A DNA stretch of 64,000 nt from NCBI GenBank assembly GCA_013285405.1, contig CP053446.1:1339985-1403984 (forward strand). Reading direction: 5' to 3'. The notes under the pieces were generated by a model, which did not search any database, was not told where the DNA came from, and saw only the letters and a program-made list of their open reading frames with translations. The position numbers were made by a program, and so were the translations under genes. Within the stretch, counting starts at the first letter, position 1. Each line of letters starts with the position of its first letter. Positions 1 to 64,000 of the stretch are shown here, piece after piece. The stretch is from Ignavibacteriota bacterium. GTDB lineage: Bacteria; Bacteroidota; Ignavibacteria; Ignavibacteriales; Ignavibacteriaceae.

Positions 1-27
1 AAAACTTAAAGTTAACAGAGGTGTAAA

Positions 28-441
28 ATGAAAAAGGCTTTAATAATAATACAGAATAAGAACAATACAACTCGAAGGTTTGGCGAAGAAATCGCCGAGT
101 TCTTATTCAAAAGAGGTCTCGCTGCTGAACTTATCCCGATTAACAGTTTCGAGCCTCGAAAGCTTGACGGTGCAGATTATTTATTATTAGGTGGATGGGG
201 GAATGGATTAATCTTTTCAAAGACAGATAATGAATGGATTAACTTTGTTAATCGATTACCTTCGCTTAACGGAATAAAGACTGCTTTTTTTACTACCTAT
301 AAAATATTTCCGGGAACAATATTTAAAAAGATGAAAAAATATTTGAAAGGAAAAACAGATGAAGTTACTTATGACTTTAAATCAAGAGATGGTTATCTGT
401 CAGTTTCTGACAAGCTGGATCTGAACGATTTTATCAGATAG
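28..441 (+). CDS. Flavodoxin-like domain protein
   Basis: Protein of 137 residues beginning with a hydrophobic strand (KKALIIIQ) followed by an NNTTRRFGEEIAEFL helix, the strand/phosphate-loop/helix start expected of a flavodoxin-like fold. A second strand (YLLLGGWGNG) fits the loop that contacts flavin. It is shorter than a full flavodoxin (about 140-170 residues). The start follows an AGAGG-like ribosome site, and a clear hairpin terminator follows the stop, so it is probably the last or only gene of its unit. FMN binding is inferred from fold resemblance only. Confidence 0.6.
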   Translation: MKKALIIIQNKNNTTRRFGEEIAEFLFKRGLAAELIPINSFEPRKLDGADYLLLGGWGNGLIFSKTDNEWINFVNRLPSLNGIKTAFFTTYKIFPGTIFKKMKKYLKGKTDEVTYDFKSRDGYLSVSDKLDLNDFIR

Positions 442-486
442 AATTTTGTAAAATATTCCTGATTGAGAATGTGTTAGTTAGCAAAG

Positions 487-510
487 TCCCCGTTCATGCG
501 GGGATTTTTT
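487..510 (+). terminator. Rho-independent terminator after the flavodoxin-like gene
   Basis: Perfect 6-bp stem TCCCCG / CGGGGA with a 6-nt loop, followed directly by six T residues. It lies 45 bp after the stop codon of the upstream plus-strand gene. Confidence 0.8.
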
Positions 511-549
511 AATTGGAGATGAAACCAAATATTTTAACTCCGGAATAAA

Positions 550-1752
550 TTAAACTTGCTTGTTCTTTTTCTCAATCTCTACAACTTTATTACGACTATA
601 ATCCATCACTCCAATCATCAAACCTGCTGTAGTGATTACTGCCCCAATAATCTGATAAACGGTTACTTCTCTGCCGAACAATATCATTATAAAAGGTAAG
701 ATTGCAAGGTATATGTTAGTATATGGAACCCAGAAATGTGCAGCAAATTTCGAAAGCTTGAAAAATCCAAAACTGTAAATGTATCCTGTTAATCCTGCAG
801 CTACCACAAACAAAATTGGCAGCCAATTATTCGGAATAATACTTCCTTCGAACAAAGAGAAAAACCTGCTGTATCCGGTTGACTTGATTATTTCTTTAAT
901 CGATTCTTCTTCATCATTGCTGATATTTTCTCTCAACGTATATTCTGAGTTGGACAATGTATAAAAATTCAAAAGTGATTCTTTTTCGTGTCCAACTGTG
1001 TTGGCGAGAATTCTTTCTTCAAACTCTTCTTTGTTCACAACAGCAGGCATATTTGCATTCAATACATTTCCGATTATCGGCATTATAAAAATTGCTGTGG
1101 TAATAAATATCATTTTCCAGATCTCTCTCCAGAAAACAAGTGCATTCGGTCCGACGCCTGGTAGAGCTGTCTGTACTGTTTTATTGTTCAAAGTGTGTTG
1201 TGAAAGCATGCATCCATTAATTACTATTATCCAGATAATCGCAGTTTCATCAAAAACATTTTTCGAGCTTTCGCTTAACCCGACTATAAATGGAAAATAT
1301 GGCATTGACAAGCCTGCTATCACAAGCGTAATTCCAATCCAGTGTTCTTTTCTGATTGGCGCATTAAATAAAAGTTTTCCAAAGAATGGAAGAAATGCAA
1401 GATAAATACTTACATACGGCGCAAATACATGTGGTGAATAATATCGTGGTAAATAAAAGAAACCGATATTTTCAATTACTCCGGTGAACGCGCAGATAAT
1501 AATTGTAACCAGCGACAAAGAACCCGGCCAAAGGAATTTAGCTTTTTTCCCACGAAGCAGTTCTATTGTTATTGCAACTGCTGCCCAGGCAAGTTTTGAT
1601 AGTTCTCTCCACCAGGTCATAACCCCGGGAGAGACATCAATTTTTTTTCCTCCGGTAAAATCGGGTTGGTTCCCCATCCAGTTTAAAAGATATTGACCGC
1701 TAAGCCCTCCGTTGATAATCAGAAGCCAGACAACTAAAACAATCCACTCCAC
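550..1752 (-). CDS. DMT/EamA-like multi-pass membrane transporter
   Basis: A 400-residue polytopic inner-membrane protein with about ten hydrophobic segments and a visible internal duplication. The motif around TWWRELSKLAW in the first half recurs as VFWREIWKMIF in the second, and PYVSIYLAFLPF recurs as PYTNIYLAILPF. This two-repeat layout is typical of drug/metabolite transporters (EamA family). A roughly 80-residue hydrophilic insertion separates the two central helices of the second half, which is unusual. The start is GTG. The substrate is unknown. Confidence 0.6.
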   Translation of the reverse strand: MEWIVLVVWLLIINGGLSGQYLLNWMGNQPDFTGGKKIDVSPGVMTWWRELSKLAWAAVAITIELLRGKKAKFLWPGSLSLVTIIICAFTGVIENIGFFYLPRYYSPHVFAPYVSIYLAFLPFFGKLLFNAPIRKEHWIGITLVIAGLSMPYFPFIVGLSESSKNVFDETAIIWIIVINGCMLSQHTLNNKTVQTALPGVGPNALVFWREIWKMIFITTAIFIMPIIGNVLNANMPAVVNKEEFEERILANTVGHEKESLLNFYTLSNSEYTLRENISNDEEESIKEIIKSTGYSRFFSLFEGSIIPNNWLPILFVVAAGLTGYIYSFGFFKLSKFAAHFWVPYTNIYLAILPFIMILFGREVTVYQIIGAVITTAGLMIGVMDYSRNKVVEIEKKNKQV

Positions 1753-1801
1753 AGAATATTATCTCACTTGGCTCATTAAATTTGATCAATCAGAAAGAAA
1801 A

Positions 1802-2626
1802 TCATTTTAGCTCTTTCAGCCAATTCTGTGCAAACTCCCGGCTAGCTTCGGTTGTTTCTTTTCCGGCTCTGTAACATTGTTTCCATAAATAATTTTTGTA
1901 TTCGTACTCTTGTTTTACAAATTTGGTTAGATCTTTATCAATGGCTGTCTGAGCATTAAAATCAACGCCATTTGTTTGTTCAAGAAATGATTCAAGCCAT
2001 GTTTTGATAAGCGGCTTCGGATTATTTACAGGATATTTTGCTTCCCAATCTGCAATATCTTTTTTATGTTGTTCCAACTGCTGATCGTATGCCATTTTTG
2101 AATATTCATCCATTTGCGGACTGAACATCGGATTGTCCGGATTATCAACATCCTTTAGCTGCTGTTCCAGCATTTTAATCGTCTCGTCATACATAGCCTG
2201 CTGATCTGCCGCCATTTGCGATTTTGCAGTTTTCATTTCCTCCAAACTCTGATTTAAACTGGCACGAGTTTCTTCTTTTAATTCTGCAGATGTTTTAGGT
2301 TTTTCCGGCGGAGCTGGTTTTCTTGATTCACGAAACTCATTATACCTTTTTTTAAAATCATCGGTCTTTGTGAAATCTTTAACGTAATTTCCAACAACTT
2401 CAACCTTTGATATGCGATCATTTACAGCTATGTTTTTCAATTCTCTAAGACCTGGAAAGTAAAACGATGAGCCTGAAGATATATCTGAAAATATGGTATT
2501 CTTAGCATCATTCTCTGAAAGTTTTATTGTCTTTAATAAATCTTTTGCCTTGTCATCGATTATTTTACCAGCATAAAAACCAAATGCGATAATTAATAAT
2601 AGCAAGATTGATAAAAGCTTTTTCAC
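1802..2626 (-). CDS. Exported coiled-coil hypothetical protein
   Basis: A 274-residue protein with an N-terminal hydrophobic segment (residues 3-19), a signal peptide or membrane anchor, then a charged helix-rich body. Residues about 105-160 are rich in E, K, Q and M with coiled-coil character and a PAPPEKPK linker. No recognised catalytic motif. The GTG start is supported by a strong GGAGGAG ribosome site. It lies 49 bp downstream of the DMT transporter start on the same strand and ends before it. Function unknown. Confidence 0.65.
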   Translation of the reverse strand: MKKLLSILLLLIIAFGFYAGKIIDDKAKDLLKTIKLSENDAKNTIFSDISSGSSFYFPGLRELKNIAVNDRISKVEVVGNYVKDFTKTDDFKKRYNEFRESRKPAPPEKPKTSAELKEETRASLNQSLEEMKTAKSQMAADQQAMYDETIKMLEQQLKDVDNPDNPMFSPQMDEYSKMAYDQQLEQHKKDIADWEAKYPVNNPKPLIKTWLESFLEQTNGVDFNAQTAIDKDLTKFVKQEYEYKNYLWKQCYRAGKETTEASREFAQNWLKELK

Positions 2627-2798
2627 AACTCCTCCGGTGAATATATTAATTTAGAAAAATCTACTGCTGAAAATTCAAAAAAGAAAAATGATTTGCAAAA
2701 ACTAAATACTTTTCAATTTGTTTTTTATAGTCGATATAATTTTAGGTGTAATATTTACAAGCAATCTCGTCGTTAGAAAGGTGGGCGTAAATTAGCAT

Positions 2799-2943
2799 AT
2801 TATCTTTAGGAGACTTCTGAAAATTCTAATTTGTCATATTGAACGACCTGCCTGCCGGCGAGGCAGGAGTGAAATATCTTGTTTTAAAATTAAAAAGAGT
2901 AACACATTTATAATAATTCAGAAGTCTCTTATTATCTTTAGGA
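2799..2943. mobile_element. MITE-like element with terminal inverted repeats and flanking direct repeats
   Basis: A 12-bp inverted repeat, GAGACTTCTGAA at 2810-2821 and TTCAGAAGTCTC at 2917-2928, bounds about 119 bp of non-coding DNA. The whole is flanked by a 13-bp direct repeat ATTATCTTTAGGA (2799-2811 and 2931-2943), as a target-site duplication would be. The interior reads like the common TGTCAT...GAA...GAAATATCTT intergenic repeat of this bacterial group and contains the GC-rich palindrome listed next. This accounts for much of the 366-bp gap 2627-2992. Confidence 0.55.
2847..2867. repeat. GC-rich palindromic repeat CCTGCCTGCCGGC...GGCAGG
   Basis: A short GC-rich palindrome (CCTGCC / GGCAGG arms around CCGGC) in an AT-rich gap, nested inside the MITE-like element. 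Related copies occur in frame inside two genes (around 8317-8339 and 53006-53027) and, more degenerate, at 63747-63764. Confidence 0.6.
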
Positions 2944-2992
2944 TATTCTGGCTAAGTTTTATTGATTTATTTTAAGCTAAAATTTTTTAAAG

Positions 2993-4315
2993 ATGACAAA
3001 CAAGTTTTTTCTAATAATAATTAATTGTTCTCTGCTAGGACTACTGTGCTTTTCGTTTGCGCAAACGCAGCCATGGAAAAAAATGCAATCCCCGGTTACA
3101 GGAACTTTGCGATCTATCTCCTTTATTGATAGTCTTACAGGATGGGCAGCCGGTGAAGCCGGAACTATAATCCACACAACCAACGGTGGAGAATTTTGGG
3201 GAATTCAAAACAGCACTGTCCAGACTTTTATAATGGATATCTTTTTTATTGATAATAATAATGGCTGGGCTCTGACAATTCGTGATCAGTTTCCATTCAA
3301 TTCGGTATTGTTGAAAACAACAAACGGTGGAACTTTGTGGACAGTAAATGATCTCCCTGATTCTCTTGGAGTAGTGAGAACAATTTTCTTCTTTGATCCG
3401 CTGAACGGATTTGCCGGGGGTTCAGATATTTTATTCTCTTCTGATGGCGGAAATAGCTGGAGTGAATCCGAAATTGATTCTAATATGGTTTCAGAATTTC
3501 CTGTTCATAAATTCAAATTTTTTAATCGCCAGTTTGGTTATGCTTGCGGCGGACGTATTGATGTCGCAGGCGTTATCTGGAAAACCACAAATTATGGATT
3601 TAACTGGACCGCACAGGGTGTAAGTGTAGATGAAATTTTTGATGTTTTCATATTCGATTCATTAAATGCAATTACTCTTTCTGGAGACCCCGAGGGATTG
3701 TTTCCTATCGGATATGTTAAAACAACCAACGCAGGTGAGTCGTGGAGTTTTAGTGATTTGCCTTATTTCGGGCTTGCATTTGCAATTGATTTTCGAACTT
3801 ATAATGAAGGATGGTCAGCTTCCGGTTATAAATTTTTGCTCACAACTGACCATGGAAATTCATGGAGTGAGTTTGAAACTCCGGACAGCTCTACGGTTTA
3901 TGATCTGCAGTTTATTGATGCGAGAACCGGTTTCGCTGTGGGTGAGAATGGAGTAATCCTAAAACTAGATCCATCTCTTGTTGATGTAAAATCCGAGTTA
4001 ACGATTCCAGATAAATTTATTTTATACCAGAATTATCCCAATCCGTTTAATTCTTCAACTACAATAAAATTTACAATTCCTGCCCCATCCCTAAATCCCT
4101 TCTCCAAAGGAGAAGGGACTTTAGTGACCCTTAAAGTTTATGATGTACTTGGAAATGAAATTGCAATTCTTGTTAATGAAGAAAAATCTGCCGGGGAATA
4201 TGAAGTTGAATTCAACGCATTAACAGGAATACGACCGCTGGTATCCGGGATCTATTTCTACCAGCTTAAGACTGCTGAGTTCGTAGAAATAAAAAAGATG
4301 ATTTATTTAAAATAA
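2993..4315 (+). CDS. Secreted Ycf48/BNR-like beta-propeller protein with T9SS sorting domain
   Basis: A 440-residue protein with a signal peptide (residues 1-24, ending FAQ). Repeated propeller blades follow, with the pattern GWAAGEAGTIIHTTNGG...W, seen about six times up to residue 325. The C-terminal 90 residues are a T9SS sorting domain beginning YQNYPNPFN and ending in KKMIYLK, which predicts export through the outer membrane and surface attachment or release. The sorting domain carries an in-frame insertion of a palindromic repeat (residues about 362-376). The ligand is unknown. Two similar proteins follow on the other strand. Confidence 0.8.
   Translation: MTNKFFLIIINCSLLGLLCFSFAQTQPWKKMQSPVTGTLRSISFIDSLTGWAAGEAGTIIHTTNGGEFWGIQNSTVQTFIMDIFFIDNNNGWALTIRDQFPFNSVLLKTTNGGTLWTVNDLPDSLGVVRTIFFFDPLNGFAGGSDILFSSDGGNSWSESEIDSNMVSEFPVHKFKFFNRQFGYACGGRIDVAGVIWKTTNYGFNWTAQGVSVDEIFDVFIFDSLNAITLSGDPEGLFPIGYVKTTNAGESWSFSDLPYFGLAFAIDFRTYNEGWSASGYKFLLTTDHGNSWSEFETPDSSTVYDLQFIDARTGFAVGENGVILKLDPSLVDVKSELTIPDKFILYQNYPNPFNSSTTIKFTIPAPSLNPFSKGEGTLVTLKVYDVLGNEIAILVNEEKSAGEYEVEFNALTGIRPLVSGIYFYQLKTAEFVEIKKMIYLK
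4096..4118. repeat. Perfect hairpin repeat inserted in a T9SS domain
   Basis: Ten-bp arms TCCCTTCTCC and GGAGAAGGGA separated by AAA lie inside the coding sequence of the preceding gene. They encode part of PSLNPFSKGEGTL, which sits between the expected TIKFTIP strand and VTLKVYDVLG and is absent from the other sorting domains in this window. Confidence 0.6.
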
Positions 4316-4319
4316 AAAC

Positions 4320-4347
4320 CCCGCATCCAATATGCAGAACACGGGGA
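4320..4347. terminator. Possible bidirectional terminator between convergent genes
   Basis: CCCCG / CGGGG arms (4320-4324, 4343-4347) with an inner GCAT/ATGC hairpin lie between the ends of two convergent genes. There is no long T-tract, so this is weak. Confidence 0.3.
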
Positions 4348-4367
4348 TCAAACCTTCTAATAAATTT

Positions 4368-5729
4368 TTACTTCAGCAAAACAAGTTTCTTTGTCTGTTC
4401 ATAACTATCAGCTTTCATTTTGTAAAAATAAATTCCACTCGGCAGGTTTTCTGCAATCCATTCGTATTTGTAATTACCGGCAAATAATTCTTCAGAAACA
4501 AGTGTTGTTACTTTTTCTCCAAGTGTGTTGAACACTTCTATCTTTACAAATGATAGTTCAGGAATTGAGAATTGAATTGTTGTAGTCGGATTGAATGGGT
4601 TGGGAAAGTTCTGTTCAAGCTTATAATCCACAGGGATTTCCGAATCAAGTTCCTCAACGCTGACAACAAAAGTGCGTTTATAAATTTTTGCTCCGGTGCT
4701 GCTGTTTTCATATAGACCCGTATACATTTCAACTTCCTCGCCACTCCGGGTTTGAACTACTCTTCCCGAAAGTGCTGAAACTTTTGGGTTTGATGGAAGA
4801 CCTTCATTCTCTTTTACAAATCCAGATCTTGTATCATTTGTAACGTAAACACCGCCTACGTCTCCTCCTGTTGGATAGACTGCTACGGCATTAATCTTCT
4901 TGCTCTCTATCAAAAGATAAGTACCAAAGAATGAAGCAACCTCTCCATCACCAAATACCGTTAAAATAACCGCCGATAAGTATCTGCTCTCAAAAAATGA
5001 CTGATAAATATATCCGTTCTGGCTTCCTGTATAAAGCCGTGAGTCGTTGCCATCCTGATTTGACAGAGGATAATCAAATAATAGTGTGACTGTTGTATCG
5101 GAAGCTGGAATTCCAGTCGCTTGTTCCCATAAATCTCCATTATTTGTAGAAGTAAATAATCCGTTTGTTGTTGCTGCTGCTATTATTCCGGATGAATCAA
5201 TTTCAAGATCTCTAACCCACGAATTGTTGGGCATCCCATTGCTTGCATTTTGAAATGATGCCCCAGAATCCGTTGAACGCATAACTCCATTTCTTGTTCC
5301 TGCAAAGATTGTATAGTTCGGACTTTCTTCCATTACTGAAATTGAAAAGATATTGTTGTTTGATCCCGCCGAGTAAATTGGTCCATTCCATGTATCTCCT
5401 CCATCTGTTGAACGATATAGTCCTTCGTTCTGCGGATAGAACCAGATACTTGCGTACAGATTTCCATCAAATGCTTCTTCTATCGTTCTCCCATTGTATG
5501 CGCTTGCTACGTTTTGCCATGTCTGTCCATCATCTGTAGATTTTCTTACTCCTCCCGCTACACTTGGCCAGCTAAATGATCCTACGGTTGTTAGAATATC
5601 TCCATTCTCTCTCACCAATAAATCGGTTACTCCTCCGCCTACTGGCGTTGACGATGTTTGTACCCAACCCTGTGGTAAAGATAGCGTGCTGTATAGTCCA
5701 ATCACGAAAAAGAAAATATATTTAAACAC
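4368..5729 (-). CDS. Secreted BNR/sortilin-like beta-propeller protein with T9SS sorting domain
   Basis: A 453-residue protein with a signal peptide (ending SLPQG) and repeated sialidase-type blades such as RKSTDDGQTW, YRSTDGGDTW, MRSTDSGASF and FTSTNNGDLW. These are Asp-box-like turns of a beta-propeller. It ends with a T9SS domain (LEQNFPNPFNPTTTIQFSIP...) and the terminal KKLVLLK. The GTG start is preceded by a good GGAGG site. It is 10 bp downstream of the next propeller gene on the same strand, so the two probably form an operon. No sialidase catalytic residues can be assigned; a binding or structural role is likely. Confidence 0.8.
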   Translation of the reverse strand: MFKYIFFFVIGLYSTLSLPQGWVQTSSTPVGGGVTDLLVRENGDILTTVGSFSWPSVAGGVRKSTDDGQTWQNVASAYNGRTIEEAFDGNLYASIWFYPQNEGLYRSTDGGDTWNGPIYSAGSNNNIFSISVMEESPNYTIFAGTRNGVMRSTDSGASFQNASNGMPNNSWVRDLEIDSSGIIAAATTNGLFTSTNNGDLWEQATGIPASDTTVTLLFDYPLSNQDGNDSRLYTGSQNGYIYQSFFESRYLSAVILTVFGDGEVASFFGTYLLIESKKINAVAVYPTGGDVGGVYVTNDTRSGFVKENEGLPSNPKVSALSGRVVQTRSGEEVEMYTGLYENSSTGAKIYKRTFVVSVEELDSEIPVDYKLEQNFPNPFNPTTTIQFSIPELSFVKIEVFNTLGEKVTTLVSEELFAGNYKYEWIAENLPSGIYFYKMKADSYEQTKKLVLLK

Positions 5730-5739
5730 AATACCTCCA

Positions 5740-6990
5740 TTATTTTAAAAATATCATTATTTTGCTCGTTGAGAAATTAGTTGTCTGCATTTTGTATAAG
5801 TAAACACCACTTGTCAGATTAGTTGCGTCCCATTCATATCTATAATTACCGGCAAATAATTCTTCAGAAACAAGTGTTGTTACTTTTTCTCCAAGTGTGT
5901 TGAATACTTCTAGCTTTACAAATGATAGTTCAGGAATTGAGAATTGAATTGTTGTAGTCGGATTGAATGGGTTGGGATAATTTTGATAAACAAAAAACTC
6001 ATCGGGAATTTCTGAAGAAAATTCTGAAACACCCGATGTTGAGTTTCCACCCGTCGTGGTTTTATAAATTATCCCCTGGTTATTCTTATTTCCAACTGCA
6101 TAACCCGTATCATTGTCAACAAAAAAGATATCCATAATCTCTTCTGAAAAATCCAGCTGCTGGCTTAACCAGTTTGTCCCTGAATTTGTTGTTTTCCAGA
6201 TTCTGCCATCCCTTCCGCCGGCAAATCCTGTTGAGCTGTTTAGAAAAGTTACTGTTTGCAAATACCCGCCGGTAAAGTTAAGATTCCAAGATTGACCAGC
6301 ATTGGTTGAAAGGTAAATACCATTTGTTGAAACTGCAAAGACATCTGATGATGAAACGGCAGATACATCAAAAAAAAGTGCCGGTGGATCATTTGGAAGA
6401 GCGGACCAGGTTTGTCCGGAGTTTATTGTTTTTATTCTTAAGTTATTATCACCCACTGCAAATCCATCGAAGTAGTTGTGGAAACTAACTGCAAATAATT
6501 GATTTGGAAATGGAGTATCAAGAATCGGCCATGTATTACCGCCATCCGTAGTTCTCATAATCAAAGCGCTATCTAATGCTACACCTCTTCTCCCGACAAT
6601 CAATCCATAGTTATTATCCAGAAAAAATATATCATGAAGAGATAATATCCCGTTAACCGGTAAAATCGGAGTCCATGTCAGTCCGGTATCTTCTGTTTTA
6701 TATGCAACTCCAAAGCTTCCAATAACAAAACCGGTGTTAGCATCTTTAAATCCTATCTTGTAAAAAAGTATATCTGAATTTAGTTGAATTATATCCCAGC
6801 TATCTCCGCCGTTGGATGTTCGCAGGAGAACACCATTGGCTCCACATACAAAACCTATACTGGAAGAAAGAAAGTAAACTCCGAAATACGGTTGGTCAGT
6901 TGGATTTGTTAACTCGGTCCATCCACTCTGTGAGAATAAATTACTAGTTGGTCCAAGAAAAAGAAGACTGAAGAATAATAATTTTTTCAT
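5740..6990 (-). CDS. Secreted Ycf48-like beta-propeller protein with T9SS sorting domain
   Basis: A Ycf48-type propeller protein: blades such as GFVCGANGVLLRTSNGG, GFAVGDNNLRIKTINSG and GFAGGRDGRIWKTTNSG repeat about every 45 residues. It ends with a T9SS domain (YQNYPNPFNPTTTIQFSIP). The frame stays open for 45 more codons upstream, but the ATG at 6990 (MKKLLFFSLLFLG) starts a good signal peptide ending FSQ, so it is chosen here. The final 90 residues are nearly identical to those of the following gene, which suggests recent duplication or gene conversion of the sorting domain. Confidence 0.8.
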   Translation of the reverse strand: MKKLLFFSLLFLGPTSNLFSQSGWTELTNPTDQPYFGVYFLSSSIGFVCGANGVLLRTSNGGDSWDIIQLNSDILFYKIGFKDANTGFVIGSFGVAYKTEDTGLTWTPILPVNGILSLHDIFFLDNNYGLIVGRRGVALDSALIMRTTDGGNTWPILDTPFPNQLFAVSFHNYFDGFAVGDNNLRIKTINSGQTWSALPNDPPALFFDVSAVSSSDVFAVSTNGIYLSTNAGQSWNLNFTGGYLQTVTFLNSSTGFAGGRDGRIWKTTNSGTNWLSQQLDFSEEIMDIFFVDNDTGYAVGNKNNQGIIYKTTTGGNSTSGVSEFSSEIPDEFFVYQNYPNPFNPTTTIQFSIPELSFVKLEVFNTLGEKVTTLVSEELFAGNYRYEWDATNLTSGVYLYKMQTTNFSTSKIMIFLK

Positions 6991-7156
6991 TTTACTAATA
7001 ACATTTGTTTTTTTTGTAAATAATTCAGTTGACAGCCGGTATAAGCAAACTTCATTTGGCAGACCTTGCCCATTAGCAGACAGGTTTTCCATATTTCTTT
7101 CATACTTGTAATTTACTGCATTCAATTCTTTTGAGATTCAGGTTTATACTTTTTCA

Positions 7157-7352
7157 CCGACTAATAAAATATTTCAATTCATGGATTGGTCGAAATTATA
7201 AACCATTTATAAGCGAAAAATTCGCCGGAGAGCTAATCCGGTTGAGAATTTATCAGATGATGGGAACGGATTGCTTTGGCAGCATCTGATAATTTTTTCA
7301 TTACCAACTAAATCATTAGGCAAGTGTGCTGTTGAAGAGTATTTTAGTTGGT
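7157..7352 (+). ncRNA. Candidate structured RNA: run of consecutive hairpins
   Basis: The 522-bp gap 6991-7512 has no convincing ORF but holds several inverted repeats in series. These are CGACTAAT/ATTGGTCG (7158-7165, 7185-7192, one G-U pair), GCGAA/TTCGC (7213-7225), CCGGA/TCCGG (7225-7241), TTATCAGATG/CATCTGATAA (7250-7292) followed by six T, and ACCAACTAAA/TTTAGTTGGT (7303-7352). It matches no RNA family I can recall (not tmRNA, SRP, RNase P or a tRNA). Strand is uncertain; the T-run after the fourth stem favours plus. The fourth stem alone may simply be a terminator. Confidence 0.3.
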
Positions 7353-7512
7353 CTCTTTATAAATTAGCAAGAAAATATTTAATTCAAAATAATCCGTTTC
7401 TTTAAAACCTTTTTCTTTTCAATTTTTTATCAGATTCTTTAATAATTTTAGCTGTGTCTTCTTAAATTTAACATTCATTTTTATTTTTTCGTGGAACTCA
7501 CAAGGAGCTATA

Positions 7513-8199
7513 ATGAAAACCGGATTAAAAGATTTTCCTAAAAAAACCACTGCTTTTCTGAACAAACTTTCTAAGAACAATAACCGAGAATGGTTTGAAG
7601 CTAACCGTGATCTTTACAATTCAGATTTTCTTGAACCTTGTTTTGAGTTTGTTGTTGAGATGGGAGATAAATTACAGGATATTGATCCCGATATTGTCGC
7701 TATTCCAAAAGTTGATAAATCAATTTTCCGGCTACACAGAGATGTTCGCTTCAGTAAAGATAAAACTCCATACAAAACAAATGCAGGACTGTATTTCTGG
7801 AATGGCAAAATGAAGAAGATGGATGCCAGCGGATTTTATTTACATCTTGAGCCGAGACAATTCGGAGTTGGGCTTGGCATTTATATGTTCTCTCCACAGT
7901 TATTAAAAAAATATCGTGATGTGGTCTCTAACTCTGCTTCAGTAAAAGAGCTTCACCAAATAGTGCGGGCTCTCGAAAAGAAAGGTTACACAATCGGCGG
8001 CAAAAAATTTAAGAAGACTCCGAAGGGATATGGTACGAACACACTTTATCCCGGATATTTATTGTATGAAGGAATTTATGCCTGGTTCGAAAGTTCTAAC
8101 TTGAAAATTATCAGCGGCGGAAAGGCTGTAGATATTATTTACAAAATATTTAAAGAAATGCTTCCGTTGCATAAGTGGCTGGTGAAGAATTTGTTTTAA
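7513..8199 (+). CDS. DUF2461 / TIGR02453 family protein
   Basis: A 228-residue protein of the DUF2461 family. It shows the typical start (FL..L..NNNREWFEANRDLY), the core FRLHRDVRFSKDKTPYKTNAG and the following GFYLHLEP, in the expected order and at full family length. The biochemical role of the family is not established. An AAGGAG ribosome site precedes the ATG. The gene stands alone on the plus strand and converges with the T9SS gene cluster to its right. Confidence 0.8.
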   Translation: MKTGLKDFPKKTTAFLNKLSKNNNREWFEANRDLYNSDFLEPCFEFVVEMGDKLQDIDPDIVAIPKVDKSIFRLHRDVRFSKDKTPYKTNAGLYFWNGKMKKMDASGFYLHLEPRQFGVGLGIYMFSPQLLKKYRDVVSNSASVKELHQIVRALEKKGYTIGGKKFKKTPKGYGTNTLYPGYLLYEGIYAWFESSNLKIISGGKAVDIIYKIFKEMLPLHKWLVKNLF

Positions 8200-8224
8200 A
8201 TAAAGTCTGCTCTCAAATGTTTTT

Positions 8225-8884
8225 TCATTTTAGCAATATCATCTTCTTAGTATCAAAATATTTTGTGCCGTCTAAACCTTTTGCTTCAACTATGTAAAAG
8301 TAAAAGCCACTGCTGAGGCCTTGCCTGCCGGCAGGCAGGTTATTTGCATTGAAAACTGTTTCGTGTATTCCAACTTTCATTTCTTTGTTTTCAAGCTCTG
8401 TTATTTTTTCACCAAGCACATTGAATAGTTTTATCGAAACAAATGCGTCCTGTGGAATTGAATATTTTATCGTAGTGGTTGGGTTAAATGGATTAGGATA
8501 GTTCTGGTAAACTTCAAAAATCTTTGGTGTTAATATTTTAATATTATATGTTTTAGTAATTACTCCAGCACTACCGTTTGAAATTCTGAATGTGATGCTT
8601 CCTTCTTCACCGATTGGTGCATTCTCTAAGACATTAAATGAAAACTGTGCCGTTTGCTTTTGTAAGGTTTTTATGTTCTCAATATTTACCTGATCATTAT
8701 TAAACTCTATCCATTCGGGTGTCTGTTGAACAGCAACACTTACTAATTGATTTGCACCAATTGATCTATTAGAAAAACTTAATTCAACAAGGTTATTCTT
8801 TGAGCCGGGCAATAGTTCATAAACCGTTTGAGAATAACCTACTGTACAAGCAAGAACAAATAATAAATATTTTAACAGCAGCAT
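8225..8884 (-). CDS. Short secreted protein with T9SS sorting domain (cassette copy 1, third gene)
   Basis: A 219-residue protein with a signal peptide (ending VGYSQ), an Ig-like/cadherin-like middle (FNVLENAPIGEEGSITFRISNGS) and a C-terminal T9SS domain (YQNYPNPFNPTTTIKYSIP). It is highly similar along its whole length to the gene at 11721-12359. The one clear length difference is a seven-residue insertion, LPAGRQG, from a palindromic repeat. The start has a GGAG site. As the last gene of a three-gene unit it could be a surface adhesin or carrier; the function is unknown. Confidence 0.75.
   Translation of the reverse strand: MLLLKYLLFVLACTVGYSQTVYELLPGSKNNLVELSFSNRSIGANQLVSVAVQQTPEWIEFNNDQVNIENIKTLQKQTAQFSFNVLENAPIGEEGSITFRISNGSAGVITKTYNIKILTPKIFEVYQNYPNPFNPTTTIKYSIPQDAFVSIKLFNVLGEKITELENKEMKVGIHETVFNANNLPAGRQGLSSGFYFYIVEAKGLDGTKYFDTKKMILLK
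8317..8339. repeat. In-frame palindromic repeat (encodes LPAGRQG)
   Basis: A GC-rich palindrome, CCTGCCGGCAGG core, lies within the T9SS domain gene. The paralogous gene (around 11810) reads straight through this point, so the insert is 21 bp, seven codons, and keeps frame. Confidence 0.75.
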
Positions 8885-8908
8885 AGCATCTCCTTTTTTT
8901 TGAAAAAC

Positions 8909-10102
8909 TTACAAGCAAGGCAATGGCCCTGGAAATTCTTCTTTTATATACACACAGTAATAGTGAAGAAATTTATATCCTTCAGTTGTAATTTTATTTG
9001 TTGCCAGATCTTTCTCTATCTGTACAAGCAAAGCTTTATTTAAAGTACTGCAAGCATCTTTATATCGTCCTGATGTAATTTGACTATTAAGCAAATTCAA
9101 TTTTGTGATATAATAATCTCTTGTTTGTGTGTTTGCTACCCATCCGTACTGATACATTTCTGTTGTATATGAAATCAACTTTGTTATTAATCCAGACCAG
9201 TTTAATGCTGGTTTAGGAGGAATGAATTCCTCTATCGAGAAACCAATAAGAGACTTGGCTGTTTCATTGGGTTCGTTTGGCTGGTAATCGATTACAGTTT
9301 TTAGGTCAGATGGTTCTCCAAATTTTTGAAGCAAACTATCTGCGATATCTACTCTAAGTGACCAATATTCTTCAGTTTCTATTCTTTCTTTTAGCAAAGA
9401 ATTCAATTCTGAATAATTGAATTGAATTAAATACTCTAATGCTTTCAACTTAATTGGTAAATAGTCCGCATTGACAAAAATATCTAGGATTTGATCTTGA
9501 AATTGCCATCCATATTTATCGATCAATATACAAAATGCTTCATATTTTTCGCTAGAAGAGTAAGGCAATGAGTTCAATATATTTTCCAGTTCTGTTCGAG
9601 CTTGCATTTCATATGGATAATACTGATTTAATATTATCTCCAAGACAGTTAGTGAAAGCCCATCATAGTTTGGTTGGTCTCTCTCTATTCTTTCAAAAAT
9701 GTAATTTACAGTTGAATAGTTTTGCATTTCAATCAAGACAAGTGTTGCCTTCGCCTTAGCATCTAGTGGGTCGTACTTGAATGGTGGGTCATAATTTGCA
9801 TATTCATCTGCAATCGAAATGACATAGAGTGCCTTGGTTTCAACATCTGCATCATCCAAAACAAGTAGGGCATGTAAAAAGGCCAATTGAAGAAAGGGGG
9901 GCTGACTCTCAAACAATTCATTTATTGCTGGCAATGCTTCATAAATTTGTTGCTCGCTTATTGCTTCAATCGCGAATGTAACATCTAATGGGTTTTCACT
10001 ATAGAGAGCATTTATTAATTCTTCAGATGTCTGGGCTATTACCTGGCTATAGAATAAAACAAAGAGCGGTGTTAATTTTAGTATGTTAATTTTAAAAGTC
10101 AT
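8909..10102 (-). CDS. Secreted HEAT-like helical repeat protein (cassette copy 1, second gene)
   Basis: A 397-residue protein with a signal peptide (ending VIAQ) and helical repeats resembling HEAT units (for example PLDVTFAIEAISEQQIYEALPAI and LKALEYLIQF). The C-terminal domain of about 85 residues (from WVANTQTRDYYITKLNLLN to the final LPCL) resembles the FIMAH helical domain. That C-terminal part is almost identical to the paralogue at 12382-13560, while the N-terminal repeats have diverged strongly. Likely a protein-binding partner of the upstream HExxH protein; this is inferred from linkage only. Confidence 0.65.
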   Translation of the reverse strand: MTFKINILKLTPLFVLFYSQVIAQTSEELINALYSENPLDVTFAIEAISEQQIYEALPAINELFESQPPFLQLAFLHALLVLDDADVETKALYVISIADEYANYDPPFKYDPLDAKAKATLVLIEMQNYSTVNYIFERIERDQPNYDGLSLTVLEIILNQYYPYEMQARTELENILNSLPYSSSEKYEAFCILIDKYGWQFQDQILDIFVNADYLPIKLKALEYLIQFNYSELNSLLKERIETEEYWSLRVDIADSLLQKFGEPSDLKTVIDYQPNEPNETAKSLIGFSIEEFIPPKPALNWSGLITKLISYTTEMYQYGWVANTQTRDYYITKLNLLNSQITSGRYKDACSTLNKALLVQIEKDLATNKITTEGYKFLHYYCVYIKEEFPGPLPCL

Positions 10103-10108
10103 CTAATA

Positions 10109-11413
10109 TTATCCTTTTAAATTATTACATTTTTGGTTTAATAGATCAATATATTCCTTGATTTTTTCCTGTACTTCCTTGGAATCATTTACTTCTCTTT
10201 CTTTTCGAAGTTTTTTATTCGACCAAAAAGTTGTCTTCCCCGCAAGACCATAAAACATATCATATTGCTCATCAAGCTTGTCCCAAAAATCAGCAAAGCC
10301 TGTTTCATAAAATATTTTACCGAAATCTTTAGCCTGAGTTGGGTTACTAAAATAGGAACAAGGATAATCTTGCAAAGCATACATAGTATTGTAAAAGAAA
10401 TATTTGTAATCTTGAACGTATTTGTCGTAATTCATTTTATGTATTCCTTCGTGAAGCATTACTACTTCCTTAAGTAAATAACCCTTGTCTGGTATTTTGT
10501 ACCCATAATATTTATGACCTTCAAAGGATTGTAATGCCAGTTCACAATCACCATTTGAAACTATTTCGTTCAAATCGGATGTATCATCTACAATAACCCA
10601 ACCTCTATCAATAATTTTACTGTAGCACAAATCAATTACGATATTTAAATTTATCTTTTCTGGGTTCAATTGAAATTTCCATCTCTGGAGATTTCTGTTA
10701 AAACAAACCATCAAGCTGTCATTTGTAAAAGAATATAGATTTGAAACCTTAGCTGCAGGGGTGTTCACTAACCAAGTATATGCAACATCTGTTGGTTCAT
10801 CACATAACTTTTCGTGAGAAGTATACGCTGAAGTATGTTCAAGAATTTCAAATTCCGGATTTTCAATATAAAATAGATCATCACAAAAATTTCCGTCTGC
10901 ATTTGGACAATCTGGCGGTGTTTGTTCGATAAACTTTACATATCCCATAGATTCCCATTGGAACCCCCCTATAGGATTCATACCATATAAGTCATACTGA
11001 TCATTTCCTACATAAACAAATTGTAGCGGGACTTCAATCCATTGATGATCATAACAGTATTGAATGCTTACCGTAACATCTGTTCCCATTGGCTTATTGT
11101 AAAAATTATGAAACCAGTAACCAATGCAACCAAAACAAGAGGCGCCACCTTCACAATCACAATTGTAATTGCCAAATAGTTGTGAATCTCCACCAACAAC
11201 TATCTCTCCTTTTACCTTTGATATCCAATTATACATACATTCTTTCCGAAAGTAAACCCTACCATAAAATGGTGATGTTACTGTAACAGGATTATCTGTG
11301 TTTTCCTGCATCACCGAACTATCGGATAGATAAATTTCATCTTTTATTATAACTTGTGAATACATACTCAAATTAAATATTATTACAAATAATAAAAGAA
11401 ATCGTTTAAACAT
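10109..11413 (-). CDS. Putative secreted zinc metallopeptidase-like protein (cassette copy 1, first gene)
   Basis: A protein of 434 residues from the ATG at 11413 (a TTG 4 codons upstream is open, but TGGAG fits the ATG better). It has a signal peptide (ending MYSQ), a Cys-rich N-terminal half (CDCEGGASCFGC) and an HExxH motif, HEGIH, at about residues 321-325, preceded by hydrophobic VVML as in zincin active-site helices. The paralogue at 13594-14904 has HERMH at the same place. The third zinc ligand is not obvious. No family was recognised, so protease activity is a hypothesis. Confidence 0.55.
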   Translation of the reverse strand: MFKRFLLLFVIIFNLSMYSQVIIKDEIYLSDSSVMQENTDNPVTVTSPFYGRVYFRKECMYNWISKVKGEIVVGGDSQLFGNYNCDCEGGASCFGCIGYWFHNFYNKPMGTDVTVSIQYCYDHQWIEVPLQFVYVGNDQYDLYGMNPIGGFQWESMGYVKFIEQTPPDCPNADGNFCDDLFYIENPEFEILEHTSAYTSHEKLCDEPTDVAYTWLVNTPAAKVSNLYSFTNDSLMVCFNRNLQRWKFQLNPEKINLNIVIDLCYSKIIDRGWVIVDDTSDLNEIVSNGDCELALQSFEGHKYYGYKIPDKGYLLKEVVMLHEGIHKMNYDKYVQDYKYFFYNTMYALQDYPCSYFSNPTQAKDFGKIFYETGFADFWDKLDEQYDMFYGLAGKTTFWSNKKLRKEREVNDSKEVQEKIKEYIDLLNQKCNNLKG

Positions 11414-11436
11414 AGCAGGCTCCAAAAGAAAAGCAA

Positions 11437-11553
11437 ATTAACACGACAATAAGAAGTGTGTTAATAAAAGTGAAATAGTTCAGGCACATCTCCTGCAACT
11501 CCTTTGCAGATTCAACTAATACTTGTTCCCGGCATTGCCAGGATTTATTTCAC
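11437..11553 (-). promoter_or_regulatory. Structured 5' leader of cassette copy 1
   Basis: An 84-nt block is closed by an 8-bp stem GTGAAATA/TATTTCAC (11546-11553 with 11470-11477). It contains a hairpin CCTGGC/GCCGGG (11528-11542). A second stem ATTAACAC/GTGTTAAT (11437-11465) follows just before the ribosome site. The same structures, with nearly the same sequence, precede the second cassette copy at 14929-15044. Conservation where flanking coding regions have diverged suggests a regulatory RNA. It resembles no riboswitch I can name. Confidence 0.5.
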
Positions 11554-11583
11554 TGACAAACTAAATAAATATCCAAAAAAAAA

Positions 11584-11598
11584 TCAAGTGCTGTGCCA
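11584..11598 (-). promoter_or_regulatory. Sigma-54-like promoter motif, cassette copy 1
   Basis: Minus-strand TGGCACAGCACTTGA matches the -24/-12 pattern TGGCAC-N5-TTGC except for the last base (A for C). It is conserved exactly upstream of the second cassette (15075-15089). It sits about 170 nt before the ATG, immediately upstream of the structured leader. Confidence 0.4.
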
Positions 11599-11670
11599 GA
11601 AATATTTTAATTTATTAATACTTCGACTTTATATTCTTTCAAATAGTTATATTATTCAATTTAAAACTGA

Positions 11671-11700
11671 AAAGCGCCACACAAGGTGACGCTTTCTTTT
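11671..11700. terminator. Hairpin terminator between the two cassette copies
   Basis: AAAGCG.CAC / GTG.CGCTTT stem with one mismatch and a 5-nt loop, with T-rich sequence on both sides (CTTTTTT on plus). It lies 20 bp after the end of the T9SS gene at 11721 and probably ends the second cassette's transcript. Confidence 0.6.
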
Positions 11701-11720
11701 TTCAATACCTGAACTAGCAA

Positions 11721-12359
11721 TTATTTTAGTAAAATCATCTTCTTCAAATCAAAATATTTTGTGCCGTCCATTCCTTTTGCTTCAACTATGTAAAAATAAA
11801 ATCCACTGCTGAGATTAATTCCATTAAATTCTGTTTCGTGTATCCCAACTTTCATTTCTTTGTTTTCAAGCTCTGTTATTTTCTCACCAAGCACGTTGAA
11901 AATCTTTATAGAGACAAACGCATCCTGCGGAATTGAGTATTTTATTGTTGTCGTCGGATTGAATGGATTTGGATAATTCTGATAGACTTCAAAAACTTCT
12001 GGTGCTATTATTCTAATATTATAGGTTTTAGTAATTACCCCACCACTACCGTTCGAAATTCTGAATGTAATGCTTCCTTCTTCACCAACTTTTGCATTCT
12101 CTGAAACATTAAATGAAAACTGTGCTGTTTGTTTCTGTAAGATTTTTAAGTTCTCAATATTTACCTGATCATTATTAAACTCTATCCATTCAGGTGTCTG
12201 CCGAACAATAACGCTTACTGATTGATTTTCACTTTTTAATTTATTTGAAAAACTTAATTCAACCAGATTATTCTTTGAGCCAGGTAATAGTTCATAAACT
12301 GTTTGAGAATAACCTACAGAACAAACAAGAACAAATAGAAAATATCTTTTAAGCAGCAT
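11721..12359 (-). CDS. Short secreted protein with T9SS sorting domain (cassette copy 2, third gene)
   Basis: A 212-residue paralogue of the gene at 8225-8884. It has the same signal peptide (ending VGYSQ), the same Ig-like middle segment (FNVSENAKVGEEGSITFRISNGS) and the same T9SS domain (YQNYPNPFNPTTTIKYSIP, ending KKMILLK). It lacks the seven-residue palindrome-encoded insert, so it shows the ancestral form. The start is preceded by GGAG. It is 22 bp downstream of the HEAT-like gene, so probably co-transcribed. Confidence 0.75.
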   Translation of the reverse strand: MLLKRYFLFVLVCSVGYSQTVYELLPGSKNNLVELSFSNKLKSENQSVSVIVRQTPEWIEFNNDQVNIENLKILQKQTAQFSFNVSENAKVGEEGSITFRISNGSGGVITKTYNIRIIAPEVFEVYQNYPNPFNPTTTIKYSIPQDAFVSIKIFNVLGEKITELENKEMKVGIHETEFNGINLSSGFYFYIVEAKGMDGTKYFDLKKMILLK

Positions 12360-12381
12360 AGCATCTCCTTTATTATATACC

Positions 12382-13560
12382 TTACAGACAAGGTAATGGC
12401 CCTGGAAACTCTTCTTTTATATATACACAGTAATAGTGAAGAAATTTATACCCCTCTGTTGTAATTTTATTTGTTGTCAGATCTTTATCTATCGTGACAA
12501 GTAAGTCTTTATTTAGCGTGTTGCAAGCATCTTTATATCGTCCTGATGTAATTTGACTGTTAAGCAAATTCAATTTTGTTATATAATAATCTCTCGATTG
12601 TGTGTTTGCTATCCATTGATACGAGTACATTTCATTTGTATAAGTAATTAGTTTTGTTATTAATTCAGACCAATTTAGTTCTGGTTTTGGGGGGACGAAG
12701 TCTGCGACTACTATTTGAAATAATCCTTTCGTATCTCCATCTGGCTCTGTTGGATAATAATCAATTATCAATTTGAGGTCTGAGGGTACGCCATATACTT
12801 GAAGTAAACCACTGCCGGCTTTAAATCTTATGAAATTGTCTGGGTCATTTAAGACTTTATTTCTAAGTATTGTTCTTAGTTCTGGATAGTTTCTATCATA
12901 AAGTATTTTAAGAGCTGAGTATTTTAAATCTGGATTTTCATTTGAATCATTTAATATACTTACACAAAGGGCATCTGTTTCAGAATAATTAATTTGATTT
13001 AAAATCACAAGAGCTGTGTTTCTAAACGTAAATTCGTTTAAAATATTATTTAGAATGTTTAAAATCCAGTCGAGAGCTTGAGACTGATACGCAGGAACAT
13101 TCTCATAAATGAATTTTAGATCATTTATAACTATCATATATCTTTTGGAGTTTGGTTCATTATTCAAATAATCAAATACGTCTTCCGATTTAGAATAGTC
13201 ACCAAATTTAAATAATAACCACATTGCTCTTACTTTTGATTCTAATTTGCTCTCCAAGCTGTTGTAAGGTGGTAATGGTTCAAATGTATTAATATTATTA
13301 TAGTAAGTTAATATAAGATCATAAGTGTTTGGGGCTTCTAATGCGTCTAATGCTTCGATAAAACTATATTGAAGTAAATATGTTTCTTGGCTAAACACTC
13401 TACTTTCCAATTCAGGTATATATTCAATTAGTTGTTGATTTTTAATAATTTCTAGTGCCTCAAACCTTTCCTCAAAATTGTCACTGTCCAATTTATCAAG
13501 TAAAGATTGTGAAAAAATTTCGAAACTGAACAGTAAAAAAACAAAAATTAATAATTTCAT
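12382..13560 (-). CDS. Secreted HEAT-like helical repeat protein (cassette copy 2, second gene)
   Basis: A 392-residue protein from the ATG at 13560, which has an AGGA ribosome site; an upstream TTG and ATG in the same frame are less likely. It has a signal peptide (MKLLIFVFLLFSFEIFSQ), then HEAT-like helical repeats (NFEERFEALEIIKNQQLIEYIPEL). The C-terminal FIMAH-like domain is nearly identical to that of the paralogue at 8909-10102, while the repeats have diverged. This pattern, with a constant C-terminus and a variable N-terminus, suggests the repeat part tracks a diverging partner, probably the neighbouring HExxH protein. Confidence 0.65.
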   Translation of the reverse strand: MKLLIFVFLLFSFEIFSQSLLDKLDSDNFEERFEALEIIKNQQLIEYIPELESRVFSQETYLLQYSFIEALDALEAPNTYDLILTYYNNINTFEPLPPYNSLESKLESKVRAMWLLFKFGDYSKSEDVFDYLNNEPNSKRYMIVINDLKFIYENVPAYQSQALDWILNILNNILNEFTFRNTALVILNQINYSETDALCVSILNDSNENPDLKYSALKILYDRNYPELRTILRNKVLNDPDNFIRFKAGSGLLQVYGVPSDLKLIIDYYPTEPDGDTKGLFQIVVADFVPPKPELNWSELITKLITYTNEMYSYQWIANTQSRDYYITKLNLLNSQITSGRYKDACNTLNKDLLVTIDKDLTTNKITTEGYKFLHYYCVYIKEEFPGPLPCL

Positions 13561-13593
13561 TTCATTGTTCCTCATTAAGTAATACTTTTTCAA

Positions 13594-14904
13594 TCAAAAA
13601 GCCCTTGTTAGGTTATCACAAGCGTCAATTTGCGGACAATAATTGAGGCCCAAATATTCTGTAAGTCTATTATAGTAAGCAATTATTAAATCCCATTGTG
13701 CTCTAGAAGTTAATATCTCTTCTTCAATATTATCTCTACCGTATATATTAAGTTCTGCTTCGACTTGACTGCCAAAACTTTCAAAAATATTTTTCAACCA
13801 TCCTTTAACTACATTTATAGCTTCTTCTTCACTTGGATACTCATTAAATTGTTGACAAGACATATTTAATCCCGATACAGTTGCTTGTAATTGCGGTAAT
13901 AGTCCTTGAAATTCTCTCTCATATCTCTCAAAGTGCATTCTTTCATGAGATAATACAACATCCTCAAGAACAAATTTTATCAATGGTATATAACCAGGAT
14001 TATTTGGATCTGAACCATAATGAGCACAAATATCATGTAGTAAATTACAATAGTCCTCAGATTCAATTTCACCATTCTCCATTTGTTCCATCATATTGTC
14101 GCTACTCTTTATAACTTGATGTGAGCTATTATTATCACACAATCCGACTAAATAAACATAAGGGACAACACTAGTATTTCCACCACCGATAAATTCAAAT
14201 GGGAATTTAATATCCCCATTTTCCGGATTCGCACAAGGATTAACATTCCAAATATACCCTTCTGGAACATGCCACGGAGTCATTTTCATTCCTCCTGCTT
14301 GTCCTCCTGCAATATCGGTTGTGCAAGTTTCTACAATTGTTTGGGTTCCGGGTAAAGTGTATGTATTACTCTCAATTTCGTTAAAAAAGAAATTAGGCAA
14401 TGAAGAATATTCACATTCTGGCACTTCACCACAAAAAGTCGGAGTGGTTGGTATAAATTTAATTGAGGTAGCAATATACCATTGCAGTTGATTGGGATTA
14501 TAATATTCTATGTTGTATTCATTCATACCTGTATTTACTAATCTGGTTTCTGCTTCTACCAACTGCCCATTTATGCAATGAGAATAGACCGTAACTGTAA
14601 CCGGCGTTCCCAGTGGTAAATTATTTATCGCCCAACTAGCTGTAACGTAGCAAGCAGCACAAGTAACCGGACAACTTTTGATAACCACTTGTCCACCAGC
14701 TTCTATTTTAACTTGTTTTAACCAGCCCCACCAGATTGCACCCCAATTTACGCCGCCACTCACTTTCCCATAAAATGGCATCGTCAGTGTTTCTGCATCT
14801 GGGTTTTCTGTTTCATAAAGAATAATTTCATCTTTTATTACAACCTGAGAATACATACTCAAATTAAAAATTATTACAAATATTAAAAGAAATTGATTAT
14901 GCAT
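13594..14904 (-). CDS. Putative secreted zinc metallopeptidase-like protein (cassette copy 2, first gene)
   Basis: A protein of 436 residues from the ATG at 14904, preceded by TGGAG. The signal peptide (ending MYSQ) is almost identical to that of the paralogue at 10109-11413. The rest has diverged widely but keeps an HExxH motif, HERMH, at residues 320-324 after EDVVLS, followed by FERYEREF where the copy has KMNYDKYVQDY. Cys-rich segment SCPVTCAAC near residue 80. A short tandem repeat (AGGQAGGM) lies near residue 205. Protease function is hypothetical. Confidence 0.55.
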   Translation of the reverse strand: MHNQFLLIFVIIFNLSMYSQVVIKDEIILYETENPDAETLTMPFYGKVSGGVNWGAIWWGWLKQVKIEAGGQVVIKSCPVTCAACYVTASWAINNLPLGTPVTVTVYSHCINGQLVEAETRLVNTGMNEYNIEYYNPNQLQWYIATSIKFIPTTPTFCGEVPECEYSSLPNFFFNEIESNTYTLPGTQTIVETCTTDIAGGQAGGMKMTPWHVPEGYIWNVNPCANPENGDIKFPFEFIGGGNTSVVPYVYLVGLCDNNSSHQVIKSSDNMMEQMENGEIESEDYCNLLHDICAHYGSDPNNPGYIPLIKFVLEDVVLSHERMHFERYEREFQGLLPQLQATVSGLNMSCQQFNEYPSEEEAINVVKGWLKNIFESFGSQVEAELNIYGRDNIEEEILTSRAQWDLIIAYYNRLTEYLGLNYCPQIDACDNLTRAF

Positions 14905-14928
14905 AGCAGGCTCCAAAAGAAAAGCAAT

Positions 14929-15044
14929 TTAACACAACAATGAAATGTGTGTTAATAAAAGTGAAATAGTTCAGGCACATCTCCCACAACTCCTTTGCAG
15001 ATTCAACTAATACTTGTTCCCGGCATTGCCAGGAGTTATTTCAC
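14929..15044 (-). promoter_or_regulatory. Structured 5' leader of cassette copy 2
   Basis: Same architecture as at 11437-11553: closing stem GTGAAATA/TATTTCAC (15037-15044 with 14961-14968), inner hairpin CCTGGC/GCCGGG (15019-15033), then TTAACACA/TGTGTTAA (14929-14955) before the ribosome site. The distance between closing arms is 84 nt in both copies. In the last stem the two copies differ at the ends yet both keep 8 pairs, which supports an RNA structure. Confidence 0.5.
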
Positions 15045-15074
15045 TGGCAAAGTAAATAAATATCCAAAAAAAAA

Positions 15075-15089
15075 TCAAGTGCTGTGCCA
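15075..15089 (-). promoter_or_regulatory. Sigma-54-like promoter motif, cassette copy 2
   Basis: Identical to the motif at 11584-11598: minus-strand TGGCACAGCACTTGA, one base off TGGCAC-N5-TTGC, followed by a run of T. It precedes the structured leader by about 30 nt. Confidence 0.4.
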
Positions 15090-15108
15090 ATAATTTTTTA
15101 TTTAGCTT

Positions 15109-15681
15109 TTATTTAATGAGCTGCCTGCTTCGGAAACAACCTTTCAGGTGGTCATTCACCATTCCTGTTGCTTGCATATGCGCGTAAACTATTGTTGAGC
15201 CGACAAACTTAAATCCTCTTTTTTTCAGGTCGTCACTGATATGGTCTGAAAGTTTTGTTTTGACAGGAATCTCTGTCGATGATTTAAAATTATTTTGAAT
15301 TGGTTTCCCATTGACAAAACCCCAGATGTATTTATTAAATGTTCCGAACTCTTTTCGTACTTGTATGAATGCTTTTGCATTTGCAATCGCACCTTTAATT
15401 TTCAATTTGTTTCTGATAATTCCGGCGTCTTTCAAAAGAGAATTGATTTTTCTTTTATCATACTTTGCAATTTTATTATAATCAAAGCTGTCAAATGCTT
15501 TTCTGAAGTTTTCTCTTTTATAAAGAATTGTCTTCCAGCTTAATCCTGCCTGAAATCCTTCTAGTATTAAAAATTCAAAAAGTTTTCTGTCGTTGTGAAG
15601 AGGAACTCCCCATTCTTTATCGTGATATTTAATCATTAATTTGTCATCTGATGTCCAGGGGCAGCGTTTAATAATTTTCAT
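15109..15681 (-). CDS. tag: DNA-3-methyladenine glycosylase I
   Basis: A 190-residue protein that matches Tag along its full length. The start RCPWTSDDKLMIKYHDKEWG contains the Cys and the conserved YHDxEWG motif. FEFLILEGFQAGLSWKTIL is the signature helix, and the C-terminal GSTIVYAHMQATGMVNDHL with later Cys carries the zinc-snap residues. It removes 3-methyladenine from alkylated DNA in base-excision repair. It is transcribed alone or with the Mpv17-like gene upstream (23 bp apart). Confidence 0.93.
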   Translation of the reverse strand: MKIIKRCPWTSDDKLMIKYHDKEWGVPLHNDRKLFEFLILEGFQAGLSWKTILYKRENFRKAFDSFDYNKIAKYDKRKINSLLKDAGIIRNKLKIKGAIANAKAFIQVRKEFGTFNKYIWGFVNGKPIQNNFKSSTEIPVKTKLSDHISDDLKKRGFKFVGSTIVYAHMQATGMVNDHLKGCFRSRQLIK

Positions 15682-15704
15682 TTTTCTACCATTGTATATT
15701 TAGT

Positions 15705-16232
15705 CTATGTTGTTTTCCTGTTATAAAAGCCTAAGATAATTCCTAAAGCCAGTGACCAAAGCGCAGCTAATCCAATCTGAAATTCTTTCGGAAGAATAAA
15801 CGTAATTGTGTGTGCTGGTATCCAGAACCAGAGCAAGGAATAAAATCCTTTATCAATGTTTTTCCAGTTTGAATTTCCAGCAATAATGTTATCCAGCAGT
15901 CTGTGCATTATTACCAGGAACAGACCAAATTGTAAATTCATTAAAGTTGAAACGGCAAATGATCTGCTAAAACCGCTGAGATGCGGAAGATAGTTCTGAT
16001 TAATCAGTTCATCAACAAATCCTTGAAAGCCCACGAATGCATATTTTATCAGTACCGCCAAAATACACCACTCAATAACTTTGAGCATTAGGGTTTTAAA
16101 ATTATACGGAGAAATTATTTTCCGTTTGACTATCCAATGCGAAATAATGTCGCCAAATGTCCCGAGAACGGCAAATTGAGCCATTGCTGTAATAATTGGA
16201 TGAGTCGTTACTAATTCTATGTACCAGTTCAT
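15705..16232 (-). CDS. Mpv17/PMP22-like membrane protein
   Basis: A 175-residue membrane protein with about four hydrophobic segments. The N-terminal HPIITAMAQFAVLGTFGDIISHWIVK and the C-terminal LLWFWIPAHTITFILP resemble the Mpv17/PMP22 family, which starts with a P..T....G.....GD.ISQ motif and has a conserved W..Y/W-P segment. Bacterial members have no settled function; a membrane channel role is proposed for eukaryotic ones. It lies on the same strand as tag, 23 bp upstream. Confidence 0.5.
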   Translation of the reverse strand: MNWYIELVTTHPIITAMAQFAVLGTFGDIISHWIVKRKIISPYNFKTLMLKVIEWCILAVLIKYAFVGFQGFVDELINQNYLPHLSGFSRSFAVSTLMNLQFGLFLVIMHRLLDNIIAGNSNWKNIDKGFYSLLWFWIPAHTITFILPKEFQIGLAALWSLALGIILGFYNRKTT

Positions 16233-16297
16233 TCGATTGACAAATTTTTATTTAATAAATTTAAGTAAATAATTTTTATCTATTATTCTTTCAATCA

Positions 16298-17854
16298 ATG
16301 AACACAAAAGAAAAATTTATCGAAGAAATAAAAACCGCATATTCTTTTAAAGAAGATTATTTCACTCTTGGCGGGACAATCTTCGAAGGCGAATGTATAA
16401 TCAACTCATTTATAAACATTCCACTTAAAACTTTGAACCGGCACGGTTTGATCGCCGGAGCCACAGGAACCGGGAAAACAAAAACTCTGCAGGTAATTAC
16501 CGAGCAGCTTTCTTCTAAAAGTATTCCGGTTCTCGTAATGGATGTAAAAGGAGACTTCAGCGGAATTGCAAAACCAGGGTCCATCAATCCAAAAATTGAA
16601 GAGCGACATAACAAAATTGGTTTATCTTATAATCCGGTTGGTTTTCCTGTTGAACTACTTTCTCTTTCCGATGAAAAAGGTGTTCGTCTGCGTGCAACTG
16701 TCTCGGAGTTTGGACCGGTGCTTTTATCCAAAATTCTTGAGCTAAATGATACGCAGTCAAGTTTTGTGTCTTTGATTTTTAAATTCTGTGATGATACCAA
16801 GCTTCCCCTGCTTGATCTAATGGATTTTAAACGGGTACTACAGTTTATTTCTAACGAAGGAAAACAGGAAGTTGAAAAACATTATGGAAGCATTTCAACT
16901 ACTTCTGTGGGGACAATACTTCGCAAAGTTATCGAACTTGAGCAGCAGGGTGCAGATAAATTCTTTGGAGAAAAATCTTTTGAGGTTGATGATCTTGTCA
17001 GAACTGATGAACAAGGCAGAGGGGTTGTTTCGATAATTCGTCTGGTTGACTTACAGGACAAACCAAAATTGTTTTCAACTTTTATGCTTTCTCTACTTGC
17101 GGAAATCTATTCCTCTTTTCCAGAAGAAGGGGATTTGCCGCAGCCAAAACTTGTCATTTTTATTGATGAAGCTCATTTAATTTTCAAGGAGGCTTCAAAA
17201 GCTCTGCTCGAGCAAATAGAAACGATTATAAAATTAATTCGTTCAAAGGGTGTGGGAATTTTCTTTTGCACACAAAATCCAACTGATGTTCCGGCAAGCG
17301 TCCTATCGCAGCTTGGATTAAAAGTTCAGCACGCTCTCAGAGCATTCACTGCAAAAGACAGACAAATGATAAAACTTACCGCTGAGAATTATCCGCTTTC
17401 TGAATATTATAAAACGGACGAGTTGTTGACATCTCTCGGAATCGGTGAAGCAGCAATATCTGTTTTAAACGAAAAAGGGATTCCAACTCCACTTGCTGCA
17501 ACTCTTCTTCGGGCTCCTCAATCACGAATGGATGTTCTTACTAATGATGAAATCGATGGATTAGTCAAAAATTCAAGACTCGTTTCAAAATACGGCGAAT
17601 TGATTAATAGAGAAAGCGCTTATGAGATGTTGAATCAAAAACTTGAAGCATCTGCAAAGGACACAGATTTCACATTGCCCAAGTACGAAACTCCCAAACA
17701 ACCACGCGGAAGATCGAAGGAAGAAAAAAGCACGTTCGAGAAAGTATTAACAAGCACAACAACAAGACAAATCGGTAATACTGTTATAAAAGAATTAGCA
17801 AGAGGAATTTTTGGTGTGCTCGGGCTTGGCGGTTCAACAAGAAGAAGAAAATAA
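16298..17854 (+). CDS. HerA-like ATPase (DUF853 family)
   Basis: A 518-residue cytoplasmic ATPase. Walker A is GATGTGKT at about residue 53, and Walker B/Glu is FIDEAHLIF around residue 288. The segment VMDVKGDFSGIA follows the P-loop, as in DUF853 (helicase HerA C-terminal-like) proteins. Full family length. The C-terminus is basic (STRRRK). Probable DNA- or protein-remodelling motor; the substrate is unknown. It is divergent from the preceding minus-strand genes and convergent with the ribbon-helix-helix gene after it. Confidence 0.85.
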   Translation: MNTKEKFIEEIKTAYSFKEDYFTLGGTIFEGECIINSFINIPLKTLNRHGLIAGATGTGKTKTLQVITEQLSSKSIPVLVMDVKGDFSGIAKPGSINPKIEERHNKIGLSYNPVGFPVELLSLSDEKGVRLRATVSEFGPVLLSKILELNDTQSSFVSLIFKFCDDTKLPLLDLMDFKRVLQFISNEGKQEVEKHYGSISTTSVGTILRKVIELEQQGADKFFGEKSFEVDDLVRTDEQGRGVVSIIRLVDLQDKPKLFSTFMLSLLAEIYSSFPEEGDLPQPKLVIFIDEAHLIFKEASKALLEQIETIIKLIRSKGVGIFFCTQNPTDVPASVLSQLGLKVQHALRAFTAKDRQMIKLTAENYPLSEYYKTDELLTSLGIGEAAISVLNEKGIPTPLAATLLRAPQSRMDVLTNDEIDGLVKNSRLVSKYGELINRESAYEMLNQKLEASAKDTDFTLPKYETPKQPRGRSKEEKSTFEKVLTSTTTRQIGNTVIKELARGIFGVLGLGGSTRRRK

Positions 17855-17856
17855 GT

Positions 17857-18060
17857 TCAATTTTCGCCAGGTTCGTTTTGTGGAGGATTTGTCGGCTCGC
17901 CATTGTTTGAAACTTTCAGTCTGTTTGAGTTTTTAAGTGCCTGCGTTAGTAGATGTTCAATCTGCGCATTGATGCTTCGTAAATCGTCCGCTGCCCATTT
18001 CTCAAGAGCAGCATAAATATTTTCATCAATTCTTAACAGAAATTTTTTCTTTTCAGCCAT
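17857..18060 (-). CDS. Arc-like ribbon-helix-helix DNA-binding protein
   Basis: A 67-residue protein. KKFLLRIDENIYAALEKWA gives the beta strand and first helix, and DLRSINAQIEHLLTQAL the second helix of an Arc/MetJ-type fold, with the typical polar residue (N/S) near the turn. The ATG at 18060 is preferred over the GTG one codon earlier because AAGGA spaces better. It is the last gene of a probable three-gene unit with the SPFH protein. Likely DNA-binding and possibly self-regulating. Confidence 0.75.
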   Translation of the reverse strand: MAEKKKFLLRIDENIYAALEKWAADDLRSINAQIEHLLTQALKNSNRLKVSNNGEPTNPPQNEPGEN

Positions 18061-18081
18061 CACATTCCTTCTTTCTGATCA

Positions 18082-18594
18082 CTAACTCCCAACCGCTGAA
18101 TTCCTTTTCATTAGCTGTGCAAGATAAAAGCCAAGCATAATTATCCAGGGATATTCATCTATTATTTCAGCTCGTTTTTCTATGATTACTTTGCTTCTTT
18201 CTTTTATTGACATGCTGCCGTGAATGGTAACAAGTAAATTACTTTCGCCAAGATATATCTCGATTTGCTTTCTGAAAAAACCAAACTTAAATGTTAGTCT
18301 GATTCCACGGGGGAGTACTAACACACCTTTCCTTCCCCAAAAATTATTTTTAAAGTTGGCAATTGGATTTTGATATCCTTTTACTCTTATGTCAACATCA
18401 CGTTTAAAAAATTTAGGTCTGTAAAACTCATATTCTTCGTTGCCAATTTTTAATTCCGCCAGATCACTAAAAAATTTTGGATAAAATAATCTTGCAATTA
18501 ATTCTTCGCCGGATCGAAGCTCAAAATCTCTTTTCCAGATACTTTTTTGAAAAATCTTTAGATCTTCGCCCAGGTATTCAGAAAACTTTTTCAT
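18082..18594 (-). CDS. Conserved hypothetical protein between SPFH and RHH genes
   Basis: A 170-residue basic protein without a signal peptide. It is rich in beta-strand-like patterns (GEELIARLFYPKFF, VLVLPRGIRLTFKFGFF), with a short hydrophobic stretch near the C-terminus (YPWIIMLGFYLAQL) that may bind the membrane. It sits 10 bp after the SPFH gene and 21 bp before the Arc-like gene, so probably part of the same operon. Family not recognised. Confidence 0.6.
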   Translation of the reverse strand: MKKFSEYLGEDLKIFQKSIWKRDFELRSGEELIARLFYPKFFSDLAELKIGNEEYEFYRPKFFKRDVDIRVKGYQNPIANFKNNFWGRKGVLVLPRGIRLTFKFGFFRKQIEIYLGESNLLVTIHGSMSIKERSKVIIEKRAEIIDEYPWIIMLGFYLAQLMKRNSAVGS

Positions 18595-18604
18595 GTCAAA
18601 TTTA

Positions 18605-19480
18605 TTATTGATACAGCGTGCCCGTATTAATTACTGGCTGAGCTTCGGTTTCTGAAACAAGTGCAACCATCAGATTATTAACCATTGTTGCTTTTTTATC
18701 TTCATCGAGTGTAACAATTTTCTGTTCACTTAATGCGTTCAACGCCATTTGAACCATACCTACTGCGCCCTCAACTATTTTTGTCCTTGCTGCAATGATA
18801 GCTTGCGCTTGTTGTCTGCGTAGCATGGCCTGCGCAATTTCTTGTGCATAAGCAAGATATGAAATACGTGCTTCGATAATGTCAACACCCGCAACATCAA
18901 GACGAGTTTGAACAGTTTTCTGAAGACTTTCTGCAATCTCCTGCGGACTTCCGCGAAGTGAAGACTTTTCTTCTTCTTCAACATCGTACGGATATTCTGA
19001 TGCAAGCTGACGAATCGCAGTTTCACTTTGAATGTCAACAAACTGCTCATAATTCTCAACATCAAATACTGCTTTTGCTGAGTCAATAACTTTCCATACA
19101 ATTACTGCCCCGATTTCAATCGGATTTCCATGAAGATCGTTCACTTTAATTTTCTGACTGTTAAAGTTTCTAATTCGTAGTGAAACTTTTTTCCGAACTG
19201 TAAAGGGATTGACCCAGAAAAATCCTGATTGTCTGACTGTGCCAGTATATTTTCCAAATAATATCAGAACGCGCGAATCATTTGGCTGAATAACCATAAA
19301 CCCGGATGTTAATAAGAAAAATATGATTAGCAGCGGAATGAATATCCACAGCACCTCGGGATTTTCATTTTGAATTCCGCTAATTAATAAATACACTGCA
19401 AGTGCCAGCAATGCGATGGAAATGAATAACATCAAAAATCCATTTAGTTTGTTTGCTGACTTTTCTACGATTTTTTCCAT
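18605..19480 (-). CDS. SPFH/Band 7 (stomatin/prohibitin-like) membrane protein
   Basis: A 291-residue protein from the ATG at 19480, which has an AAGGAG ribosome site; the frame runs 20 codons further upstream without support. Two hydrophobic segments near the N-terminus are followed by a Band 7 domain (GKYTGTVRQSGFFWVNPF, then DLHGNPIEIGAVIVWKV and DVENYEQFVDIQSE). An Ala/Gln-rich helix (EIAQAMLRRQQAQAIIAAR) follows, as in flotillin-like proteins. Expected to form membrane-bound oligomers that scaffold or protect membrane proteases. Confidence 0.88.
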   Translation of the reverse strand: MEKIVEKSANKLNGFLMLFISIALLALAVYLLISGIQNENPEVLWIFIPLLIIFFLLTSGFMVIQPNDSRVLILFGKYTGTVRQSGFFWVNPFTVRKKVSLRIRNFNSQKIKVNDLHGNPIEIGAVIVWKVIDSAKAVFDVENYEQFVDIQSETAIRQLASEYPYDVEEEEKSSLRGSPQEIAESLQKTVQTRLDVAGVDIIEARISYLAYAQEIAQAMLRRQQAQAIIAARTKIVEGAVGMVQMALNALSEQKIVTLDEDKKATMVNNLMVALVSETEAQPVINTGTLYQ

Positions 19481-19756
19481 TGTTTTACTCCTTTTTGAAA
19501 ATGCTATTGTAATGATATCATAATAATAGCATATTGTCAAGTAACTAATTCATTTTGCTTGATTTTCATTCGTTTTCGCAGAAATTTTATTTGAGTTGGA
19601 AATAGAATTGAAGAAAAGATTGGTCATCCAGAGAAAAATGCTTTGTACTCAAGATAGAATTCTTTGAGCATTTGATGCTTTTTTGTGCTTCTTTAAGAAA
19701 AAATTTTTTTTCTTATCAATGACAGATTAAGGATAGTTTGTCTCGACGCAGTTGAA

Positions 19757-21982
19757 TCAACTCTGATCAATTATTTTATTAAATGTTTCGCTAGGACGCA
19801 TTACTGCAGAAGCTTTTTTTTCATCCGGCAAATAGTATCCGCCGATATCAACAGGTTTTCCCTGAACAGAGATCAAATCACTTACAATCTTTTGCTCATT
19901 GTTTGAAAGTTCATTGTAAATTTTTTTGAAGCGTGATTTAAATTCTGCATCTTGCAATTGATTTGATAACTCTTCTGCCCAATACATTGCGAGATAGAAC
20001 GAACTTCCTCTGTTATCAATCTCGCCAGCTTTACGCGAAGGCATTCTTCCATTCTCAAGATACTTACCAATCGCTTTGTCGAGTGTTTTTGCTAAAATGT
20101 TTGCTTTTTCATTTTTAGTTTTATCATAAACCATTTCTAAAGAAGGAACAAGCGCACAATATTCGCCGAGAGAATCCCATCTCAAATGATTTTCTTTCAG
20201 AAGCTGTTCAACATGTTTTGGTGCAGAACCTCCGGCACCGGTTTCAAACAAACCACCACCTTTTAATAATGGAACTATTGAGAGCATTCTCGCGCTCGTG
20301 CCAAGCTCAAGTATTGGGAAGAGATCCGTCAAATAATCGCGAAGTACATTTCCCGTAACTGATATTGTGTCTAATCCTTTTCTCGTTCTCTCAAGAGTAT
20401 AATTCATTGCATCAACCGGTTTGAGAATTTTGATTTCAAGGTTTGTTGTGTTGTGTTCTGATAAATACCTTTTAACTTTTCGGATAATTTCTCTGTCGTG
20501 TGCTCTGTTTTCATCAAGCCAGAAAATTGCCGGTGTGTTTGAAACTTTTGCTCTATTTACTGCCAGATTAACCCAGTCTTTTACCGCTTCATCTTTTGTC
20601 TGACACATTCTATAAATATCTCCGGCTTCAACCTGTTGTTCAAGCAAAATTTTTCCTTCTGCATTTATGACGCGCACTACTCCTTTTGCTTTTATCTCAA
20701 ATGTTTTATCATGCGATCCATACTCTTCGGCTTTCTTCGCCATCAATCCTACATTTGAAACTGCGCCCATAATTGCCGGATCAAACTGTCCATTTTTTTT
20801 CGCATCTTCAATAATTGCCTGATAAATTGTTGAATAACAGCGATCCGGAATCATTGCGATACAATCCTGGAGCTCATCTTTTCTGTTCCACATTTTTCCG
20901 CCATCTCGCACAACGTTTGGCATTGATGCATCAACAATTACATCGTTTGGAACATGAAGATTTGTTTTTCCAATTCTTGAATCAATCATTGCAAGTTCTG
21001 GCTGGTAATCATATACTTTGTTGACGTCGTCTTCAATTTGTTTTCTTTTCTCTTCGGGAAGTTTTTTCAATTTTTCAAGAATATCCATCAACCCGTTATT
21101 AACATTTGCACCGATTTCTTTAAGAGTTTGAGCATGTTTTTCGAGTGGTTCTTTATAATAAACAGAAACTGCGTGACCAAACATTATGGGATCGGATATT
21201 TTCATCATTGTTGCTTTAAGATGAAGTGAAAGCAGAACGCCGTCTTTCTTTGCTTCTTCAATTTGCTGTGAATAAAATTTTCTCAGTTCTTTAACGTTCA
21301 TTACTGCAGAATCAATCACTTCCCCTTTCAGAAGTTTAAGATTTTCTTTCAAAAGGGATACGTTTCCATTTGCATCAACAAACTCAATTTTCACAATATC
21401 ATCTTTATCAATAGTCATAGATTTTTCTGAGCCGTAAAAATCTTTTTGATTCATACTTACTACGCGGCATTTTGAACCGGATGCTGGCCAGGGTTTCATC
21501 ATCTTGTGCGGGTGCATTTGTGCAAACTTTTTAACAGATGTGGATGCCCGTCTGTCTGAGTTTCCTTCTCTTATCACAGGATTGACAGCAGAGCCCAACA
21601 CTTTAGCAAATCTCTCTTTTAATTTTTTATCCTCTTCTGATTTTGGTTCTTCCGGATAATCAGGAATTTTATATCCTTTATCATGTAATTCTTTTATCGC
21701 TGCTTTTAACTGTGGGATTGAAGCGCTGATATTGGGAAGCTTGATAATGTTTGCGCTTGAGTCCTGTGTTAACTCTCCAAGTTCTGCCAGGTTATCCGGA
21801 ATTTTTTGTTCTTTAGTTAGATTATCGGGAAAGTTTGCAATTATTCTTCCGGCAAGCGAAATGTCTTTTTCAACAAACTCAATCCCCGTTCCTTTGGTGA
21901 AGGATTTAAGTATTGGCAGTAAACTATAACTTGCGAGCTGTGGGGCTTCGTCAATTTTGGTCCAGTTTATTTTAATGCTCAT
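19757..21982 (-). CDS. icd: NADP-dependent isocitrate dehydrogenase, monomeric type
   Basis: A 741-residue protein of the monomeric IDH family (usual length about 740). Family segments are easily seen: KIDEAPQLASYSLLPI at the start, DRRASTSVKKFAQMHPH near residue 145, VSVYYKEPLEKHA, DGGKMWNRKDELQD, and RGSSFYLAMYWAEEL near the C-terminus. It oxidises isocitrate to 2-oxoglutarate with NADP in the TCA cycle. It stands alone, with about 275 bp of non-coding DNA after it that also holds the SPFH promoter. Confidence 0.95.
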   Translation of the reverse strand: MSIKINWTKIDEAPQLASYSLLPILKSFTKGTGIEFVEKDISLAGRIIANFPDNLTKEQKIPDNLAELGELTQDSSANIIKLPNISASIPQLKAAIKELHDKGYKIPDYPEEPKSEEDKKLKERFAKVLGSAVNPVIREGNSDRRASTSVKKFAQMHPHKMMKPWPASGSKCRVVSMNQKDFYGSEKSMTIDKDDIVKIEFVDANGNVSLLKENLKLLKGEVIDSAVMNVKELRKFYSQQIEEAKKDGVLLSLHLKATMMKISDPIMFGHAVSVYYKEPLEKHAQTLKEIGANVNNGLMDILEKLKKLPEEKRKQIEDDVNKVYDYQPELAMIDSRIGKTNLHVPNDVIVDASMPNVVRDGGKMWNRKDELQDCIAMIPDRCYSTIYQAIIEDAKKNGQFDPAIMGAVSNVGLMAKKAEEYGSHDKTFEIKAKGVVRVINAEGKILLEQQVEAGDIYRMCQTKDEAVKDWVNLAVNRAKVSNTPAIFWLDENRAHDREIIRKVKRYLSEHNTTNLEIKILKPVDAMNYTLERTRKGLDTISVTGNVLRDYLTDLFPILELGTSARMLSIVPLLKGGGLFETGAGGSAPKHVEQLLKENHLRWDSLGEYCALVPSLEMVYDKTKNEKANILAKTLDKAIGKYLENGRMPSRKAGEIDNRGSSFYLAMYWAEELSNQLQDAEFKSRFKKIYNELSNNEQKIVSDLISVQGKPVDIGGYYLPDEKKASAVMRPSETFNKIIDQS

Positions 21983-22184
21983 TTAAATTTATAATTAAGT
22001 TGCGAAAATATTTGAAATCAATAATTAAAAATACTCAATGGCTTTTAATAATCGAAGAATTTTAACCAGGTATTGATTCCAGTGAATTTTTTCTGATTTG
22101 CTGTTGACAATAAAGCAAATATTTTATCTCAAAATGTATAAATTACGTTGCAATATTCAGTATAATAAAAAAAAGGAATTTAAG

Positions 22185-22580
22185 ATGGATATATTAAACA
22201 CAATTCAATCGGCACTTGGAGGCGAAAACCAAAAAGATGACCTGATGTCAACAGTTTTGGGACTGCTCGGCGGGCAGGGTGGATTGCAAAATCTTATTGG
22301 TCAGTTTTCTTCAAAGGGTTTGGATGATGTAATTGGTTCTTGGGTTGGCACGGGAAAAAATCTTCCCGTTACCAGCGATCAACTGCAGAATGTTTTAGGA
22401 AAAGATACAATTGGTAATCTCGCGTCAAAACTTGGAATGGACAGTGGTGCATTGACTTCACAGCTTTCAAAACTGCTGCCGGACGTTGTTGATAAGCTAA
22501 CCCCGGATGGTAAAGTTCCCGAAGGTGATATTATGGGTAAAGGAATTGATTTACTAGGCGGATTGTTTGGGAACAAATAA
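22185..22580 (+). CDS. YidB-like / DUF937 family protein
   Basis: A 131-residue cytoplasmic protein from the ATG at 22185 with an AAAGGAA site; the in-frame ATG 29 codons upstream gives an unnatural basic leader. The Gly-rich LGLLGGQGGLQNLIGQF and the later QLQNVLGKDTIGNLASKLGMD...LSKLLPDVVDKLTPDG are the hallmarks of DUF937/YidB proteins. Function unknown for the family. Confidence 0.8.
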   Translation: MDILNTIQSALGGENQKDDLMSTVLGLLGGQGGLQNLIGQFSSKGLDDVIGSWVGTGKNLPVTSDQLQNVLGKDTIGNLASKLGMDSGALTSQLSKLLPDVVDKLTPDGKVPEGDIMGKGIDLLGGLFGNK

Positions 22581-22641
22581 TTATAAACGAGAATTTTGTT
22601 GCGCTTTTTATCATAATATTCAATCAAATAATGAGTGAAAA

Positions 22642-23049
22642 ATGAAATCAATGTTTCTGACTTATCTTCTTGTGATTTTTATATCTTCAATTTCATTCTC
22701 ACAATCTCTGAGAGAAAATCTTGATTATGTAAACGATCAGTTAAGCAAATACAATTCTCATAAAATTGTTTTCAACATAGATACCGAACACAAAGCACTG
22801 GTTATTTATGATGATATCTCGACTCTTGTATGTTACTTTGAAGATGTTGATTTTGACTATGCAGAAGATGACAGTGCCGCTATCGAAATATATTGTTCAG
22901 AAGAAGATGAATGTATAGATCAGAAAAAATTAAGTGAAGAAGAATATTCTGTCCTGGAAAAATATACAATAGAGCTCGATGGAGCTAACTTAAACCGAGT
23001 ACTGGAAAAGCTCGACAAGATAAAAGAGCTTGTACTAGAAGAAGATTAA
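22642..23049 (+). CDS. Small exported acidic protein
   Basis: A 135-residue protein with a signal peptide (MKSMFLTYLLVIFISSISFSQ) and an acidic mature part containing two Cys close together (IEIYCSEEDECIDQ) and one earlier. The pattern suggests a small periplasmic or secreted protein. No family recognised. About 60 bp after the DUF937 gene. Confidence 0.6.
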   Translation: MKSMFLTYLLVIFISSISFSQSLRENLDYVNDQLSKYNSHKIVFNIDTEHKALVIYDDISTLVCYFEDVDFDYAEDDSAAIEIYCSEEDECIDQKKLSEEEYSVLEKYTIELDGANLNRVLEKLDKIKELVLEED

Positions 23050-23262
23050 AGCAAGTTAACCGAATTAATTTCAATTTACATTTAACTATCGTTCATAATC
23101 TTTTTCATGGCTTGTATATTAGTTGTCAGTATAAAATTAAATCTGTTAAAAAGAACCTTCTTTACGAAAAACTGATGAAAATATTTTCAATCACAAATTG
23201 ACTTTAAAAAATTAGTTAAGTAATATCATTCTAAATATTTTAAACTAATAGAAAGTGGATAT

Positions 23263-23688
23263 ATGAAGGATCTTTTTTTTACCATTTTTGTTCTCATTTT
23301 TGTTTCCTCAGCTATTGTCCAATCTCAAACTGCACGCGATGGAACATACTGGGAAGAATTATCTTATAATGAAAAAATCGCCTATGCTACGGCATTTTGG
23401 AATGGAGTTGATTGGGCAGACAGAGTGCTTGGAGATGCTTTAAAAAATTCAGAACTGGATGATTCTGATTATAATGATAAAGTCTTAAGTACTTTTAGGT
23501 CCTATTCAAATATTGGTTCTACGACTATCGGCAATATAGTTTCAAGGATAGATGATTTCTATAGTGATCAGCTCAATAAATATGTTAAGTTGATTAATGC
23601 AATGGATATCATTGTGTTGAATATCCAGGGGATTCCTATGGATAATCCTTCAATACAATCCATCTTATCCTCTTACAGACAACGATAA
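23263..23688 (+). CDS. Small exported hypothetical protein
   Basis: A 141-residue protein with a signal peptide ending near IVQSQ and a soluble, mainly helical mature part (YWEELSYNEKIAYATAFWNG, then a D/N-rich middle). It resembles exported proteins of unknown role whose start reads W..L...EK..Y..GF..G. A strong terminator lies 25 bp after the stop, so it is transcribed independently of the radical SAM gene. Confidence 0.6.
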   Translation: MKDLFFTIFVLIFVSSAIVQSQTARDGTYWEELSYNEKIAYATAFWNGVDWADRVLGDALKNSELDDSDYNDKVLSTFRSYSNIGSTTIGNIVSRIDDFYSDQLNKYVKLINAMDIIVLNIQGIPMDNPSIQSILSSYRQR

Positions 23689-23712
23689 TCTGTTTCTAAA
23701 TCCGATTTTAAT

Positions 23713-23735
23713 GCCCGTTTTTTTAACGGGCTTTT
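23713..23735 (+). terminator. Rho-independent terminator
   Basis: Seven-bp stem GCCCGTT / AACGGGC followed by TTTT, 25 bp after the preceding stop codon. Confidence 0.75.
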
Positions 23736-23860
23736 CATATTGCCACAGCTATATAAATATTGATGAAATCTTTTTGTCGTGCTGATATTCTTCACTTAAT
23801 TTTTCTGCGATATTTTTTCTACGTATTAATTTTATAACCTCAATTACAAAGAGTTTTTTA

Positions 23861-24874
23861 ATGAAATTCGTTCCGTCTTACAAAAATATTTCTTCTGAAA
23901 ATTTTTCTTATAGACTTGTTCGTGCAGACGAAATTATAAAAAAGTGTACGAGTTGTCCGCGTAATTGTCTTGTTGATCGAACTAACGATGAGCTCGGGAC
24001 TTGCCAAAGCAGAGATTTACCAATTGTTTCATCGTACACACCACACTTCGGCGAAGAACCTGTTTTATCAGGAACGAATGGTGCGGGAAATATTTTCTTT
24101 GGTAATTGCAACCTTCGTTGCGACTATTGCCAGAATTTTGTCATCAGTCAGAATCCAAAAACTGAAATTAGAAACGAAGTGTCACATGAACGACTTGCTG
24201 AAATTATGCTTGAGCTGCAAACTTTGGGCTGCCACAACATCGGATTGGTATCGCCAACTCATTTTGCCGTTCCAATTCTCAAGTCAATTAAACTTGCAAT
24301 CGATAAAGGTTTAACACTTCCGATAATTTATAATACAAACGGATATGACTCGGTGGAGATACTAAAGCTTTACAAAGATGTCGTAGATATTTATCTGCCC
24401 GATTTCAAATATGGTAATAATGACTACGGAAGACGTTATTCAAAAGTGCCTGATTATTTTGACAAGGTTAGTCAGGCAATTACAGAAATGTACGAACAGG
24501 TTGGCAGTGCGCTTATTTATGAAAACGGAGTTGTTGTGAGAGGATTAATTATTCGTCACCTTGTTCTTCCGAATGGCCTAGCCGATTCAGAAGAAGTTTT
24601 TAAGTTCATCGCTGAACTGGATTCTAAAATTCATATTTCATTGATGGCTCAATATTTCCCAACTAATCGTGCAGAAAAAAACATTCTTTTAAATCGGGCG
24701 GTGAGAAATTCTGAGTTTGACCGTGTTGCAGATCTGCTTGATAAGTACGAATTAGAAAATGGCTGGATTCAGGAGATGGAAAGTCAGGATTTCTATCGTC
24801 CTAATTTCGATCAAGACAGAGAAGATCCTTTCGGAAATAAAAAGTTGTTTGATGTGTCTGACCTCAAACCATAA
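23861..24874 (+). CDS. Radical SAM protein, PflX-like (COG1313)
   Basis: A 337-residue radical SAM enzyme. The CxxxCxxC cluster motif is CNLRCDYC, about residue 83, preceded by a second Cys-rich site CTSCPRNCLVD and GTCQ. The phrase SYTPHFGEEPVLSGTNGAGNIFFG is characteristic of the PflX group, distant relatives of pyruvate formate-lyase activase. No glycyl-radical enzyme is nearby, so the target is unknown. Cytoplasmic, and needs a 4Fe-4S cluster and S-adenosylmethionine. Confidence 0.85.
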   Translation: MKFVPSYKNISSENFSYRLVRADEIIKKCTSCPRNCLVDRTNDELGTCQSRDLPIVSSYTPHFGEEPVLSGTNGAGNIFFGNCNLRCDYCQNFVISQNPKTEIRNEVSHERLAEIMLELQTLGCHNIGLVSPTHFAVPILKSIKLAIDKGLTLPIIYNTNGYDSVEILKLYKDVVDIYLPDFKYGNNDYGRRYSKVPDYFDKVSQAITEMYEQVGSALIYENGVVVRGLIIRHLVLPNGLADSEEVFKFIAELDSKIHISLMAQYFPTNRAEKNILLNRAVRNSEFDRVADLLDKYELENGWIQEMESQDFYRPNFDQDREDPFGNKKLFDVSDLKP

Positions 24875-24888
24875 AAAAATTTTCCGGA

Positions 24889-25317
24889 TTAAATATACTC
24901 GACGATCAGCCCTTCATGTGTAAGGGTGAGAGACTCGATTATAACTTCACTTGAATGAGCATTCAGTGCAGAGTATTCAAGCTTCGAGGGAAAAGCATTT
25001 CTAAGTTTCCAAATTACTATCGGCTCATGCCGTTCATTCAGAAGAGAAATTACAACATCGCGCCTTTCAACCTGGTTAAAATTTGCCGTATTAATCCATC
25101 TATAAAAATCCGCATCGTTTCTAATTATTCCTCGTTTCAGCACCACATCTGAAAATTTTTTTAATCCCGGCATTTTTCTAACAGAACTTTCCGGTGATGA
25201 GCCTTCGCGATAATCAACTACATCAAGCTCGATTGAAAGTCCGCTGACTTCCATAAACCCGATGTTGTTTCCTCCCCATTCTACTTTAAAATGATTTTTT
25301 GCGTGTGGATAATTCAT
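24889..25317 (-). CDS. Phage/contractile-injection-system tail tube-like protein (TIGR02241)
   Basis: A 142-residue protein from the ATG at 25317, which has an AAGGAG site. It matches the T4 gp19/TIGR02241 tail tube family: N.FKVEWGG.NIGFMEVSGL near the start, a REGS..S..RKMPGL loop, then VVLKRGIIRNDADFYRW and the closing NAFPSKLEY...EVIIESLTLTHEGL. In injection systems this protein stacks into the inner tube. Here no sheath, baseplate or ATPase gene is adjacent, so it is an orphan that may use a system encoded elsewhere or have a new role. Confidence 0.8.
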   Translation of the reverse strand: MNYPHAKNHFKVEWGGNNIGFMEVSGLSIELDVVDYREGSSPESSVRKMPGLKKFSDVVLKRGIIRNDADFYRWINTANFNQVERRDVVISLLNERHEPIVIWKLRNAFPSKLEYSALNAHSSEVIIESLTLTHEGLIVEYI

Positions 25318-25379
25318 AAATAATCTCCTTAAAAATTTAAATGGTAAACAACCTTTCGATGATGAACTCATACTTATGG

Positions 25380-26666
25380 TCAGTATTTCTTCGGTGCAAA
25401 AAACTTATTGTATAAAAGTAATCCTATAATCGTAACAAACCCTATCATAGAAAAAATAATCCACAATGTTCTTGGCTGATTTAGTTTATCAACGAAATGA
25501 ACGTAAAGATTTGCGCCAAGAATTCCGCCTATAAAACTTCCCAGCACACCATATAAAAACGCATAACCCAGATAAAGTGCTTTCTTGTCTTCAGGAGCAA
25601 TTAATCCAACATAGCTTATGTATTTTGGATGTGCTGTCATTTCGCCAATAGAAAAAATTATTATCCCCAGCATAAAAACCCAGATACTTGTATCAATAGC
25701 AAGAATTGCCATCCCGATTGTACCCATTGCAATGCCTGTAATCATTGTAGGAAGTGCCTTTGTGTTCTTCACAATATTTGAAACTAAAATCTGAAGTAAG
25801 ATTATTGTCCCGGCATTTATTACGGTTACGTGTTCAACATCAAACTTCCAGTTGAGATTTATTCCAACTGAAGAAAAAATACCATTGATGAAATTATTCA
25901 GTGCCTTTGCATCTACGTATTTCTGTACATACCAGAGAACGGAATCAAACTGCTGAAAGTAAAGAATCCAGAAGCCGGAGTAAATAATAATCAAACCGAT
26001 GAAGCGGACATCGGACAAAACCATTACTGCTCCTTTCAAAACTTCTAAAATAGTTTTTGTGTTTTCTGGTTTTTTTGGTTCTTTATAAACGAGAAGTGTT
26101 GGTATTAACATTGCCGTTGTTGCAATTGCAGAAGCAACCATTACATATTGCCAACCGAAAGTATTTTTTATGTATGGAACAAGAATCAGCGGGAATAAAA
26201 ATGCACCGAGGTTAATTGACCAATAAAATATTCCAAAACCAAGCGTGCTGTTACTTTCATTCGTTTCTCTTGCAATAGTTCCTGATATCATCGGCTTAAA
26301 TGCGCCGGCACCAACAGCCATAATTATCAAGCTTGCAAACACCATTGCATATTCTGTTGTCTGGCTTGTAAGAAAATATCCAATTCCTAAAAAGATAAAC
26401 GCAAAGATCAAAGTTTTTCTGTAACCAAATCTTTCCCCTATCGCACCAGACAGTATTGGAAGAATATAAAGCAACGGCTGAATCGTGCTTTTTATAACTC
26501 CAACACTTTCTTTTGAAAAGCTAAGCTGGTCAGTCATGTAAACAGACAGGATACTCATCATTCCATAGTATGAGCCTCGTTCAAAAAATTCCATCAGGAT
26601 AACTATCCAATAGTTTTTAGAGAAGGAAGAAATGCCTGGCTTTTTATCGGGAGAGTTTTCTGACAT
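25380..26666 (-). CDS. POT/PTR-like MFS transporter (proton-dependent oligopeptide type)
   Basis: About 428 residues from the ATG at 26666; the frame continues to a TTG at 26735, but that leader is poorly supported. Polytopic MFS protein with the family cue EFFERGSYYGMMSILSVY in helix 1 (POT proteins have the ExxERFxYYG motif), GERFGYRKTL in the first loop, and GAGAFKPMISG in helix 4. It probably imports small peptides or related solutes with protons. It is 62 bp downstream of the tail-tube-like gene start, and they run in the same direction. Confidence 0.75.
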   Translation of the reverse strand: MSENSPDKKPGISSFSKNYWIVILMEFFERGSYYGMMSILSVYMTDQLSFSKESVGVIKSTIQPLLYILPILSGAIGERFGYRKTLIFAFIFLGIGYFLTSQTTEYAMVFASLIIMAVGAGAFKPMISGTIARETNESNSTLGFGIFYWSINLGAFLFPLILVPYIKNTFGWQYVMVASAIATTAMLIPTLLVYKEPKKPENTKTILEVLKGAVMVLSDVRFIGLIIIYSGFWILYFQQFDSVLWYVQKYVDAKALNNFINGIFSSVGINLNWKFDVEHVTVINAGTIILLQILVSNIVKNTKALPTMITGIAMGTIGMAILAIDTSIWVFMLGIIIFSIGEMTAHPKYISYVGLIAPEDKKALYLGYAFLYGVLGSFIGGILGANLYVHFVDKLNQPRTLWIIFSMIGFVTIIGLLLYNKFFAPKKY

Positions 26667-26848
26667 ACGGATGATCCCTGTTCTAATTGGAATTTTTTTA
26701 AGAGCAAAGTTATGCGAGGAAAGCGATTTTGCCAAAAAGATTTTTGATTATTCGTTCACGTTCGGACATTGCAATGAATTACGCTGATTATGAAACGCCA
26801 GTCTTAAAAAATGATACTGTCCCGCTACCGTGGGTGATTTGGCAAGAG

Positions 26849-29800
26849 CTAATAATTCAAAATCGGGCTCAGCCATCTTTCAATTTCTTCAACACTCATT
26901 CCTTTTCGACGATGATAGTCAAGCACCTGGTCTTTGCTGATTTTTCCCACCGTAAAATATTTCGATTCCGGATGAGAGAAATACACTCCGCAAACACTTG
27001 CGGCAGGATACATCATTTGACTTTCCGTCAATTTTATTCCTGAATTTTGTTCTGCATTTAGAAGCGAAAATATAATGGGCTTTTCTGTATGGTCCGGTTG
27101 TGCTGGATAACCTGGCGCCGGGCGGATACCAAAATATTTTTCTTTAATCAGATCATCATTTGAAAAGTTCTCATCTGAAGCGTATCCCCAATATTCTTTT
27201 CTGACAAGTTCGTGAAGATGTTCAGCAAATGCTTCGGCGAGCCTGTCAGCAATTACTTTTATCATAATACTATTGTAATCATCGTGTTCGTTATCAAATT
27301 TTTCAATCAACTTTTCAATTCCTGTCCCGGCAGTAACTGCAAACATTCCTATGTAATCTTTAACATTGGTTTCTTTGGGTGCGATGAAATCTGCAAGGGC
27401 AATGTTTGGTTCATTCGCCGACTTTTGCATTTGTTGTCTTATCGTGTGAAGAACTCTTTTAACTCCGCTTCGTGTTTCATCAGAATAAACTTCAATGTCA
27501 TCAACACCCACTGAATTTGCCGGGAACAAACCAACTATTCCATTTGCCGTAAGAAGTTTTTCATTAATTACTTTTTCAAGCAATTTGTTAGCATCGTCAA
27601 ATAATTTTTTGGCTTCGCTTCCAACCGATTCACTTTCAAAGATAGAAGGATATTTCCCTTTCAGTTCCCATGTCATGAAAAATGGTGTCCAATCTATATA
27701 ATTTTTCAGGATTGAAAGATCATAATTCTTAAGAACTGTTAATCCTGATTTGTTCGGTTTTTTTATTTTTGTTTTTAACCAATCTATTTTAAGCCGGTTG
27801 TTTCGTGCTTCTTCTAAGGAGATAAAACTTTTGTCTGATTTTTTCTTTTCATAATCTTCTTTTAGTTGAGTGTATTCTTTTTTAAATGCCTGGATATATT
27901 TGTCCTTTACGCCGGCATCTTTATTCAGAAGGTTCGATACAACAGGAACGCTGCGTGAAGCATCAAGAACATGAATGACAGGTCCGCTATACTTAGGTGC
28001 AATTTTAACTGCAGTGTGTACGCGCGATGTAGTTGCGCCACCGATAAGCAGAGGGAGATTCATTCCTCTTCTTTCCATTTCATTTGCTACATGAACCATT
28101 TCATCAAGCGATGGTGTGATTAGTCCGCTAACTCCTATTACATCTACTTTTTCATCGATAGCGGTCTGAAGAATTTTTTCGGTGTGAACCATAACTCCAA
28201 GATCAATAACTTCATAATTATTACAACCAAGCACAACTCCAACTATGTTTTTACCAATGTCGTGAACATCTCCTTTAACTGTTGCCATCAGTACACGACC
28301 CCGTTTTCGAGGATTAGAATTTTTAGTCTTCTCTGCTTCAATATATGGAATGAGATATGCAACCGCTTTCTTCATCACTCTTGCACTTTTCACAACTTGC
28401 GGTAAAAACATTTTTCCTGAGCCAAACAGATCGCCAACCACATTCATACCTGCCATTAAAGGACCTTCAATTACCTCAATAGGTTGAGAATATTTTTGTC
28501 GGGCTTCTTCAACATCTTCGTCAATGTAATCAACATTTCCTTTTATCAGAGCATGTTTCAGTCTTTCATCAATGGGAAGCTTTCGCCACTCATCTTTTTT
28601 TTCTTCTCCATCAATTGAGGAACGATCTTTTTTCTTTATCGTTTCGGCAAATTCAATCAGTCTTTCGGTTGCATCCGGTTTTCTGTTAAAAATTACGTCT
28701 TCGACTTTTTCGAGAAGTTCTTTAGGTATTTCCTCATAGACTTCAAGCTGACCAGCATTAACAATCCCCATATCCATCCCTGCTTTTATTGCGTGATACA
28801 GAAATGCAGAATGCATGGCTTCGCGAACAACATCATTACCACGAAAAGAAAAAGAAAGATTGCTTACGCCGCCGCTAACTTTTGCATAAGGAAGATTTTG
28901 TTTTATCCATCTTGCTGCTTCGATGTAATCAACAGCATAGTTATTATGTTCTTCTATTCCGGTTGCAATTGCAAGAATATTTGGATCAAATATTATGTCC
29001 TGCGGGGGAAAGCCAATTTCATCTTTTAAGATTTTGTAAACACGATTGCAAACTTCGATTCTTCGTTCAAAAGTATCCGCCTGACCTTTTTCATCGAAAG
29101 CCATAACGATAACCGCCGCACCATAATTTAAAATTTTTCTCGCCTGTTCTTTGAAAACATTTTCGCCCTCTTTCAGTGAAATTGAGTTAACAATGCCTTT
29201 TCCCTGAAGACATTTTAATCCGGTTTCAATCACTGTCCACTTAGATGAATCAAGCATTATCGGTAGTTTTGCTATCTCTGGTTCCGCTTCAAGAAGATTA
29301 AGAAACTTTATCATTGATACTTCTGAGTCGAGCATCGCTTCGTCCATATTAATATCGAGAACCTGTGCGCCGCCTTCAACCTGATCGCGGGCAACAGAAA
29401 GTGCTTCATCAAATTTATTTTCTTTGATAAGGCGTGCAAATTTTTTTGAACCGGTTACGTTTGTTCTCTCACCTATGTTCATAAAATTGGAATCGGGACG
29501 AAGAACAACGGGTTCAAGTCCGCTCAATCGTAAATATGGTTCCAGCTTTTTTGGAATTCCGGGTTTATAATTTCCCACAATGCTGGCAATTTCTTTTATA
29601 TGATCCGGGGTTGTTCCGCAGCAGCCTCCGACTATATTTACAAATCCGCTTTTTAAAAAATCTTCAAGAACCGCTACCATTATTTTTGGTGTTTCATCGT
29701 AACCACCCATTTCATTTGGCAAGCCTGCATTAGGATAAACCGATAAGAATTTATCAGACACATTATGAAGATCCTGCACAAAGGGTCGAATCTGTTTAGC

Positions 29801-30553
29801 ACCAAGCGCACAATTTAAACCAACACTTACAAGATTTTTTGCATGAGAAACAGAAATATAAAAGGCTTCTACTGTTTGACCCGACAATGTTCTTCCGCTC
29901 TGATCAACAATAGTTCCGGAAATCATAACCGGAATATCAAGTGATCGTTCACTTATTAATTTTTCAACACCAAATATTGCTGCTTTAGCATTGAGAGTAT
30001 CGAATATGGTTTCAATTAATAAAATATCAGCGCCGCCATCAACCAATCCACGGGCGGCATCATAGTACGCAATTTCAACCTGATCAAAAGTAACAGCACG
30101 AAATCCGGGATCGTTAACATTCGGTGAAAGCGAAAGTGTTTTGTTGGTCGGTCCAAGGGCTCCGGCAACAAAATGATATTTTGTTTTGTCTTTTCTATCA
30201 AACTCTTCCGCAACTTCTTTTGCAATTTTTGCAGATTGAAAATTTATTTCATACGCTATTTCCTGCAGGTTATAATCAGACTGTGAAATTGTATTGGCAT
30301 TAAAAGTATTTGTTTCGATTATGTCGGCACCGGCGTCAAAGTATGCGCGATGAATCCCTTTTATAATTTCCGGCTGAGTGATAGAAAGAAGATCGTTGTT
30401 GCCTTTAAGATCGTGCGGATGATTTTTGAATCTTGCGCCCCGGAAATCTTTTTCTGTTAATTTATGACGTTGTATCATCGTTCCCATTGCGCCATCTATA
30501 ACGAGAATTTTTTCTTGTAATAACTTTTTGAATGCTTTGACTGTTAGTTTCAT
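26849..30553 (-). CDS. metH: Cobalamin-dependent methionine synthase
   Basis: A 1234-residue protein with all four MetH modules. The homocysteine-binding domain has the zinc ligands ([15 protein letters not shown]). The folate-binding domain follows ([20 protein letters not shown]). The B12 domain has DVHDIGKNI, with the cobalt-binding His. The activation domain has [12 protein letters not shown] for S-adenosylmethionine. It transfers methyl from 5-methyl-THF to homocysteine. A SAM-I riboswitch and terminator precede it, so high SAM should turn it off. Confidence 0.97.
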
Positions 30554-30556
30554 TTT

Positions 30557-30640
30557 TTATTATGCCGAACTTGTTTCGGCATCTCTTTTTATATGGTAAA
30601 TTTCCAATATGATCAAGATCCTGAAACAAGTTCAGGATAA
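30557..30640. repeat. Short palindromic intergenic repeats before metH
   Basis: Two related hairpins: TGCCGAA/TTTCGGCA (about 30561-30580) and ATCCTGAA/TTCAGGAT with loop ACAAG (about 30618-30640). Both share the core GAACTTGTTTC when read on one strand, which marks them as copies of one repeat family rather than the terminator of metH. They lie between the terminator and the metH start codon, so would be in the mRNA leader. Confidence 0.55.
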
Positions 30641-30650
30641 GATTTAAAAC

Positions 30651-30680
30651 AAAAAACCTCTTCGGATAAAATGAAGAGGT
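30651..30680 (-). terminator. Riboswitch expression-platform terminator for metH
   Basis: Minus-strand stem ACCTCTTC/GAAGAGGT with a 9-nt loop followed by a T-run, placed 18 nt after the SAM aptamer. This is the off-state terminator expected of an S-box leader. Confidence 0.85.
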
Positions 30681-30697
30681 ATAAAAATATTCTTCAT

Positions 30698-30807
30698 CTC
30701 ATCTTTCCCGGCAATTGCCGGGCAGGATTTAGCACCTGACATCCTGCAATTACCGGATCGGTTGCTACGGCATCAGCGGGCCTGTTCCCTACGCCGTTCT
30801 TGATAAG
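30698..30807 (-). promoter_or_regulatory. SAM-I (S-box) riboswitch aptamer
   Basis: Minus-strand sequence shows the S-box signatures in order: CTTATCAAGA at the 5' end, GGGAACAGGCCC, GATGCCGTAGCAACC, CAGGTGCTAAATCCTGC, and GGAAAGATGAG at the 3' end. P1 pairs CTTATC with GATGAG. SAM binding should favour the downstream terminator and reduce metH expression. Confidence 0.95.
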
Positions 30808-30870
30808 AATTATATTTTATCAGGCTTCGCCTGACGAGCTTTGTGCTCATAAGAACAATTAAAAGTGGTT

Positions 30871-30900
30871 CAAATATATAAATAATAGTAGTATTGTCAA
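30871..30900 (-). promoter_or_regulatory. metH promoter
   Basis: Minus-strand TTGACA (30895-30900) and TATATTTG (30871-30878), the latter fitting the Bacteroidota -7 pattern TAnnTTTG. The start of transcription would fall about 60 nt before the SAM aptamer. Two small hairpins (GAGC/GCTC and TCAGGC/GCCTGA) lie in between. Confidence 0.65.
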
Positions 30901-30999
30901 TGGAGTAAACAATATCTCCATGTTTTTCCTGTGAAGATTTTTTAAAACACCTGTAAATATGGCTAAATTATGTTATTCAAAAATTCAGGATATTAATAA

Positions 31000-31974
31000 A
31001 TGATAGTAGTTACTGGTGGTGCGGGATTTATCGGAAGCGCAATAGTTTGGAAACTTAACCAGCTCGGTGAAAATAGAATTAGAATAGTGGATGAGTTGGG
31101 TAAAGACGATAAATGGAAAAATCTTGTCTCGTTAAAGTTTGATGATTTTATTCATAAGGATGAATTTATCTCTATGATCATTGAGCGGGATTTTTCGTTT
31201 GAAATTTCTGCTGTTATCCATATGGGTGCAAACTCTTCAACAACAGAAATAGATGCCGATCATCTTTTCTCAAATAACTATCTCTACACACAAGAACTTG
31301 CAAAATATTGTCTCGAAAAAAATATTAGATTTATATATGCGTCATCAGCAGCTACTTATGGAGATGGATCGCTAGGATTTGCTGATGATGAAAATAATCT
31401 TGAAACTCTTCGTCCGTTAAATATGTATGGTTACTCAAAACAACTTTTTGATTTGTGGGCAAAGAAGACCGGGGCGTTGGATAAGATCGTCGGTTTGAAA
31501 TATTTTAATGTTTACGGTCCAAATGAATATCACAAAGGAGATATGCGCTCGGTTGTACACAAAGCTTTTGAACAGATTCGCGATACAGGAAAAGTTAAGC
31601 TTTTCAAATCAATGAATCCGGCATACAAGGACGGAGAACAGTTGCGGGATTTTATTTATATAAAAGATGCTGTTGATATGACTTTGTACTTTCTTGATAA
31701 ACCAAAAGTTAATGGCTTATTCAATCTTGGGACAGGAAAATCAAGAACATGGAATGATCTCGTGATGTCCATCTTCAAAGCGCAAAGTAAACCCGTTAAA
31801 ATCGATTATGTTGATTTACCAGAACACTTGCGTGAAAAATATCAGTACTTCACCGAGGCAAATATGAATAAAATTAAAGAAGCCGGTTACACTGCCCCGA
31901 TCCGCAGTCTGGAGGAAGGTGTTACTGATTATGTGAAAAACCATTTACTTGGGAAACCGTATCTTGGAGATTAA
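31000..31974 (+). CDS. hldD: ADP-L-glycero-D-manno-heptose 6-epimerase
   Basis: A 324-residue short-chain dehydrogenase with the NAD(P)-binding GGAGFIGS at the N-terminus and HMGANSSTTEID typical of HldD/RfaD. Catalytic SSAATYG and YGYSK (Tyr-x-x-x-Lys) follow, then YFNVYGPNEYHKGDMRSV. It epimerises ADP-heptose for the lipopolysaccharide inner core, so the organism should have a Gram-negative envelope. Monocistronic, divergent from metH. Confidence 0.93.
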   Translation: MIVVTGGAGFIGSAIVWKLNQLGENRIRIVDELGKDDKWKNLVSLKFDDFIHKDEFISMIIERDFSFEISAVIHMGANSSTTEIDADHLFSNNYLYTQELAKYCLEKNIRFIYASSAATYGDGSLGFADDENNLETLRPLNMYGYSKQLFDLWAKKTGALDKIVGLKYFNVYGPNEYHKGDMRSVVHKAFEQIRDTGKVKLFKSMNPAYKDGEQLRDFIYIKDAVDMTLYFLDKPKVNGLFNLGTGKSRTWNDLVMSIFKAQSKPVKIDYVDLPEHLREKYQYFTEANMNKIKEAGYTAPIRSLEEGVTDYVKNHLLGKPYLGD

Positions 31975-31977
31975 CTT

Positions 31978-32274
31978 TTACCGATAAGAATCTTCATCAT
32001 CCTCTTCGTCGAACAGATCATCTTCATCGTCCGGAAATTCGTCTTCTGTTAAATCATCTTCGGAAGGTTCTGCATCAAAAGGATTTTCGTCTTCGTCTTC
32101 TTCTTCTTCATAATAATCGTCCTCTTCATCGTCAAAATCATCGTCCTCGTCTTCGTCTTTCTTTTTACGCTTTGCTGCATTAAGAGTATATGGGTCATCA
32201 TCGAGACTAAGTTGCAGATTTACAAATTCGTTCTCAAGAGTTTCTTCTAATAATACTTTTTCATTCGGCGCCAT
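31978..32274 (-). CDS. Small strongly acidic protein
   Basis: A 98-residue protein from the ATG at 32274, which has a GGGAG site (an ATG 6 codons upstream is also open). After a short normal N-terminus (VLLEETLENEFVNLQLSLDDDP) and a basic KRKKK patch, the rest is almost only D and E with some F, Y and P. Low complexity makes homology calls unsafe. It converges with hldD, 3 bp apart. Function unknown. Confidence 0.6.
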   Translation of the reverse strand: MAPNEKVLLEETLENEFVNLQLSLDDDPYTLNAAKRKKKDEDEDDDFDDEEDDYYEEEEDEDENPFDAEPSEDDLTEDEFPDDEDDLFDEEDDEDSYR

Positions 32275-32468
32275 CTGGCTTTTCTCCCGCATTAAAATTA
32301 TTTGTTCAAGTTGTTTTCAAATTTACAATTTAATATTTGCAATATTGTTTTTATTTGCAAATGATTTTTTTGTTACGAGCTAAAATAAAATTTCTATTTA
32401 AATCTGCAAATGCTTTTTTCATTCAAAGCATTATTTTGGGACAGCAAAAATATTTAATTTGGTGGAAT

Positions 32469-32933
32469 ATGAAACTTGCAACCCTCTGCTATCTGTTAGA
32501 CAAAAAAAACAATTCAACTCTGATGATTTTTCGCAATAAAAAGAAAAATGATTACCACGAAGGAAAGTGGAATGGGCTCGGTGGAAAGTTTGAACACGGT
32601 GAATCACCCGAAGAATGTGCAATCAGAGAAATTGAAGAAGAATGTGGATTAAAAGTCAATTCATTAAAGATGAAAGGATTTATTAGTTTTCCTTTGTTTG
32701 ATGGAAAAGATGATTGGTACGTTTTCCTTTTTATCGCAGAAGATTTTACCGGAAAACTGATAGATTCTCCGGAAGGAAAACTGGAATGGATTCCGAATGA
32801 AAGGCTAACCGAAATTAATCTTTGGGATGGTGATAAAATTTTTATTCCGTGGTTGTTTGAAGAAAAGTTTTTTAGTGCAAAGTTTAATTATAAAGACGGG
32901 AAGTTTGTTGATTATTCTGTTTCATTTTATTGA
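32469..32933 (+). CDS. NUDIX hydrolase, MutT/8-oxo-dGTPase-like
   Basis: A 154-residue protein from the ATG at 32469; the frame is open for 44 codons more, but that part is hydrophobic and has no ribosome site. The NUDIX box is complete: GGKFEHGESPEECAIREI followed by EEECGL, about residues 37-60. The preceding KWNGLGG and the later PLFDGKDDWYVFLF resemble 8-oxo-dGTP diphosphatases. Likely cleans oxidised nucleotides; the substrate is not certain. Confidence 0.85.
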   Translation: MKLATLCYLLDKKNNSTLMIFRNKKKNDYHEGKWNGLGGKFEHGESPEECAIREIEEECGLKVNSLKMKGFISFPLFDGKDDWYVFLFIAEDFTGKLIDSPEGKLEWIPNERLTEINLWDGDKIFIPWLFEEKFFSAKFNYKDGKFVDYSVSFY

Positions 32934-32998
32934 CGATTCATCGCCTTAAATCCCTGTCTCTATCACATTGGTCGATTGCGAAAGAATAAAAACGTAAA

Positions 32999-33877
32999 TC
33001 AGAGAAAATAATTAATAAGATAACCCCATAGTACCGCGACAGCAAGACATATCAATAAAATTTTGAGCGCAACATTAAATTTTCCATCTTTAAATAATAC
33101 AATTGGTCCAAAACCGGCACCTGTGCTGAGTCCGGCAATGGTTGCGCCGATAGATAATCCTGTGTGCAAAAATGCTTCTGTTATTGCAATTGATGCCGCA
33201 CAATTTGGAATCAATCCGAAAATTGCTGTAATGAGAATCTGAAGGTTCTGATGTTTCTGCATCGATTTAATAAACTGTTCTGTGTCAATAAAACTCAGAC
33301 TGAACGATATGCCAACCGTTATTATCAAAACCCAAAAATATATTCGCATTGTCCGCTTTAATGCATGAAATGTTATTTCCTTATAAATCGTCTTTTCCAG
33401 TTCGTTTTTAATTTCTACTGCATGAGAAGATTTAACTTCTGGTAATGGCCCGTCATATAATCTGCTGCCAAAAATAAAATCTACCGCATACCCTGATACA
33501 CATCCGATTAATAACTTTAGTCCTATTATATATAAAATCATTTCCGATTGATCAAGGTGGGCCAATAATACCGGGATTGCTTCATCAGATGTAGCCAGGT
33601 ACGTTGCAACAAGAGTTCCAAGCGTAACTCTTTTTGAAAGGAATAGTGTGGTTACAAATACTGACATTCCACATTGCGGAATAATTCCAAGTAATGTGCC
33701 GGCAATTGGACCAAGAGGGCCGGATATTTTAAGCTTTGAAATTACATCGAGTTGTTTTGAGTGTGAGAAATATTCAAGAAAGAAATACAGAATAAATAGA
33801 ACCGGTATCATCAGATACGTGTCTGCAAGAGAGTCTATCAGAATTACAATTAAATCAGAATGGTTGTGATGGTGCAT
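32999..33877 (-). CDS. ArsP_2-type / putative manganese or heavy-metal permease
   Basis: A 292-residue protein with about eight to ten membrane segments. A His-rich start (MHHHNHSD) and two related motifs, PLGPIAGTLLGIIPQCGMSV and LQILITAIFGLIPNCAASIA, show an internal duplication with conserved P-x-C-G/A. This fits the putative 10-TM heavy-metal exporter family (ArsP_2, often annotated putative manganese transporter). Substrate unproven. It is downstream of the alpha/beta hydrolase gene, 14 bp apart on the same strand. Confidence 0.7.
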   Translation of the reverse strand: MHHHNHSDLIVILIDSLADTYLMIPVLFILYFFLEYFSHSKQLDVISKLKISGPLGPIAGTLLGIIPQCGMSVFVTTLFLSKRVTLGTLVATYLATSDEAIPVLLAHLDQSEMILYIIGLKLLIGCVSGYAVDFIFGSRLYDGPLPEVKSSHAVEIKNELEKTIYKEITFHALKRTMRIYFWVLIITVGISFSLSFIDTEQFIKSMQKHQNLQILITAIFGLIPNCAASIAITEAFLHTGLSIGATIAGLSTGAGFGPIVLFKDGKFNVALKILLICLAVAVLWGYLINYFL

Positions 33878-33891
33878 TAAGCCGGTACCAT

Positions 33892-34683
33892 TTAATTATT
33901 TTCCAGAAGAAATTCCTTTATGGCTTTGCCAACTTCCGAAGGTTTTTCAATAGGTGTCATGTGACCAGCTTCTTTAATGAGTGCGAATTTTGCGTTGGGA
34001 ATTTTATCTGACATTGATTTCATCACAGAGGGTGGCGAGAGTTTGTCTTCGCTTCCACAAATAATAAGCGCTGGTAATTTTATATTTTTTAAGTTTTCGG
34101 TTGTGTCTGTTCTTCCTGCCATTGCAAGCAAACAGCCTTTTACTCCGTTAGGACTATTTTTTTTAGAACGGTCAACGACCTTTCTATATTCTGCGTTGTT
34201 CTCTCTTACAAACTTTTCGCCAAAGCAATTCAAAACAAAAGTTTCTACAAACTCACCAAACATACCTGAGTTTATTTGTTTTATTGCGGAGGCTCTTTTT
34301 AATTTTCCCTCATTATTGTCTGCTTCAGATTTGGTGTCGCATAAAATCAACGCTGAAAATTTGTTCTGAATTCTTTCCATAGCTCTCAATGAAATATAAC
34401 CTCCCATTGAGAGCCCGCAAAGAACCGGTTTGTAAAGTTTCAATTCATCAACTATTCTTTCCAGGTCGTCAACAAAAGACTCCATTGTAAATTGTCCATC
34501 GTTAGCAGGTGATTCACCGAGACCTCTAATATCATAGGAGACACAAAAATAATCTTTTTTTAATTCTTCAATTTGCGGTTGCCACATCTGATGATCATAA
34601 GGAAACCCATGAACAAAAATTATTGATTTTAAATTCTCCTCCCCTGATATAAAAACAGCAAGATCGTTAATGATTTTTTTCAT
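33892..34683 (-). CDS. Alpha/beta hydrolase
   Basis: A protein of 263 residues from the ATG at 34683 (a GTG two codons upstream is possible). Canonical features: oxyanion HGFPYDHQMW, nucleophile GLSMGG (Ser), acid in CGSEDKLSP and the final His in EAGHMTPIEKP. It resembles 3-oxoadipate enol-lactonase/BioH-type esterases, but the substrate cannot be told. Cytoplasmic. Probably in one unit with the downstream permease. Confidence 0.85.
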   Translation of the reverse strand: MKKIINDLAVFISGEENLKSIIFVHGFPYDHQMWQPQIEELKKDYFCVSYDIRGLGESPANDGQFTMESFVDDLERIVDELKLYKPVLCGLSMGGYISLRAMERIQNKFSALILCDTKSEADNNEGKLKRASAIKQINSGMFGEFVETFVLNCFGEKFVRENNAEYRKVVDRSKKNSPNGVKGCLLAMAGRTDTTENLKNIKLPALIICGSEDKLSPPSVMKSMSDKIPNAKFALIKEAGHMTPIEKPSEVGKAIKEFLLENN

Positions 34684-34805
34684 GATCACACCAAAAAAAG
34701 TTGATAATACAGAATGAAATTTAATTCAATATATCTTATTATTCATATCGTAAAAAATTACTTTTATCTTAAAATTTTTCTTTCAGAATAAATGAAAGTG
34801 ACTAA

Positions 34806-36272
34806 ATGAAAATTGCTTTTGCTACAACAGAATGTGTTCCGTATGCAAAGACCGGTGGCTTGGCGGACGTTGCTGGTTCGCTGCCAGCGGAGCTTGTTAA
34901 GCTTGGATGTGATGTAAAGATATTCATTCCGAAATATTCACTTATTGATGAGAACAGACACGGATTAAAATATAACTGGGATATTGGCGAAATGCCGATT
35001 CGGATAAATAGTATTATCAGGTCCGTACATATTCATCAGAGCAAATTACCTGGAACCGAAATTGATGTTTATTTTGTTGATTGTCCACATTACTTCTACA
35101 GGCACATCATTTACACAAATGATCCGGACGAAGACGAAAGGTTTATTCTCTTCTCAAAGGCTGTAATTGAAACTCTTCAGCGTATTCAGTGGGCGCCGGA
35201 TGTAATTCACTGCAATGATTGGCAAACAGGTTTGCTGCCGTTATTTATCAAAGATAATTATAGCTGGGATAAATTTTTTGATCACACTGCTTCTCTTCTT
35301 ACAATTCACAATATTGGTTACCAGGGATTGTTTTCTAAATCAGTTTTGTTCAGCGCAGAGATCAGGGAAAGATTGTTTTATTCGGGCAGTCCAATTGAAC
35401 AGAACGGCGGAGTGTCGTTTTTAAAAACCGGAATTTCATTTGCCGATATTTTAAATACTGTAAGCAATACTTATTCTCATGAAATTTTATCTCCCGAGTA
35501 TGGTGCGGGGTTAGAAACTACGTTGCAAAAGCGAAAAGAAGATTTATACGGAATACTTAATGGTGTTGATTATAACATCTGGAATCCGGAAACCGATAAA
35601 CATATTCCATATCACTATTCTATTAATGATCTTGGAGGAAAATATCTCAATAAAAAATACCTGCTCAATCACTTTGGAATTAAGCCTGATGTTAATATTC
35701 CTCTGATAGGAATTGTTTCAAGAATGGTGCTTCAAAAAGGGTTCGATATTTTTTCTGATGCAATTAATGATTTGATGAATCTTGAAGCGCAATGGATAAT
35801 TCTCGGAAGCGGCGAGGATAAGTTTGAAGAACTTTTCAGATGGCTTTCAAATCAATTTCCCGGAAAGGTTGGCGCTTATGTAGGTTATAATAACGAACTT
35901 TCACATCTGATAGAAGCCGGGGCTGATATGTTTCTGATGCCTTCAAGATATGAACCTTGCGGGCTAAATCAAATTTATAGTCTTAAGTACGGTACCGTTC
36001 CAATTGTTAGAAAAACCGGCGGGCTTGCCGACACGGTGAAAGATTGGGACGAACAAAATCATTTTGGCTTTAAAGATGGTAACGGATTTTCTTTTTACGA
36101 TTATTCCGGCTTTGCATTATTTAAATCTGTCGAGCGTGCTGTTAATACTTTTAAACATCGAAATACATGGAAGAAAATTCAAACAAATGGTATGAAACTG
36201 GATTTCAGTTGGACGCGCTCTGCGGAAAAGTATCTTGAGCTCTACAAGCTTGCAAAAAGTAAGCGAAGTTAA
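34806..36272 (+). CDS. glgA: Glycogen synthase (ADP-glucose type)
   Basis: A 488-residue GT5 glycosyltransferase. The ADP-glucose-binding KTGGLADVAG is near residue 18, then WQTGLLP, GILNGVDYNIWNPETD, the acidic catalytic MPSRYEPCGLNQ region and KTGGLADTV near the end. It extends alpha-1,4-glucan from ADP-glucose. It ends overlapping by 4 nt with the convergent patatin gene. No other glg genes are adjacent. Confidence 0.95.
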   Translation: MKIAFATTECVPYAKTGGLADVAGSLPAELVKLGCDVKIFIPKYSLIDENRHGLKYNWDIGEMPIRINSIIRSVHIHQSKLPGTEIDVYFVDCPHYFYRHIIYTNDPDEDERFILFSKAVIETLQRIQWAPDVIHCNDWQTGLLPLFIKDNYSWDKFFDHTASLLTIHNIGYQGLFSKSVLFSAEIRERLFYSGSPIEQNGGVSFLKTGISFADILNTVSNTYSHEILSPEYGAGLETTLQKRKEDLYGILNGVDYNIWNPETDKHIPYHYSINDLGGKYLNKKYLLNHFGIKPDVNIPLIGIVSRMVLQKGFDIFSDAINDLMNLEAQWIILGSGEDKFEELFRWLSNQFPGKVGAYVGYNNELSHLIEAGADMFLMPSRYEPCGLNQIYSLKYGTVPIVRKTGGLADTVKDWDEQNHFGFKDGNGFSFYDYSGFALFKSVERAVNTFKHRNTWKKIQTNGMKLDFSWTRSAEKYLELYKLAKSKRS

Positions 36273-38977
36273 AAGTTAATTGCATGACCTATAGAAAAAT
36301 AAAACATGATGTCTCCCCACACAAAGGAATCTTTGGTTAGTCCCTGACTAATTATAAAACTTCTGCCCATAGCAAAATCTGCTGGCCCGATTGGTGTATC
36401 AAATGAAATTGCTCCGCCAATTCCATGTCTTAAATCTTTGAATCTTATTTGTTCCTGTACGTCCCAGGTTGAACCAAGATCGTATCTAAACCAGGTATAT
36501 GTATCAAAGAAAATTTTGAAAGGAAGCTTATACTGATACATAACTGAAGTTAAAAATATCTGTCTGCCTCTGAACTCGTTTTGGTTGGCTCCAAAAAAAG
36601 AATATAGTCCACCAAGCATAAACTGCTCGCTGATGGGAAGAGTTTTGTCTCCAAAACCAATCTGTATTTTTGGTGAAAGGACATGTTGATCAGATAACTT
36701 AATATAGTATTTCAATTCAGAATTGAATAATAGATAACTTTCATCGCCGCCTAAAAAACTTTGAGCTGTTTCGTAAAATCCATTAAAGTACAACCCATCT
36801 TCTGGATAAGGATATTTATTTTGGTTATCAACGATGGCTTCTATTTTAAGGCTTACTATTTTAGTTTGATATGGGCTTATGGTATTGCCCTCTTTGTTTT
36901 TGACTTCATCAATTTGGTATTTGCCTGTAAAAATAAGCTTGCCAAATTTTTCAAGCTGTGAGCCGATAGAAAGAGATCCACCATAAAATATTTGTCTGTA
37001 TTTTCCTTTGTAATCGCTTGAAAAAGTATTTCCTGTCTCTGAAAATTTATGAGAGTAAACATCTATATCACTAAATTTATAATATGCATTTAGTTTATAA
37101 GTAAAATAAGTATCAAGGATTCTGTATGATATGTGTTCGAGAATATAGGCTCTGTTGCTTGTGCCTCCGAAAAGAAAAAGTCCGAGTTCTGTACCTGTGT
37201 GAAAAAGATTGACATCTCTTATATCAACACCAAGTTGTGCGTTGTAAGCATTGTCAACCAAAAAACCTATCTTCAACAAGCTGGAAATTTTCTCTTTAAC
37301 ATCCAGATTAAGAACTGTTTCAGAATTATTTTTTTCTACCGTTAAATTAATGTCGTCAAACAAACCCGTTGCTCTGAGCTTAGTCAGACCTTTCTCGAGT
37401 TCAGAATAAACAAGATAATCGCCTTCCTTTATATTAAACTCCCGGTTAATAACCGTTTTGCTTGTTTCGCTGCCTATTTTCACTTTGGAAATAATCCCAC
37501 CATCAAACTCAAGAATGAGTCTCCCGGAAGTTGTGTCGAAGTTATAGCTCCTCAATTCAAACAGGATGTATCCTTTTCTTTTAAAATCAACAATCAGCTT
37601 TCTTACGACATTATAAATAATTTTCCCCGAATATGGTTTCCCGCGGAGAGTATTAATCAGGTAAGATGCTCCTGCTGAATCAACAATTCCATTTGAAACA
37701 ATTTCAATTTCATTAATTAAAGAATTAACTGAATATTGAAATATTATTTGATTTGTGTTTTCGTTTTCTTCAATTCTAACCGACATCGAATCAAAATATC
37801 CTGTTTTGTAAAGCTCCGTCATGTCTTTGAAAATTTCAAAGCTCGAGACGGAATCCATCATAGAATATTTGTCTAAATATTTTTTTTCATATTCTCCGGG
37901 ATTTAACGGAAGAAGCGGTTTTTTTATCCAGAACAAATCCATTGCTGTATTCGAAATCATCATTGAGTCAATTTGCTGCTTTATAGCGGGTGTAAGTTTT
38001 TTTGTATATGAATAGCTCTTTGCAATTAGTGAGTCAATGTTGGTAAAATCAGTTGCTGTCTCGTTATCAATATCGGGCTTAATAATAAAATCGGCGTTCG
38101 AGAGTTCCGCTTGTTCAAGCCTTTTCATTGGAATGCTTACTGTTTGATCAGCAATGTTCCAGGGAACTTCCAAATCGTTCTGGTCTCTCAGGTCGCTTGT
38201 TGTGTTTACAGCTATTACATAGTCTGCGCCTAAATTCAGCACGATGTTAACCGGAATGTTAGCTACTAACCCACCATCGACAAGTGTCATTGAATCGATA
38301 ACTACAGGTGCGAGAAGAAACGATACACTTGAACTTGCCCTCATTGCCCTCGCCAGAGATCCATCAGAAAGAATAACCGGTTCTCCATCGATCAGGTTTG
38401 TACATACTGCTCTGTACTTTATCAGTAAATCATCGAAACTATTTACAGGAATCACCGGCGCAGATAAACATAACAATGTAAGATAGTTAGAAAGCCGAAG
38501 TCCTTCATTAAATGATGTTGGTAGAACCGGACTAAATCCATCAAGTCTCAAAGTAAAAAGAGATCTGTCTTCATTTATCTTTTGATCTATAAAGAGTTCT
38601 CTTCTTTCCGAAGGATTGTTAAATGACAGCAATTGGTCCCAATCCGTATTCATCACTATAGAATCCATTTCCTCGAGAGAATAGCCGGAAGCGTATGCGC
38701 CGCCAATAATACTTCCGATACTTGTTCCTGCTAAAAGGGATATATCTATCCCCGCTTCATCAAGCGCTTTGAGAATTCCTATTTGAGCAAGACCGCGAGC
38801 ACCGCCGCCGCTCATCGCAATTCCTATTTCCGGGTATGATGATGGGATTTTTTGGGAAAGTCCATACGGAAGCTTTTTAATTTTAGTATGAAGCGAAATA
38901 ATTTTTACTTCCTGTGCGTTCAGGTTAGTAAGAAGCAGTAAGAAAACGACAGAAAATATTTTCTTAAAAATATTCAC
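36269..38977 (-). CDS. Patatin-like phospholipase fused to POTRA and outer-membrane barrel
   Basis: A 902-residue protein with a signal peptide (ending LNAQ). The patatin domain (about 45-325) has the oxyanion GGGARG, the nucleophile GTSIG and the Asp in VDGGLVANIPV. POTRA-like segments follow (about 345-570). The C-terminal BamA-like barrel ends GPADFAMGRSF...FYFSIGHAINF with terminal Phe. This layout is that of type Vd (PlpD-like) or related surface lipases. Start GTG. It acts at the outer membrane, with the catalytic domain in the periplasm or exported. Confidence 0.87.
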   Translation of the reverse strand: MNIFKKIFSVVFLLLLTNLNAQEVKIISLHTKIKKLPYGLSQKIPSSYPEIGIAMSGGGARGLAQIGILKALDEAGIDISLLAGTSIGSIIGGAYASGYSLEEMDSIVMNTDWDQLLSFNNPSERRELFIDQKINEDRSLFTLRLDGFSPVLPTSFNEGLRLSNYLTLLCLSAPVIPVNSFDDLLIKYRAVCTNLIDGEPVILSDGSLARAMRASSSVSFLLAPVVIDSMTLVDGGLVANIPVNIVLNLGADYVIAVNTTSDLRDQNDLEVPWNIADQTVSIPMKRLEQAELSNADFIIKPDIDNETATDFTNIDSLIAKSYSYTKKLTPAIKQQIDSMMISNTAMDLFWIKKPLLPLNPGEYEKKYLDKYSMMDSVSSFEIFKDMTELYKTGYFDSMSVRIEENENTNQIIFQYSVNSLINEIEIVSNGIVDSAGASYLINTLRGKPYSGKIIYNVVRKLIVDFKRKGYILFELRSYNFDTTSGRLILEFDGGIISKVKIGSETSKTVINREFNIKEGDYLVYSELEKGLTKLRATGLFDDINLTVEKNNSETVLNLDVKEKISSLLKIGFLVDNAYNAQLGVDIRDVNLFHTGTELGLFLFGGTSNRAYILEHISYRILDTYFTYKLNAYYKFSDIDVYSHKFSETGNTFSSDYKGKYRQIFYGGSLSIGSQLEKFGKLIFTGKYQIDEVKNKEGNTISPYQTKIVSLKIEAIVDNQNKYPYPEDGLYFNGFYETAQSFLGGDESYLLFNSELKYYIKLSDQHVLSPKIQIGFGDKTLPISEQFMLGGLYSFFGANQNEFRGRQIFLTSVMYQYKLPFKIFFDTYTWFRYDLGSTWDVQEQIRFKDLRHGIGGAISFDTPIGPADFAMGRSFIISQGLTKDSFVWGDIMFYFSIGHAINF

Positions 38978-39040
38978 GATTCAAAGTTATGAAAAGGATT
39001 TTAAAGACGAGGTAACTTTTGGAGCGCCCTTATGTTTCTT

Positions 39041-40903
39041 TTACTTTCTGTTCCTTTGCTGTTGCTTTGATTGTTGTTCAGCCGCTTCCGTTAGTCTCTG
39101 CATAAAACCTTTCTTTCTCTTAGAAGGATCTACCGGAACTAATTCAACATTATCTTTCTTCTGATTTATGTAGTATTGCTGAGCAATCGAAAAAAGATTG
39201 AACATAAAATAGTATAGATTTAATCCTGAAGGAAACGTCATGAACAAAATGGTTAACATGACCGGCATCATGTAAACAAGTGCCTGTTGTTTTGGATCCT
39301 TAATAGACATCTTTTGCTGAACAAAGGTTGTAATTCCCATTAGCAATGCAAGTCCACTAATCTCCCGAACTCCAAAAAGAGGAAGTTTAAAACCAAGATC
39401 GAAAATAACATCGGGAACCGAGAGATCGTTTATCCAAAAAATAAATGGCTGCTGGCGTAATTCAATCGCTGCCTGGAACAATCCCCACAATGCAATAAAA
39501 ATTGGCATTTGCAAAAGTATCGGCAGGCAACCTCCGGCGGGATTTACTCCATATGTTGAATATAATTTCATGGTTTCTTTATTTATTGCCTGTGGGTCGT
39601 CTTTAAATTTCTCTTTAAGTTCGGTTATCTTCGGCTGCAGTAGCTGCATTTTTTTCATCGATTGAAAACTTTTTCTTGTCAGCGGGTAAACGATAATCTT
39701 GATTATTAAAGAGAATACAATTATTACAAACCCATAATTTGGAATGAAGTCATTTAAAAACTTGAACAACGGAAGTAAAAGATATTCTGCTATTGGTCTT
39801 ACTATGAACTTAAGTCCAAAAAATGTTCCGAAGTCAACAAGTGCTGTAAGATTTGTGTTTATTTCTTTCAGCAGGTCATAATCAACAGGACCGACATATA
39901 TACTAACCGATCTTTTCTCAAGCTTGTTTCCACTAAAAGGCATAACGAGGTGTACATTATAAATTTCTCTAAGTCCTAAACTTTTTGTTGGAAATGTTTG
40001 CCCTTCTATATAGGCTCCCTCTACCTGACTGGGGTCAGATGGAATCATAATCGCAGTAAAATACTTATTTCTCACCGCCAACCAGTCAACCTTGCCATTA
40101 AAGTCCTTTGTTATTTTTTCGCCATCGCCGGGTGCATCTACCACAACTTTTTCGTCACCATAATAAACATCTGCACTTGAAAACCCCGCCTCGTTTACGC
40201 TGTTCCTTTCCACAGATCTTAATCCGGATTCCCAGGATATATCATAAACATTATCAGTAATTATCCCATTAAAATCTTCAAAGGTTATTTCGCTTCCTAT
40301 TAAATAACTACCAGCATTAAATATGTATTTTTTTTCAATCGCGCCAGAAGTATTTAATTCCATCCTGAAATTAATTATCAGAGAGTCGTTTCCGCTGACC
40401 GTAAGTTTGCTTTGAGACGTGGTCTTAAAATTTAGTGTTGACGTATTTATAGCTTTTCCTTCGGTGCTGACAAACGATATGTTATATGCATTCTCTAAAG
40501 AATAGTTTATCAACTGTACCGACTTCTTGTAAAAGTTATTACTATTATCTTCGGTTGAATACCAATTATTAAATTTCTTTAGATATATCTTATGAAAATT
40601 GGCGCCCCTCGTTGATATTTCATAAATAGCAAGATCTGTTTCTACTGTAATTATGCGTCCGGTATCTGTAAATGCGTTGGAAAATCTACCAAGAGATGAA
40701 TCTTCGACTGTTGTGTTCTGTTGTCGTTGCCGGGTTTTTTCTTCGGATTGTGTTTTAGGTAATTCTTCTGGTTTTTGATCTATTACTTTTGTTGTGTCGC
40801 TTGTACCCGGTGTTTGTTTCTCTTGCTCTGGAGTATTAAGGAAAAGCCAAATTATTAATATGGCTCCAATAAGTACAAATGCTATTGTTGTATTTTTATC
40901 CAA
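39041..40903 (-). CDS. yidC: Membrane protein insertase YidC
   Basis: A 620-residue protein with an N-terminal membrane anchor (TIAFVLIGAILIIWLFL), a variable linker rich in T, Q and E, a large periplasmic beta domain (about 70-350) and the conserved insertase core (NYGFVIIVFSLIIKIIVYPLTRKS, then NPAGGCLPILLQMPIFIALW). The C-terminus is basic and Gln-rich, as in ribosome-binding tails. The start is TTG with AAAGGATC nearby. Same direction as rpmH-rnpA, but the usual yidD gene is missing from the 45-bp gap. Confidence 0.95.
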   Translation of the reverse strand: MDKNTTIAFVLIGAILIIWLFLNTPEQEKQTPGTSDTTKVIDQKPEELPKTQSEEKTRQRQQNTTVEDSSLGRFSNAFTDTGRIITVETDLAIYEISTRGANFHKIYLKKFNNWYSTEDNSNNFYKKSVQLINYSLENAYNISFVSTEGKAINTSTLNFKTTSQSKLTVSGNDSLIINFRMELNTSGAIEKKYIFNAGSYLIGSEITFEDFNGIITDNVYDISWESGLRSVERNSVNEAGFSSADVYYGDEKVVVDAPGDGEKITKDFNGKVDWLAVRNKYFTAIMIPSDPSQVEGAYIEGQTFPTKSLGLREIYNVHLVMPFSGNKLEKRSVSIYVGPVDYDLLKEINTNLTALVDFGTFFGLKFIVRPIAEYLLLPLFKFLNDFIPNYGFVIIVFSLIIKIIVYPLTRKSFQSMKKMQLLQPKITELKEKFKDDPQAINKETMKLYSTYGVNPAGGCLPILLQMPIFIALWGLFQAAIELRQQPFIFWINDLSVPDVIFDLGFKLPLFGVREISGLALLMGITTFVQQKMSIKDPKQQALVYMMPVMLTILFMTFPSGLNLYYFMFNLFSIAQQYYINQKKDNVELVPVDPSKRKKGFMQRLTEAAEQQSKQQQRNRK

Positions 40904-40948
40904 GATCCTTTGTCTCTTTTCTATCCTTTTATATAATTTATTATATAG

Positions 40949-41353
40949 TCAACCATGACTTTTTTCTGAAGTAATATATTTTAAAATGATACCAACATCC
41001 GGCTGAATTTCATTAAGAAATAATTTTTTTTTGTTCTTTTGGCTAATCTTGTGCGGTGAAAAAACAATGAGAAGGTTTGTTTTGTTTTTATTTAGAATTT
41101 CCGAAATGGTTTTTATCTCAAGTCTAACTGATTCTCTGATCAACCTCTTAAATCTATTCCGCCATACACTGTTACCCAGGCTTGATGCAACGGCTGTTGC
41201 GACTTTCATCACTCTTTTTTCACCTTCAACAATAAATACGTAAGAGGCTCTGACAAAACCACTTTTTAATTTTAACGATTTACCTTTGCTATAAACAAGT
41301 TCAAAATCCGTTTTTCTTTTCAGCGTTTCAAAATTCTTTCCCTTTACTTTCAC
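40949..41353 (-). CDS. rnpA: Ribonuclease P protein component
   Basis: A 134-residue basic protein with the RnpA signature around AVASSLGNSVWRNRFKRLIRE (the RNR motif that contacts the RNA) and an N-terminal LKRKTDFELVYSKGKS. It partners the RNase P RNA, not in this window, to mature tRNA 5' ends. The GTG start lies 15 bp after the rpmH stop. The gene order rpmH-rnpA-yidC is the classic set beside the origin. Confidence 0.95.
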   Translation of the reverse strand: MKVKGKNFETLKRKTDFELVYSKGKSLKLKSGFVRASYVFIVEGEKRVMKVATAVASSLGNSVWRNRFKRLIRESVRLEIKTISEILNKNKTNLLIVFSPHKISQKNKKKLFLNEIQPDVGIILKYITSEKSHG

Positions 41354-41368
41354 AACAACATGTAATTA

Positions 41369-41512
41369 TTATTCGTCACTAACTGTCAGTTTTTTTCTTC
41401 CTTTCGCTCTTCTTTTGGAAAGAACGACTCTCCCATTTTTTGTTTTCATTCTTTCCCTAAATCCATGTTTGTTCTTTCTTTTTGTATTACTTGGTTGATA
41501 AGTTCTTTTCAT
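41369..41512 (-). CDS. rpmH: Ribosomal protein bL34
   Basis: A 47-codon gene. The translation starts [20 protein letters not shown] and continues with [22 protein letters not shown], the whole L34 signature, with a slightly extended C-terminus ending TVSDE. A GGAG ribosome site lies 6 nt before the ATG. First gene of the leftward unit from the origin. Confidence 0.97.
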
Positions 41513-41936
41513 TTTGGTTCTCCATATTCATTAAAAAAGAGCCCAAAAATAACCCGATATGGTGTTATTATCAAGAAAATTATTTTTAGTGAATTTCTTT
41601 GTAAAAAAGATTTTTACAAGATGTAAAATTAATTTGTTCTGAACATATTCAATTGTTATTTTTTGAGTGAGCGGCCCGCTTTTCAAAATGTTGATAACTT
41701 GTGAATTTTCGTCGTTTGTGGAAACGTTTCACAAATGGCGCTATGCTAAATCTCAACTTTGATTTGTAAATCATGTGCATAAATTTATTACTAAAAGCTA
41801 AAACGCTTTAATTTACAAGAGTTTATCGCAAGTTGTTTGATGTTTATAAGTTGTGTGTAGAATTTCTTTAACTCGGATAAATATTAAATTATGCGGTATC
41901 AATATTATGTTTTATTAAACCAAACTCTGTGGATAA
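41513..41936. other. Probable chromosomal replication origin (oriC), rpmH-dnaA gap
   Basis: A 424-bp AT-rich gap between divergent rpmH and dnaA. It holds a perfect DnaA box TGTGGATAA (41928-41936), directly against the dnaA start codon, and two boxes with one mismatch, TGTTGATAA (41689-41697) and TGTGCATAA (41774-41782). A dyad with the perfect 10-bp palindrome GAAACGTTTC (41721-41730) is flanked by TTTGT and ACAAA. Gene directions diverge from here on both sides. Confidence 0.75.
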
Positions 41937-43340
41937 GTGTCATTGGAACAATTAGAAATTAAAGAGAAGGAAGCTATAACCAGCCATTTAAATGTCTGGA
42001 AATCATGTCTCCTTAAGATCAAGGAAAATGTTTCTATGATGACTTATAATACATGGTTTTTACCCATAAAACCGCTTGAACTTAGCGACTCTACTTTGAA
42101 GGTTCAAATTCCAAGTCAATTTTTTTGGGAGTGGATAGATGAACATTTCAACGGTCTCATTACGCGCTCCATTACGGATGTTTTAGGCAAGGAGGCAAAG
42201 CTTTCTTACATTATTGCGGAAGACATTCCGATAGTTGAAACCAAAAGCAATGGGATTCCTGCATCTCTTAGCGTGATGGCAGAAAAGCAAAAGCCAAAAC
42301 ATAATTTTGAGTCTAACCTCAATCTAAGATATACTTTTGATAATTTTATCAAAGGCGAAGGAAATCAGCTTGCGCGGGCTGCTGCAGGAGCTATAAGTGA
42401 TAATCCTGGTGGAACATCATTCAATCCGCTTTTTTTGTACGGCGGTGTTGGTCTCGGTAAAACTCACCTCATTCAGGCAATTGGAAACCAAATTGTTAAG
42501 AACTTCCCTGAAAAAAAAGTTATATATCTTTCTTCAGATATATTTACTGTTGAGTTTGTAGAATCAATTCAGACAAATAAGGTAAATGAGTTTTCCAATT
42601 TTTACAGAAGTATGGATGTGCTTATTATAGATGACATACAGTTTTTAATTGGAAAAGAAAAAACTCAGGATCTTTTCTTCCACATCTTTAACACACTTCA
42701 CCAATCCAGAAAGCAAATTATTTTATCCAGTGATAAACCGCCAAAAGATCTGAAAGGTCTTGATGAAAGATTAATCTCGAGATTTCAGTGGGGTTTGACG
42801 GCAGATATTCAACCACCGGAACTGGAAACAAGAATAGCAATCCTCAAACGAAAAGCTGAAACATACGGGATGGGTGTATCAAATGAAATATTGGAGTATA
42901 TCGCATCTAACATAACTTCAAACATCCGGGAACTCGAAGGTTGTCTTATAAAACTTTTAGCCAGCGTTTCCCTTAGTTCCAAAGAAATAACATTTGAGCT
43001 TGCTAAAAAGACAGTGAAAGAAATTGCAACAGACCGAAAAACAAACACCTTGACTATTGAGACTATAACAAAAGTTGTTTGTGAACAACTTGGTGTTGCC
43101 GATAATAAAATCAGGGATAAAACAAGAAAAAAGGAAATTGTTCTTGCAAGACAAATTGCAATGTATCTTGTTAAGGAGCTTACTTTGTCTTCACTTAAAA
43201 CTATTGGACTTCATTTTGGGGGGCGAGATCATTCTACTGTAATACACGCATGTAATACCATTGAAGATATGAAAAGCAAGGACGCAACTTTTAATAATAT
43301 TTTGGAAGATATAAGAAACAAGGTTGAACTTGCTTCTTAA
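41937..43340 (+). CDS. dnaA: Chromosomal replication initiator protein DnaA
   Basis: A 467-residue protein. Domain I has W...L..I.....YNTWFLP. Domain III has Walker A GGVGLGKTHL (about residue 170) and Walker B LIIDDIQFL. Domain IV has the DnaA-box-binding HFGGRDHSTVIHA near residue 425. The start GTG touches a DnaA box, which implies autoregulation by DnaA. No good ribosome site is visible, common in this phylum. Confidence 0.97.
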   Translation: MSLEQLEIKEKEAITSHLNVWKSCLLKIKENVSMMTYNTWFLPIKPLELSDSTLKVQIPSQFFWEWIDEHFNGLITRSITDVLGKEAKLSYIIAEDIPIVETKSNGIPASLSVMAEKQKPKHNFESNLNLRYTFDNFIKGEGNQLARAAAGAISDNPGGTSFNPLFLYGGVGLGKTHLIQAIGNQIVKNFPEKKVIYLSSDIFTVEFVESIQTNKVNEFSNFYRSMDVLIIDDIQFLIGKEKTQDLFFHIFNTLHQSRKQIILSSDKPPKDLKGLDERLISRFQWGLTADIQPPELETRIAILKRKAETYGMGVSNEILEYIASNITSNIRELEGCLIKLLASVSLSSKEITFELAKKTVKEIATDRKTNTLTIETITKVVCEQLGVADNKIRDKTRKKEIVLARQIAMYLVKELTLSSLKTIGLHFGGRDHSTVIHACNTIEDMKSKDATFNNILEDIRNKVELAS

Positions 43341-43673
43341 TCTGTTAGCAACATGTTAGTTTCTGAGCCTTGCTTTGTTGAAAACTTTACGATATACACC
43401 ATTGTATTTATATTTTGATCTTTTCAATAAATTATTAACATTATTTTTACTTCGGTCTTTCTATAAGTATTTACAAAAACAACATTTATTGTATAATTAA
43501 CATACTAACACGGTAATATTTACTATTAATAAGTAATAAATTATCTATTAATATATTAATTGTGTGTTCATATCTGATAAATTGAGAAGAAACATTTTAA
43601 GATTTCTAAAGCATTTTGGTCTATTTTTTGATTTTACAAGCCAATATAATTAATAACAATCCATAGAGAAATT
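43341..43673. other. Very AT-rich dnaA-downstream gap, possible part of a bipartite origin
   Basis: A 333-bp gap with no ORF and long runs of A and T (for example around 43490-43560, with repeated TATTAATA-type words). In several bacteria the unwinding region lies between dnaA and dnaN. One site, TTATTAACA, is two mismatches from a DnaA box. It also must hold the promoter of the lipoprotein gene. No stronger structure seen. Confidence 0.4.
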
Positions 43674-44078
43674 ATGAAACATAAAGCTATTTTCATTGCT
43701 GCGGTTCTTTTATCACTCAGCTTATTAAGCTGCTCAGATGGACCGATCAATAAAATTACCTTACAAAACAAGGCTGCTGGTGATGTGTATCTGAGTTTTA
43801 GAGGCACTGAGATAAGTGTTCCAAGTGGTCAAACAGTTGAGTTACAAGATATAGACAAAGGCGAATACGAATATGAAACGGTATTTTCTATTCCTGCCGG
43901 ATCAACGAGTTTTAGTTCTGAAGGTGAGCTGACAGGAACCTTGATTCTAAACGCAGGCACAAAGATTTTGATTATATACTCAAGTGTTATTAGTGAAGAA
44001 GGTGCATATACAATCTATGCAAGCGTTACCACCTCTGATGATTTAACAGAGGGCGGTCTTCCTAATCCGATTCCTTAG
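43674..44078 (+). CDS. Small lipoprotein
   Basis: A 134-residue protein with a lipoprotein signal peptide (lipobox LLSC, Cys at about residue 20, then SDGP). The mature part is beta-rich (NKAAGDVYLSFRGTEISVPSGQTVEL) and ends in a Pro-rich tail. No known family. Its place between dnaA and dnaN is unusual, since these two are most often adjacent. A strong hairpin follows. Confidence 0.7.
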   Translation: MKHKAIFIAAVLLSLSLLSCSDGPINKITLQNKAAGDVYLSFRGTEISVPSGQTVELQDIDKGEYEYETVFSIPAGSTSFSSEGELTGTLILNAGTKILIIYSSVISEEGAYTIYASVTTSDDLTEGGLPNPIP

Positions 44079-44129
44079 ATCAGACAAAAATAATTATTAT
44101 TCTCCTCTAAGTTTTTAACTTTCTTTTAG

Positions 44130-44159
44130 ATTACAAGCACACTTTGGTGTGCTTGTAAT
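44130..44159 (+). terminator. Strong hairpin, likely terminator of the lipoprotein gene
   Basis: Perfect 13-bp stem ATTACAAGCACAC / GTGTGCTTGTAAT with a TTTG loop, 52 bp after the stop. The T-run after it is short (TATTGTTATTA), so efficiency is uncertain. Confidence 0.6.
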
Positions 44160-44216
44160 TATTGTTATTACCTTCCTTTTTTAGTATTTTTCTGTGCTTT
44201 AATAGGAGAGCAATTA

Positions 44217-45326
44217 ATGGAATTAAAAGTAAACAGTAAAATACTCGATAAGATACTTTCCAAAATTATTCCGGCCGTTCCAGCAAGAACTCCAATGCCG
44301 ATATTGGAGAATTTTTTGTTTGAAATAAAAGGTGGATTGCTGGTTATTTATGCAACTGACCTTGAAATTTCTCTCAAATCGTCAATAAACGTCACTGCTA
44401 CTGAGAATTTAAGCTTAGTTATACCGGCAAGATTGATTTACGACGTTATACGGTCAATGGAAGATGTTCAAATAAATTTTAGTACAAACGGAAACAACAA
44501 ACTAAAATTGACAACAGAAAATGGTGTTTACAATATATCCTATTCTTCTTCAGAAGATTTTCCTGAGTTGCCAACAATATCAAAGAGCAAAGAAATAATA
44601 TTGAGCGGGAAAGATTTAAAAAAAGCAATTGATCAAACGTCATTTGCTATGAGTAAAGAAGATATGCGACCAGCTATGACAGGAACGTTGCTCGAATTTA
44701 CTTCGGAGGGGCTTAGGTTTGTTACAACAGACGGACACCGGCTGGTAAAATTAATATATAAAAATATTAAATCTGGTTCTGAAGAACAGTACATCGTTCC
44801 CGAAAGAGCGATTTCAGTTCTGTCTAAACTTCTTGGTGAAACCGATGTAAAAATTTATCCCGGCAAATCTCATATTTCATTTATTATTGGAGATGTTGAA
44901 TTCAGCTCAAGACTTATCGCAGAAAAATATCCAGCATACAGCAGTGTCATTCCGCTAGAAAACGAAAACATATTGAAAATGAAAAGACACGAATTGCAAT
45001 CTACTATAAAAAGAATGATGTTGTTTTCTTCTTCGAGCTCCAAACAGGTGAAGTTTTCAATAAGCAAAAATCTTGTTGTAGTATCTGCCGAGGATATAGA
45101 TTTAGGTTCAAATGCAGTTGAAAAAATTCCCTGCGAGTATAATGGAGAGCAAATGGACATTGGGTTCAACACACAATATGTGAGCGATATTTTATCTCAT
45201 GTAGAAAATGAAGAGGTAATATTTAAACTACATTCTCCAACTAAAGCCTGCATTATTGAACCAGGTAAAAAACAGGAAGGAGAAGACCTGATGTTATTAT
45301 TGATGCCGGTGCGACTAAACACTTAA
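44217..45326 (+). CDS. dnaN: DNA polymerase III beta subunit (sliding clamp)
   Basis: A 369-residue protein that follows the three-domain DnaN pattern: ILSKIIPAVPARTPMPILENFLFE at the start, TDGHRLV in the middle and the C-terminal LLLLMPVRL ending. It forms the ring clamp that holds DNA polymerase III on DNA. It is one base apart from recF, so they are co-transcribed. The start has a GGAG-like site. Confidence 0.95.
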   Translation: MELKVNSKILDKILSKIIPAVPARTPMPILENFLFEIKGGLLVIYATDLEISLKSSINVTATENLSLVIPARLIYDVIRSMEDVQINFSTNGNNKLKLTTENGVYNISYSSSEDFPELPTISKSKEIILSGKDLKKAIDQTSFAMSKEDMRPAMTGTLLEFTSEGLRFVTTDGHRLVKLIYKNIKSGSEEQYIVPERAISVLSKLLGETDVKIYPGKSHISFIIGDVEFSSRLIAEKYPAYSSVIPLENENILKMKRHELQSTIKRMMLFSSSSSKQVKFSISKNLVVVSAEDIDLGSNAVEKIPCEYNGEQMDIGFNTQYVSDILSHVENEEVIFKLHSPTKACIIEPGKKQEGEDLMLLLMPVRLNT

Positions 45327-45327
45327 A

Positions 45328-46440
45328 ATGTCTTTATCCTCTGTTAGCCTGAGAAACATTAGAAAACACACCGAAGCCCGGATAGATTTTTCTGATAAGC
45401 TGAACTATATTGTTGGTGGAAATGGTGTTGGAAAGACAACAATCCTGGAAGCAATTCATTATTTAAGCACAACAAAAAGCTGTGTAACATCCACGGACTC
45501 GGAGGCGGTAAAATTTGGAGCTCCAGGATTTTCAATTGAAGGACATTTTGCAGGAAGAACAGAAGACGAAACAAAGCTTACTTATTCTGTTAGTGATAAT
45601 AAAAAACAATATTTATTGAACGGAAAACTAATTAATAGATTTTCAGAAATTATAGGAAAATTCCCTGTTGTGTTGATTTCTCCTTCTGACCATTCGATCA
45701 CGCAAGGTTACTCAGCAGAAAGAAGAAAGTTTGTTGATTCTGTAATATCTCAAGCCAGCAGAACATATCTAAATCTGTTGATAGATTACAACAGAACTCT
45801 TAAACAACGCAACTTTCTCTTAAATAGAATTAGAGAAAGTAATAGAAATGATTTACAAGAGCTTAAGGCATGGAACGAGAAGTTGGTTGAGTCCGGCGTT
45901 GAAATAATTAGACACAGAGAAAATTTTGTGACAAATTTTGATTCATATATAAAAAACTCTTATTTGAGAATTCTTCATAAAAAGGAAGAACCAGCGATTC
46001 ATTACTACTTTCTTGAAGGAAAAAGTTCAGAAGGCAAGGAATTAGATTTTTATGATTTACTGGAGAAACGAAGAGACGAAGAGATACGTCGGGGCACAAG
46101 TTTAGTTGGTCCGCACAAAGATGAGTTCATATTCAGTATTAATGGAATAAGTATTAAGAACTATGGCTCACAAGGACAGAACAAAACCTTTCAGGCAATA
46201 TTAAGATTTGCAGAATATTTTTATTTGAAAGACAGAACAGGAAAATCACCTTTGTTTCTTCTTGATGATGTTTTTGGAGAACTGGACGCTGAACGTGCAT
46301 CAGCAATAAGCTACTACTTAGAAGAAGTAGAACAAGCTTTTATAACATTAACAGATTTTGGAAATTTTTCTTTTTTGAGCATGGGAAAGGACAGCAGAAT
46401 TATAAAACTATTCGACACAGGAGACATATCGTATGCGTAA
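45328..46440 (+). CDS. recF: DNA replication/repair protein RecF
   Basis: A 370-residue SMC-like ATPase: Walker A GGNGVGKTTILEAI near residue 31, signature SQGQNKTFQAILRFA and Walker B LFLLDDVFGELD. It loads RecA at gaps in single-stranded DNA. It overlaps the following DciA gene by 8 nt, which suggests translational coupling. Confidence 0.95.
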   Translation: MSLSSVSLRNIRKHTEARIDFSDKLNYIVGGNGVGKTTILEAIHYLSTTKSCVTSTDSEAVKFGAPGFSIEGHFAGRTEDETKLTYSVSDNKKQYLLNGKLINRFSEIIGKFPVVLISPSDHSITQGYSAERRKFVDSVISQASRTYLNLLIDYNRTLKQRNFLLNRIRESNRNDLQELKAWNEKLVESGVEIIRHRENFVTNFDSYIKNSYLRILHKKEEPAIHYYFLEGKSSEGKELDFYDLLEKRRDEEIRRGTSLVGPHKDEFIFSINGISIKNYGSQGQNKTFQAILRFAEYFYLKDRTGKSPLFLLDDVFGELDAERASAISYYLEEVEQAFITLTDFGNFSFLSMGKDSRIIKLFDTGDISYA

Positions 46441-46720
46441 TAGTTTTAGAAGCTTAAAGGATGTTTTTATGAAGGAAATATCTCTTGCTGGTATGAGAGA
46501 GTTGGTAGAATCTTCGGATGTAATTGTGCAATTCTATGAAATATTTCCCAACCTGGAAAAGATAGCGGTTCCATTATCATGCGAGAAAAAGATTTTAAAA
46601 CTAAAAGTTGAAAATCCGGCATGGAGAAACGAACTTAAATTTAAAGAATTTGAAATAATAGAAAACATTAATAAACATTTTAATGAACAAAGAATTAATC
46701 AAATAAGATTTATTGGATAA
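46433..46720 (+). CDS. dciA: DUF721 / DciA-like helicase-operator protein
   Basis: A 95-residue protein with the DUF721 core: L.V.V.NPAWRNELKFKEFEIIENIN near residues 57-82. DciA proteins load the DnaB helicase in bacteria that lack DnaC. It is typically found next to recF and gyrB, as here (overlap of 8 nt with recF, 3 nt before gyrB). Short for the family but complete in the core. Confidence 0.8.
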   Translation: MRNSFRSLKDVFMKEISLAGMRELVESSDVIVQFYEIFPNLEKIAVPLSCEKKILKLKVENPAWRNELKFKEFEIIENINKHFNEQRINQIRFIG

Positions 46721-48721
<2,001 letters not shown>

Positions 48722-48727
48722 TTAAAT

Positions 48728-48925
48728 ATGAAAAGAAGAAAAATATATATCCTGCAGCTTGACAAGGACGATCCAAAGCGAGAGCTGGAGTTTGAAGTTG
48801 CGTTTAATTTAAGCCTAACAGAAAAGCAGCGATACAAAAGAATGATGATGCTTATAAAGCGAACAATGGAAACAGTTAAAAAATATGACTATCCAAAAAC
48901 TCCTTCGATCATTAAAAGATCATAG
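48728..48925 (+). CDS. Small conserved protein paired with a nucleotidyltransferase remnant
   Basis: A 65-residue basic protein: RKIYILQLDKDDPKRELEFE then FNLSLTEKQRYKRMMMLI and KTPSIIKRS at the end. It starts 6 bp after gyrB and overlaps the next (broken) gene by 41 nt in another frame. The arrangement suggests a two-gene toxin-antitoxin-like module in which this is the small partner. That is inferred from gene context only. Confidence 0.6.
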   Translation: MKRRKIYILQLDKDDPKRELEFEVAFNLSLTEKQRYKRMMMLIKRTMETVKKYDYPKTPSIIKRS

Positions 48926-49338
48926 AGTAAAATTTATGGTCATTGGTGCACTGGCTTTTCCTGCACATGGTTATGCACGATCAACGTATGACATAGATAT
49001 TTTTTATGAACCAACGAATACAAATATTAAAAGACTATTAAAAGCATTATAGTGTCGGTTATCAAGGACTTGAAGATTTAACTTTAGACGACCTGACAAA
49101 AAAGAAAACATTATTTCGTCAATATGTTTTAGATACAGATATTCACCCATTCGTAGCAGGTGTAAATTTTAATAAAGTATGGAAAACCAAGGTGAATGTA
49201 GAAATAGAAAAAGTTCAGGTGTTTGTTCCATCTCTTGATAATCTTATAGCTATGAAAAAAGCAGCAGGACGTAAAAAAGATTTAGCAGATTTAGAATTTT
49301 TAGAAGAAATCAGAAAGCAAATAAAAAAGAAGAAATAA
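48885..49338 (+). pseudogene. Nucleotidyltransferase (MNT/AbiEii-like), frameshifted
   Basis: In the first frame (from the ATG at 48885) the translation contains KFMVIGALAFPAHGYARSTYDIDIFYEP, the G-x-x-A and D-x-D nucleotidyltransferase pattern, and stops at TAG 49050-49052. One base away, the frame continues without a stop to TAA 49336-49338 (YQGLEDLTLDDLTKKKTLF, then FVPSLDNLIAMKKAAGRKKD), with the usual DLxDLxxL tail. One base too many near 49045-49052 explains it. The gene may be inactive, or this is a sequencing error. Confidence 0.75.
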
Positions 49339-49344
49339 AGTTTT

Positions 49345-51793
49345 ATGGCAACAATATTTGAAAAAATAGTACCCGTTACTCTTGAAGAGGAAATGAAATC
49401 CTCTTACATAGATTATGCAATGTCAGTGATCGTTGCACGTGCATTACCAGACGTAAGAGACGGATTAAAACCAGTTCATCGGAGAGTGCTTTATGGAATG
49501 CACGAACTCGGAATGTTTCATAACAAAGCATATAAAAAATCTGCAAGAATCGTTGGAGAAGTTCTTGGTAAATATCATCCACATGGAGACACAGCAGTTT
49601 ATGATTCTATGGTAAGAATGGTACAAGAGTTTTCGTTGCGCTATCCGCTTGTTGATGGACAGGGTAACTTTGGTTCCGTTGATGGCGATTCACCAGCAGC
49701 AATGAGATATACAGAGGCAAGGCTTGCACGTATTTCAGAAGAAATGTATCGTGACCTTGACAAAAATACGGTTGATTTTGTTCCTAACTTTGATGATTCC
49801 CTGCAGGAGCCAACCGTATTACCATCATATCTTCCAAATTTATTAATAAACGGGTCCAGCGGAATCGCTGTTGGAATGGCAACGAATATTCCTCCTCATA
49901 ACCTTGGCGAGGTAGTTGATGGTTTAGTCGCGCTGATAAAAAATCCCGGCATAACAATAGAAAAACTGATGAAGAACATCATCGCCCCGGATTTTCCAAC
50001 GGCAGGAATAATTTATGGTTATGCAGGAGTCAAAGAAGCATTTCTAACAGGTCGGGGAAGACTCATTGTACGCGCAAAAGCAAATATTGAAACACAGAAA
50101 AATGGTCGCGAACATATTATTATTACTGAGCTTCCATATCAGGTAAACAAAGCCAACCTCATTGAAAAGATGGCTGAGCTTGTTCGCGCGGGAAAGCTTG
50201 ACGACATTAGTAATATAAGAGACGAATCAGACAGAGACGGATTACGTGTTGTAATCGAATTAAAAAAAGACGCCCAGCCGCCGATAGTTCTCAACCAGCT
50301 ATTCGTTCACACACAAATGCAGACAACATTTGGTGTTATCATGCTTGCACTGGTTAAAGGTGTTCCAAAAGTTCTCAATCTAAAAGAAATGCTTCAGCAT
50401 TTTCTTGAACACAGAATGGACGTGCTGATTCGCCGAACAAAATTCGAGCTTGACGCCGCAGAAAAAAGAGCACACATACTTGAAGGATACATCATTGCGC
50501 TGGATAACATTGATGCCGTAATTCAGACCATCAAAAAATCCAAAGATGTTGAGACTGCAAAACAAAATCTGATGAAGAAATTCAAGCTGAGCGAAATTCA
50601 GGCAAAAGCGATACTTGATATGAGATTGCAGCGACTGACCGGACTTGAAAGACAAAAGATAGAAGATGAATATAAAGAAACCATAAAGCTCATCGAAAAA
50701 TTAAAAGGCATATTAAAAAGCGAAGAACGAAGAAATATTATTATCACCGAAGAACTTCTTGAGCTGAAGAAAAAATATGCGGACAAAAGAAGAACAGAAA
50801 TCGTTTACGATTATGAAGACTTTTCACTCGAAGATATAATAGCAGAAGAAGACGTTGTTGTTACAATTTCTCACAGCGGTTTTATTAAACGTTTCCCTGT
50901 TAGCGGATACAGAAAACAAGGAAGAGGCGGCAAAGGTGTTACTGGTGCTGGAACTAAAGAAGACGATTTCATAGAACATATGTTCATCGCATCAACTCAC
51001 CAATATATTCTTTTCTTCACAGACAAAGGAAGAGTTTACTGGTTAAAGGTGCATGAAATTCCGGAAGGCGGAAGAGCAGCGCGTGGAAGATCCATCCTGA
51101 ATATTCTTCAAAAAGAAAAAGAAGAAATGATAACGGCATTTGTTGCCGTTAAGGAATTCAGCGATGACAAATTTCTTATTATGGCAACCGAGCACGGAAC
51201 GATAAAGAAAACAGTTCTCTCTGCATACGGAAATGTTCGCAAGGGCGGAATAAATGCGATTAACCTGAAGAAGAATGACAGACTAATTGAAGTAAAGATG
51301 ACAGATGGAACTAACGATATTATGATTGGAACAAGAAACGGTTTTGCTGTAAGATTCCATGAAAAAAGATGCGCGTAATATGGGCAGAACAGCCACAGGC
51401 GTAAGAGGAGTTCGTCTTGGAAAAGGTGACAAAGCTGTTGGATTACTTGTTATTAAACGCCAGGGCATGAGCGTACTTGTTGTTACTGAAAAGGGATATG
51501 GCAAACGATCTGATGTAAACGATTACAGGCTGACTCACCGCGGCGGCAAAGGAGTAATAACAGTAAAAACGAGTGACAAGATTGGGAAATTGATTGCGAT
51601 GATGGAAGCAAATGACAACGATGAGCTGGTAATTATTTCAACAAAAGGAATGGTTATCAGACAAAGTATGAAAGATATTCGTGTGATGGGAAGAGCTACC
51701 CAGGGGGTTAGAGTAATAAGACTGAAAGACGGAGATTCTATAGCTGATATCGCCAAAGTTGTGCCCGAAGACGAAAACGGAGAAGAACAATAA
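49345..51793 (+). CDS. gyrA: DNA gyrase subunit A, split by a frameshift
   Basis: The first part (49345-51378, 677 codons) has the GyrA start ([25 protein letters not shown]), the active Tyr in [11 protein letters not shown] and the breakage-reunion domain. It ends abruptly after [10 protein letters not shown]. The second part (51359-51793) continues the C-terminal beta-pinwheel with [17 protein letters not shown]. Removing one A from the A6 run at 51362-51367 gives [15 protein letters not shown], so the full protein is about 815 residues, normal for GyrA. As gyrA is essential, sequencing error or slippage is more likely than loss. Confidence 0.9.
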
Positions 51794-51812
51794 TAGCAAA
51801 CAATTATTATTG

Positions 51813-51842
51813 AAAAAGGGACCCGGCGAAGTCCCTTTTTTA
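51813..51842 (+). terminator. Rho-independent terminator after gyrA
   Basis: Ten-bp stem AAAAAGGGAC / GTCCCTTTTT with loop CCGGCGAA and a T-run; 20 bp after the gyrA stop. Confidence 0.9.
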
Positions 51843-51860
51843 TTATTCATCTGAAAAATT

Positions 51861-53387
51861 ATGAAATCAATACTCACATCACAATTAAAATCTCCATCAG
51901 GAAAACGGTATCTGATAATATTTCTAATATTATTTCTGAATAGCAAAAGCGGATATGGACAGAATACTGATGCTGGACTTGAAATTGTTCAGTCTGAAAA
52001 CCTTCTTTCTATTGTCCGAACTCTCTGCTCAGAAGAATTTGACGGAAGACTTCCCGGAAGTGAAGGATACAAGAAAGCAGCAAAGTTTGCAGCAGATAAG
52101 TTTGAACAAGCAGGACTAATCCCCGCGGGAGATGAAAAATATTTTCAGTATTTAAATGTAGAATATAACCAGATTGATACGCCGGTTGTTTTTAAAGCGG
52201 TTGTAGCAAAGGAACTTTATTTTTTTCAGCATGGAAAAGATTATGTCTTCAGAGGATTTACCGGATCGGGAAATCTAAACCTGCCGGTTGTATTTTGTGG
52301 ATATGGTATATCAAGACCGGATCTTGGTTATGACGATTATCATGATATAGACGTAACAAACAAAGTAGTTTTAGTTTTCAAACAAAATCCTTCCTGGAAA
52401 ATAAACGATCAACAATGGGGAAATGAAAATCCAAGAGAAAAGTCACAGGTTGCTTTTAAACATGGAGCAAAAGGAATTTTATTTGTTTCTCGTCCAAACG
52501 ACTCCAAACCGCAACCGCTTATAGGAAGCGTACTGCACGGAGACGGAGATCAGCTCGAAGATTTTCCGCAGTTACATGTTTCAATTGATCTTGCAAATGA
52601 TTTGTTGACCGGAACAGGCGTATCAATAAATGAATGTCAAAGTAAGATTGATAGTAATAAAGCACAATTTTCTTTTCACACCGAAAGCAAAGTGGATATT
52701 AAAGTTAAAGCAAATTATGAGAAGAATGCAAAAACTATGAATGTAGTCGGACTCATTGAGGGAACGGATCCGGAACTAAAAGAAGAGTATCTGATAATAG
52801 GCGCACATCTTGACCATGTCGGTTCGCAGGCGGGGCTTTTATTTCCGGGTGCAAACGACAACGCTTCCGGATCAGCGGGTGTTTTGCAGCTTGCTGAAGC
52901 TTTTATGAAAAGCGAATTGAAACCCAAAAGAAATATTCTGTTTGTTCTTTTTGCATCAGAAGAACAAGGCCTTTTAGGATCAAAGTTTTTTGTTGAGAAT
53001 TTAAACCTGCCTGCCGGAAAGGCAGGGATTGATACCAGCAAAATAATTGCAATGTTGAACCTCGATTGTATTGGATATGGAGACAGTATTCAGGTCGGCA
53101 ACGGAAAAAGTTCTCCGGAATTGTGGAAACTTGCGGATGAAATTGACCGGACAAATTCAAATCTTATGGTTAACGATACCTGGAGCGGCGGTGGAGCGGA
53201 TCTCACTCCGTTTTATGAAAAGAATATTCCAGGATTATATTTCGTTTCCCGATACAGCTATGATCACTTGCATCTTCCAACTGACCTGCCAGAAACATTT
53301 AATCTGTCTTTATATAAAAGCATAGTTAAGCTTGTATATTTAACAGCGAGAAAAATAGCAGACGGCAATTACCTGCGGGAAAAATAA
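51861..53387 (+). CDS. Exported M28-family zinc aminopeptidase
   Basis: A 508-residue protein with a signal peptide (residues about 1-34, ending GYGQ), a PA-like insert (residues about 120-250) and the M28 core. Zinc ligands: HLDHVG (His), NDNASGSAG (Asp), SEEQGLLGS (catalytic Glu, ligand Glu), NLDCIGYG (Asp) and DHLHLPTD (His). All are present, so it is likely active in the periplasm or outside. A palindromic repeat adds LPAGKAG in frame before the IDTSKIIAMLN strand. Downstream of the gyrA terminator; 19 bp before the DinB gene. Confidence 0.85.
   Translation: MKSILTSQLKSPSGKRYLIIFLILFLNSKSGYGQNTDAGLEIVQSENLLSIVRTLCSEEFDGRLPGSEGYKKAAKFAADKFEQAGLIPAGDEKYFQYLNVEYNQIDTPVVFKAVVAKELYFFQHGKDYVFRGFTGSGNLNLPVVFCGYGISRPDLGYDDYHDIDVTNKVVLVFKQNPSWKINDQQWGNENPREKSQVAFKHGAKGILFVSRPNDSKPQPLIGSVLHGDGDQLEDFPQLHVSIDLANDLLTGTGVSINECQSKIDSNKAQFSFHTESKVDIKVKANYEKNAKTMNVVGLIEGTDPELKEEYLIIGAHLDHVGSQAGLLFPGANDNASGSAGVLQLAEAFMKSELKPKRNILFVLFASEEQGLLGSKFFVENLNLPAGKAGIDTSKIIAMLNLDCIGYGDSIQVGNGKSSPELWKLADEIDRTNSNLMVNDTWSGGGADLTPFYEKNIPGLYFVSRYSYDHLHLPTDLPETFNLSLYKSIVKLVYLTARKIADGNYLREK
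53006..53027. repeat. In-frame palindromic repeat in the M28 gene (encodes LPAGKAG)
   Basis: CCTGCCTGCCGG followed by AAAGGCAGGG, the same GC-rich family as at 2847 and 8317. It lies between the helix ending KFFVEN and the strand of the active-site domain. Confidence 0.65.
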
Positions 53388-53406
53388 TAAATTAGATTAA
53401 AGCAAA

Positions 53407-53868
53407 ATGCTTAAAGATCATTTTATACATCAGTTTAAATACAACGATTGGGCAACAAAAAAAGCAGCAGAGTCATTTATAGGTTTTGAAGAAAAAGATG
53501 AAAGATTAAACGAGCTTCTTTCGCATATTATTTCGTCGCAAAAAGTTTGGTTAAGCAGAACTCTGTTAAGAGACATTTATCTTAATCCGTGGGAAAAATA
53601 TTCAACACAGAAATGTATTGAGCTATCAACAGAAATTACGGCTGAATGGATTAATCTTCTTGAAGGATTCAGTGACATTGATTTTGAAAAAAGAATCGAT
53701 TATAAAAACACAAAGGGAGAAAAATTTGTAAACACCGTTTTAGATATTGCTGCTCACATAATAAATCATTCAACATATCATCGCGGGCAGATTGCTCAGA
53801 AAGTAAGAGCACTTGGCGGAACGCCAGCAGTTACGGATTATATTTTTTATCAGAGAGAATTTTATTAA
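53407..53868 (+). CDS. DinB-family protein
   Basis: A 153-residue four-helix-bundle protein: HQFKYNDWATKKAAESF at the start, HIISSQKVWLSR in helix 2 and HIINHSTYHRGQIAQ in helix 4. The three His (of IISSQ-region and NHSTYHRGQ) are the expected metal ligands of the DinB/YfiT fold. The reaction is unknown; related proteins are metal-dependent thiol S-transferases. Last gene before the accessory island. Confidence 0.85.
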   Translation: MLKDHFIHQFKYNDWATKKAAESFIGFEEKDERLNELLSHIISSQKVWLSRTLLRDIYLNPWEKYSTQKCIELSTEITAEWINLLEGFSDIDFEKRIDYKNTKGEKFVNTVLDIAAHIINHSTYHRGQIAQKVRALGGTPAVTDYIFYQREFY

Positions 53869-53959
53869 TGACCGTTAAGACAATAATGAAGGTGTGCCCT
53901 ATCGGCAATAACGTTTAGTATATCTGCCAATGTCGATAGTTAAAGAAATATTAGCTGTT

Positions 53960-53989
53960 TAGCAGCTTCTATATTGCTGCTATTTTTTT
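53960..53989 (+). terminator. Terminator after DinB gene, left edge of the island
   Basis: Stem TAGCAGC / GCTGCTA with a 9-nt loop followed by T7, 91 bp after the DinB stop. The core genes end here and minus-strand island genes begin. Confidence 0.7.
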
Positions 53990-53995
53990 CGGGGC

Positions 53996-54391
53996 TTAAT
54001 TTTTTACTTGCAGTTTTGGACTCTTAAAAGAAATAAAACCAAAGGCTACAGCAAATACAATATAAAACACAGTTAAAACCCAAATAAAAACACTTGTCGA
54101 ATTTCCATCCATAGCCATCTTAATCAAAGTTAGTCCACCAATAAAGAAATGTGTAAAGTTCCCAAGACTTAATGGCTTTGCATAAATTCCACCAATAAGT
54201 ATAGTTTTCGCCATCCAATTTAAAATTGCAAAACCGAGATATAACGATCCTGCTAATTGCATGAAAGGCAACAATGCGTCAATAGTTGGTTGACCGAGCA
54301 ATATGAACGTTTCGCCAGGCATAAACAGCAATAGTAAACCAATAATTCCCATAACAATTGCACTTGCTATCATTAAATATTTTCTATTCAT
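53996..54391 (-). CDS. Small four-helix membrane protein (cassette gene)
   Basis: A 131-residue protein with four hydrophobic segments (residues about 5-25, 42-68, 80-96, 102-122) and short loops. No motif or family recognised. It is the leftmost gene of the array. No complete attC-like site follows its 3' end, so the terminal cassette may have lost its site. Confidence 0.6.
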   Translation of the reverse strand: MNRKYLMIASAIVMGIIGLLLLFMPGETFILLGQPTIDALLPFMQLAGSLYLGFAILNWMAKTILIGGIYAKPLSLGNFTHFFIGGLTLIKMAMDGNSTSVFIWVLTVFYIVFAVAFGFISFKSPKLQVKN

Positions 54392-54449
54392 CCTGTTAAT
54401 TCTATTTTGTTTAACATAAAACTTGAAAAAGGAAAATTAATTGGCAGAC

Positions 54450-54581
54450 GCACAACGGTTTGGCGCTTGACGCAGTGGCGGATTTTGGAGTAATTCACTG
54501 TCAGCCAAGCACAAACTTTGATAGGAGCACAAAACTTGACTTTACCACCGAACCGCCACTTGTGTGTAGGTGCTGTTATGC
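54450..54581 (-). repeat. attC-like site A
   Basis: Outer 7-bp sites GCACAAC (54450-54456) and GTTATGC (54575-54581) are complementary at six positions. Inner arms GTGGCGG (54475-54481) and CCGCCAC (54553-54559) are perfectly inverted. Length 132 bp. The left arm AACGGTTTGGCGCTTGACGC is shared, with few changes, with site B. It lies 10 bp after the Fic gene stop. Confidence 0.6.
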
Positions 54582-54590
54582 ACCGTTCTT

Positions 54591-55199
54591 TTATTCATTC
54601 TTTGTGTCAATAAGTTCAAAAATCAATTCTTTCAAGATTTCTACGTCACTCTCAATAGTTCCCTTCATATATCTTTTGTAAATACTTTCGTTGTCTGGCG
54701 GGTTGAGATTTAAAGTCAACCCTTTTTCCAATGACAACAGTCTTAAAAACTCTCTTTGTGTTCGTCCGTTTCCTTCTCTGAATGGGTGTAAATAGTTGAC
54801 GTTATCTAGAATTTCTGCCAATTTTTCGGCCAACTGTTTATTGTTGTTTTTCGGAATTTTCTTGAACTCTGCAATCAACTGGTCAATGTATCTAAGGGCG
54901 TTGTCAAAATGTGAAGTAGGGAAAAACTGTTTACCGTCTTTGCTTATTTCAACAATTCGCTTTTTTCCTGCCCAAACGTAAATGTCTTGAAACAAATGTC
55001 TATGAATTTCAAAAAGACTGTCAATTCCTTTGATTTTTATCGGATTCTCGTCAAGTTCTTGAAGTCGTTTTGTTACCGCACCACTCTCAACAAAGAGCAA
55101 TACATCAGGGTCTTCAATGTCTTGTAAATTCCGTAAAATTCCTGTCTTCGGGTTTGTGTAGGTGTAGTCAGGGTCTATGTATTTGTAGGAATTAGACAT
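54591..55199 (-). CDS. Fic-family toxin (AMP-transferase)
   Basis: A 202-residue protein from the ATG at 55199. The Fic motif is HPFREGNGRT, complete with the catalytic His, acidic residue and anion-binding loop. Preceding FEIHRHLFQDIYVWAGKKR is typical of Fic helices, with the flap around ISKDGKQFFPTSHF. It would adenylylate target proteins using ATP. No inhibitory helix of its own at the N-terminus; the inhibitor is the overlapping upstream gene, a class I arrangement. Confidence 0.9.
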   Translation of the reverse strand: MSNSYKYIDPDYTYTNPKTGILRNLQDIEDPDVLLFVESGAVTKRLQELDENPIKIKGIDSLFEIHRHLFQDIYVWAGKKRIVEISKDGKQFFPTSHFDNALRYIDQLIAEFKKIPKNNNKQLAEKLAEILDNVNYLHPFREGNGRTQREFLRLLSLEKGLTLNLNPPDNESIYKRYMKGTIESDVEILKELIFELIDTKNE

Positions 55200-55413
55200 A
55201 GGCTTTTTGTTTGGCAAATACCACAAGTTCAGTTAGTGATATTTTTCCTGTAACATAGTCCCGAATGATTTCAATTCCTTTTGGAGTTGGGTTAAAACCT
55301 TCAAACATATTGCTTCCTAAAGCATTTGCAGTGCTTTCTAAAGTTTTCAAGTCTGAAAATTTCACACCCATTATTGTCAGGTTATTTCTGTCTATTTCTA
55401 TTGTGTTAAACAT
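55192..55413 (-). CDS. Fic antitoxin (VbhA-like)
   Basis: A 73-residue protein overlapping the Fic start by 8 nt. It contains SNMFEG, which fits the Fic-inhibitory motif (S/T)xxxE(G/N), whose Glu blocks ATP binding. The C-terminus TPKGIEIIRDYVTGKISLTE resembles the end of VbhA-like antitoxins. Overlap ensures it is made with the toxin. Confidence 0.85.
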   Translation of the reverse strand: MFNTIEIDRNNLTIMGVKFSDLKTLESTANALGSNMFEGFNPTPKGIEIIRDYVTGKISLTELVVFAKQKAYV

Positions 55414-55491
55414 ACTTTTTAGTCTTAAATTGTTTTTAAATTTACAAAATTTCCGGATTAAATCGTTAGTTTTCTGTCGTTTTAGAATGGT

Positions 55492-55623
55492 GCTTAACGT
55501 TTTGGCGCTTGGCGCAATGGCGGATTTCGGAGTACAAAACTGTCAATAACCACTGAACTTAAATAGAAGCACAAAGCTTCAAGTTTGCATGTCAGCCCGC
55601 CTGACGCAAAACCCGTGTTAGCG
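55492..55623 (-). repeat. attC-like site B
   Basis: Outer sites GCTTAAC (55492-55498) and GTTAGCG (55617-55623), inner GGCGG and CCGCC arms, length 132 bp as site A. Left arm AACGTTTTGGCGCTTGGCGC matches site A at nearly all positions, then both continue ...GGCGGATTTxGGAGTA. The right outer site overlaps the stop codon of the reductase gene (TTA on plus), as for a cassette whose gene ends at its recombination site. Confidence 0.65.
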
Positions 55624-56184
55624 GTTCGTTGTTTTTTCTTGTATAGGTTCATAATAAAAAATTGTCACGCCTGATTTTAAAGATTTTGTCTTTAAGAGGT
55701 TGAAAATAATTCTGTCTTTTATTTGGTCAAACAATTTCAAACCTTTTCCTTCAACCATTGGATGTATACAAATTTGAAATTCGTCAATGAGATTGCTATT
55801 TAAAAGTTGAATAATTAAACCGCGACTACCAATCAAAATGTCTTGTCCCGATTGTTGTTTGAGGTCTAAAATTGTTTGGTCAAGAGGTTTGTCTGCAATT
55901 TTTGCTGTTTCCCATCCAGTATTTTTTAACGTGTTGGAAAAAACCATTTTTTCAATTTTGTTTATTGAAAACGCAAAGTCGTTCATTGACTTTTGGTCTG
56001 AAGGATTTGTCAATAATGTTTGCCAAAATTGCATTAGTTGGTATGTTGTCCGACCATACAACATTACTCCCGCATTATTTACAAGGTCTGAATAATGATG
56101 ATGAAGGTTTTCGTCAACTATTCCAACTGTGTGGTCGCACACTCCATCAAGTGTCATATTGATTGCAGCAATTACTTTTCGCAT
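55618..56184 (-). CDS. Dihydrofolate reductase-like / RibD C-terminal domain protein (cassette gene)
   Basis: A 188-residue protein of the RibD-C/DHFR-like family: start RKVIAAINMTLDGVCD, NAGVMLYGRTTYQLMQFW (cofactor-binding G-R-x-T) and the later GQDILIGSRGLIIQLLNSNLIDEF. The reaction is an NAD(P)H-dependent reduction of unknown substrate. Family members occur widely as single genes on mobile DNA. Its stop codon lies inside the outer site of attC-like site B. Confidence 0.85.
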   Translation of the reverse strand: MRKVIAAINMTLDGVCDHTVGIVDENLHHHYSDLVNNAGVMLYGRTTYQLMQFWQTLLTNPSDQKSMNDFAFSINKIEKMVFSNTLKNTGWETAKIADKPLDQTILDLKQQSGQDILIGSRGLIIQLLNSNLIDEFQICIHPMVEGKGLKLFDQIKDRIIFNLLKTKSLKSGVTIFYYEPIQEKTTNR

Positions 56185-56242
56185 ATTCTAATTATTATTT
56201 GTCGTGATTTCCTTTGTCTGTTTGGTGTTGTCTTACAATGAC

Positions 56243-56372
56243 CGCTAACGGCTGAGGCTATGTGCAGTAAGGGATTGCGGGCTACTATTCTGTCCGCCGA
56301 AACGAAAGTTTATGCGGGGCAGAATGCTTGAATTACCACTGAAACCCTTATTGCATATAGCCTTTGTTAGCG
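56243..56372 (-). repeat. attC-like site C
   Basis: Perfect outer sites CGCTAAC (56243-56249) and GTTAGCG (56366-56372). Inner arms GGCTATGTGCAGTAAGGG (56256-56273) and CCCTTATTGCATATAGCC (56345-56362) are complementary at 16 of 18 positions, the other two being G-T. A third pair ATTCTG/CAGAAT lies in the loop. Length 130 bp. This is the clearest hairpin site of the array. Confidence 0.7.
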
Positions 56373-56449
56373 TTTCGTTGTTCATTTTTCTCGTTATTTT
56401 TCTTTCATTTTTGCTGCATCTTTTCTGTCTGCCGTGTGTTGGGGTAGGC

Positions 56450-56522
56450 AAGCTCTTTTGCAGGTTTTGGTCTTAGCGTTGGCTTGTGTGACCTGCAAAT
56501 GTGCTTGACTACAAAGCGTGGG
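56450..56522. repeat. Repeat D, left flank of the restriction-modification operon
   Basis: Stem TTGCAGGT (56458-56465) / ACCTGCAA (56491-56498) with AGCGTTGGCTTGTGTG in the loop and ATGTGCTTGA after it. Repeat E at 61053-61106 shares loop and flank, in the same orientation, on the other side of the operon. Confidence 0.5.
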
Positions 56523-56900
56523 CTATAAAGTTAAACCACGATTAAAATCAACAATATGTATTGCTGGAATTGTAGATAATATTAATGCTATATCTTGATT
56601 ATGTCCAAGTTGAAAACCGTAGTTTGATGCAATATATTCAATGTATTCGTTACAGTTAATTCTGTGAATAATTCTTCCAACTCCCGCAGTAAAAGCATTT
56701 CTGAAATAATTAGGAAAACTCGCTATGTTTTGATAACAATGTATTCGACCTTCACTACCCCAAGCACCTTGATTTTCATTGTGTTCCCAATGAATTGAGG
56801 TTGTTCCATCATTTTTCGATAAAAATCCAAGTGCTTCAAAAAATTCATTATCAGAAGCAAATTGAATTTGCTGAATTGTTCCAAATACTAATTGTGGCAT
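56523..56900 (-). CDS. Hypothetical protein, last gene of the R-M operon
   Basis: A 125-residue soluble protein: QLVFGTIQQIQFASDNEFFE, WEHNENQGAWGSEGRIH and HRINCNEYIEYIASNYGF are its recognisable blocks. No membrane segment or known motif. It starts 11 bp after the HNH gene end, so belongs to the operon; a role with the nuclease is possible but not shown. Confidence 0.6.
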   Translation of the reverse strand: MPQLVFGTIQQIQFASDNEFFEALGFLSKNDGTTSIHWEHNENQGAWGSEGRIHCYQNIASFPNYFRNAFTAGVGRIIHRINCNEYIEYIASNYGFQLGHNQDIALILSTIPAIHIVDFNRGLTL

Positions 56901-56911
56901 AAGAATAGTTT

Positions 56912-58111
56912 TTAGTTTTCATTATAAATAGTAGCTAATTCTGTTTTGATTTGTCTAAAAGTTAAATCCGCTTTTAGTTCTTGACTTAGACCTGTATTAA
57001 TGCAATAAACGAAAGACTCCTTTCTGTAATACAATTCGTTTTTCTTTAATGATTTTTCAATGCTATCTGTTTTTGCAAGTAAACAAATAAGTTGGTAATC
57101 TAAATTTATCGCATCTGTTTTGTTGTTCGGGTGTGCTTTCGTGTAATGTTGGGTTGCTGTTAGTTTAATTAAGTTTTCCAAATAATGGGCAAGTTGCGGA
57201 AATTTGCTTTTCGGAAAAATGTGATGAACTTGTGTTGCATCACCATTAGCCCATTGGTCTTTTACTTCGCTTTCAGAATACATTTTCTTTATTTGGTTCA
57301 TAGCTTTTTGAACCAAATAAGCGTTAAACGCTGTGTTAGGCAATACGTTTTGTTCGCTATCTGCATTTGCTTCTTGTCGCGAAATGGTTTTGTCTTTTGA
57401 TAAATCACGCCAATTTTTTCGATTATACATTAAGTCTGTGTAGTAAAATTCATTTTCAGACATTCGTCCTTTAATAGAACCTGGCAAATTGTTTTCGCAT
57501 GCGTAAATATTCAGCAATTTTGGATAAATTCTTCTTACTTCAACTTCTCCGTTGATTGCAGTATTTCCGATAATAAATTTGATAAAACGCTTTTGCAAAT
57601 CTTCAAAATCTGTTTGTGTCAAATTTCCTTTTTCATATTTATTTTTGTAATCTTCAAAAAATTTGAGCAAACCACTATCGGATAAAACCTTTACAAAGTA
57701 CTGATAAAGAAATTTGTAGGCGTTTCGGTCTTTCAATGATATGTATTCTAATACAGACAAATTCGCAATTTTATAATAGTTTTTAGTTCCACGCTTTTCA
57801 ATGTCCAAAACACCTGCATACGCCAAAAGTCTTAACGGTTGCTGAATAAATTTGTCATATTCGCTTCTTGTTGTTGGATTGGTTGCAGACGGCTTGTTGA
57901 AAATTGCTTTTACGTTTTTGATGAAGTATTGAGAATCCCAAATGTCTTGCACGATGAACTCTTTTTGCGGCTCGTTTTCTCTTAAATTCAAAACACAATC
58001 CGCAATGATACAAACTACATCTGGAGTGCATTTTTGGTCCATAAATCTTGCATCATTGGATTTTCTGATGTCGTAATCGTTGCTTTCTAGCAACTTTTCA
58101 AGTTCTGTCAT
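56912..58111 (-). CDS. HNH restriction endonuclease (probable)
   Basis: A 399-residue protein. The HNH site is VHHIFPKSKFPQLAHYLENL: His296-His297, Asn313 and His322 or His327, with FP spacing typical of HNH nucleases. The N-terminal two thirds are likely the target-recognition part. It directly abuts the methyltransferase gene (next base), the expected R partner of a type II, probably type IIS, system. The recognition sequence cannot be read from sequence. The Eco31I family also pairs an HNH nuclease with C5 and N6 methylation. Confidence 0.75.
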   Translation of the reverse strand: MTELEKLLESNDYDIRKSNDARFMDQKCTPDVVCIIADCVLNLRENEPQKEFIVQDIWDSQYFIKNVKAIFNKPSATNPTTRSEYDKFIQQPLRLLAYAGVLDIEKRGTKNYYKIANLSVLEYISLKDRNAYKFLYQYFVKVLSDSGLLKFFEDYKNKYEKGNLTQTDFEDLQKRFIKFIIGNTAINGEVEVRRIYPKLLNIYACENNLPGSIKGRMSENEFYYTDLMYNRKNWRDLSKDKTISRQEANADSEQNVLPNTAFNAYLVQKAMNQIKKMYSESEVKDQWANGDATQVHHIFPKSKFPQLAHYLENLIKLTATQHYTKAHPNNKTDAINLDYQLICLLAKTDSIEKSLKKNELYYRKESFVYCINTGLSQELKADLTFRQIKTELATIYNEN

Positions 58112-60619
58112 TTATTCTATATTTTTTAAAAGCCCGAAGAAAAAAACTGAATTATTATCAATGTTCAATGAACGAGTGCCGTAATTACGTGCAACACGAT
58201 AAAACTTCTCAAATTCTTTTGTCCCGTAATATTCCAAATCTTTTTCTGTCGGAAGTCGGCTACCATTTTTCAAAGTTAATAAAGCAACCGAACCGTCAGT
58301 AATTGCATTCTTTGGTAAAAAACTCGCTCTAGGATAATAAGTGAGGTTTGGAATCATAACAACATCTTCACGATTTAGAAATTTGGCGACAGCTAAATTT
58401 TCTGTATCGTCAATATAACAGTCGTAATTTTTTAATTCTTTTATTTCATTATTTCCAACATTGCGTGATTTTAAAACTCTGTATTTTCCGTTGTTTTTCG
58501 TTATTTGTTTTGTGATTTGTCTATCTCTGAAACTTTGGAAAATATCAAATGTCATTTTCTCCGAAATTTTGTCAAACTCTTCATTTCGGTAAATCAACCA
58601 ATACGGAAATTTATCAGACAACAAATATTTTTTTTGCTTTTCTTCAACAGTTTCCGTTATGTAACTTTCAATTAAAATGTTATCGCTTTGTTTTTTTATT
58701 GAAGTTTCAAGTAAAAAACTAATTGTTTCAATCTTTACACCTTTAAAACCTTTTTCGCCATAATCACAAATCTTTAAAAGATTTTGACCTTTGATAATTT
58801 CTCTTGTGATATTAAATTCGGGTGAATTGATAAGGCTTTTCGGAATAATTAAGGAAACGAAGTTTCCTAACGTAATTGCTTTTTCAATGAAGAACGAAAA
58901 CAAATTATTTGTTTCATTGTTATTTGCGTTGAATTTGTAAAGCGATAACAATTCTTGATTGTTAGTTAGTTTTTTGTAAGGCGGATTTCCTACAACAATG
59001 TCGTATTTTTCTTTAAAAGTGTGTGTGAGAAAATCAGCATTAATGAAATTAAACTTGAATTTTTTAGGCAAGTTTAATTTGGCTAAAATGTTTCTCAGCA
59101 CAGCAAAAGAATTGTTGTCAATATCAACAAGGTCAAAAATTACTTCGTCTTTGTCTTCGTATTTTTCAACAAGCAATGGAATAAAATTACCAATACCAAC
59201 TGAAGGCTCTAAAATTCTGATTTTCTTTTTTCCTTTCAGTTCGGGCAAATCTTTTACAACTGAAAATGCAATGTCTTTTCGTGTAAAAAAAGCCGAATTT
59301 TCTTGCCGACTTGAATTTGCGTATTCCGAAATTTGATAAATATTTTCAAGTCCTAACTTGTCAAAATCAGAATTGATGAACGAAAGTAAATTTTCTGTTT
59401 TACTCAATTCTTCTTTTTTAATTATGTTGTTTATTTCAGTTGTTGAAAGAAATTTTTGATTTAAAACTTCTTTTATTCTTTTTGCAATATTGCCGAAAAC
59501 ACCTGTCGGAACTGCTTCGCCAATGCAATGTCTAATGTTTAATTCTTCTTTTTTCAAAAACGCTTTCTTTTCAAGCAAACTCATTTTGTTCAACTTGTCG
59601 GTTGATTGGTATGTCCATTGAAAAGATGCAGGAATACTCATCATCATCATTAGTTCTCTAATGCTGAAAACTCTGTTTTCTGATGGGTGAACGGTATTTT
59701 GGCTTGACAAAATATCGTTTCGCGTGTGTACACACGGACCTTCTTTGTCCCAATACCAACGTGCATATTTGTCGCCATTTTTACTTTCATTTAAAACGAT
59801 TTTACCATCTTTGATTTGGTGCGGTATTCTGTCTTTTTCCGTGTTTTGAAAAGCCGATTGTCCTTCTTCTAAATTTTCAATCCAACGCACCATTTTCGCA
59901 TCATACTCTCTAAATGAATGGAAAATATCGGTTTCAGATATTTTTCCCATTTCATTTATATTTTCTAAACCTGCAAAAAGTTGACGTAGCGTTTTTGGTT
60001 TTTGTTTTTCTGGAAAAATGTCAAACGGACTAATGTTCTGTAAATCTTTGCGAACACCAATTACAAGTGTTCTTGTTCTGCTTGATTGCGAACCATAATC
60101 TTTGAAGTTTACGACTTTGAAAAGTATATTGTAGTGTCCGCCTAAATTTATTTTTATGGCTTCTTCGATAGTTTTTTCTGTTCCGTCTATGTCGGTGCAA
60201 GTTGTATTCAAAAATGCTCTTACATTTTCAAAAATGAAAAATTTTGGATTGACTTCTTTTGTGATTTTGATTGATTCAACAACTAATGAATTTCTTGTCA
60301 ATTCTTGATTTTTCTTGTGATTTGCAACAGACATTCCTTGACACGGTGGTGTAGCTACAATTACGTCAGGTTCGGAAATTTTGTGTTCAATTTTCCATTT
60401 TTCGATTTCAGAAAAAAGTTTATTTTTGATTTCTTTCGTTGAAATATCTCCGTCCAAATAACCCGTGTCGTATTTGCACTTGTTATTGAATGCTTGAATT
60501 TTTAAGCGTTTTGTTAGTATTTCATTTGTCGCAATGCACTCAAATCCGTTTTGTTTGAAGCCGTAACAACCAACCCCAGCACTGCTGAATAAACTTATGT
60601 ATGTCAATGGTTTGTTCAT
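58112..60619 (-). CDS. Fused DNA methyltransferase: C5-cytosine domain plus N6-adenine domain
   Basis: An 835-residue fusion. Residues 1-390 are a C5-cytosine methyltransferase: motif I LFSSAGVG, motif IV PPCQ (Cys93), motif VI FENVR, motif VIII SRTRTLVIG and motif X GEAVPTG (367-371). Residues about 440-835 are an N6-adenine, gamma-type enzyme: FFTRKDIA, motif I LEPSVGIGNF and motif IV NPPY (545-548), followed by a target-recognition region. Modifying C on one strand and A on the other suits an asymmetric type IIS site. It overlaps nothing and lies next to the nuclease and regulator. Confidence 0.9.
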   Translation of the reverse strand: MNKPLTYISLFSSAGVGCYGFKQNGFECIATNEILTKRLKIQAFNNKCKYDTGYLDGDISTKEIKNKLFSEIEKWKIEHKISEPDVIVATPPCQGMSVANHKKNQELTRNSLVVESIKITKEVNPKFFIFENVRAFLNTTCTDIDGTEKTIEEAIKINLGGHYNILFKVVNFKDYGSQSSRTRTLVIGVRKDLQNISPFDIFPEKQKPKTLRQLFAGLENINEMGKISETDIFHSFREYDAKMVRWIENLEEGQSAFQNTEKDRIPHQIKDGKIVLNESKNGDKYARWYWDKEGPCVHTRNDILSSQNTVHPSENRVFSIRELMMMMSIPASFQWTYQSTDKLNKMSLLEKKAFLKKEELNIRHCIGEAVPTGVFGNIAKRIKEVLNQKFLSTTEINNIIKKEELSKTENLLSFINSDFDKLGLENIYQISEYANSSRQENSAFFTRKDIAFSVVKDLPELKGKKKIRILEPSVGIGNFIPLLVEKYEDKDEVIFDLVDIDNNSFAVLRNILAKLNLPKKFKFNFINADFLTHTFKEKYDIVVGNPPYKKLTNNQELLSLYKFNANNNETNNLFSFFIEKAITLGNFVSLIIPKSLINSPEFNITREIIKGQNLLKICDYGEKGFKGVKIETISFLLETSIKKQSDNILIESYITETVEEKQKKYLLSDKFPYWLIYRNEEFDKISEKMTFDIFQSFRDRQITKQITKNNGKYRVLKSRNVGNNEIKELKNYDCYIDDTENLAVAKFLNREDVVMIPNLTYYPRASFLPKNAITDGSVALLTLKNGSRLPTEKDLEYYGTKEFEKFYRVARNYGTRSLNIDNNSVFFFGLLKNIE

Positions 60620-60621
60620 AG

Positions 60622-60948
60622 TTAGAATTTTATTTCGGCTTGTTTCACATTTACACTTTTTAAATAATTAACTTTTTCTTCAGCAACAATTAATGTTTTT
60701 GGAGAACAATTGTATTGATACATTTTCTTGGCAAATTGGTCACTAAAATATTCCGTTTTCAATTCTTCAAGGTTAAGGCTAAATGCAGTTGCTAATTTAT
60801 CTAACCGCTTCTCGTCAAATTCACGTTTTCCGTTTTCAATTTTACTCAAGTTAGCAGAATCAAGTTTAAGAAGTGCTGCAAGTTCTGTTAATGTTAACCC
60901 TTTATCGGTTCTTAGTTCTCTGATATATTCTCCGAAAGTTGCTTTCAT
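60622..60948 (-). CDS. XRE-type helix-turn-helix controller protein
   Basis: A 108-residue protein with an N-terminal HTH (IRELRTDKGLTLTELAALLK, then SANLSKIENGKREF), typical of R-M controller (C) proteins. A C-terminal extension of about 40 residues may form dimers. First gene of the R-M operon, 2 bp before the methyltransferase; it probably times expression of the methylase and nuclease. Confidence 0.85.
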   Translation of the reverse strand: MKATFGEYIRELRTDKGLTLTELAALLKLDSANLSKIENGKREFDEKRLDKLATAFSLNLEELKTEYFSDQFAKKMYQYNCSPKTLIVAEEKVNYLKSVNVKQAEIKF

Positions 60949-61052
60949 AGACTTGTAAAATTTAACTTGTCAATATTTGACAAATATACATAAATATTTT
61001 CACTTTACAAGCTTTCATTATTTTTTTCGTGGGTCAGCAAAATGAAGGCTCT

Positions 61053-61106
61053 TTTGGCTTTGCGAAGCGTTGGCTTTTGTGTCGGGCAAAGCCAAATGTG
61101 CCTGAA
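61053..61106. repeat. Repeat E, right flank of the restriction-modification operon
   Basis: Perfect 11-bp stem TTTGGCTTTGC (61053-61063) / GCAAAGCCAAA (61086-61096) with AGCGTTGGCTTTTGTG in the loop and ATGTGCCTGA following. Matches repeat D at 56450-56522 in loop and flank; the stems differ in sequence but both are paired. Confidence 0.5.
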
Positions 61107-61195
61107 TGTGCGGTGGGTTTCCGTTTCCTTTTTTGTCTTTATGCAGCAAAAATAACTTTGTCATTCTGTCGTCTGTTTTGTCTTTTTACAATGAA

Positions 61196-61273
61196 CGCTA
61201 ACTCGTTTATAGGTCTCACAAAGTCAGACGAATACAACCACAATTAGCTGTATAGGTCTCATTAACGTGAGAC
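61196..61273. repeat. Site F: lone half-site near the recombinase gene (candidate attI) with direct repeats
   Basis: CGCTAAC (61196-61202) in the context ACAATGAACGCTAAC, which matches ACAATGACCGCTAAC of site C, but no GTTAGCG partner follows. Two copies of TATAGGTCTCA (61208-61218 and 61251-61261), then a hairpin GTCTCA/TGAGAC (61256-61273) before a T-rich stretch that may act as a terminator. It lies 30-107 bp after the recombinase stop. Confidence 0.45.
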
Positions 61274-61302
61274 TTTATTTTTCCAAACTTAAATAAATTT
61301 TT

Positions 61303-62391
61303 TTATAAATCATCAAATGGCGACTTTATTTTTTGTAAACTTTTTGTTGATACATGTGTATAAATCTCGGTTGTTTTACTGCTTTTATGACCGAGTAATT
61401 CTTGTATAAACCTTAGATCGGTACCTGATTCTAACAAGTGTGTTGCATAAGAATGTCTTAACCAATGCAGTGTTACAGGTTTGTTAATTTTAACTTTTAC
61501 TAATGCCTGTTTAAGCACATTCTGTAAACTTTTTTCGCTGTATTCTTCGCCGGCGTTTTGTCCTTCAAATAACCAGTTCTTTGGTTTATACATTTTATAA
61601 TACTCACGCAGCATTTCAATCACTTTATTTGAAACAGGCACAATTCTGTCTTTTCTTCCTTTTGCCTGCCTAACATTCAACAGCCCCCGTTTACTATCTA
61701 TATCTATTAGTTTCAGATTCAGCAACTCGCCTCTTCGTAAACCGCAGGCATAAATCAAACTAAGCATAGTTTTGTGTTTTACATTTGTGTGGGCTTTCAG
61801 AATTGAAGAGACCTCTTCTTTACTAAGCACATTTGGCAACTTATATTCACGTCTTGGTCTTGCTATAATATCAACATCCAAGCTGCTGTGCTCTACTTCT
61901 CTAAAAAAAAGTTTAATTGCATTTACAACCTGGTTTTGATATGAAAAACTCAGTCCGTTTTTTATGATGTATTCATTAACGTATCGTACCACATCATCAT
62001 TTGTTAAATCTTTTACCGGCTTGGGAAAGGCAAACATTAAAAATGATTTTGCGGCATCCAGATATGTATTAATTGTTGATGCACTGTATCGCTTGTGTTC
62101 CATCCACAACTTTAGTTTAGATAAACTCTTTTCAACTTCTGCAGAAACTTTAAACAAGGGCTTTTCTGCTAAACCAGCAGTTTCTATAATTGCCTTATCA
62201 TTTAGCGCACCAATCAGTTTACTTAACTCAAATCTGTCTTTAGCAATAAACCATTTGTTCTTGGTTTTACTCCATCTTGCAACACCAAGTGTTTTAACTG
62301 CAGAAATTAACCCGGCATCTTTCGGGAATCTTAAAAACACCACGTTGATATTGTGATGTTTTCCCGTCTCGAGAATTATTTTTGGCTTCAT
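61303..62391 (-). CDS. Tyrosine recombinase of the integron-like array
   Basis: A 362-residue site-specific recombinase. Catalytic residues: Arg219 (ACGLRRGEL), Lys244 (AKGRKDR), His309 and Arg312 (HWLRHSYATHLL), His335 (LLGH) and Tyr344 (EIYTHV). The SAM-like N-terminal DNA-binding domain covers about 85-180, preceded by an 80-residue extra domain. The extra helix and patch that mark integron IntI enzymes, between the Lys and the HxxR motif, are not evident. It runs 28 bp after hemL on the same strand and could share its promoter. Confidence 0.9.
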   Translation of the reverse strand: MKPKIILETGKHHNINVVFLRFPKDAGLISAVKTLGVARWSKTKNKWFIAKDRFELSKLIGALNDKAIIETAGLAEKPLFKVSAEVEKSLSKLKLWMEHKRYSASTINTYLDAAKSFLMFAFPKPVKDLTNDDVVRYVNEYIIKNGLSFSYQNQVVNAIKLFFREVEHSSLDVDIIARPRREYKLPNVLSKEEVSSILKAHTNVKHKTMLSLIYACGLRRGELLNLKLIDIDSKRGLLNVRQAKGRKDRIVPVSNKVIEMLREYYKMYKPKNWLFEGQNAGEEYSEKSLQNVLKQALVKVKINKPVTLHWLRHSYATHLLESGTDLRFIQELLGHKSSKTTEIYTHVSTKSLQKIKSPFDDL

Positions 62392-62419
62392 CGATAAAAA
62401 TCGGCGTTTATGTTTTAGC

Positions 62420-63712
62420 TTAAATTAATATTTCTGTCAGTGATTCTTTATGTGCCTTAATCGTTTTATCCAAATCTTCTTTGCTATGAGCAGTTGAGAC
62501 AAACAAAGCTTCAAACTGTGCCGGTGCAAGATAAATTCCTCTTTTCAGCATTTCGTGAAAATATATTCCATAAAGAAGCGTATCTGATTTCACCGCAGAT
62601 TTAAAATCATCAACCGGCTGTTCAGTAAAAAACATGCACATCATCGAACCAACTCTGTTCATTGCATAATTTTTTCCAGCCGCTTTCAGATTTTCCTTGA
62701 AACCTTCTTCAAGATATGCAGATTTCTTTTCGAGCGTTTTATAAACCGACGGATGATTCTTAATATATTTAAGCGCAGCATAACCAGCAGCCATTGCAAG
62801 AGGATTTCCGCTTAAAGTTCCTGCCTGATAAACAGGTCCAACGGGTGCAATCTTTTCCATTATTTCTCTCTTCCCGCCAAAAGCACCAACAGGTAAACCT
62901 CCGCCAATAATTTTTCCGAAAGTGGAAAGATCTGGTTTTATTCCGAGCACTTCCTGCGCACCACCTGCAGCAACACGAAATCCCGTCATCACCTCATCAA
63001 AAATCAAAATTATTTTTTCTTCATCGCAAATTGCACGTAACTCTTTTATGAATTCATCTTTTGCTTTCACGACTCCCATATTCCCGGCAATTGGTTCAAT
63101 TATAATTGCAGCAATTTGCTTTTTATTTGACGAGATTAATTTTTTTACTGAATTAATATCGTTGTAATCAGCAAGCAGTGTATCTGCCGCATTTCCTTTT
63201 GTAACACCGGGAGAAGTTGGAACACCGAGAGTTAAAGCACCGGAACCAGCTTTGATTAAAAAATAATCTGCGTGTCCATGATAACATCCCTCAAACTTTA
63301 TAAATTTTTCTCTTCCTGTAAAACCACGCGCAGCACGAATTGCACTCATTGTTGCTTCTGTTCCACTGTTTACCATTCGCACCATTTCAACTGAAGGCAC
63401 AAGTTCGGTAATTATTTTTGCCATTTTAACTTCAAGTGAAGTTGGCGCACCGAAACTCGTTCCGTTTTTTATAGATTCTGATAAAGCTTTTATTATGAAT
63501 GATGGATTGTGTCCGAACAGATGAGGTCCCCAGCTTCCGATATAATCTATAAACTTATTTCCATCCGCATCCCAGAACTTTGAACCCCTTCCCTTCTTTA
63601 TAAATAACGGATCGCCGCCGACTGATTTAAATGCGCGGACGGGAGAGTTAACTCCACCCGGGATATATTTTTTTGCTTCTTCAAATAATATTTTGCTTTT
63701 AGTTGTATTCAT
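62420..63712 (-). CDS. hemL: Glutamate-1-semialdehyde 2,1-aminomutase
   Basis: A 430-residue class III aminotransferase. The start [20 protein letters not shown] is specific for GSA aminomutase. [17 protein letters not shown] holds the Asp and [18 protein letters not shown] the pyridoxal-phosphate Lys. It makes 5-aminolevulinate in the C5 route to haem and B12; B12 is needed by metH in this window. It stands between the array and an unidentified partial gene. Confidence 0.96.
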
Positions 63713-63736
63713 AAAATTTAATCCTTATAAGAAATC

Positions 63737-63828
63737 GAACGCTGAGCTGCCTGACGGTAGGCAGGTGACGCAGGTTAAGCAGATAAAAAAATCAGTGTAA
63801 ATCAGCCCAATCAGTGTCATCTGCGTTC
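63737..63828. repeat. Intergenic repeat with GAACGC / GCGTTC ends
   Basis: A 92-bp block bounded by GAACGC (63737-63742) and GCGTTC (63823-63828). It contains a degenerate GC-rich palindrome CTGCCTGACGGTAGGCAG (63747-63764) and repeated words ATCAGTGT/AATCAG. It looks like a dispersed intergenic repeat rather than coding DNA. Confidence 0.5.
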
Positions 63829-63835
63829 TATTATT

Positions 63836-64000
63836 TTATTTAAATAGTATTTGATAATCCTTTTCTTTCCCTTTTTTCCACCAGTCTTCAGGAACGACTC
63901 GCCATGAACTTATGATTTCAGGAGTGATTATTTTATTTTCTTCAATCCATTGAATCATTGAATGTCGGAATTCTTTTTCTGTTGATGAAACAATTCTACC
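63836..64000 (-). CDS. C-terminus of a hypothetical protein (cut by window edge)
   Basis: An open frame of 54 codons up to the window edge, ending with a stop at 63836-63838. It reads GRIVSSTEKEFRHSMIQWIE at the left and ends with SWRVVPEDWWKKGKEK and YQILFK. The frame is open to base 64000. The Trp- and Lys-rich end suggests a real protein; no family recognised from this fragment. Confidence 0.6.
   Translation of the reverse strand, partial: GRIVSSTEKEFRHSMIQWIEENKIITPEIISSWRVVPEDWWKKGKEKDYQILFK

Follow-up and report, generated by a model that had tools for sequence, protein, structure and literature searches.

A 21-bp palindrome inserted in frame in a T9SS gene of an Ignavibacteriota bacterium belongs to a large family of inserted palindromes

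The window analysed here, a 64,000-nucleotide stretch of the genome of an Ignavibacteriota bacterium, contains at positions 8319-8339 (minus strand) a 21-bp palindromic insert, CCTTGCCTGCCGGCAGGCAGG, which is a member of a large family of inserted palindromes. It probably represents a mobile palindrome of 20-22 bp that is non-autonomous. Copies of the family occur in genes, where those in frame add seven residues to the protein, as well as in spacers and inside other repeats.

The insert at 8319-8339 and related palindromes in the genome

The minus strand of the insert reads (AA)CCTGCCTGCCGGCAGGCAAGG and is translated as (N)LPAGRQG in ORF 8225-8884 (minus strand), which encodes a 219-aa protein with a C-terminal T9SS type A sorting domain (TIGR04183, 27.4 bits at a cut-off of 23). 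The added residues fall within this domain, whose presence points to a host among the Bacteroidota. An in-frame addition of LPAGRQG to a T9SS protein had been proposed in the first-pass annotation and was borne out, as was a clean difference of 21 bp, or seven codons, from the paralogue at 11721-12359 (minus strand). The paralogue is 83-86% identical to 8225-8884, and its comparison with that gene revealed an empty site: the sequence is CTGCTGAG-G[21]TTATTTG in the filled gene and CTGCTGAG-A TTAATTC in the paralogue, the difference being exactly 21 bp. The insert had been correctly recognized as palindromic, but its span, originally placed at 8317-8339, is corrected here to 8319-8339. No close orthologue of the T9SS gene was found in the relatives; among the more distant sorting domains compared with it, most have no insert and one (L198) has it.

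The GC-rich core of the insert had also been said to match intergenic repeats of the window. This holds only in part, as the exact core is unique there: the 12-mer CCTGCCGGCAGG occurs once with up to one mismatch allowed (expected 0.00), and eight times genome-wide (reversed control, 0). What the window does contain is relatives with different loops, two of them intergenic (2847-2867 and 63746-63765) and one in a gene (53006-53026). The first, CCTGCCTGCCGGCGAGGCAGG on the plus strand, lies in a larger repeat, GTCATATTGAACGA^AGTGAAATATC. Inspection of 2820-2900 showed that this dispersed repeat (CTTCTGAAAA-TTCTAATTTGTCATATTGAACGA...AGTGAAATATCT) recurs in the genome with the palindrome already inside. 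The second, GCTGCCTGACGGTAGGCAGG, is slightly degenerate and lies in another hairpin repeat (GACGCAG...). The third, CCTGCCTGCCGGAAAGGCAGG, is 21 bp long and in frame, encoding (N)LPAGKAG on the plus strand of an M28 family peptidase gene (51861-53387, plus strand; Pfam PF04389, E=3e-34).

A genome-wide count of copies, suggested earlier as a check, gave 62 places in the 3.86 Mb genome for the family CCTGCCT(6-8 nt)AGGCAGG of 20-22 bp (reversed control, 0). The element folds into a GC stem of 7-8 bp with a CCGG-type loop of 4-7 nt, and most of the listed genome copies have a loop of this type. A scan of 264 kb, composed of the window and 20 stretches evenly spaced over the genome, yielded six 21-bp places with up to two stem mismatches. 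Two seven-residue inserts were observed at separate places of a penicillin amidase family gene in the same genome (L037 2560-2580 and 3190-3210). The palindrome also recurs along with its flanks in tandem arrays, which were seen in the same genome (L029 1501-1980, period 227 bp, three copies) and in a relative (G023:C1:120508-122327, period 450 bp, five copies), while in several MAGs (L066, L067, L061, L156, L078) the palindrome lies within short tandem repeats such as AAATTCGAAATTCG and GGATTTCGGATTTCG.

Empty sites, reading frame and surroundings of the copies

Comparison of filled and empty DNA sites showed precise insertion of the palindrome, without target-site duplication. A motif present in all orthologues would have to be regarded as ancestral; this check, proposed in the first-pass annotation, was run on the M28 peptidase, valS and purL, and the insert was present in none of the aligned orthologues, even those from the same genus. 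The seven residues encoded at 53006-53026 are missing in 15 of 15 aligned orthologues of the M28 peptidase. The ValS insert is missing in orthologues from 21 other genomes, which are up to 88% identical and include the same genus, and the PurL insert is missing in all aligned orthologues (67-93% identity), same-genus ones included. At the DNA level, the empty sites are GCTGCCGA^TTGTCGG in valS (CCGA^TTG, exactly 21 bp), AATTTAAA^GATTGAC in the M28 gene (TTTAAA^GATTGA, exactly 21 bp) and CCAAAAGA^TATTCAG in purL (AAAGA^TAT, a 20-bp palindrome plus one A). When CarB, UvrA, ValS and an ABC-F protein were compared with solved structures, the insert corresponded to a gap of 7-8 residues. Several spacer copies lie in other repeats of which empty versions were found in the same genome, three examples being CTGAACTTG^TTTCAG, CGAAACAAG^TTCGG and GGACAA^GCCAGAATGAC. 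No target-site duplication was seen at the empty sites in genes and spacers, apart from a possible 1-bp A in purL. Among the loci compared, no orthologous filled site was common to this genome and its relatives. The one shared match, of 48 bp between L180 and L013, turned out to be no more than the common host repeat.

The relation between length and coding status was analysed in a set collected without a fixed length from this genome, its relatives and four further genomes, coding status being judged from ORF length save for genes checked against homologues. In this set, 26 copies of 21 bp were in ORFs and 29 outside, compared with 9 and 52, respectively, for copies of 20 or 22 bp (p=2e-4); more than half of all copies lay outside ORFs. 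Because 21-bp copies are found in ORFs far more often than 20- and 22-bp ones, the in-frame state is the result of purifying selection on random insertions and not of a protein-coding design. The earlier idea of a protein-coding palindromic element was accordingly corrected: copies of 20 and 22 bp exist, mostly outside genes, and the element is not specific to proteins. The palindromes of purL and the ABC-F gene measure 20 bp, yet the protein gap comprises seven residues; therefore, one extra base restored the frame. The common 21-mer has a stop codon in none of its six frames, and its commonest peptide, xLPAG(K/Q/R)(A/Q)G, is flexible. Frame use was uneven, 40 of the 89 ORF copies of 21 bp being in a single one of the six frames (xLPAG(K/Q)AG; p=2e-11), as expected if random insertions are filtered by selection.

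When copies were oriented by the loop, purines occupied position -1 in 85-92% of them: 78 of 85 in coding DNA, 49 of 54 in non-coding DNA and 87 of 102 in a second set that overlaps the first (85 + 54). The base after the element was unconstrained. Non-coding empty sites fold more stably than nearby DNA (-8.0 vs -5.1 kcal/mol, p=3.5e-6), and coding empty sites show a slight preference for hairpins (p=0.008); a perfect-stem test of hairpin targeting was not significant by rank test, unlike the folding-energy test. Other REPs bear copies in their loops or stems (L411, L427), and copies are also nested within one another, in one case in the loop. The GC skew of the sampled stretches was too noisy for placement of the origin and terminus, and hence for an estimate of replication-strand bias.

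Distribution of the family and possible origin of its copies

The motif was found in 16 of the 41 genomes of the close-relative search, this genome included (reversed control, 0), and, across the phylum as a whole, in 43 of 248 species genomes (reversed control, 0 in 248 of 248); two genomes of the same genus (G001, G005) have no copy at all. Exact copies are present in Bacteroidota isolates and in records of Patescibacteria, Omnitrophota, Elusimicrobia, Nitrospirae, Planctomycetota, Spirochaetia, Thermodesulfobacteriota and Ignavibacteria. For 25 such genomes, counts reached 78 matches per genome (both strands summed), and the favoured loop varies by genome; isolate records bearing the element include Arenibacter, Marinoscillum, Aequorivita and Salegentibacter. 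An RPE-like process acting in another phylum had been suggested initially; insertion of palindromes in frame was upheld, but the process extends beyond a single additional phylum. When viral contigs were scanned with the 7-nt loop left free, many chance single matches with unrelated loops were also returned; a 28.8 kb tailed-phage contig (IMGVR_UViG_3300038551_000082) has eight 21-bp copies with a seven-nt loop, several of them inside ORFs (loci L325 2600-3970, L348 1900-3210 and L308 2997-3017). Terminase, portal and primase-helicase ORFs are present on this contig. One glucosaminidase-like ORF of the contig apparently contains several inserts, and nesting of copies was also observed on the contig.

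Copies are thus inserted precisely and without target-site duplication beside a purine, whether in genes, in spacers, in other hairpin repeats or in the element itself, and some have been amplified secondarily when a larger repeat that contained them was copied (tandem arrays, GTCAT-type hairpins and T9SS sorting-domain modules). Such movement would presumably need a trans-acting enzyme that recognizes hairpins in single-stranded DNA. Enzymes of the Y1/HUH class leave no target duplication and handle hairpins; for these reasons an enzyme of the IS200-IS605/RAYT kind is put forward, tentatively, as the most likely candidate class of mobiliser. For an IS200/IS605-type element, no duplication and insertion 3' of a short target are expected; no duplication was seen, and at -1 only a purine.

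It is unlikely that the palindrome simply serves a known RAYT (REP-associated Y1 transposase) as its REP and spreads like any other REP. In size and fold it resembles the REPs that accompany RAYTs in these genomes (8-bp stem and 4-nt loop, as in CCTCAACCTTTAGGTTGAGG), target duplications are lacking, and Y1_Tnp genes occur in 36 of 41 genomes of the close-relative search, the copy-free G001 and G005 being also without a Y1_Tnp match. However, the RAYTs studied closely are associated with REPs of their own that differ from it, several genomes (e.g., G013, G021 and G028) have many Y1_Tnp genes but no palindrome, and neither a GTAG nor a CGTC tag is found at the palindrome ends. Moreover, the palindrome is present in the stretch around only 5 of 53 Y1_Tnp loci, and the copies in L411 and L427 are inside a REP copy. 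At none of these 53 loci, from this genome and its relatives, was the palindrome seen to be the gene's own flanking REP; where it lay near such a gene, it was a passenger in other REPs or simply close at hand. Inspection of the same loci gave no support to a RAYT as the cognate mobiliser, and no mobilising gene was identified among them. Y1_Tnp (RAYT-like) genes with their own, different flanking hairpins of ~17-20 bp were observed at L192 1353-2003, L411 718-1418, L426 1331-2248 and L427 1480-1500.

Surroundings rich in hairpins and sometimes in tandem repeats could favour de novo origin of palindromes by local template switch or slippage mutation, but de novo switching would copy local sequence, whereas the same 20-21 nt sequence is found in unrelated genes and phyla between flanks unlike it, which makes this origin very unlikely. 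An assembly, adaptor or library artefact might be suspected of a short, GC-rich palindrome many of whose carriers are metagenome assemblies; it is scarcely conceivable, as the element is found in isolate records and single-contig genomes, its loops differ by genome, its frame is under selection, and exact empty sites exist in relatives.

For the T9SS gene itself, exchange between sorting-domain copies that bear an identical insert is a live alternative. On this reading, which we regard as somewhat doubtful, the copy at 8319-8339 would have been acquired by short-tract exchange (gene conversion) from insert-bearing T9SS sorting-domain sequences and not by fresh insertion of a palindrome. NLPAGRQG, or in one case NLPAGRPG, is located at the same loop in five further sorting domains of this genome and in two of another genus (G007), and all seven inserts have the same orientation and closely match the variant at 8319-8339, with an ...AGGC(A/C)AGG end like that copy, unlike the canonical ...AAGGCAGG. 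However, outside the insert 8225-8884 tracks its paralogue (83-86%), so that the exchanged tract would have to be very short; in the five domains of this genome the insert is preceded by an extra SHSD(E/G)(G/S)Q-like stretch, of which the window gene has none; and this variant is also present, in reverse orientation, in ValS, a protein other than a sorting domain. The SHSD(E/G)(G/S)Q-like stretch looks like another in-frame hairpin repeat, GTCATTCTGACGAAGGTCAGAA. NLPAGRQG inserts were repeatedly observed at NL^LSSG, a loop in T9SS sorting domains (L451 3431-3721, L532, L537, L541, L542, L198 and L545). Either the loop is a hot spot that tolerates insertion, or short exchange has carried the insert from one sorting domain to another.

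Considered as a mobile palindrome, the reading that we prefer, the element could well represent a distinct class of minimal mobile DNA, although we stop short of calling this probable: a hairpin of 20-22 bp with room only for its own fold, near letter-for-letter the same across many phyla and a phage, placed precisely beside a purine with a preference for hairpin-rich DNA by a mobilising enzyme, and repeatedly adding seven residues to essential proteins. If so, it would rank with the smallest known mobile DNA sequences, and the sharing of its sequence across phyla would call for a widespread, transferable mobiliser. The many natural insertions of one peptide in essential enzymes (ValS, PurL, UvrA and CarB) allow the tolerance to insertion and the frame filter to be read directly. 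For annotators, stretches of the LPAGKAG/LPAGRQG type in database proteins are inserts and not conserved motifs, and may mislead alignments.

Comparison with known palindromic elements

No description of the element was found in the searchable literature, most subscription journals being beyond reach: topic searches yielded RPE and REP papers only, and searches for its DNA and peptide strings gave no relevant match, the 12-mer occurring only in two unrelated papers. The window family works like RPEs and intragenic REPs, but departs from them in length, in tag and in cognate RAYT, the last judged on the 53 Y1_Tnp loci of this genome and its relatives.

The RPEs, known from Rickettsia and Wolbachia, are 100-150 bp long (PMC3767692). 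The comparison with them drawn in the first-pass annotation was apt as to the mode of action, since both are repeated palindromic DNA lying in frame in many unrelated genes, absent from homologues and tolerated by the protein, and both are also found outside genes; it does not extend to membership, as the window family is 20-22 bp long and occurs in many phyla. That the Rickettsia-type family itself has reached the present phylum is highly implausible: in-frame inserts do affect housekeeping genes, among them those for aminoacyl-tRNA synthetase and DNA repair, as reported for RPEs (PMC3767692, PMC3733652), but the lengths do not agree, and more than half of the copies collected regardless of length are outside ORFs.

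REPs (GTAG- or CGTC-tagged and RAYT-linked) are palindromes of 20-40 bp, mostly intergenic, with some in ORFs including uvrA and tRNA synthetases (PMC3733652). The window family resembles them in falling within this size range and in its many copies (62 places against none for the reversed control). It differs in having neither tag, the flank table giving only a purine at -1, and no cognate RAYT among the loci inspected, in being near-identical across distant phyla, and in being itself inserted into REPs. MITEs, 70-300 bp in length (PMC3733652), are likewise non-autonomous, dispersed inverted-repeat elements able to fuse into ORFs; however, they normally leave target duplications, whereas the window family leaves none, is only 20-22 bp long and has no autonomous parent element that we could find. 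Palindromes in protein-coding genes are also known from mitochondria. In nematomorphs the repeats are perfect and each arm can reach 142 bp (PMC6649704), compared with 20-22 bp in total here. Those of yeast mitochondria, cited in the same paper, are bypassed in translation, whereas the selection acting on the reading frame of the present element indicates that it is translated within its host proteins.
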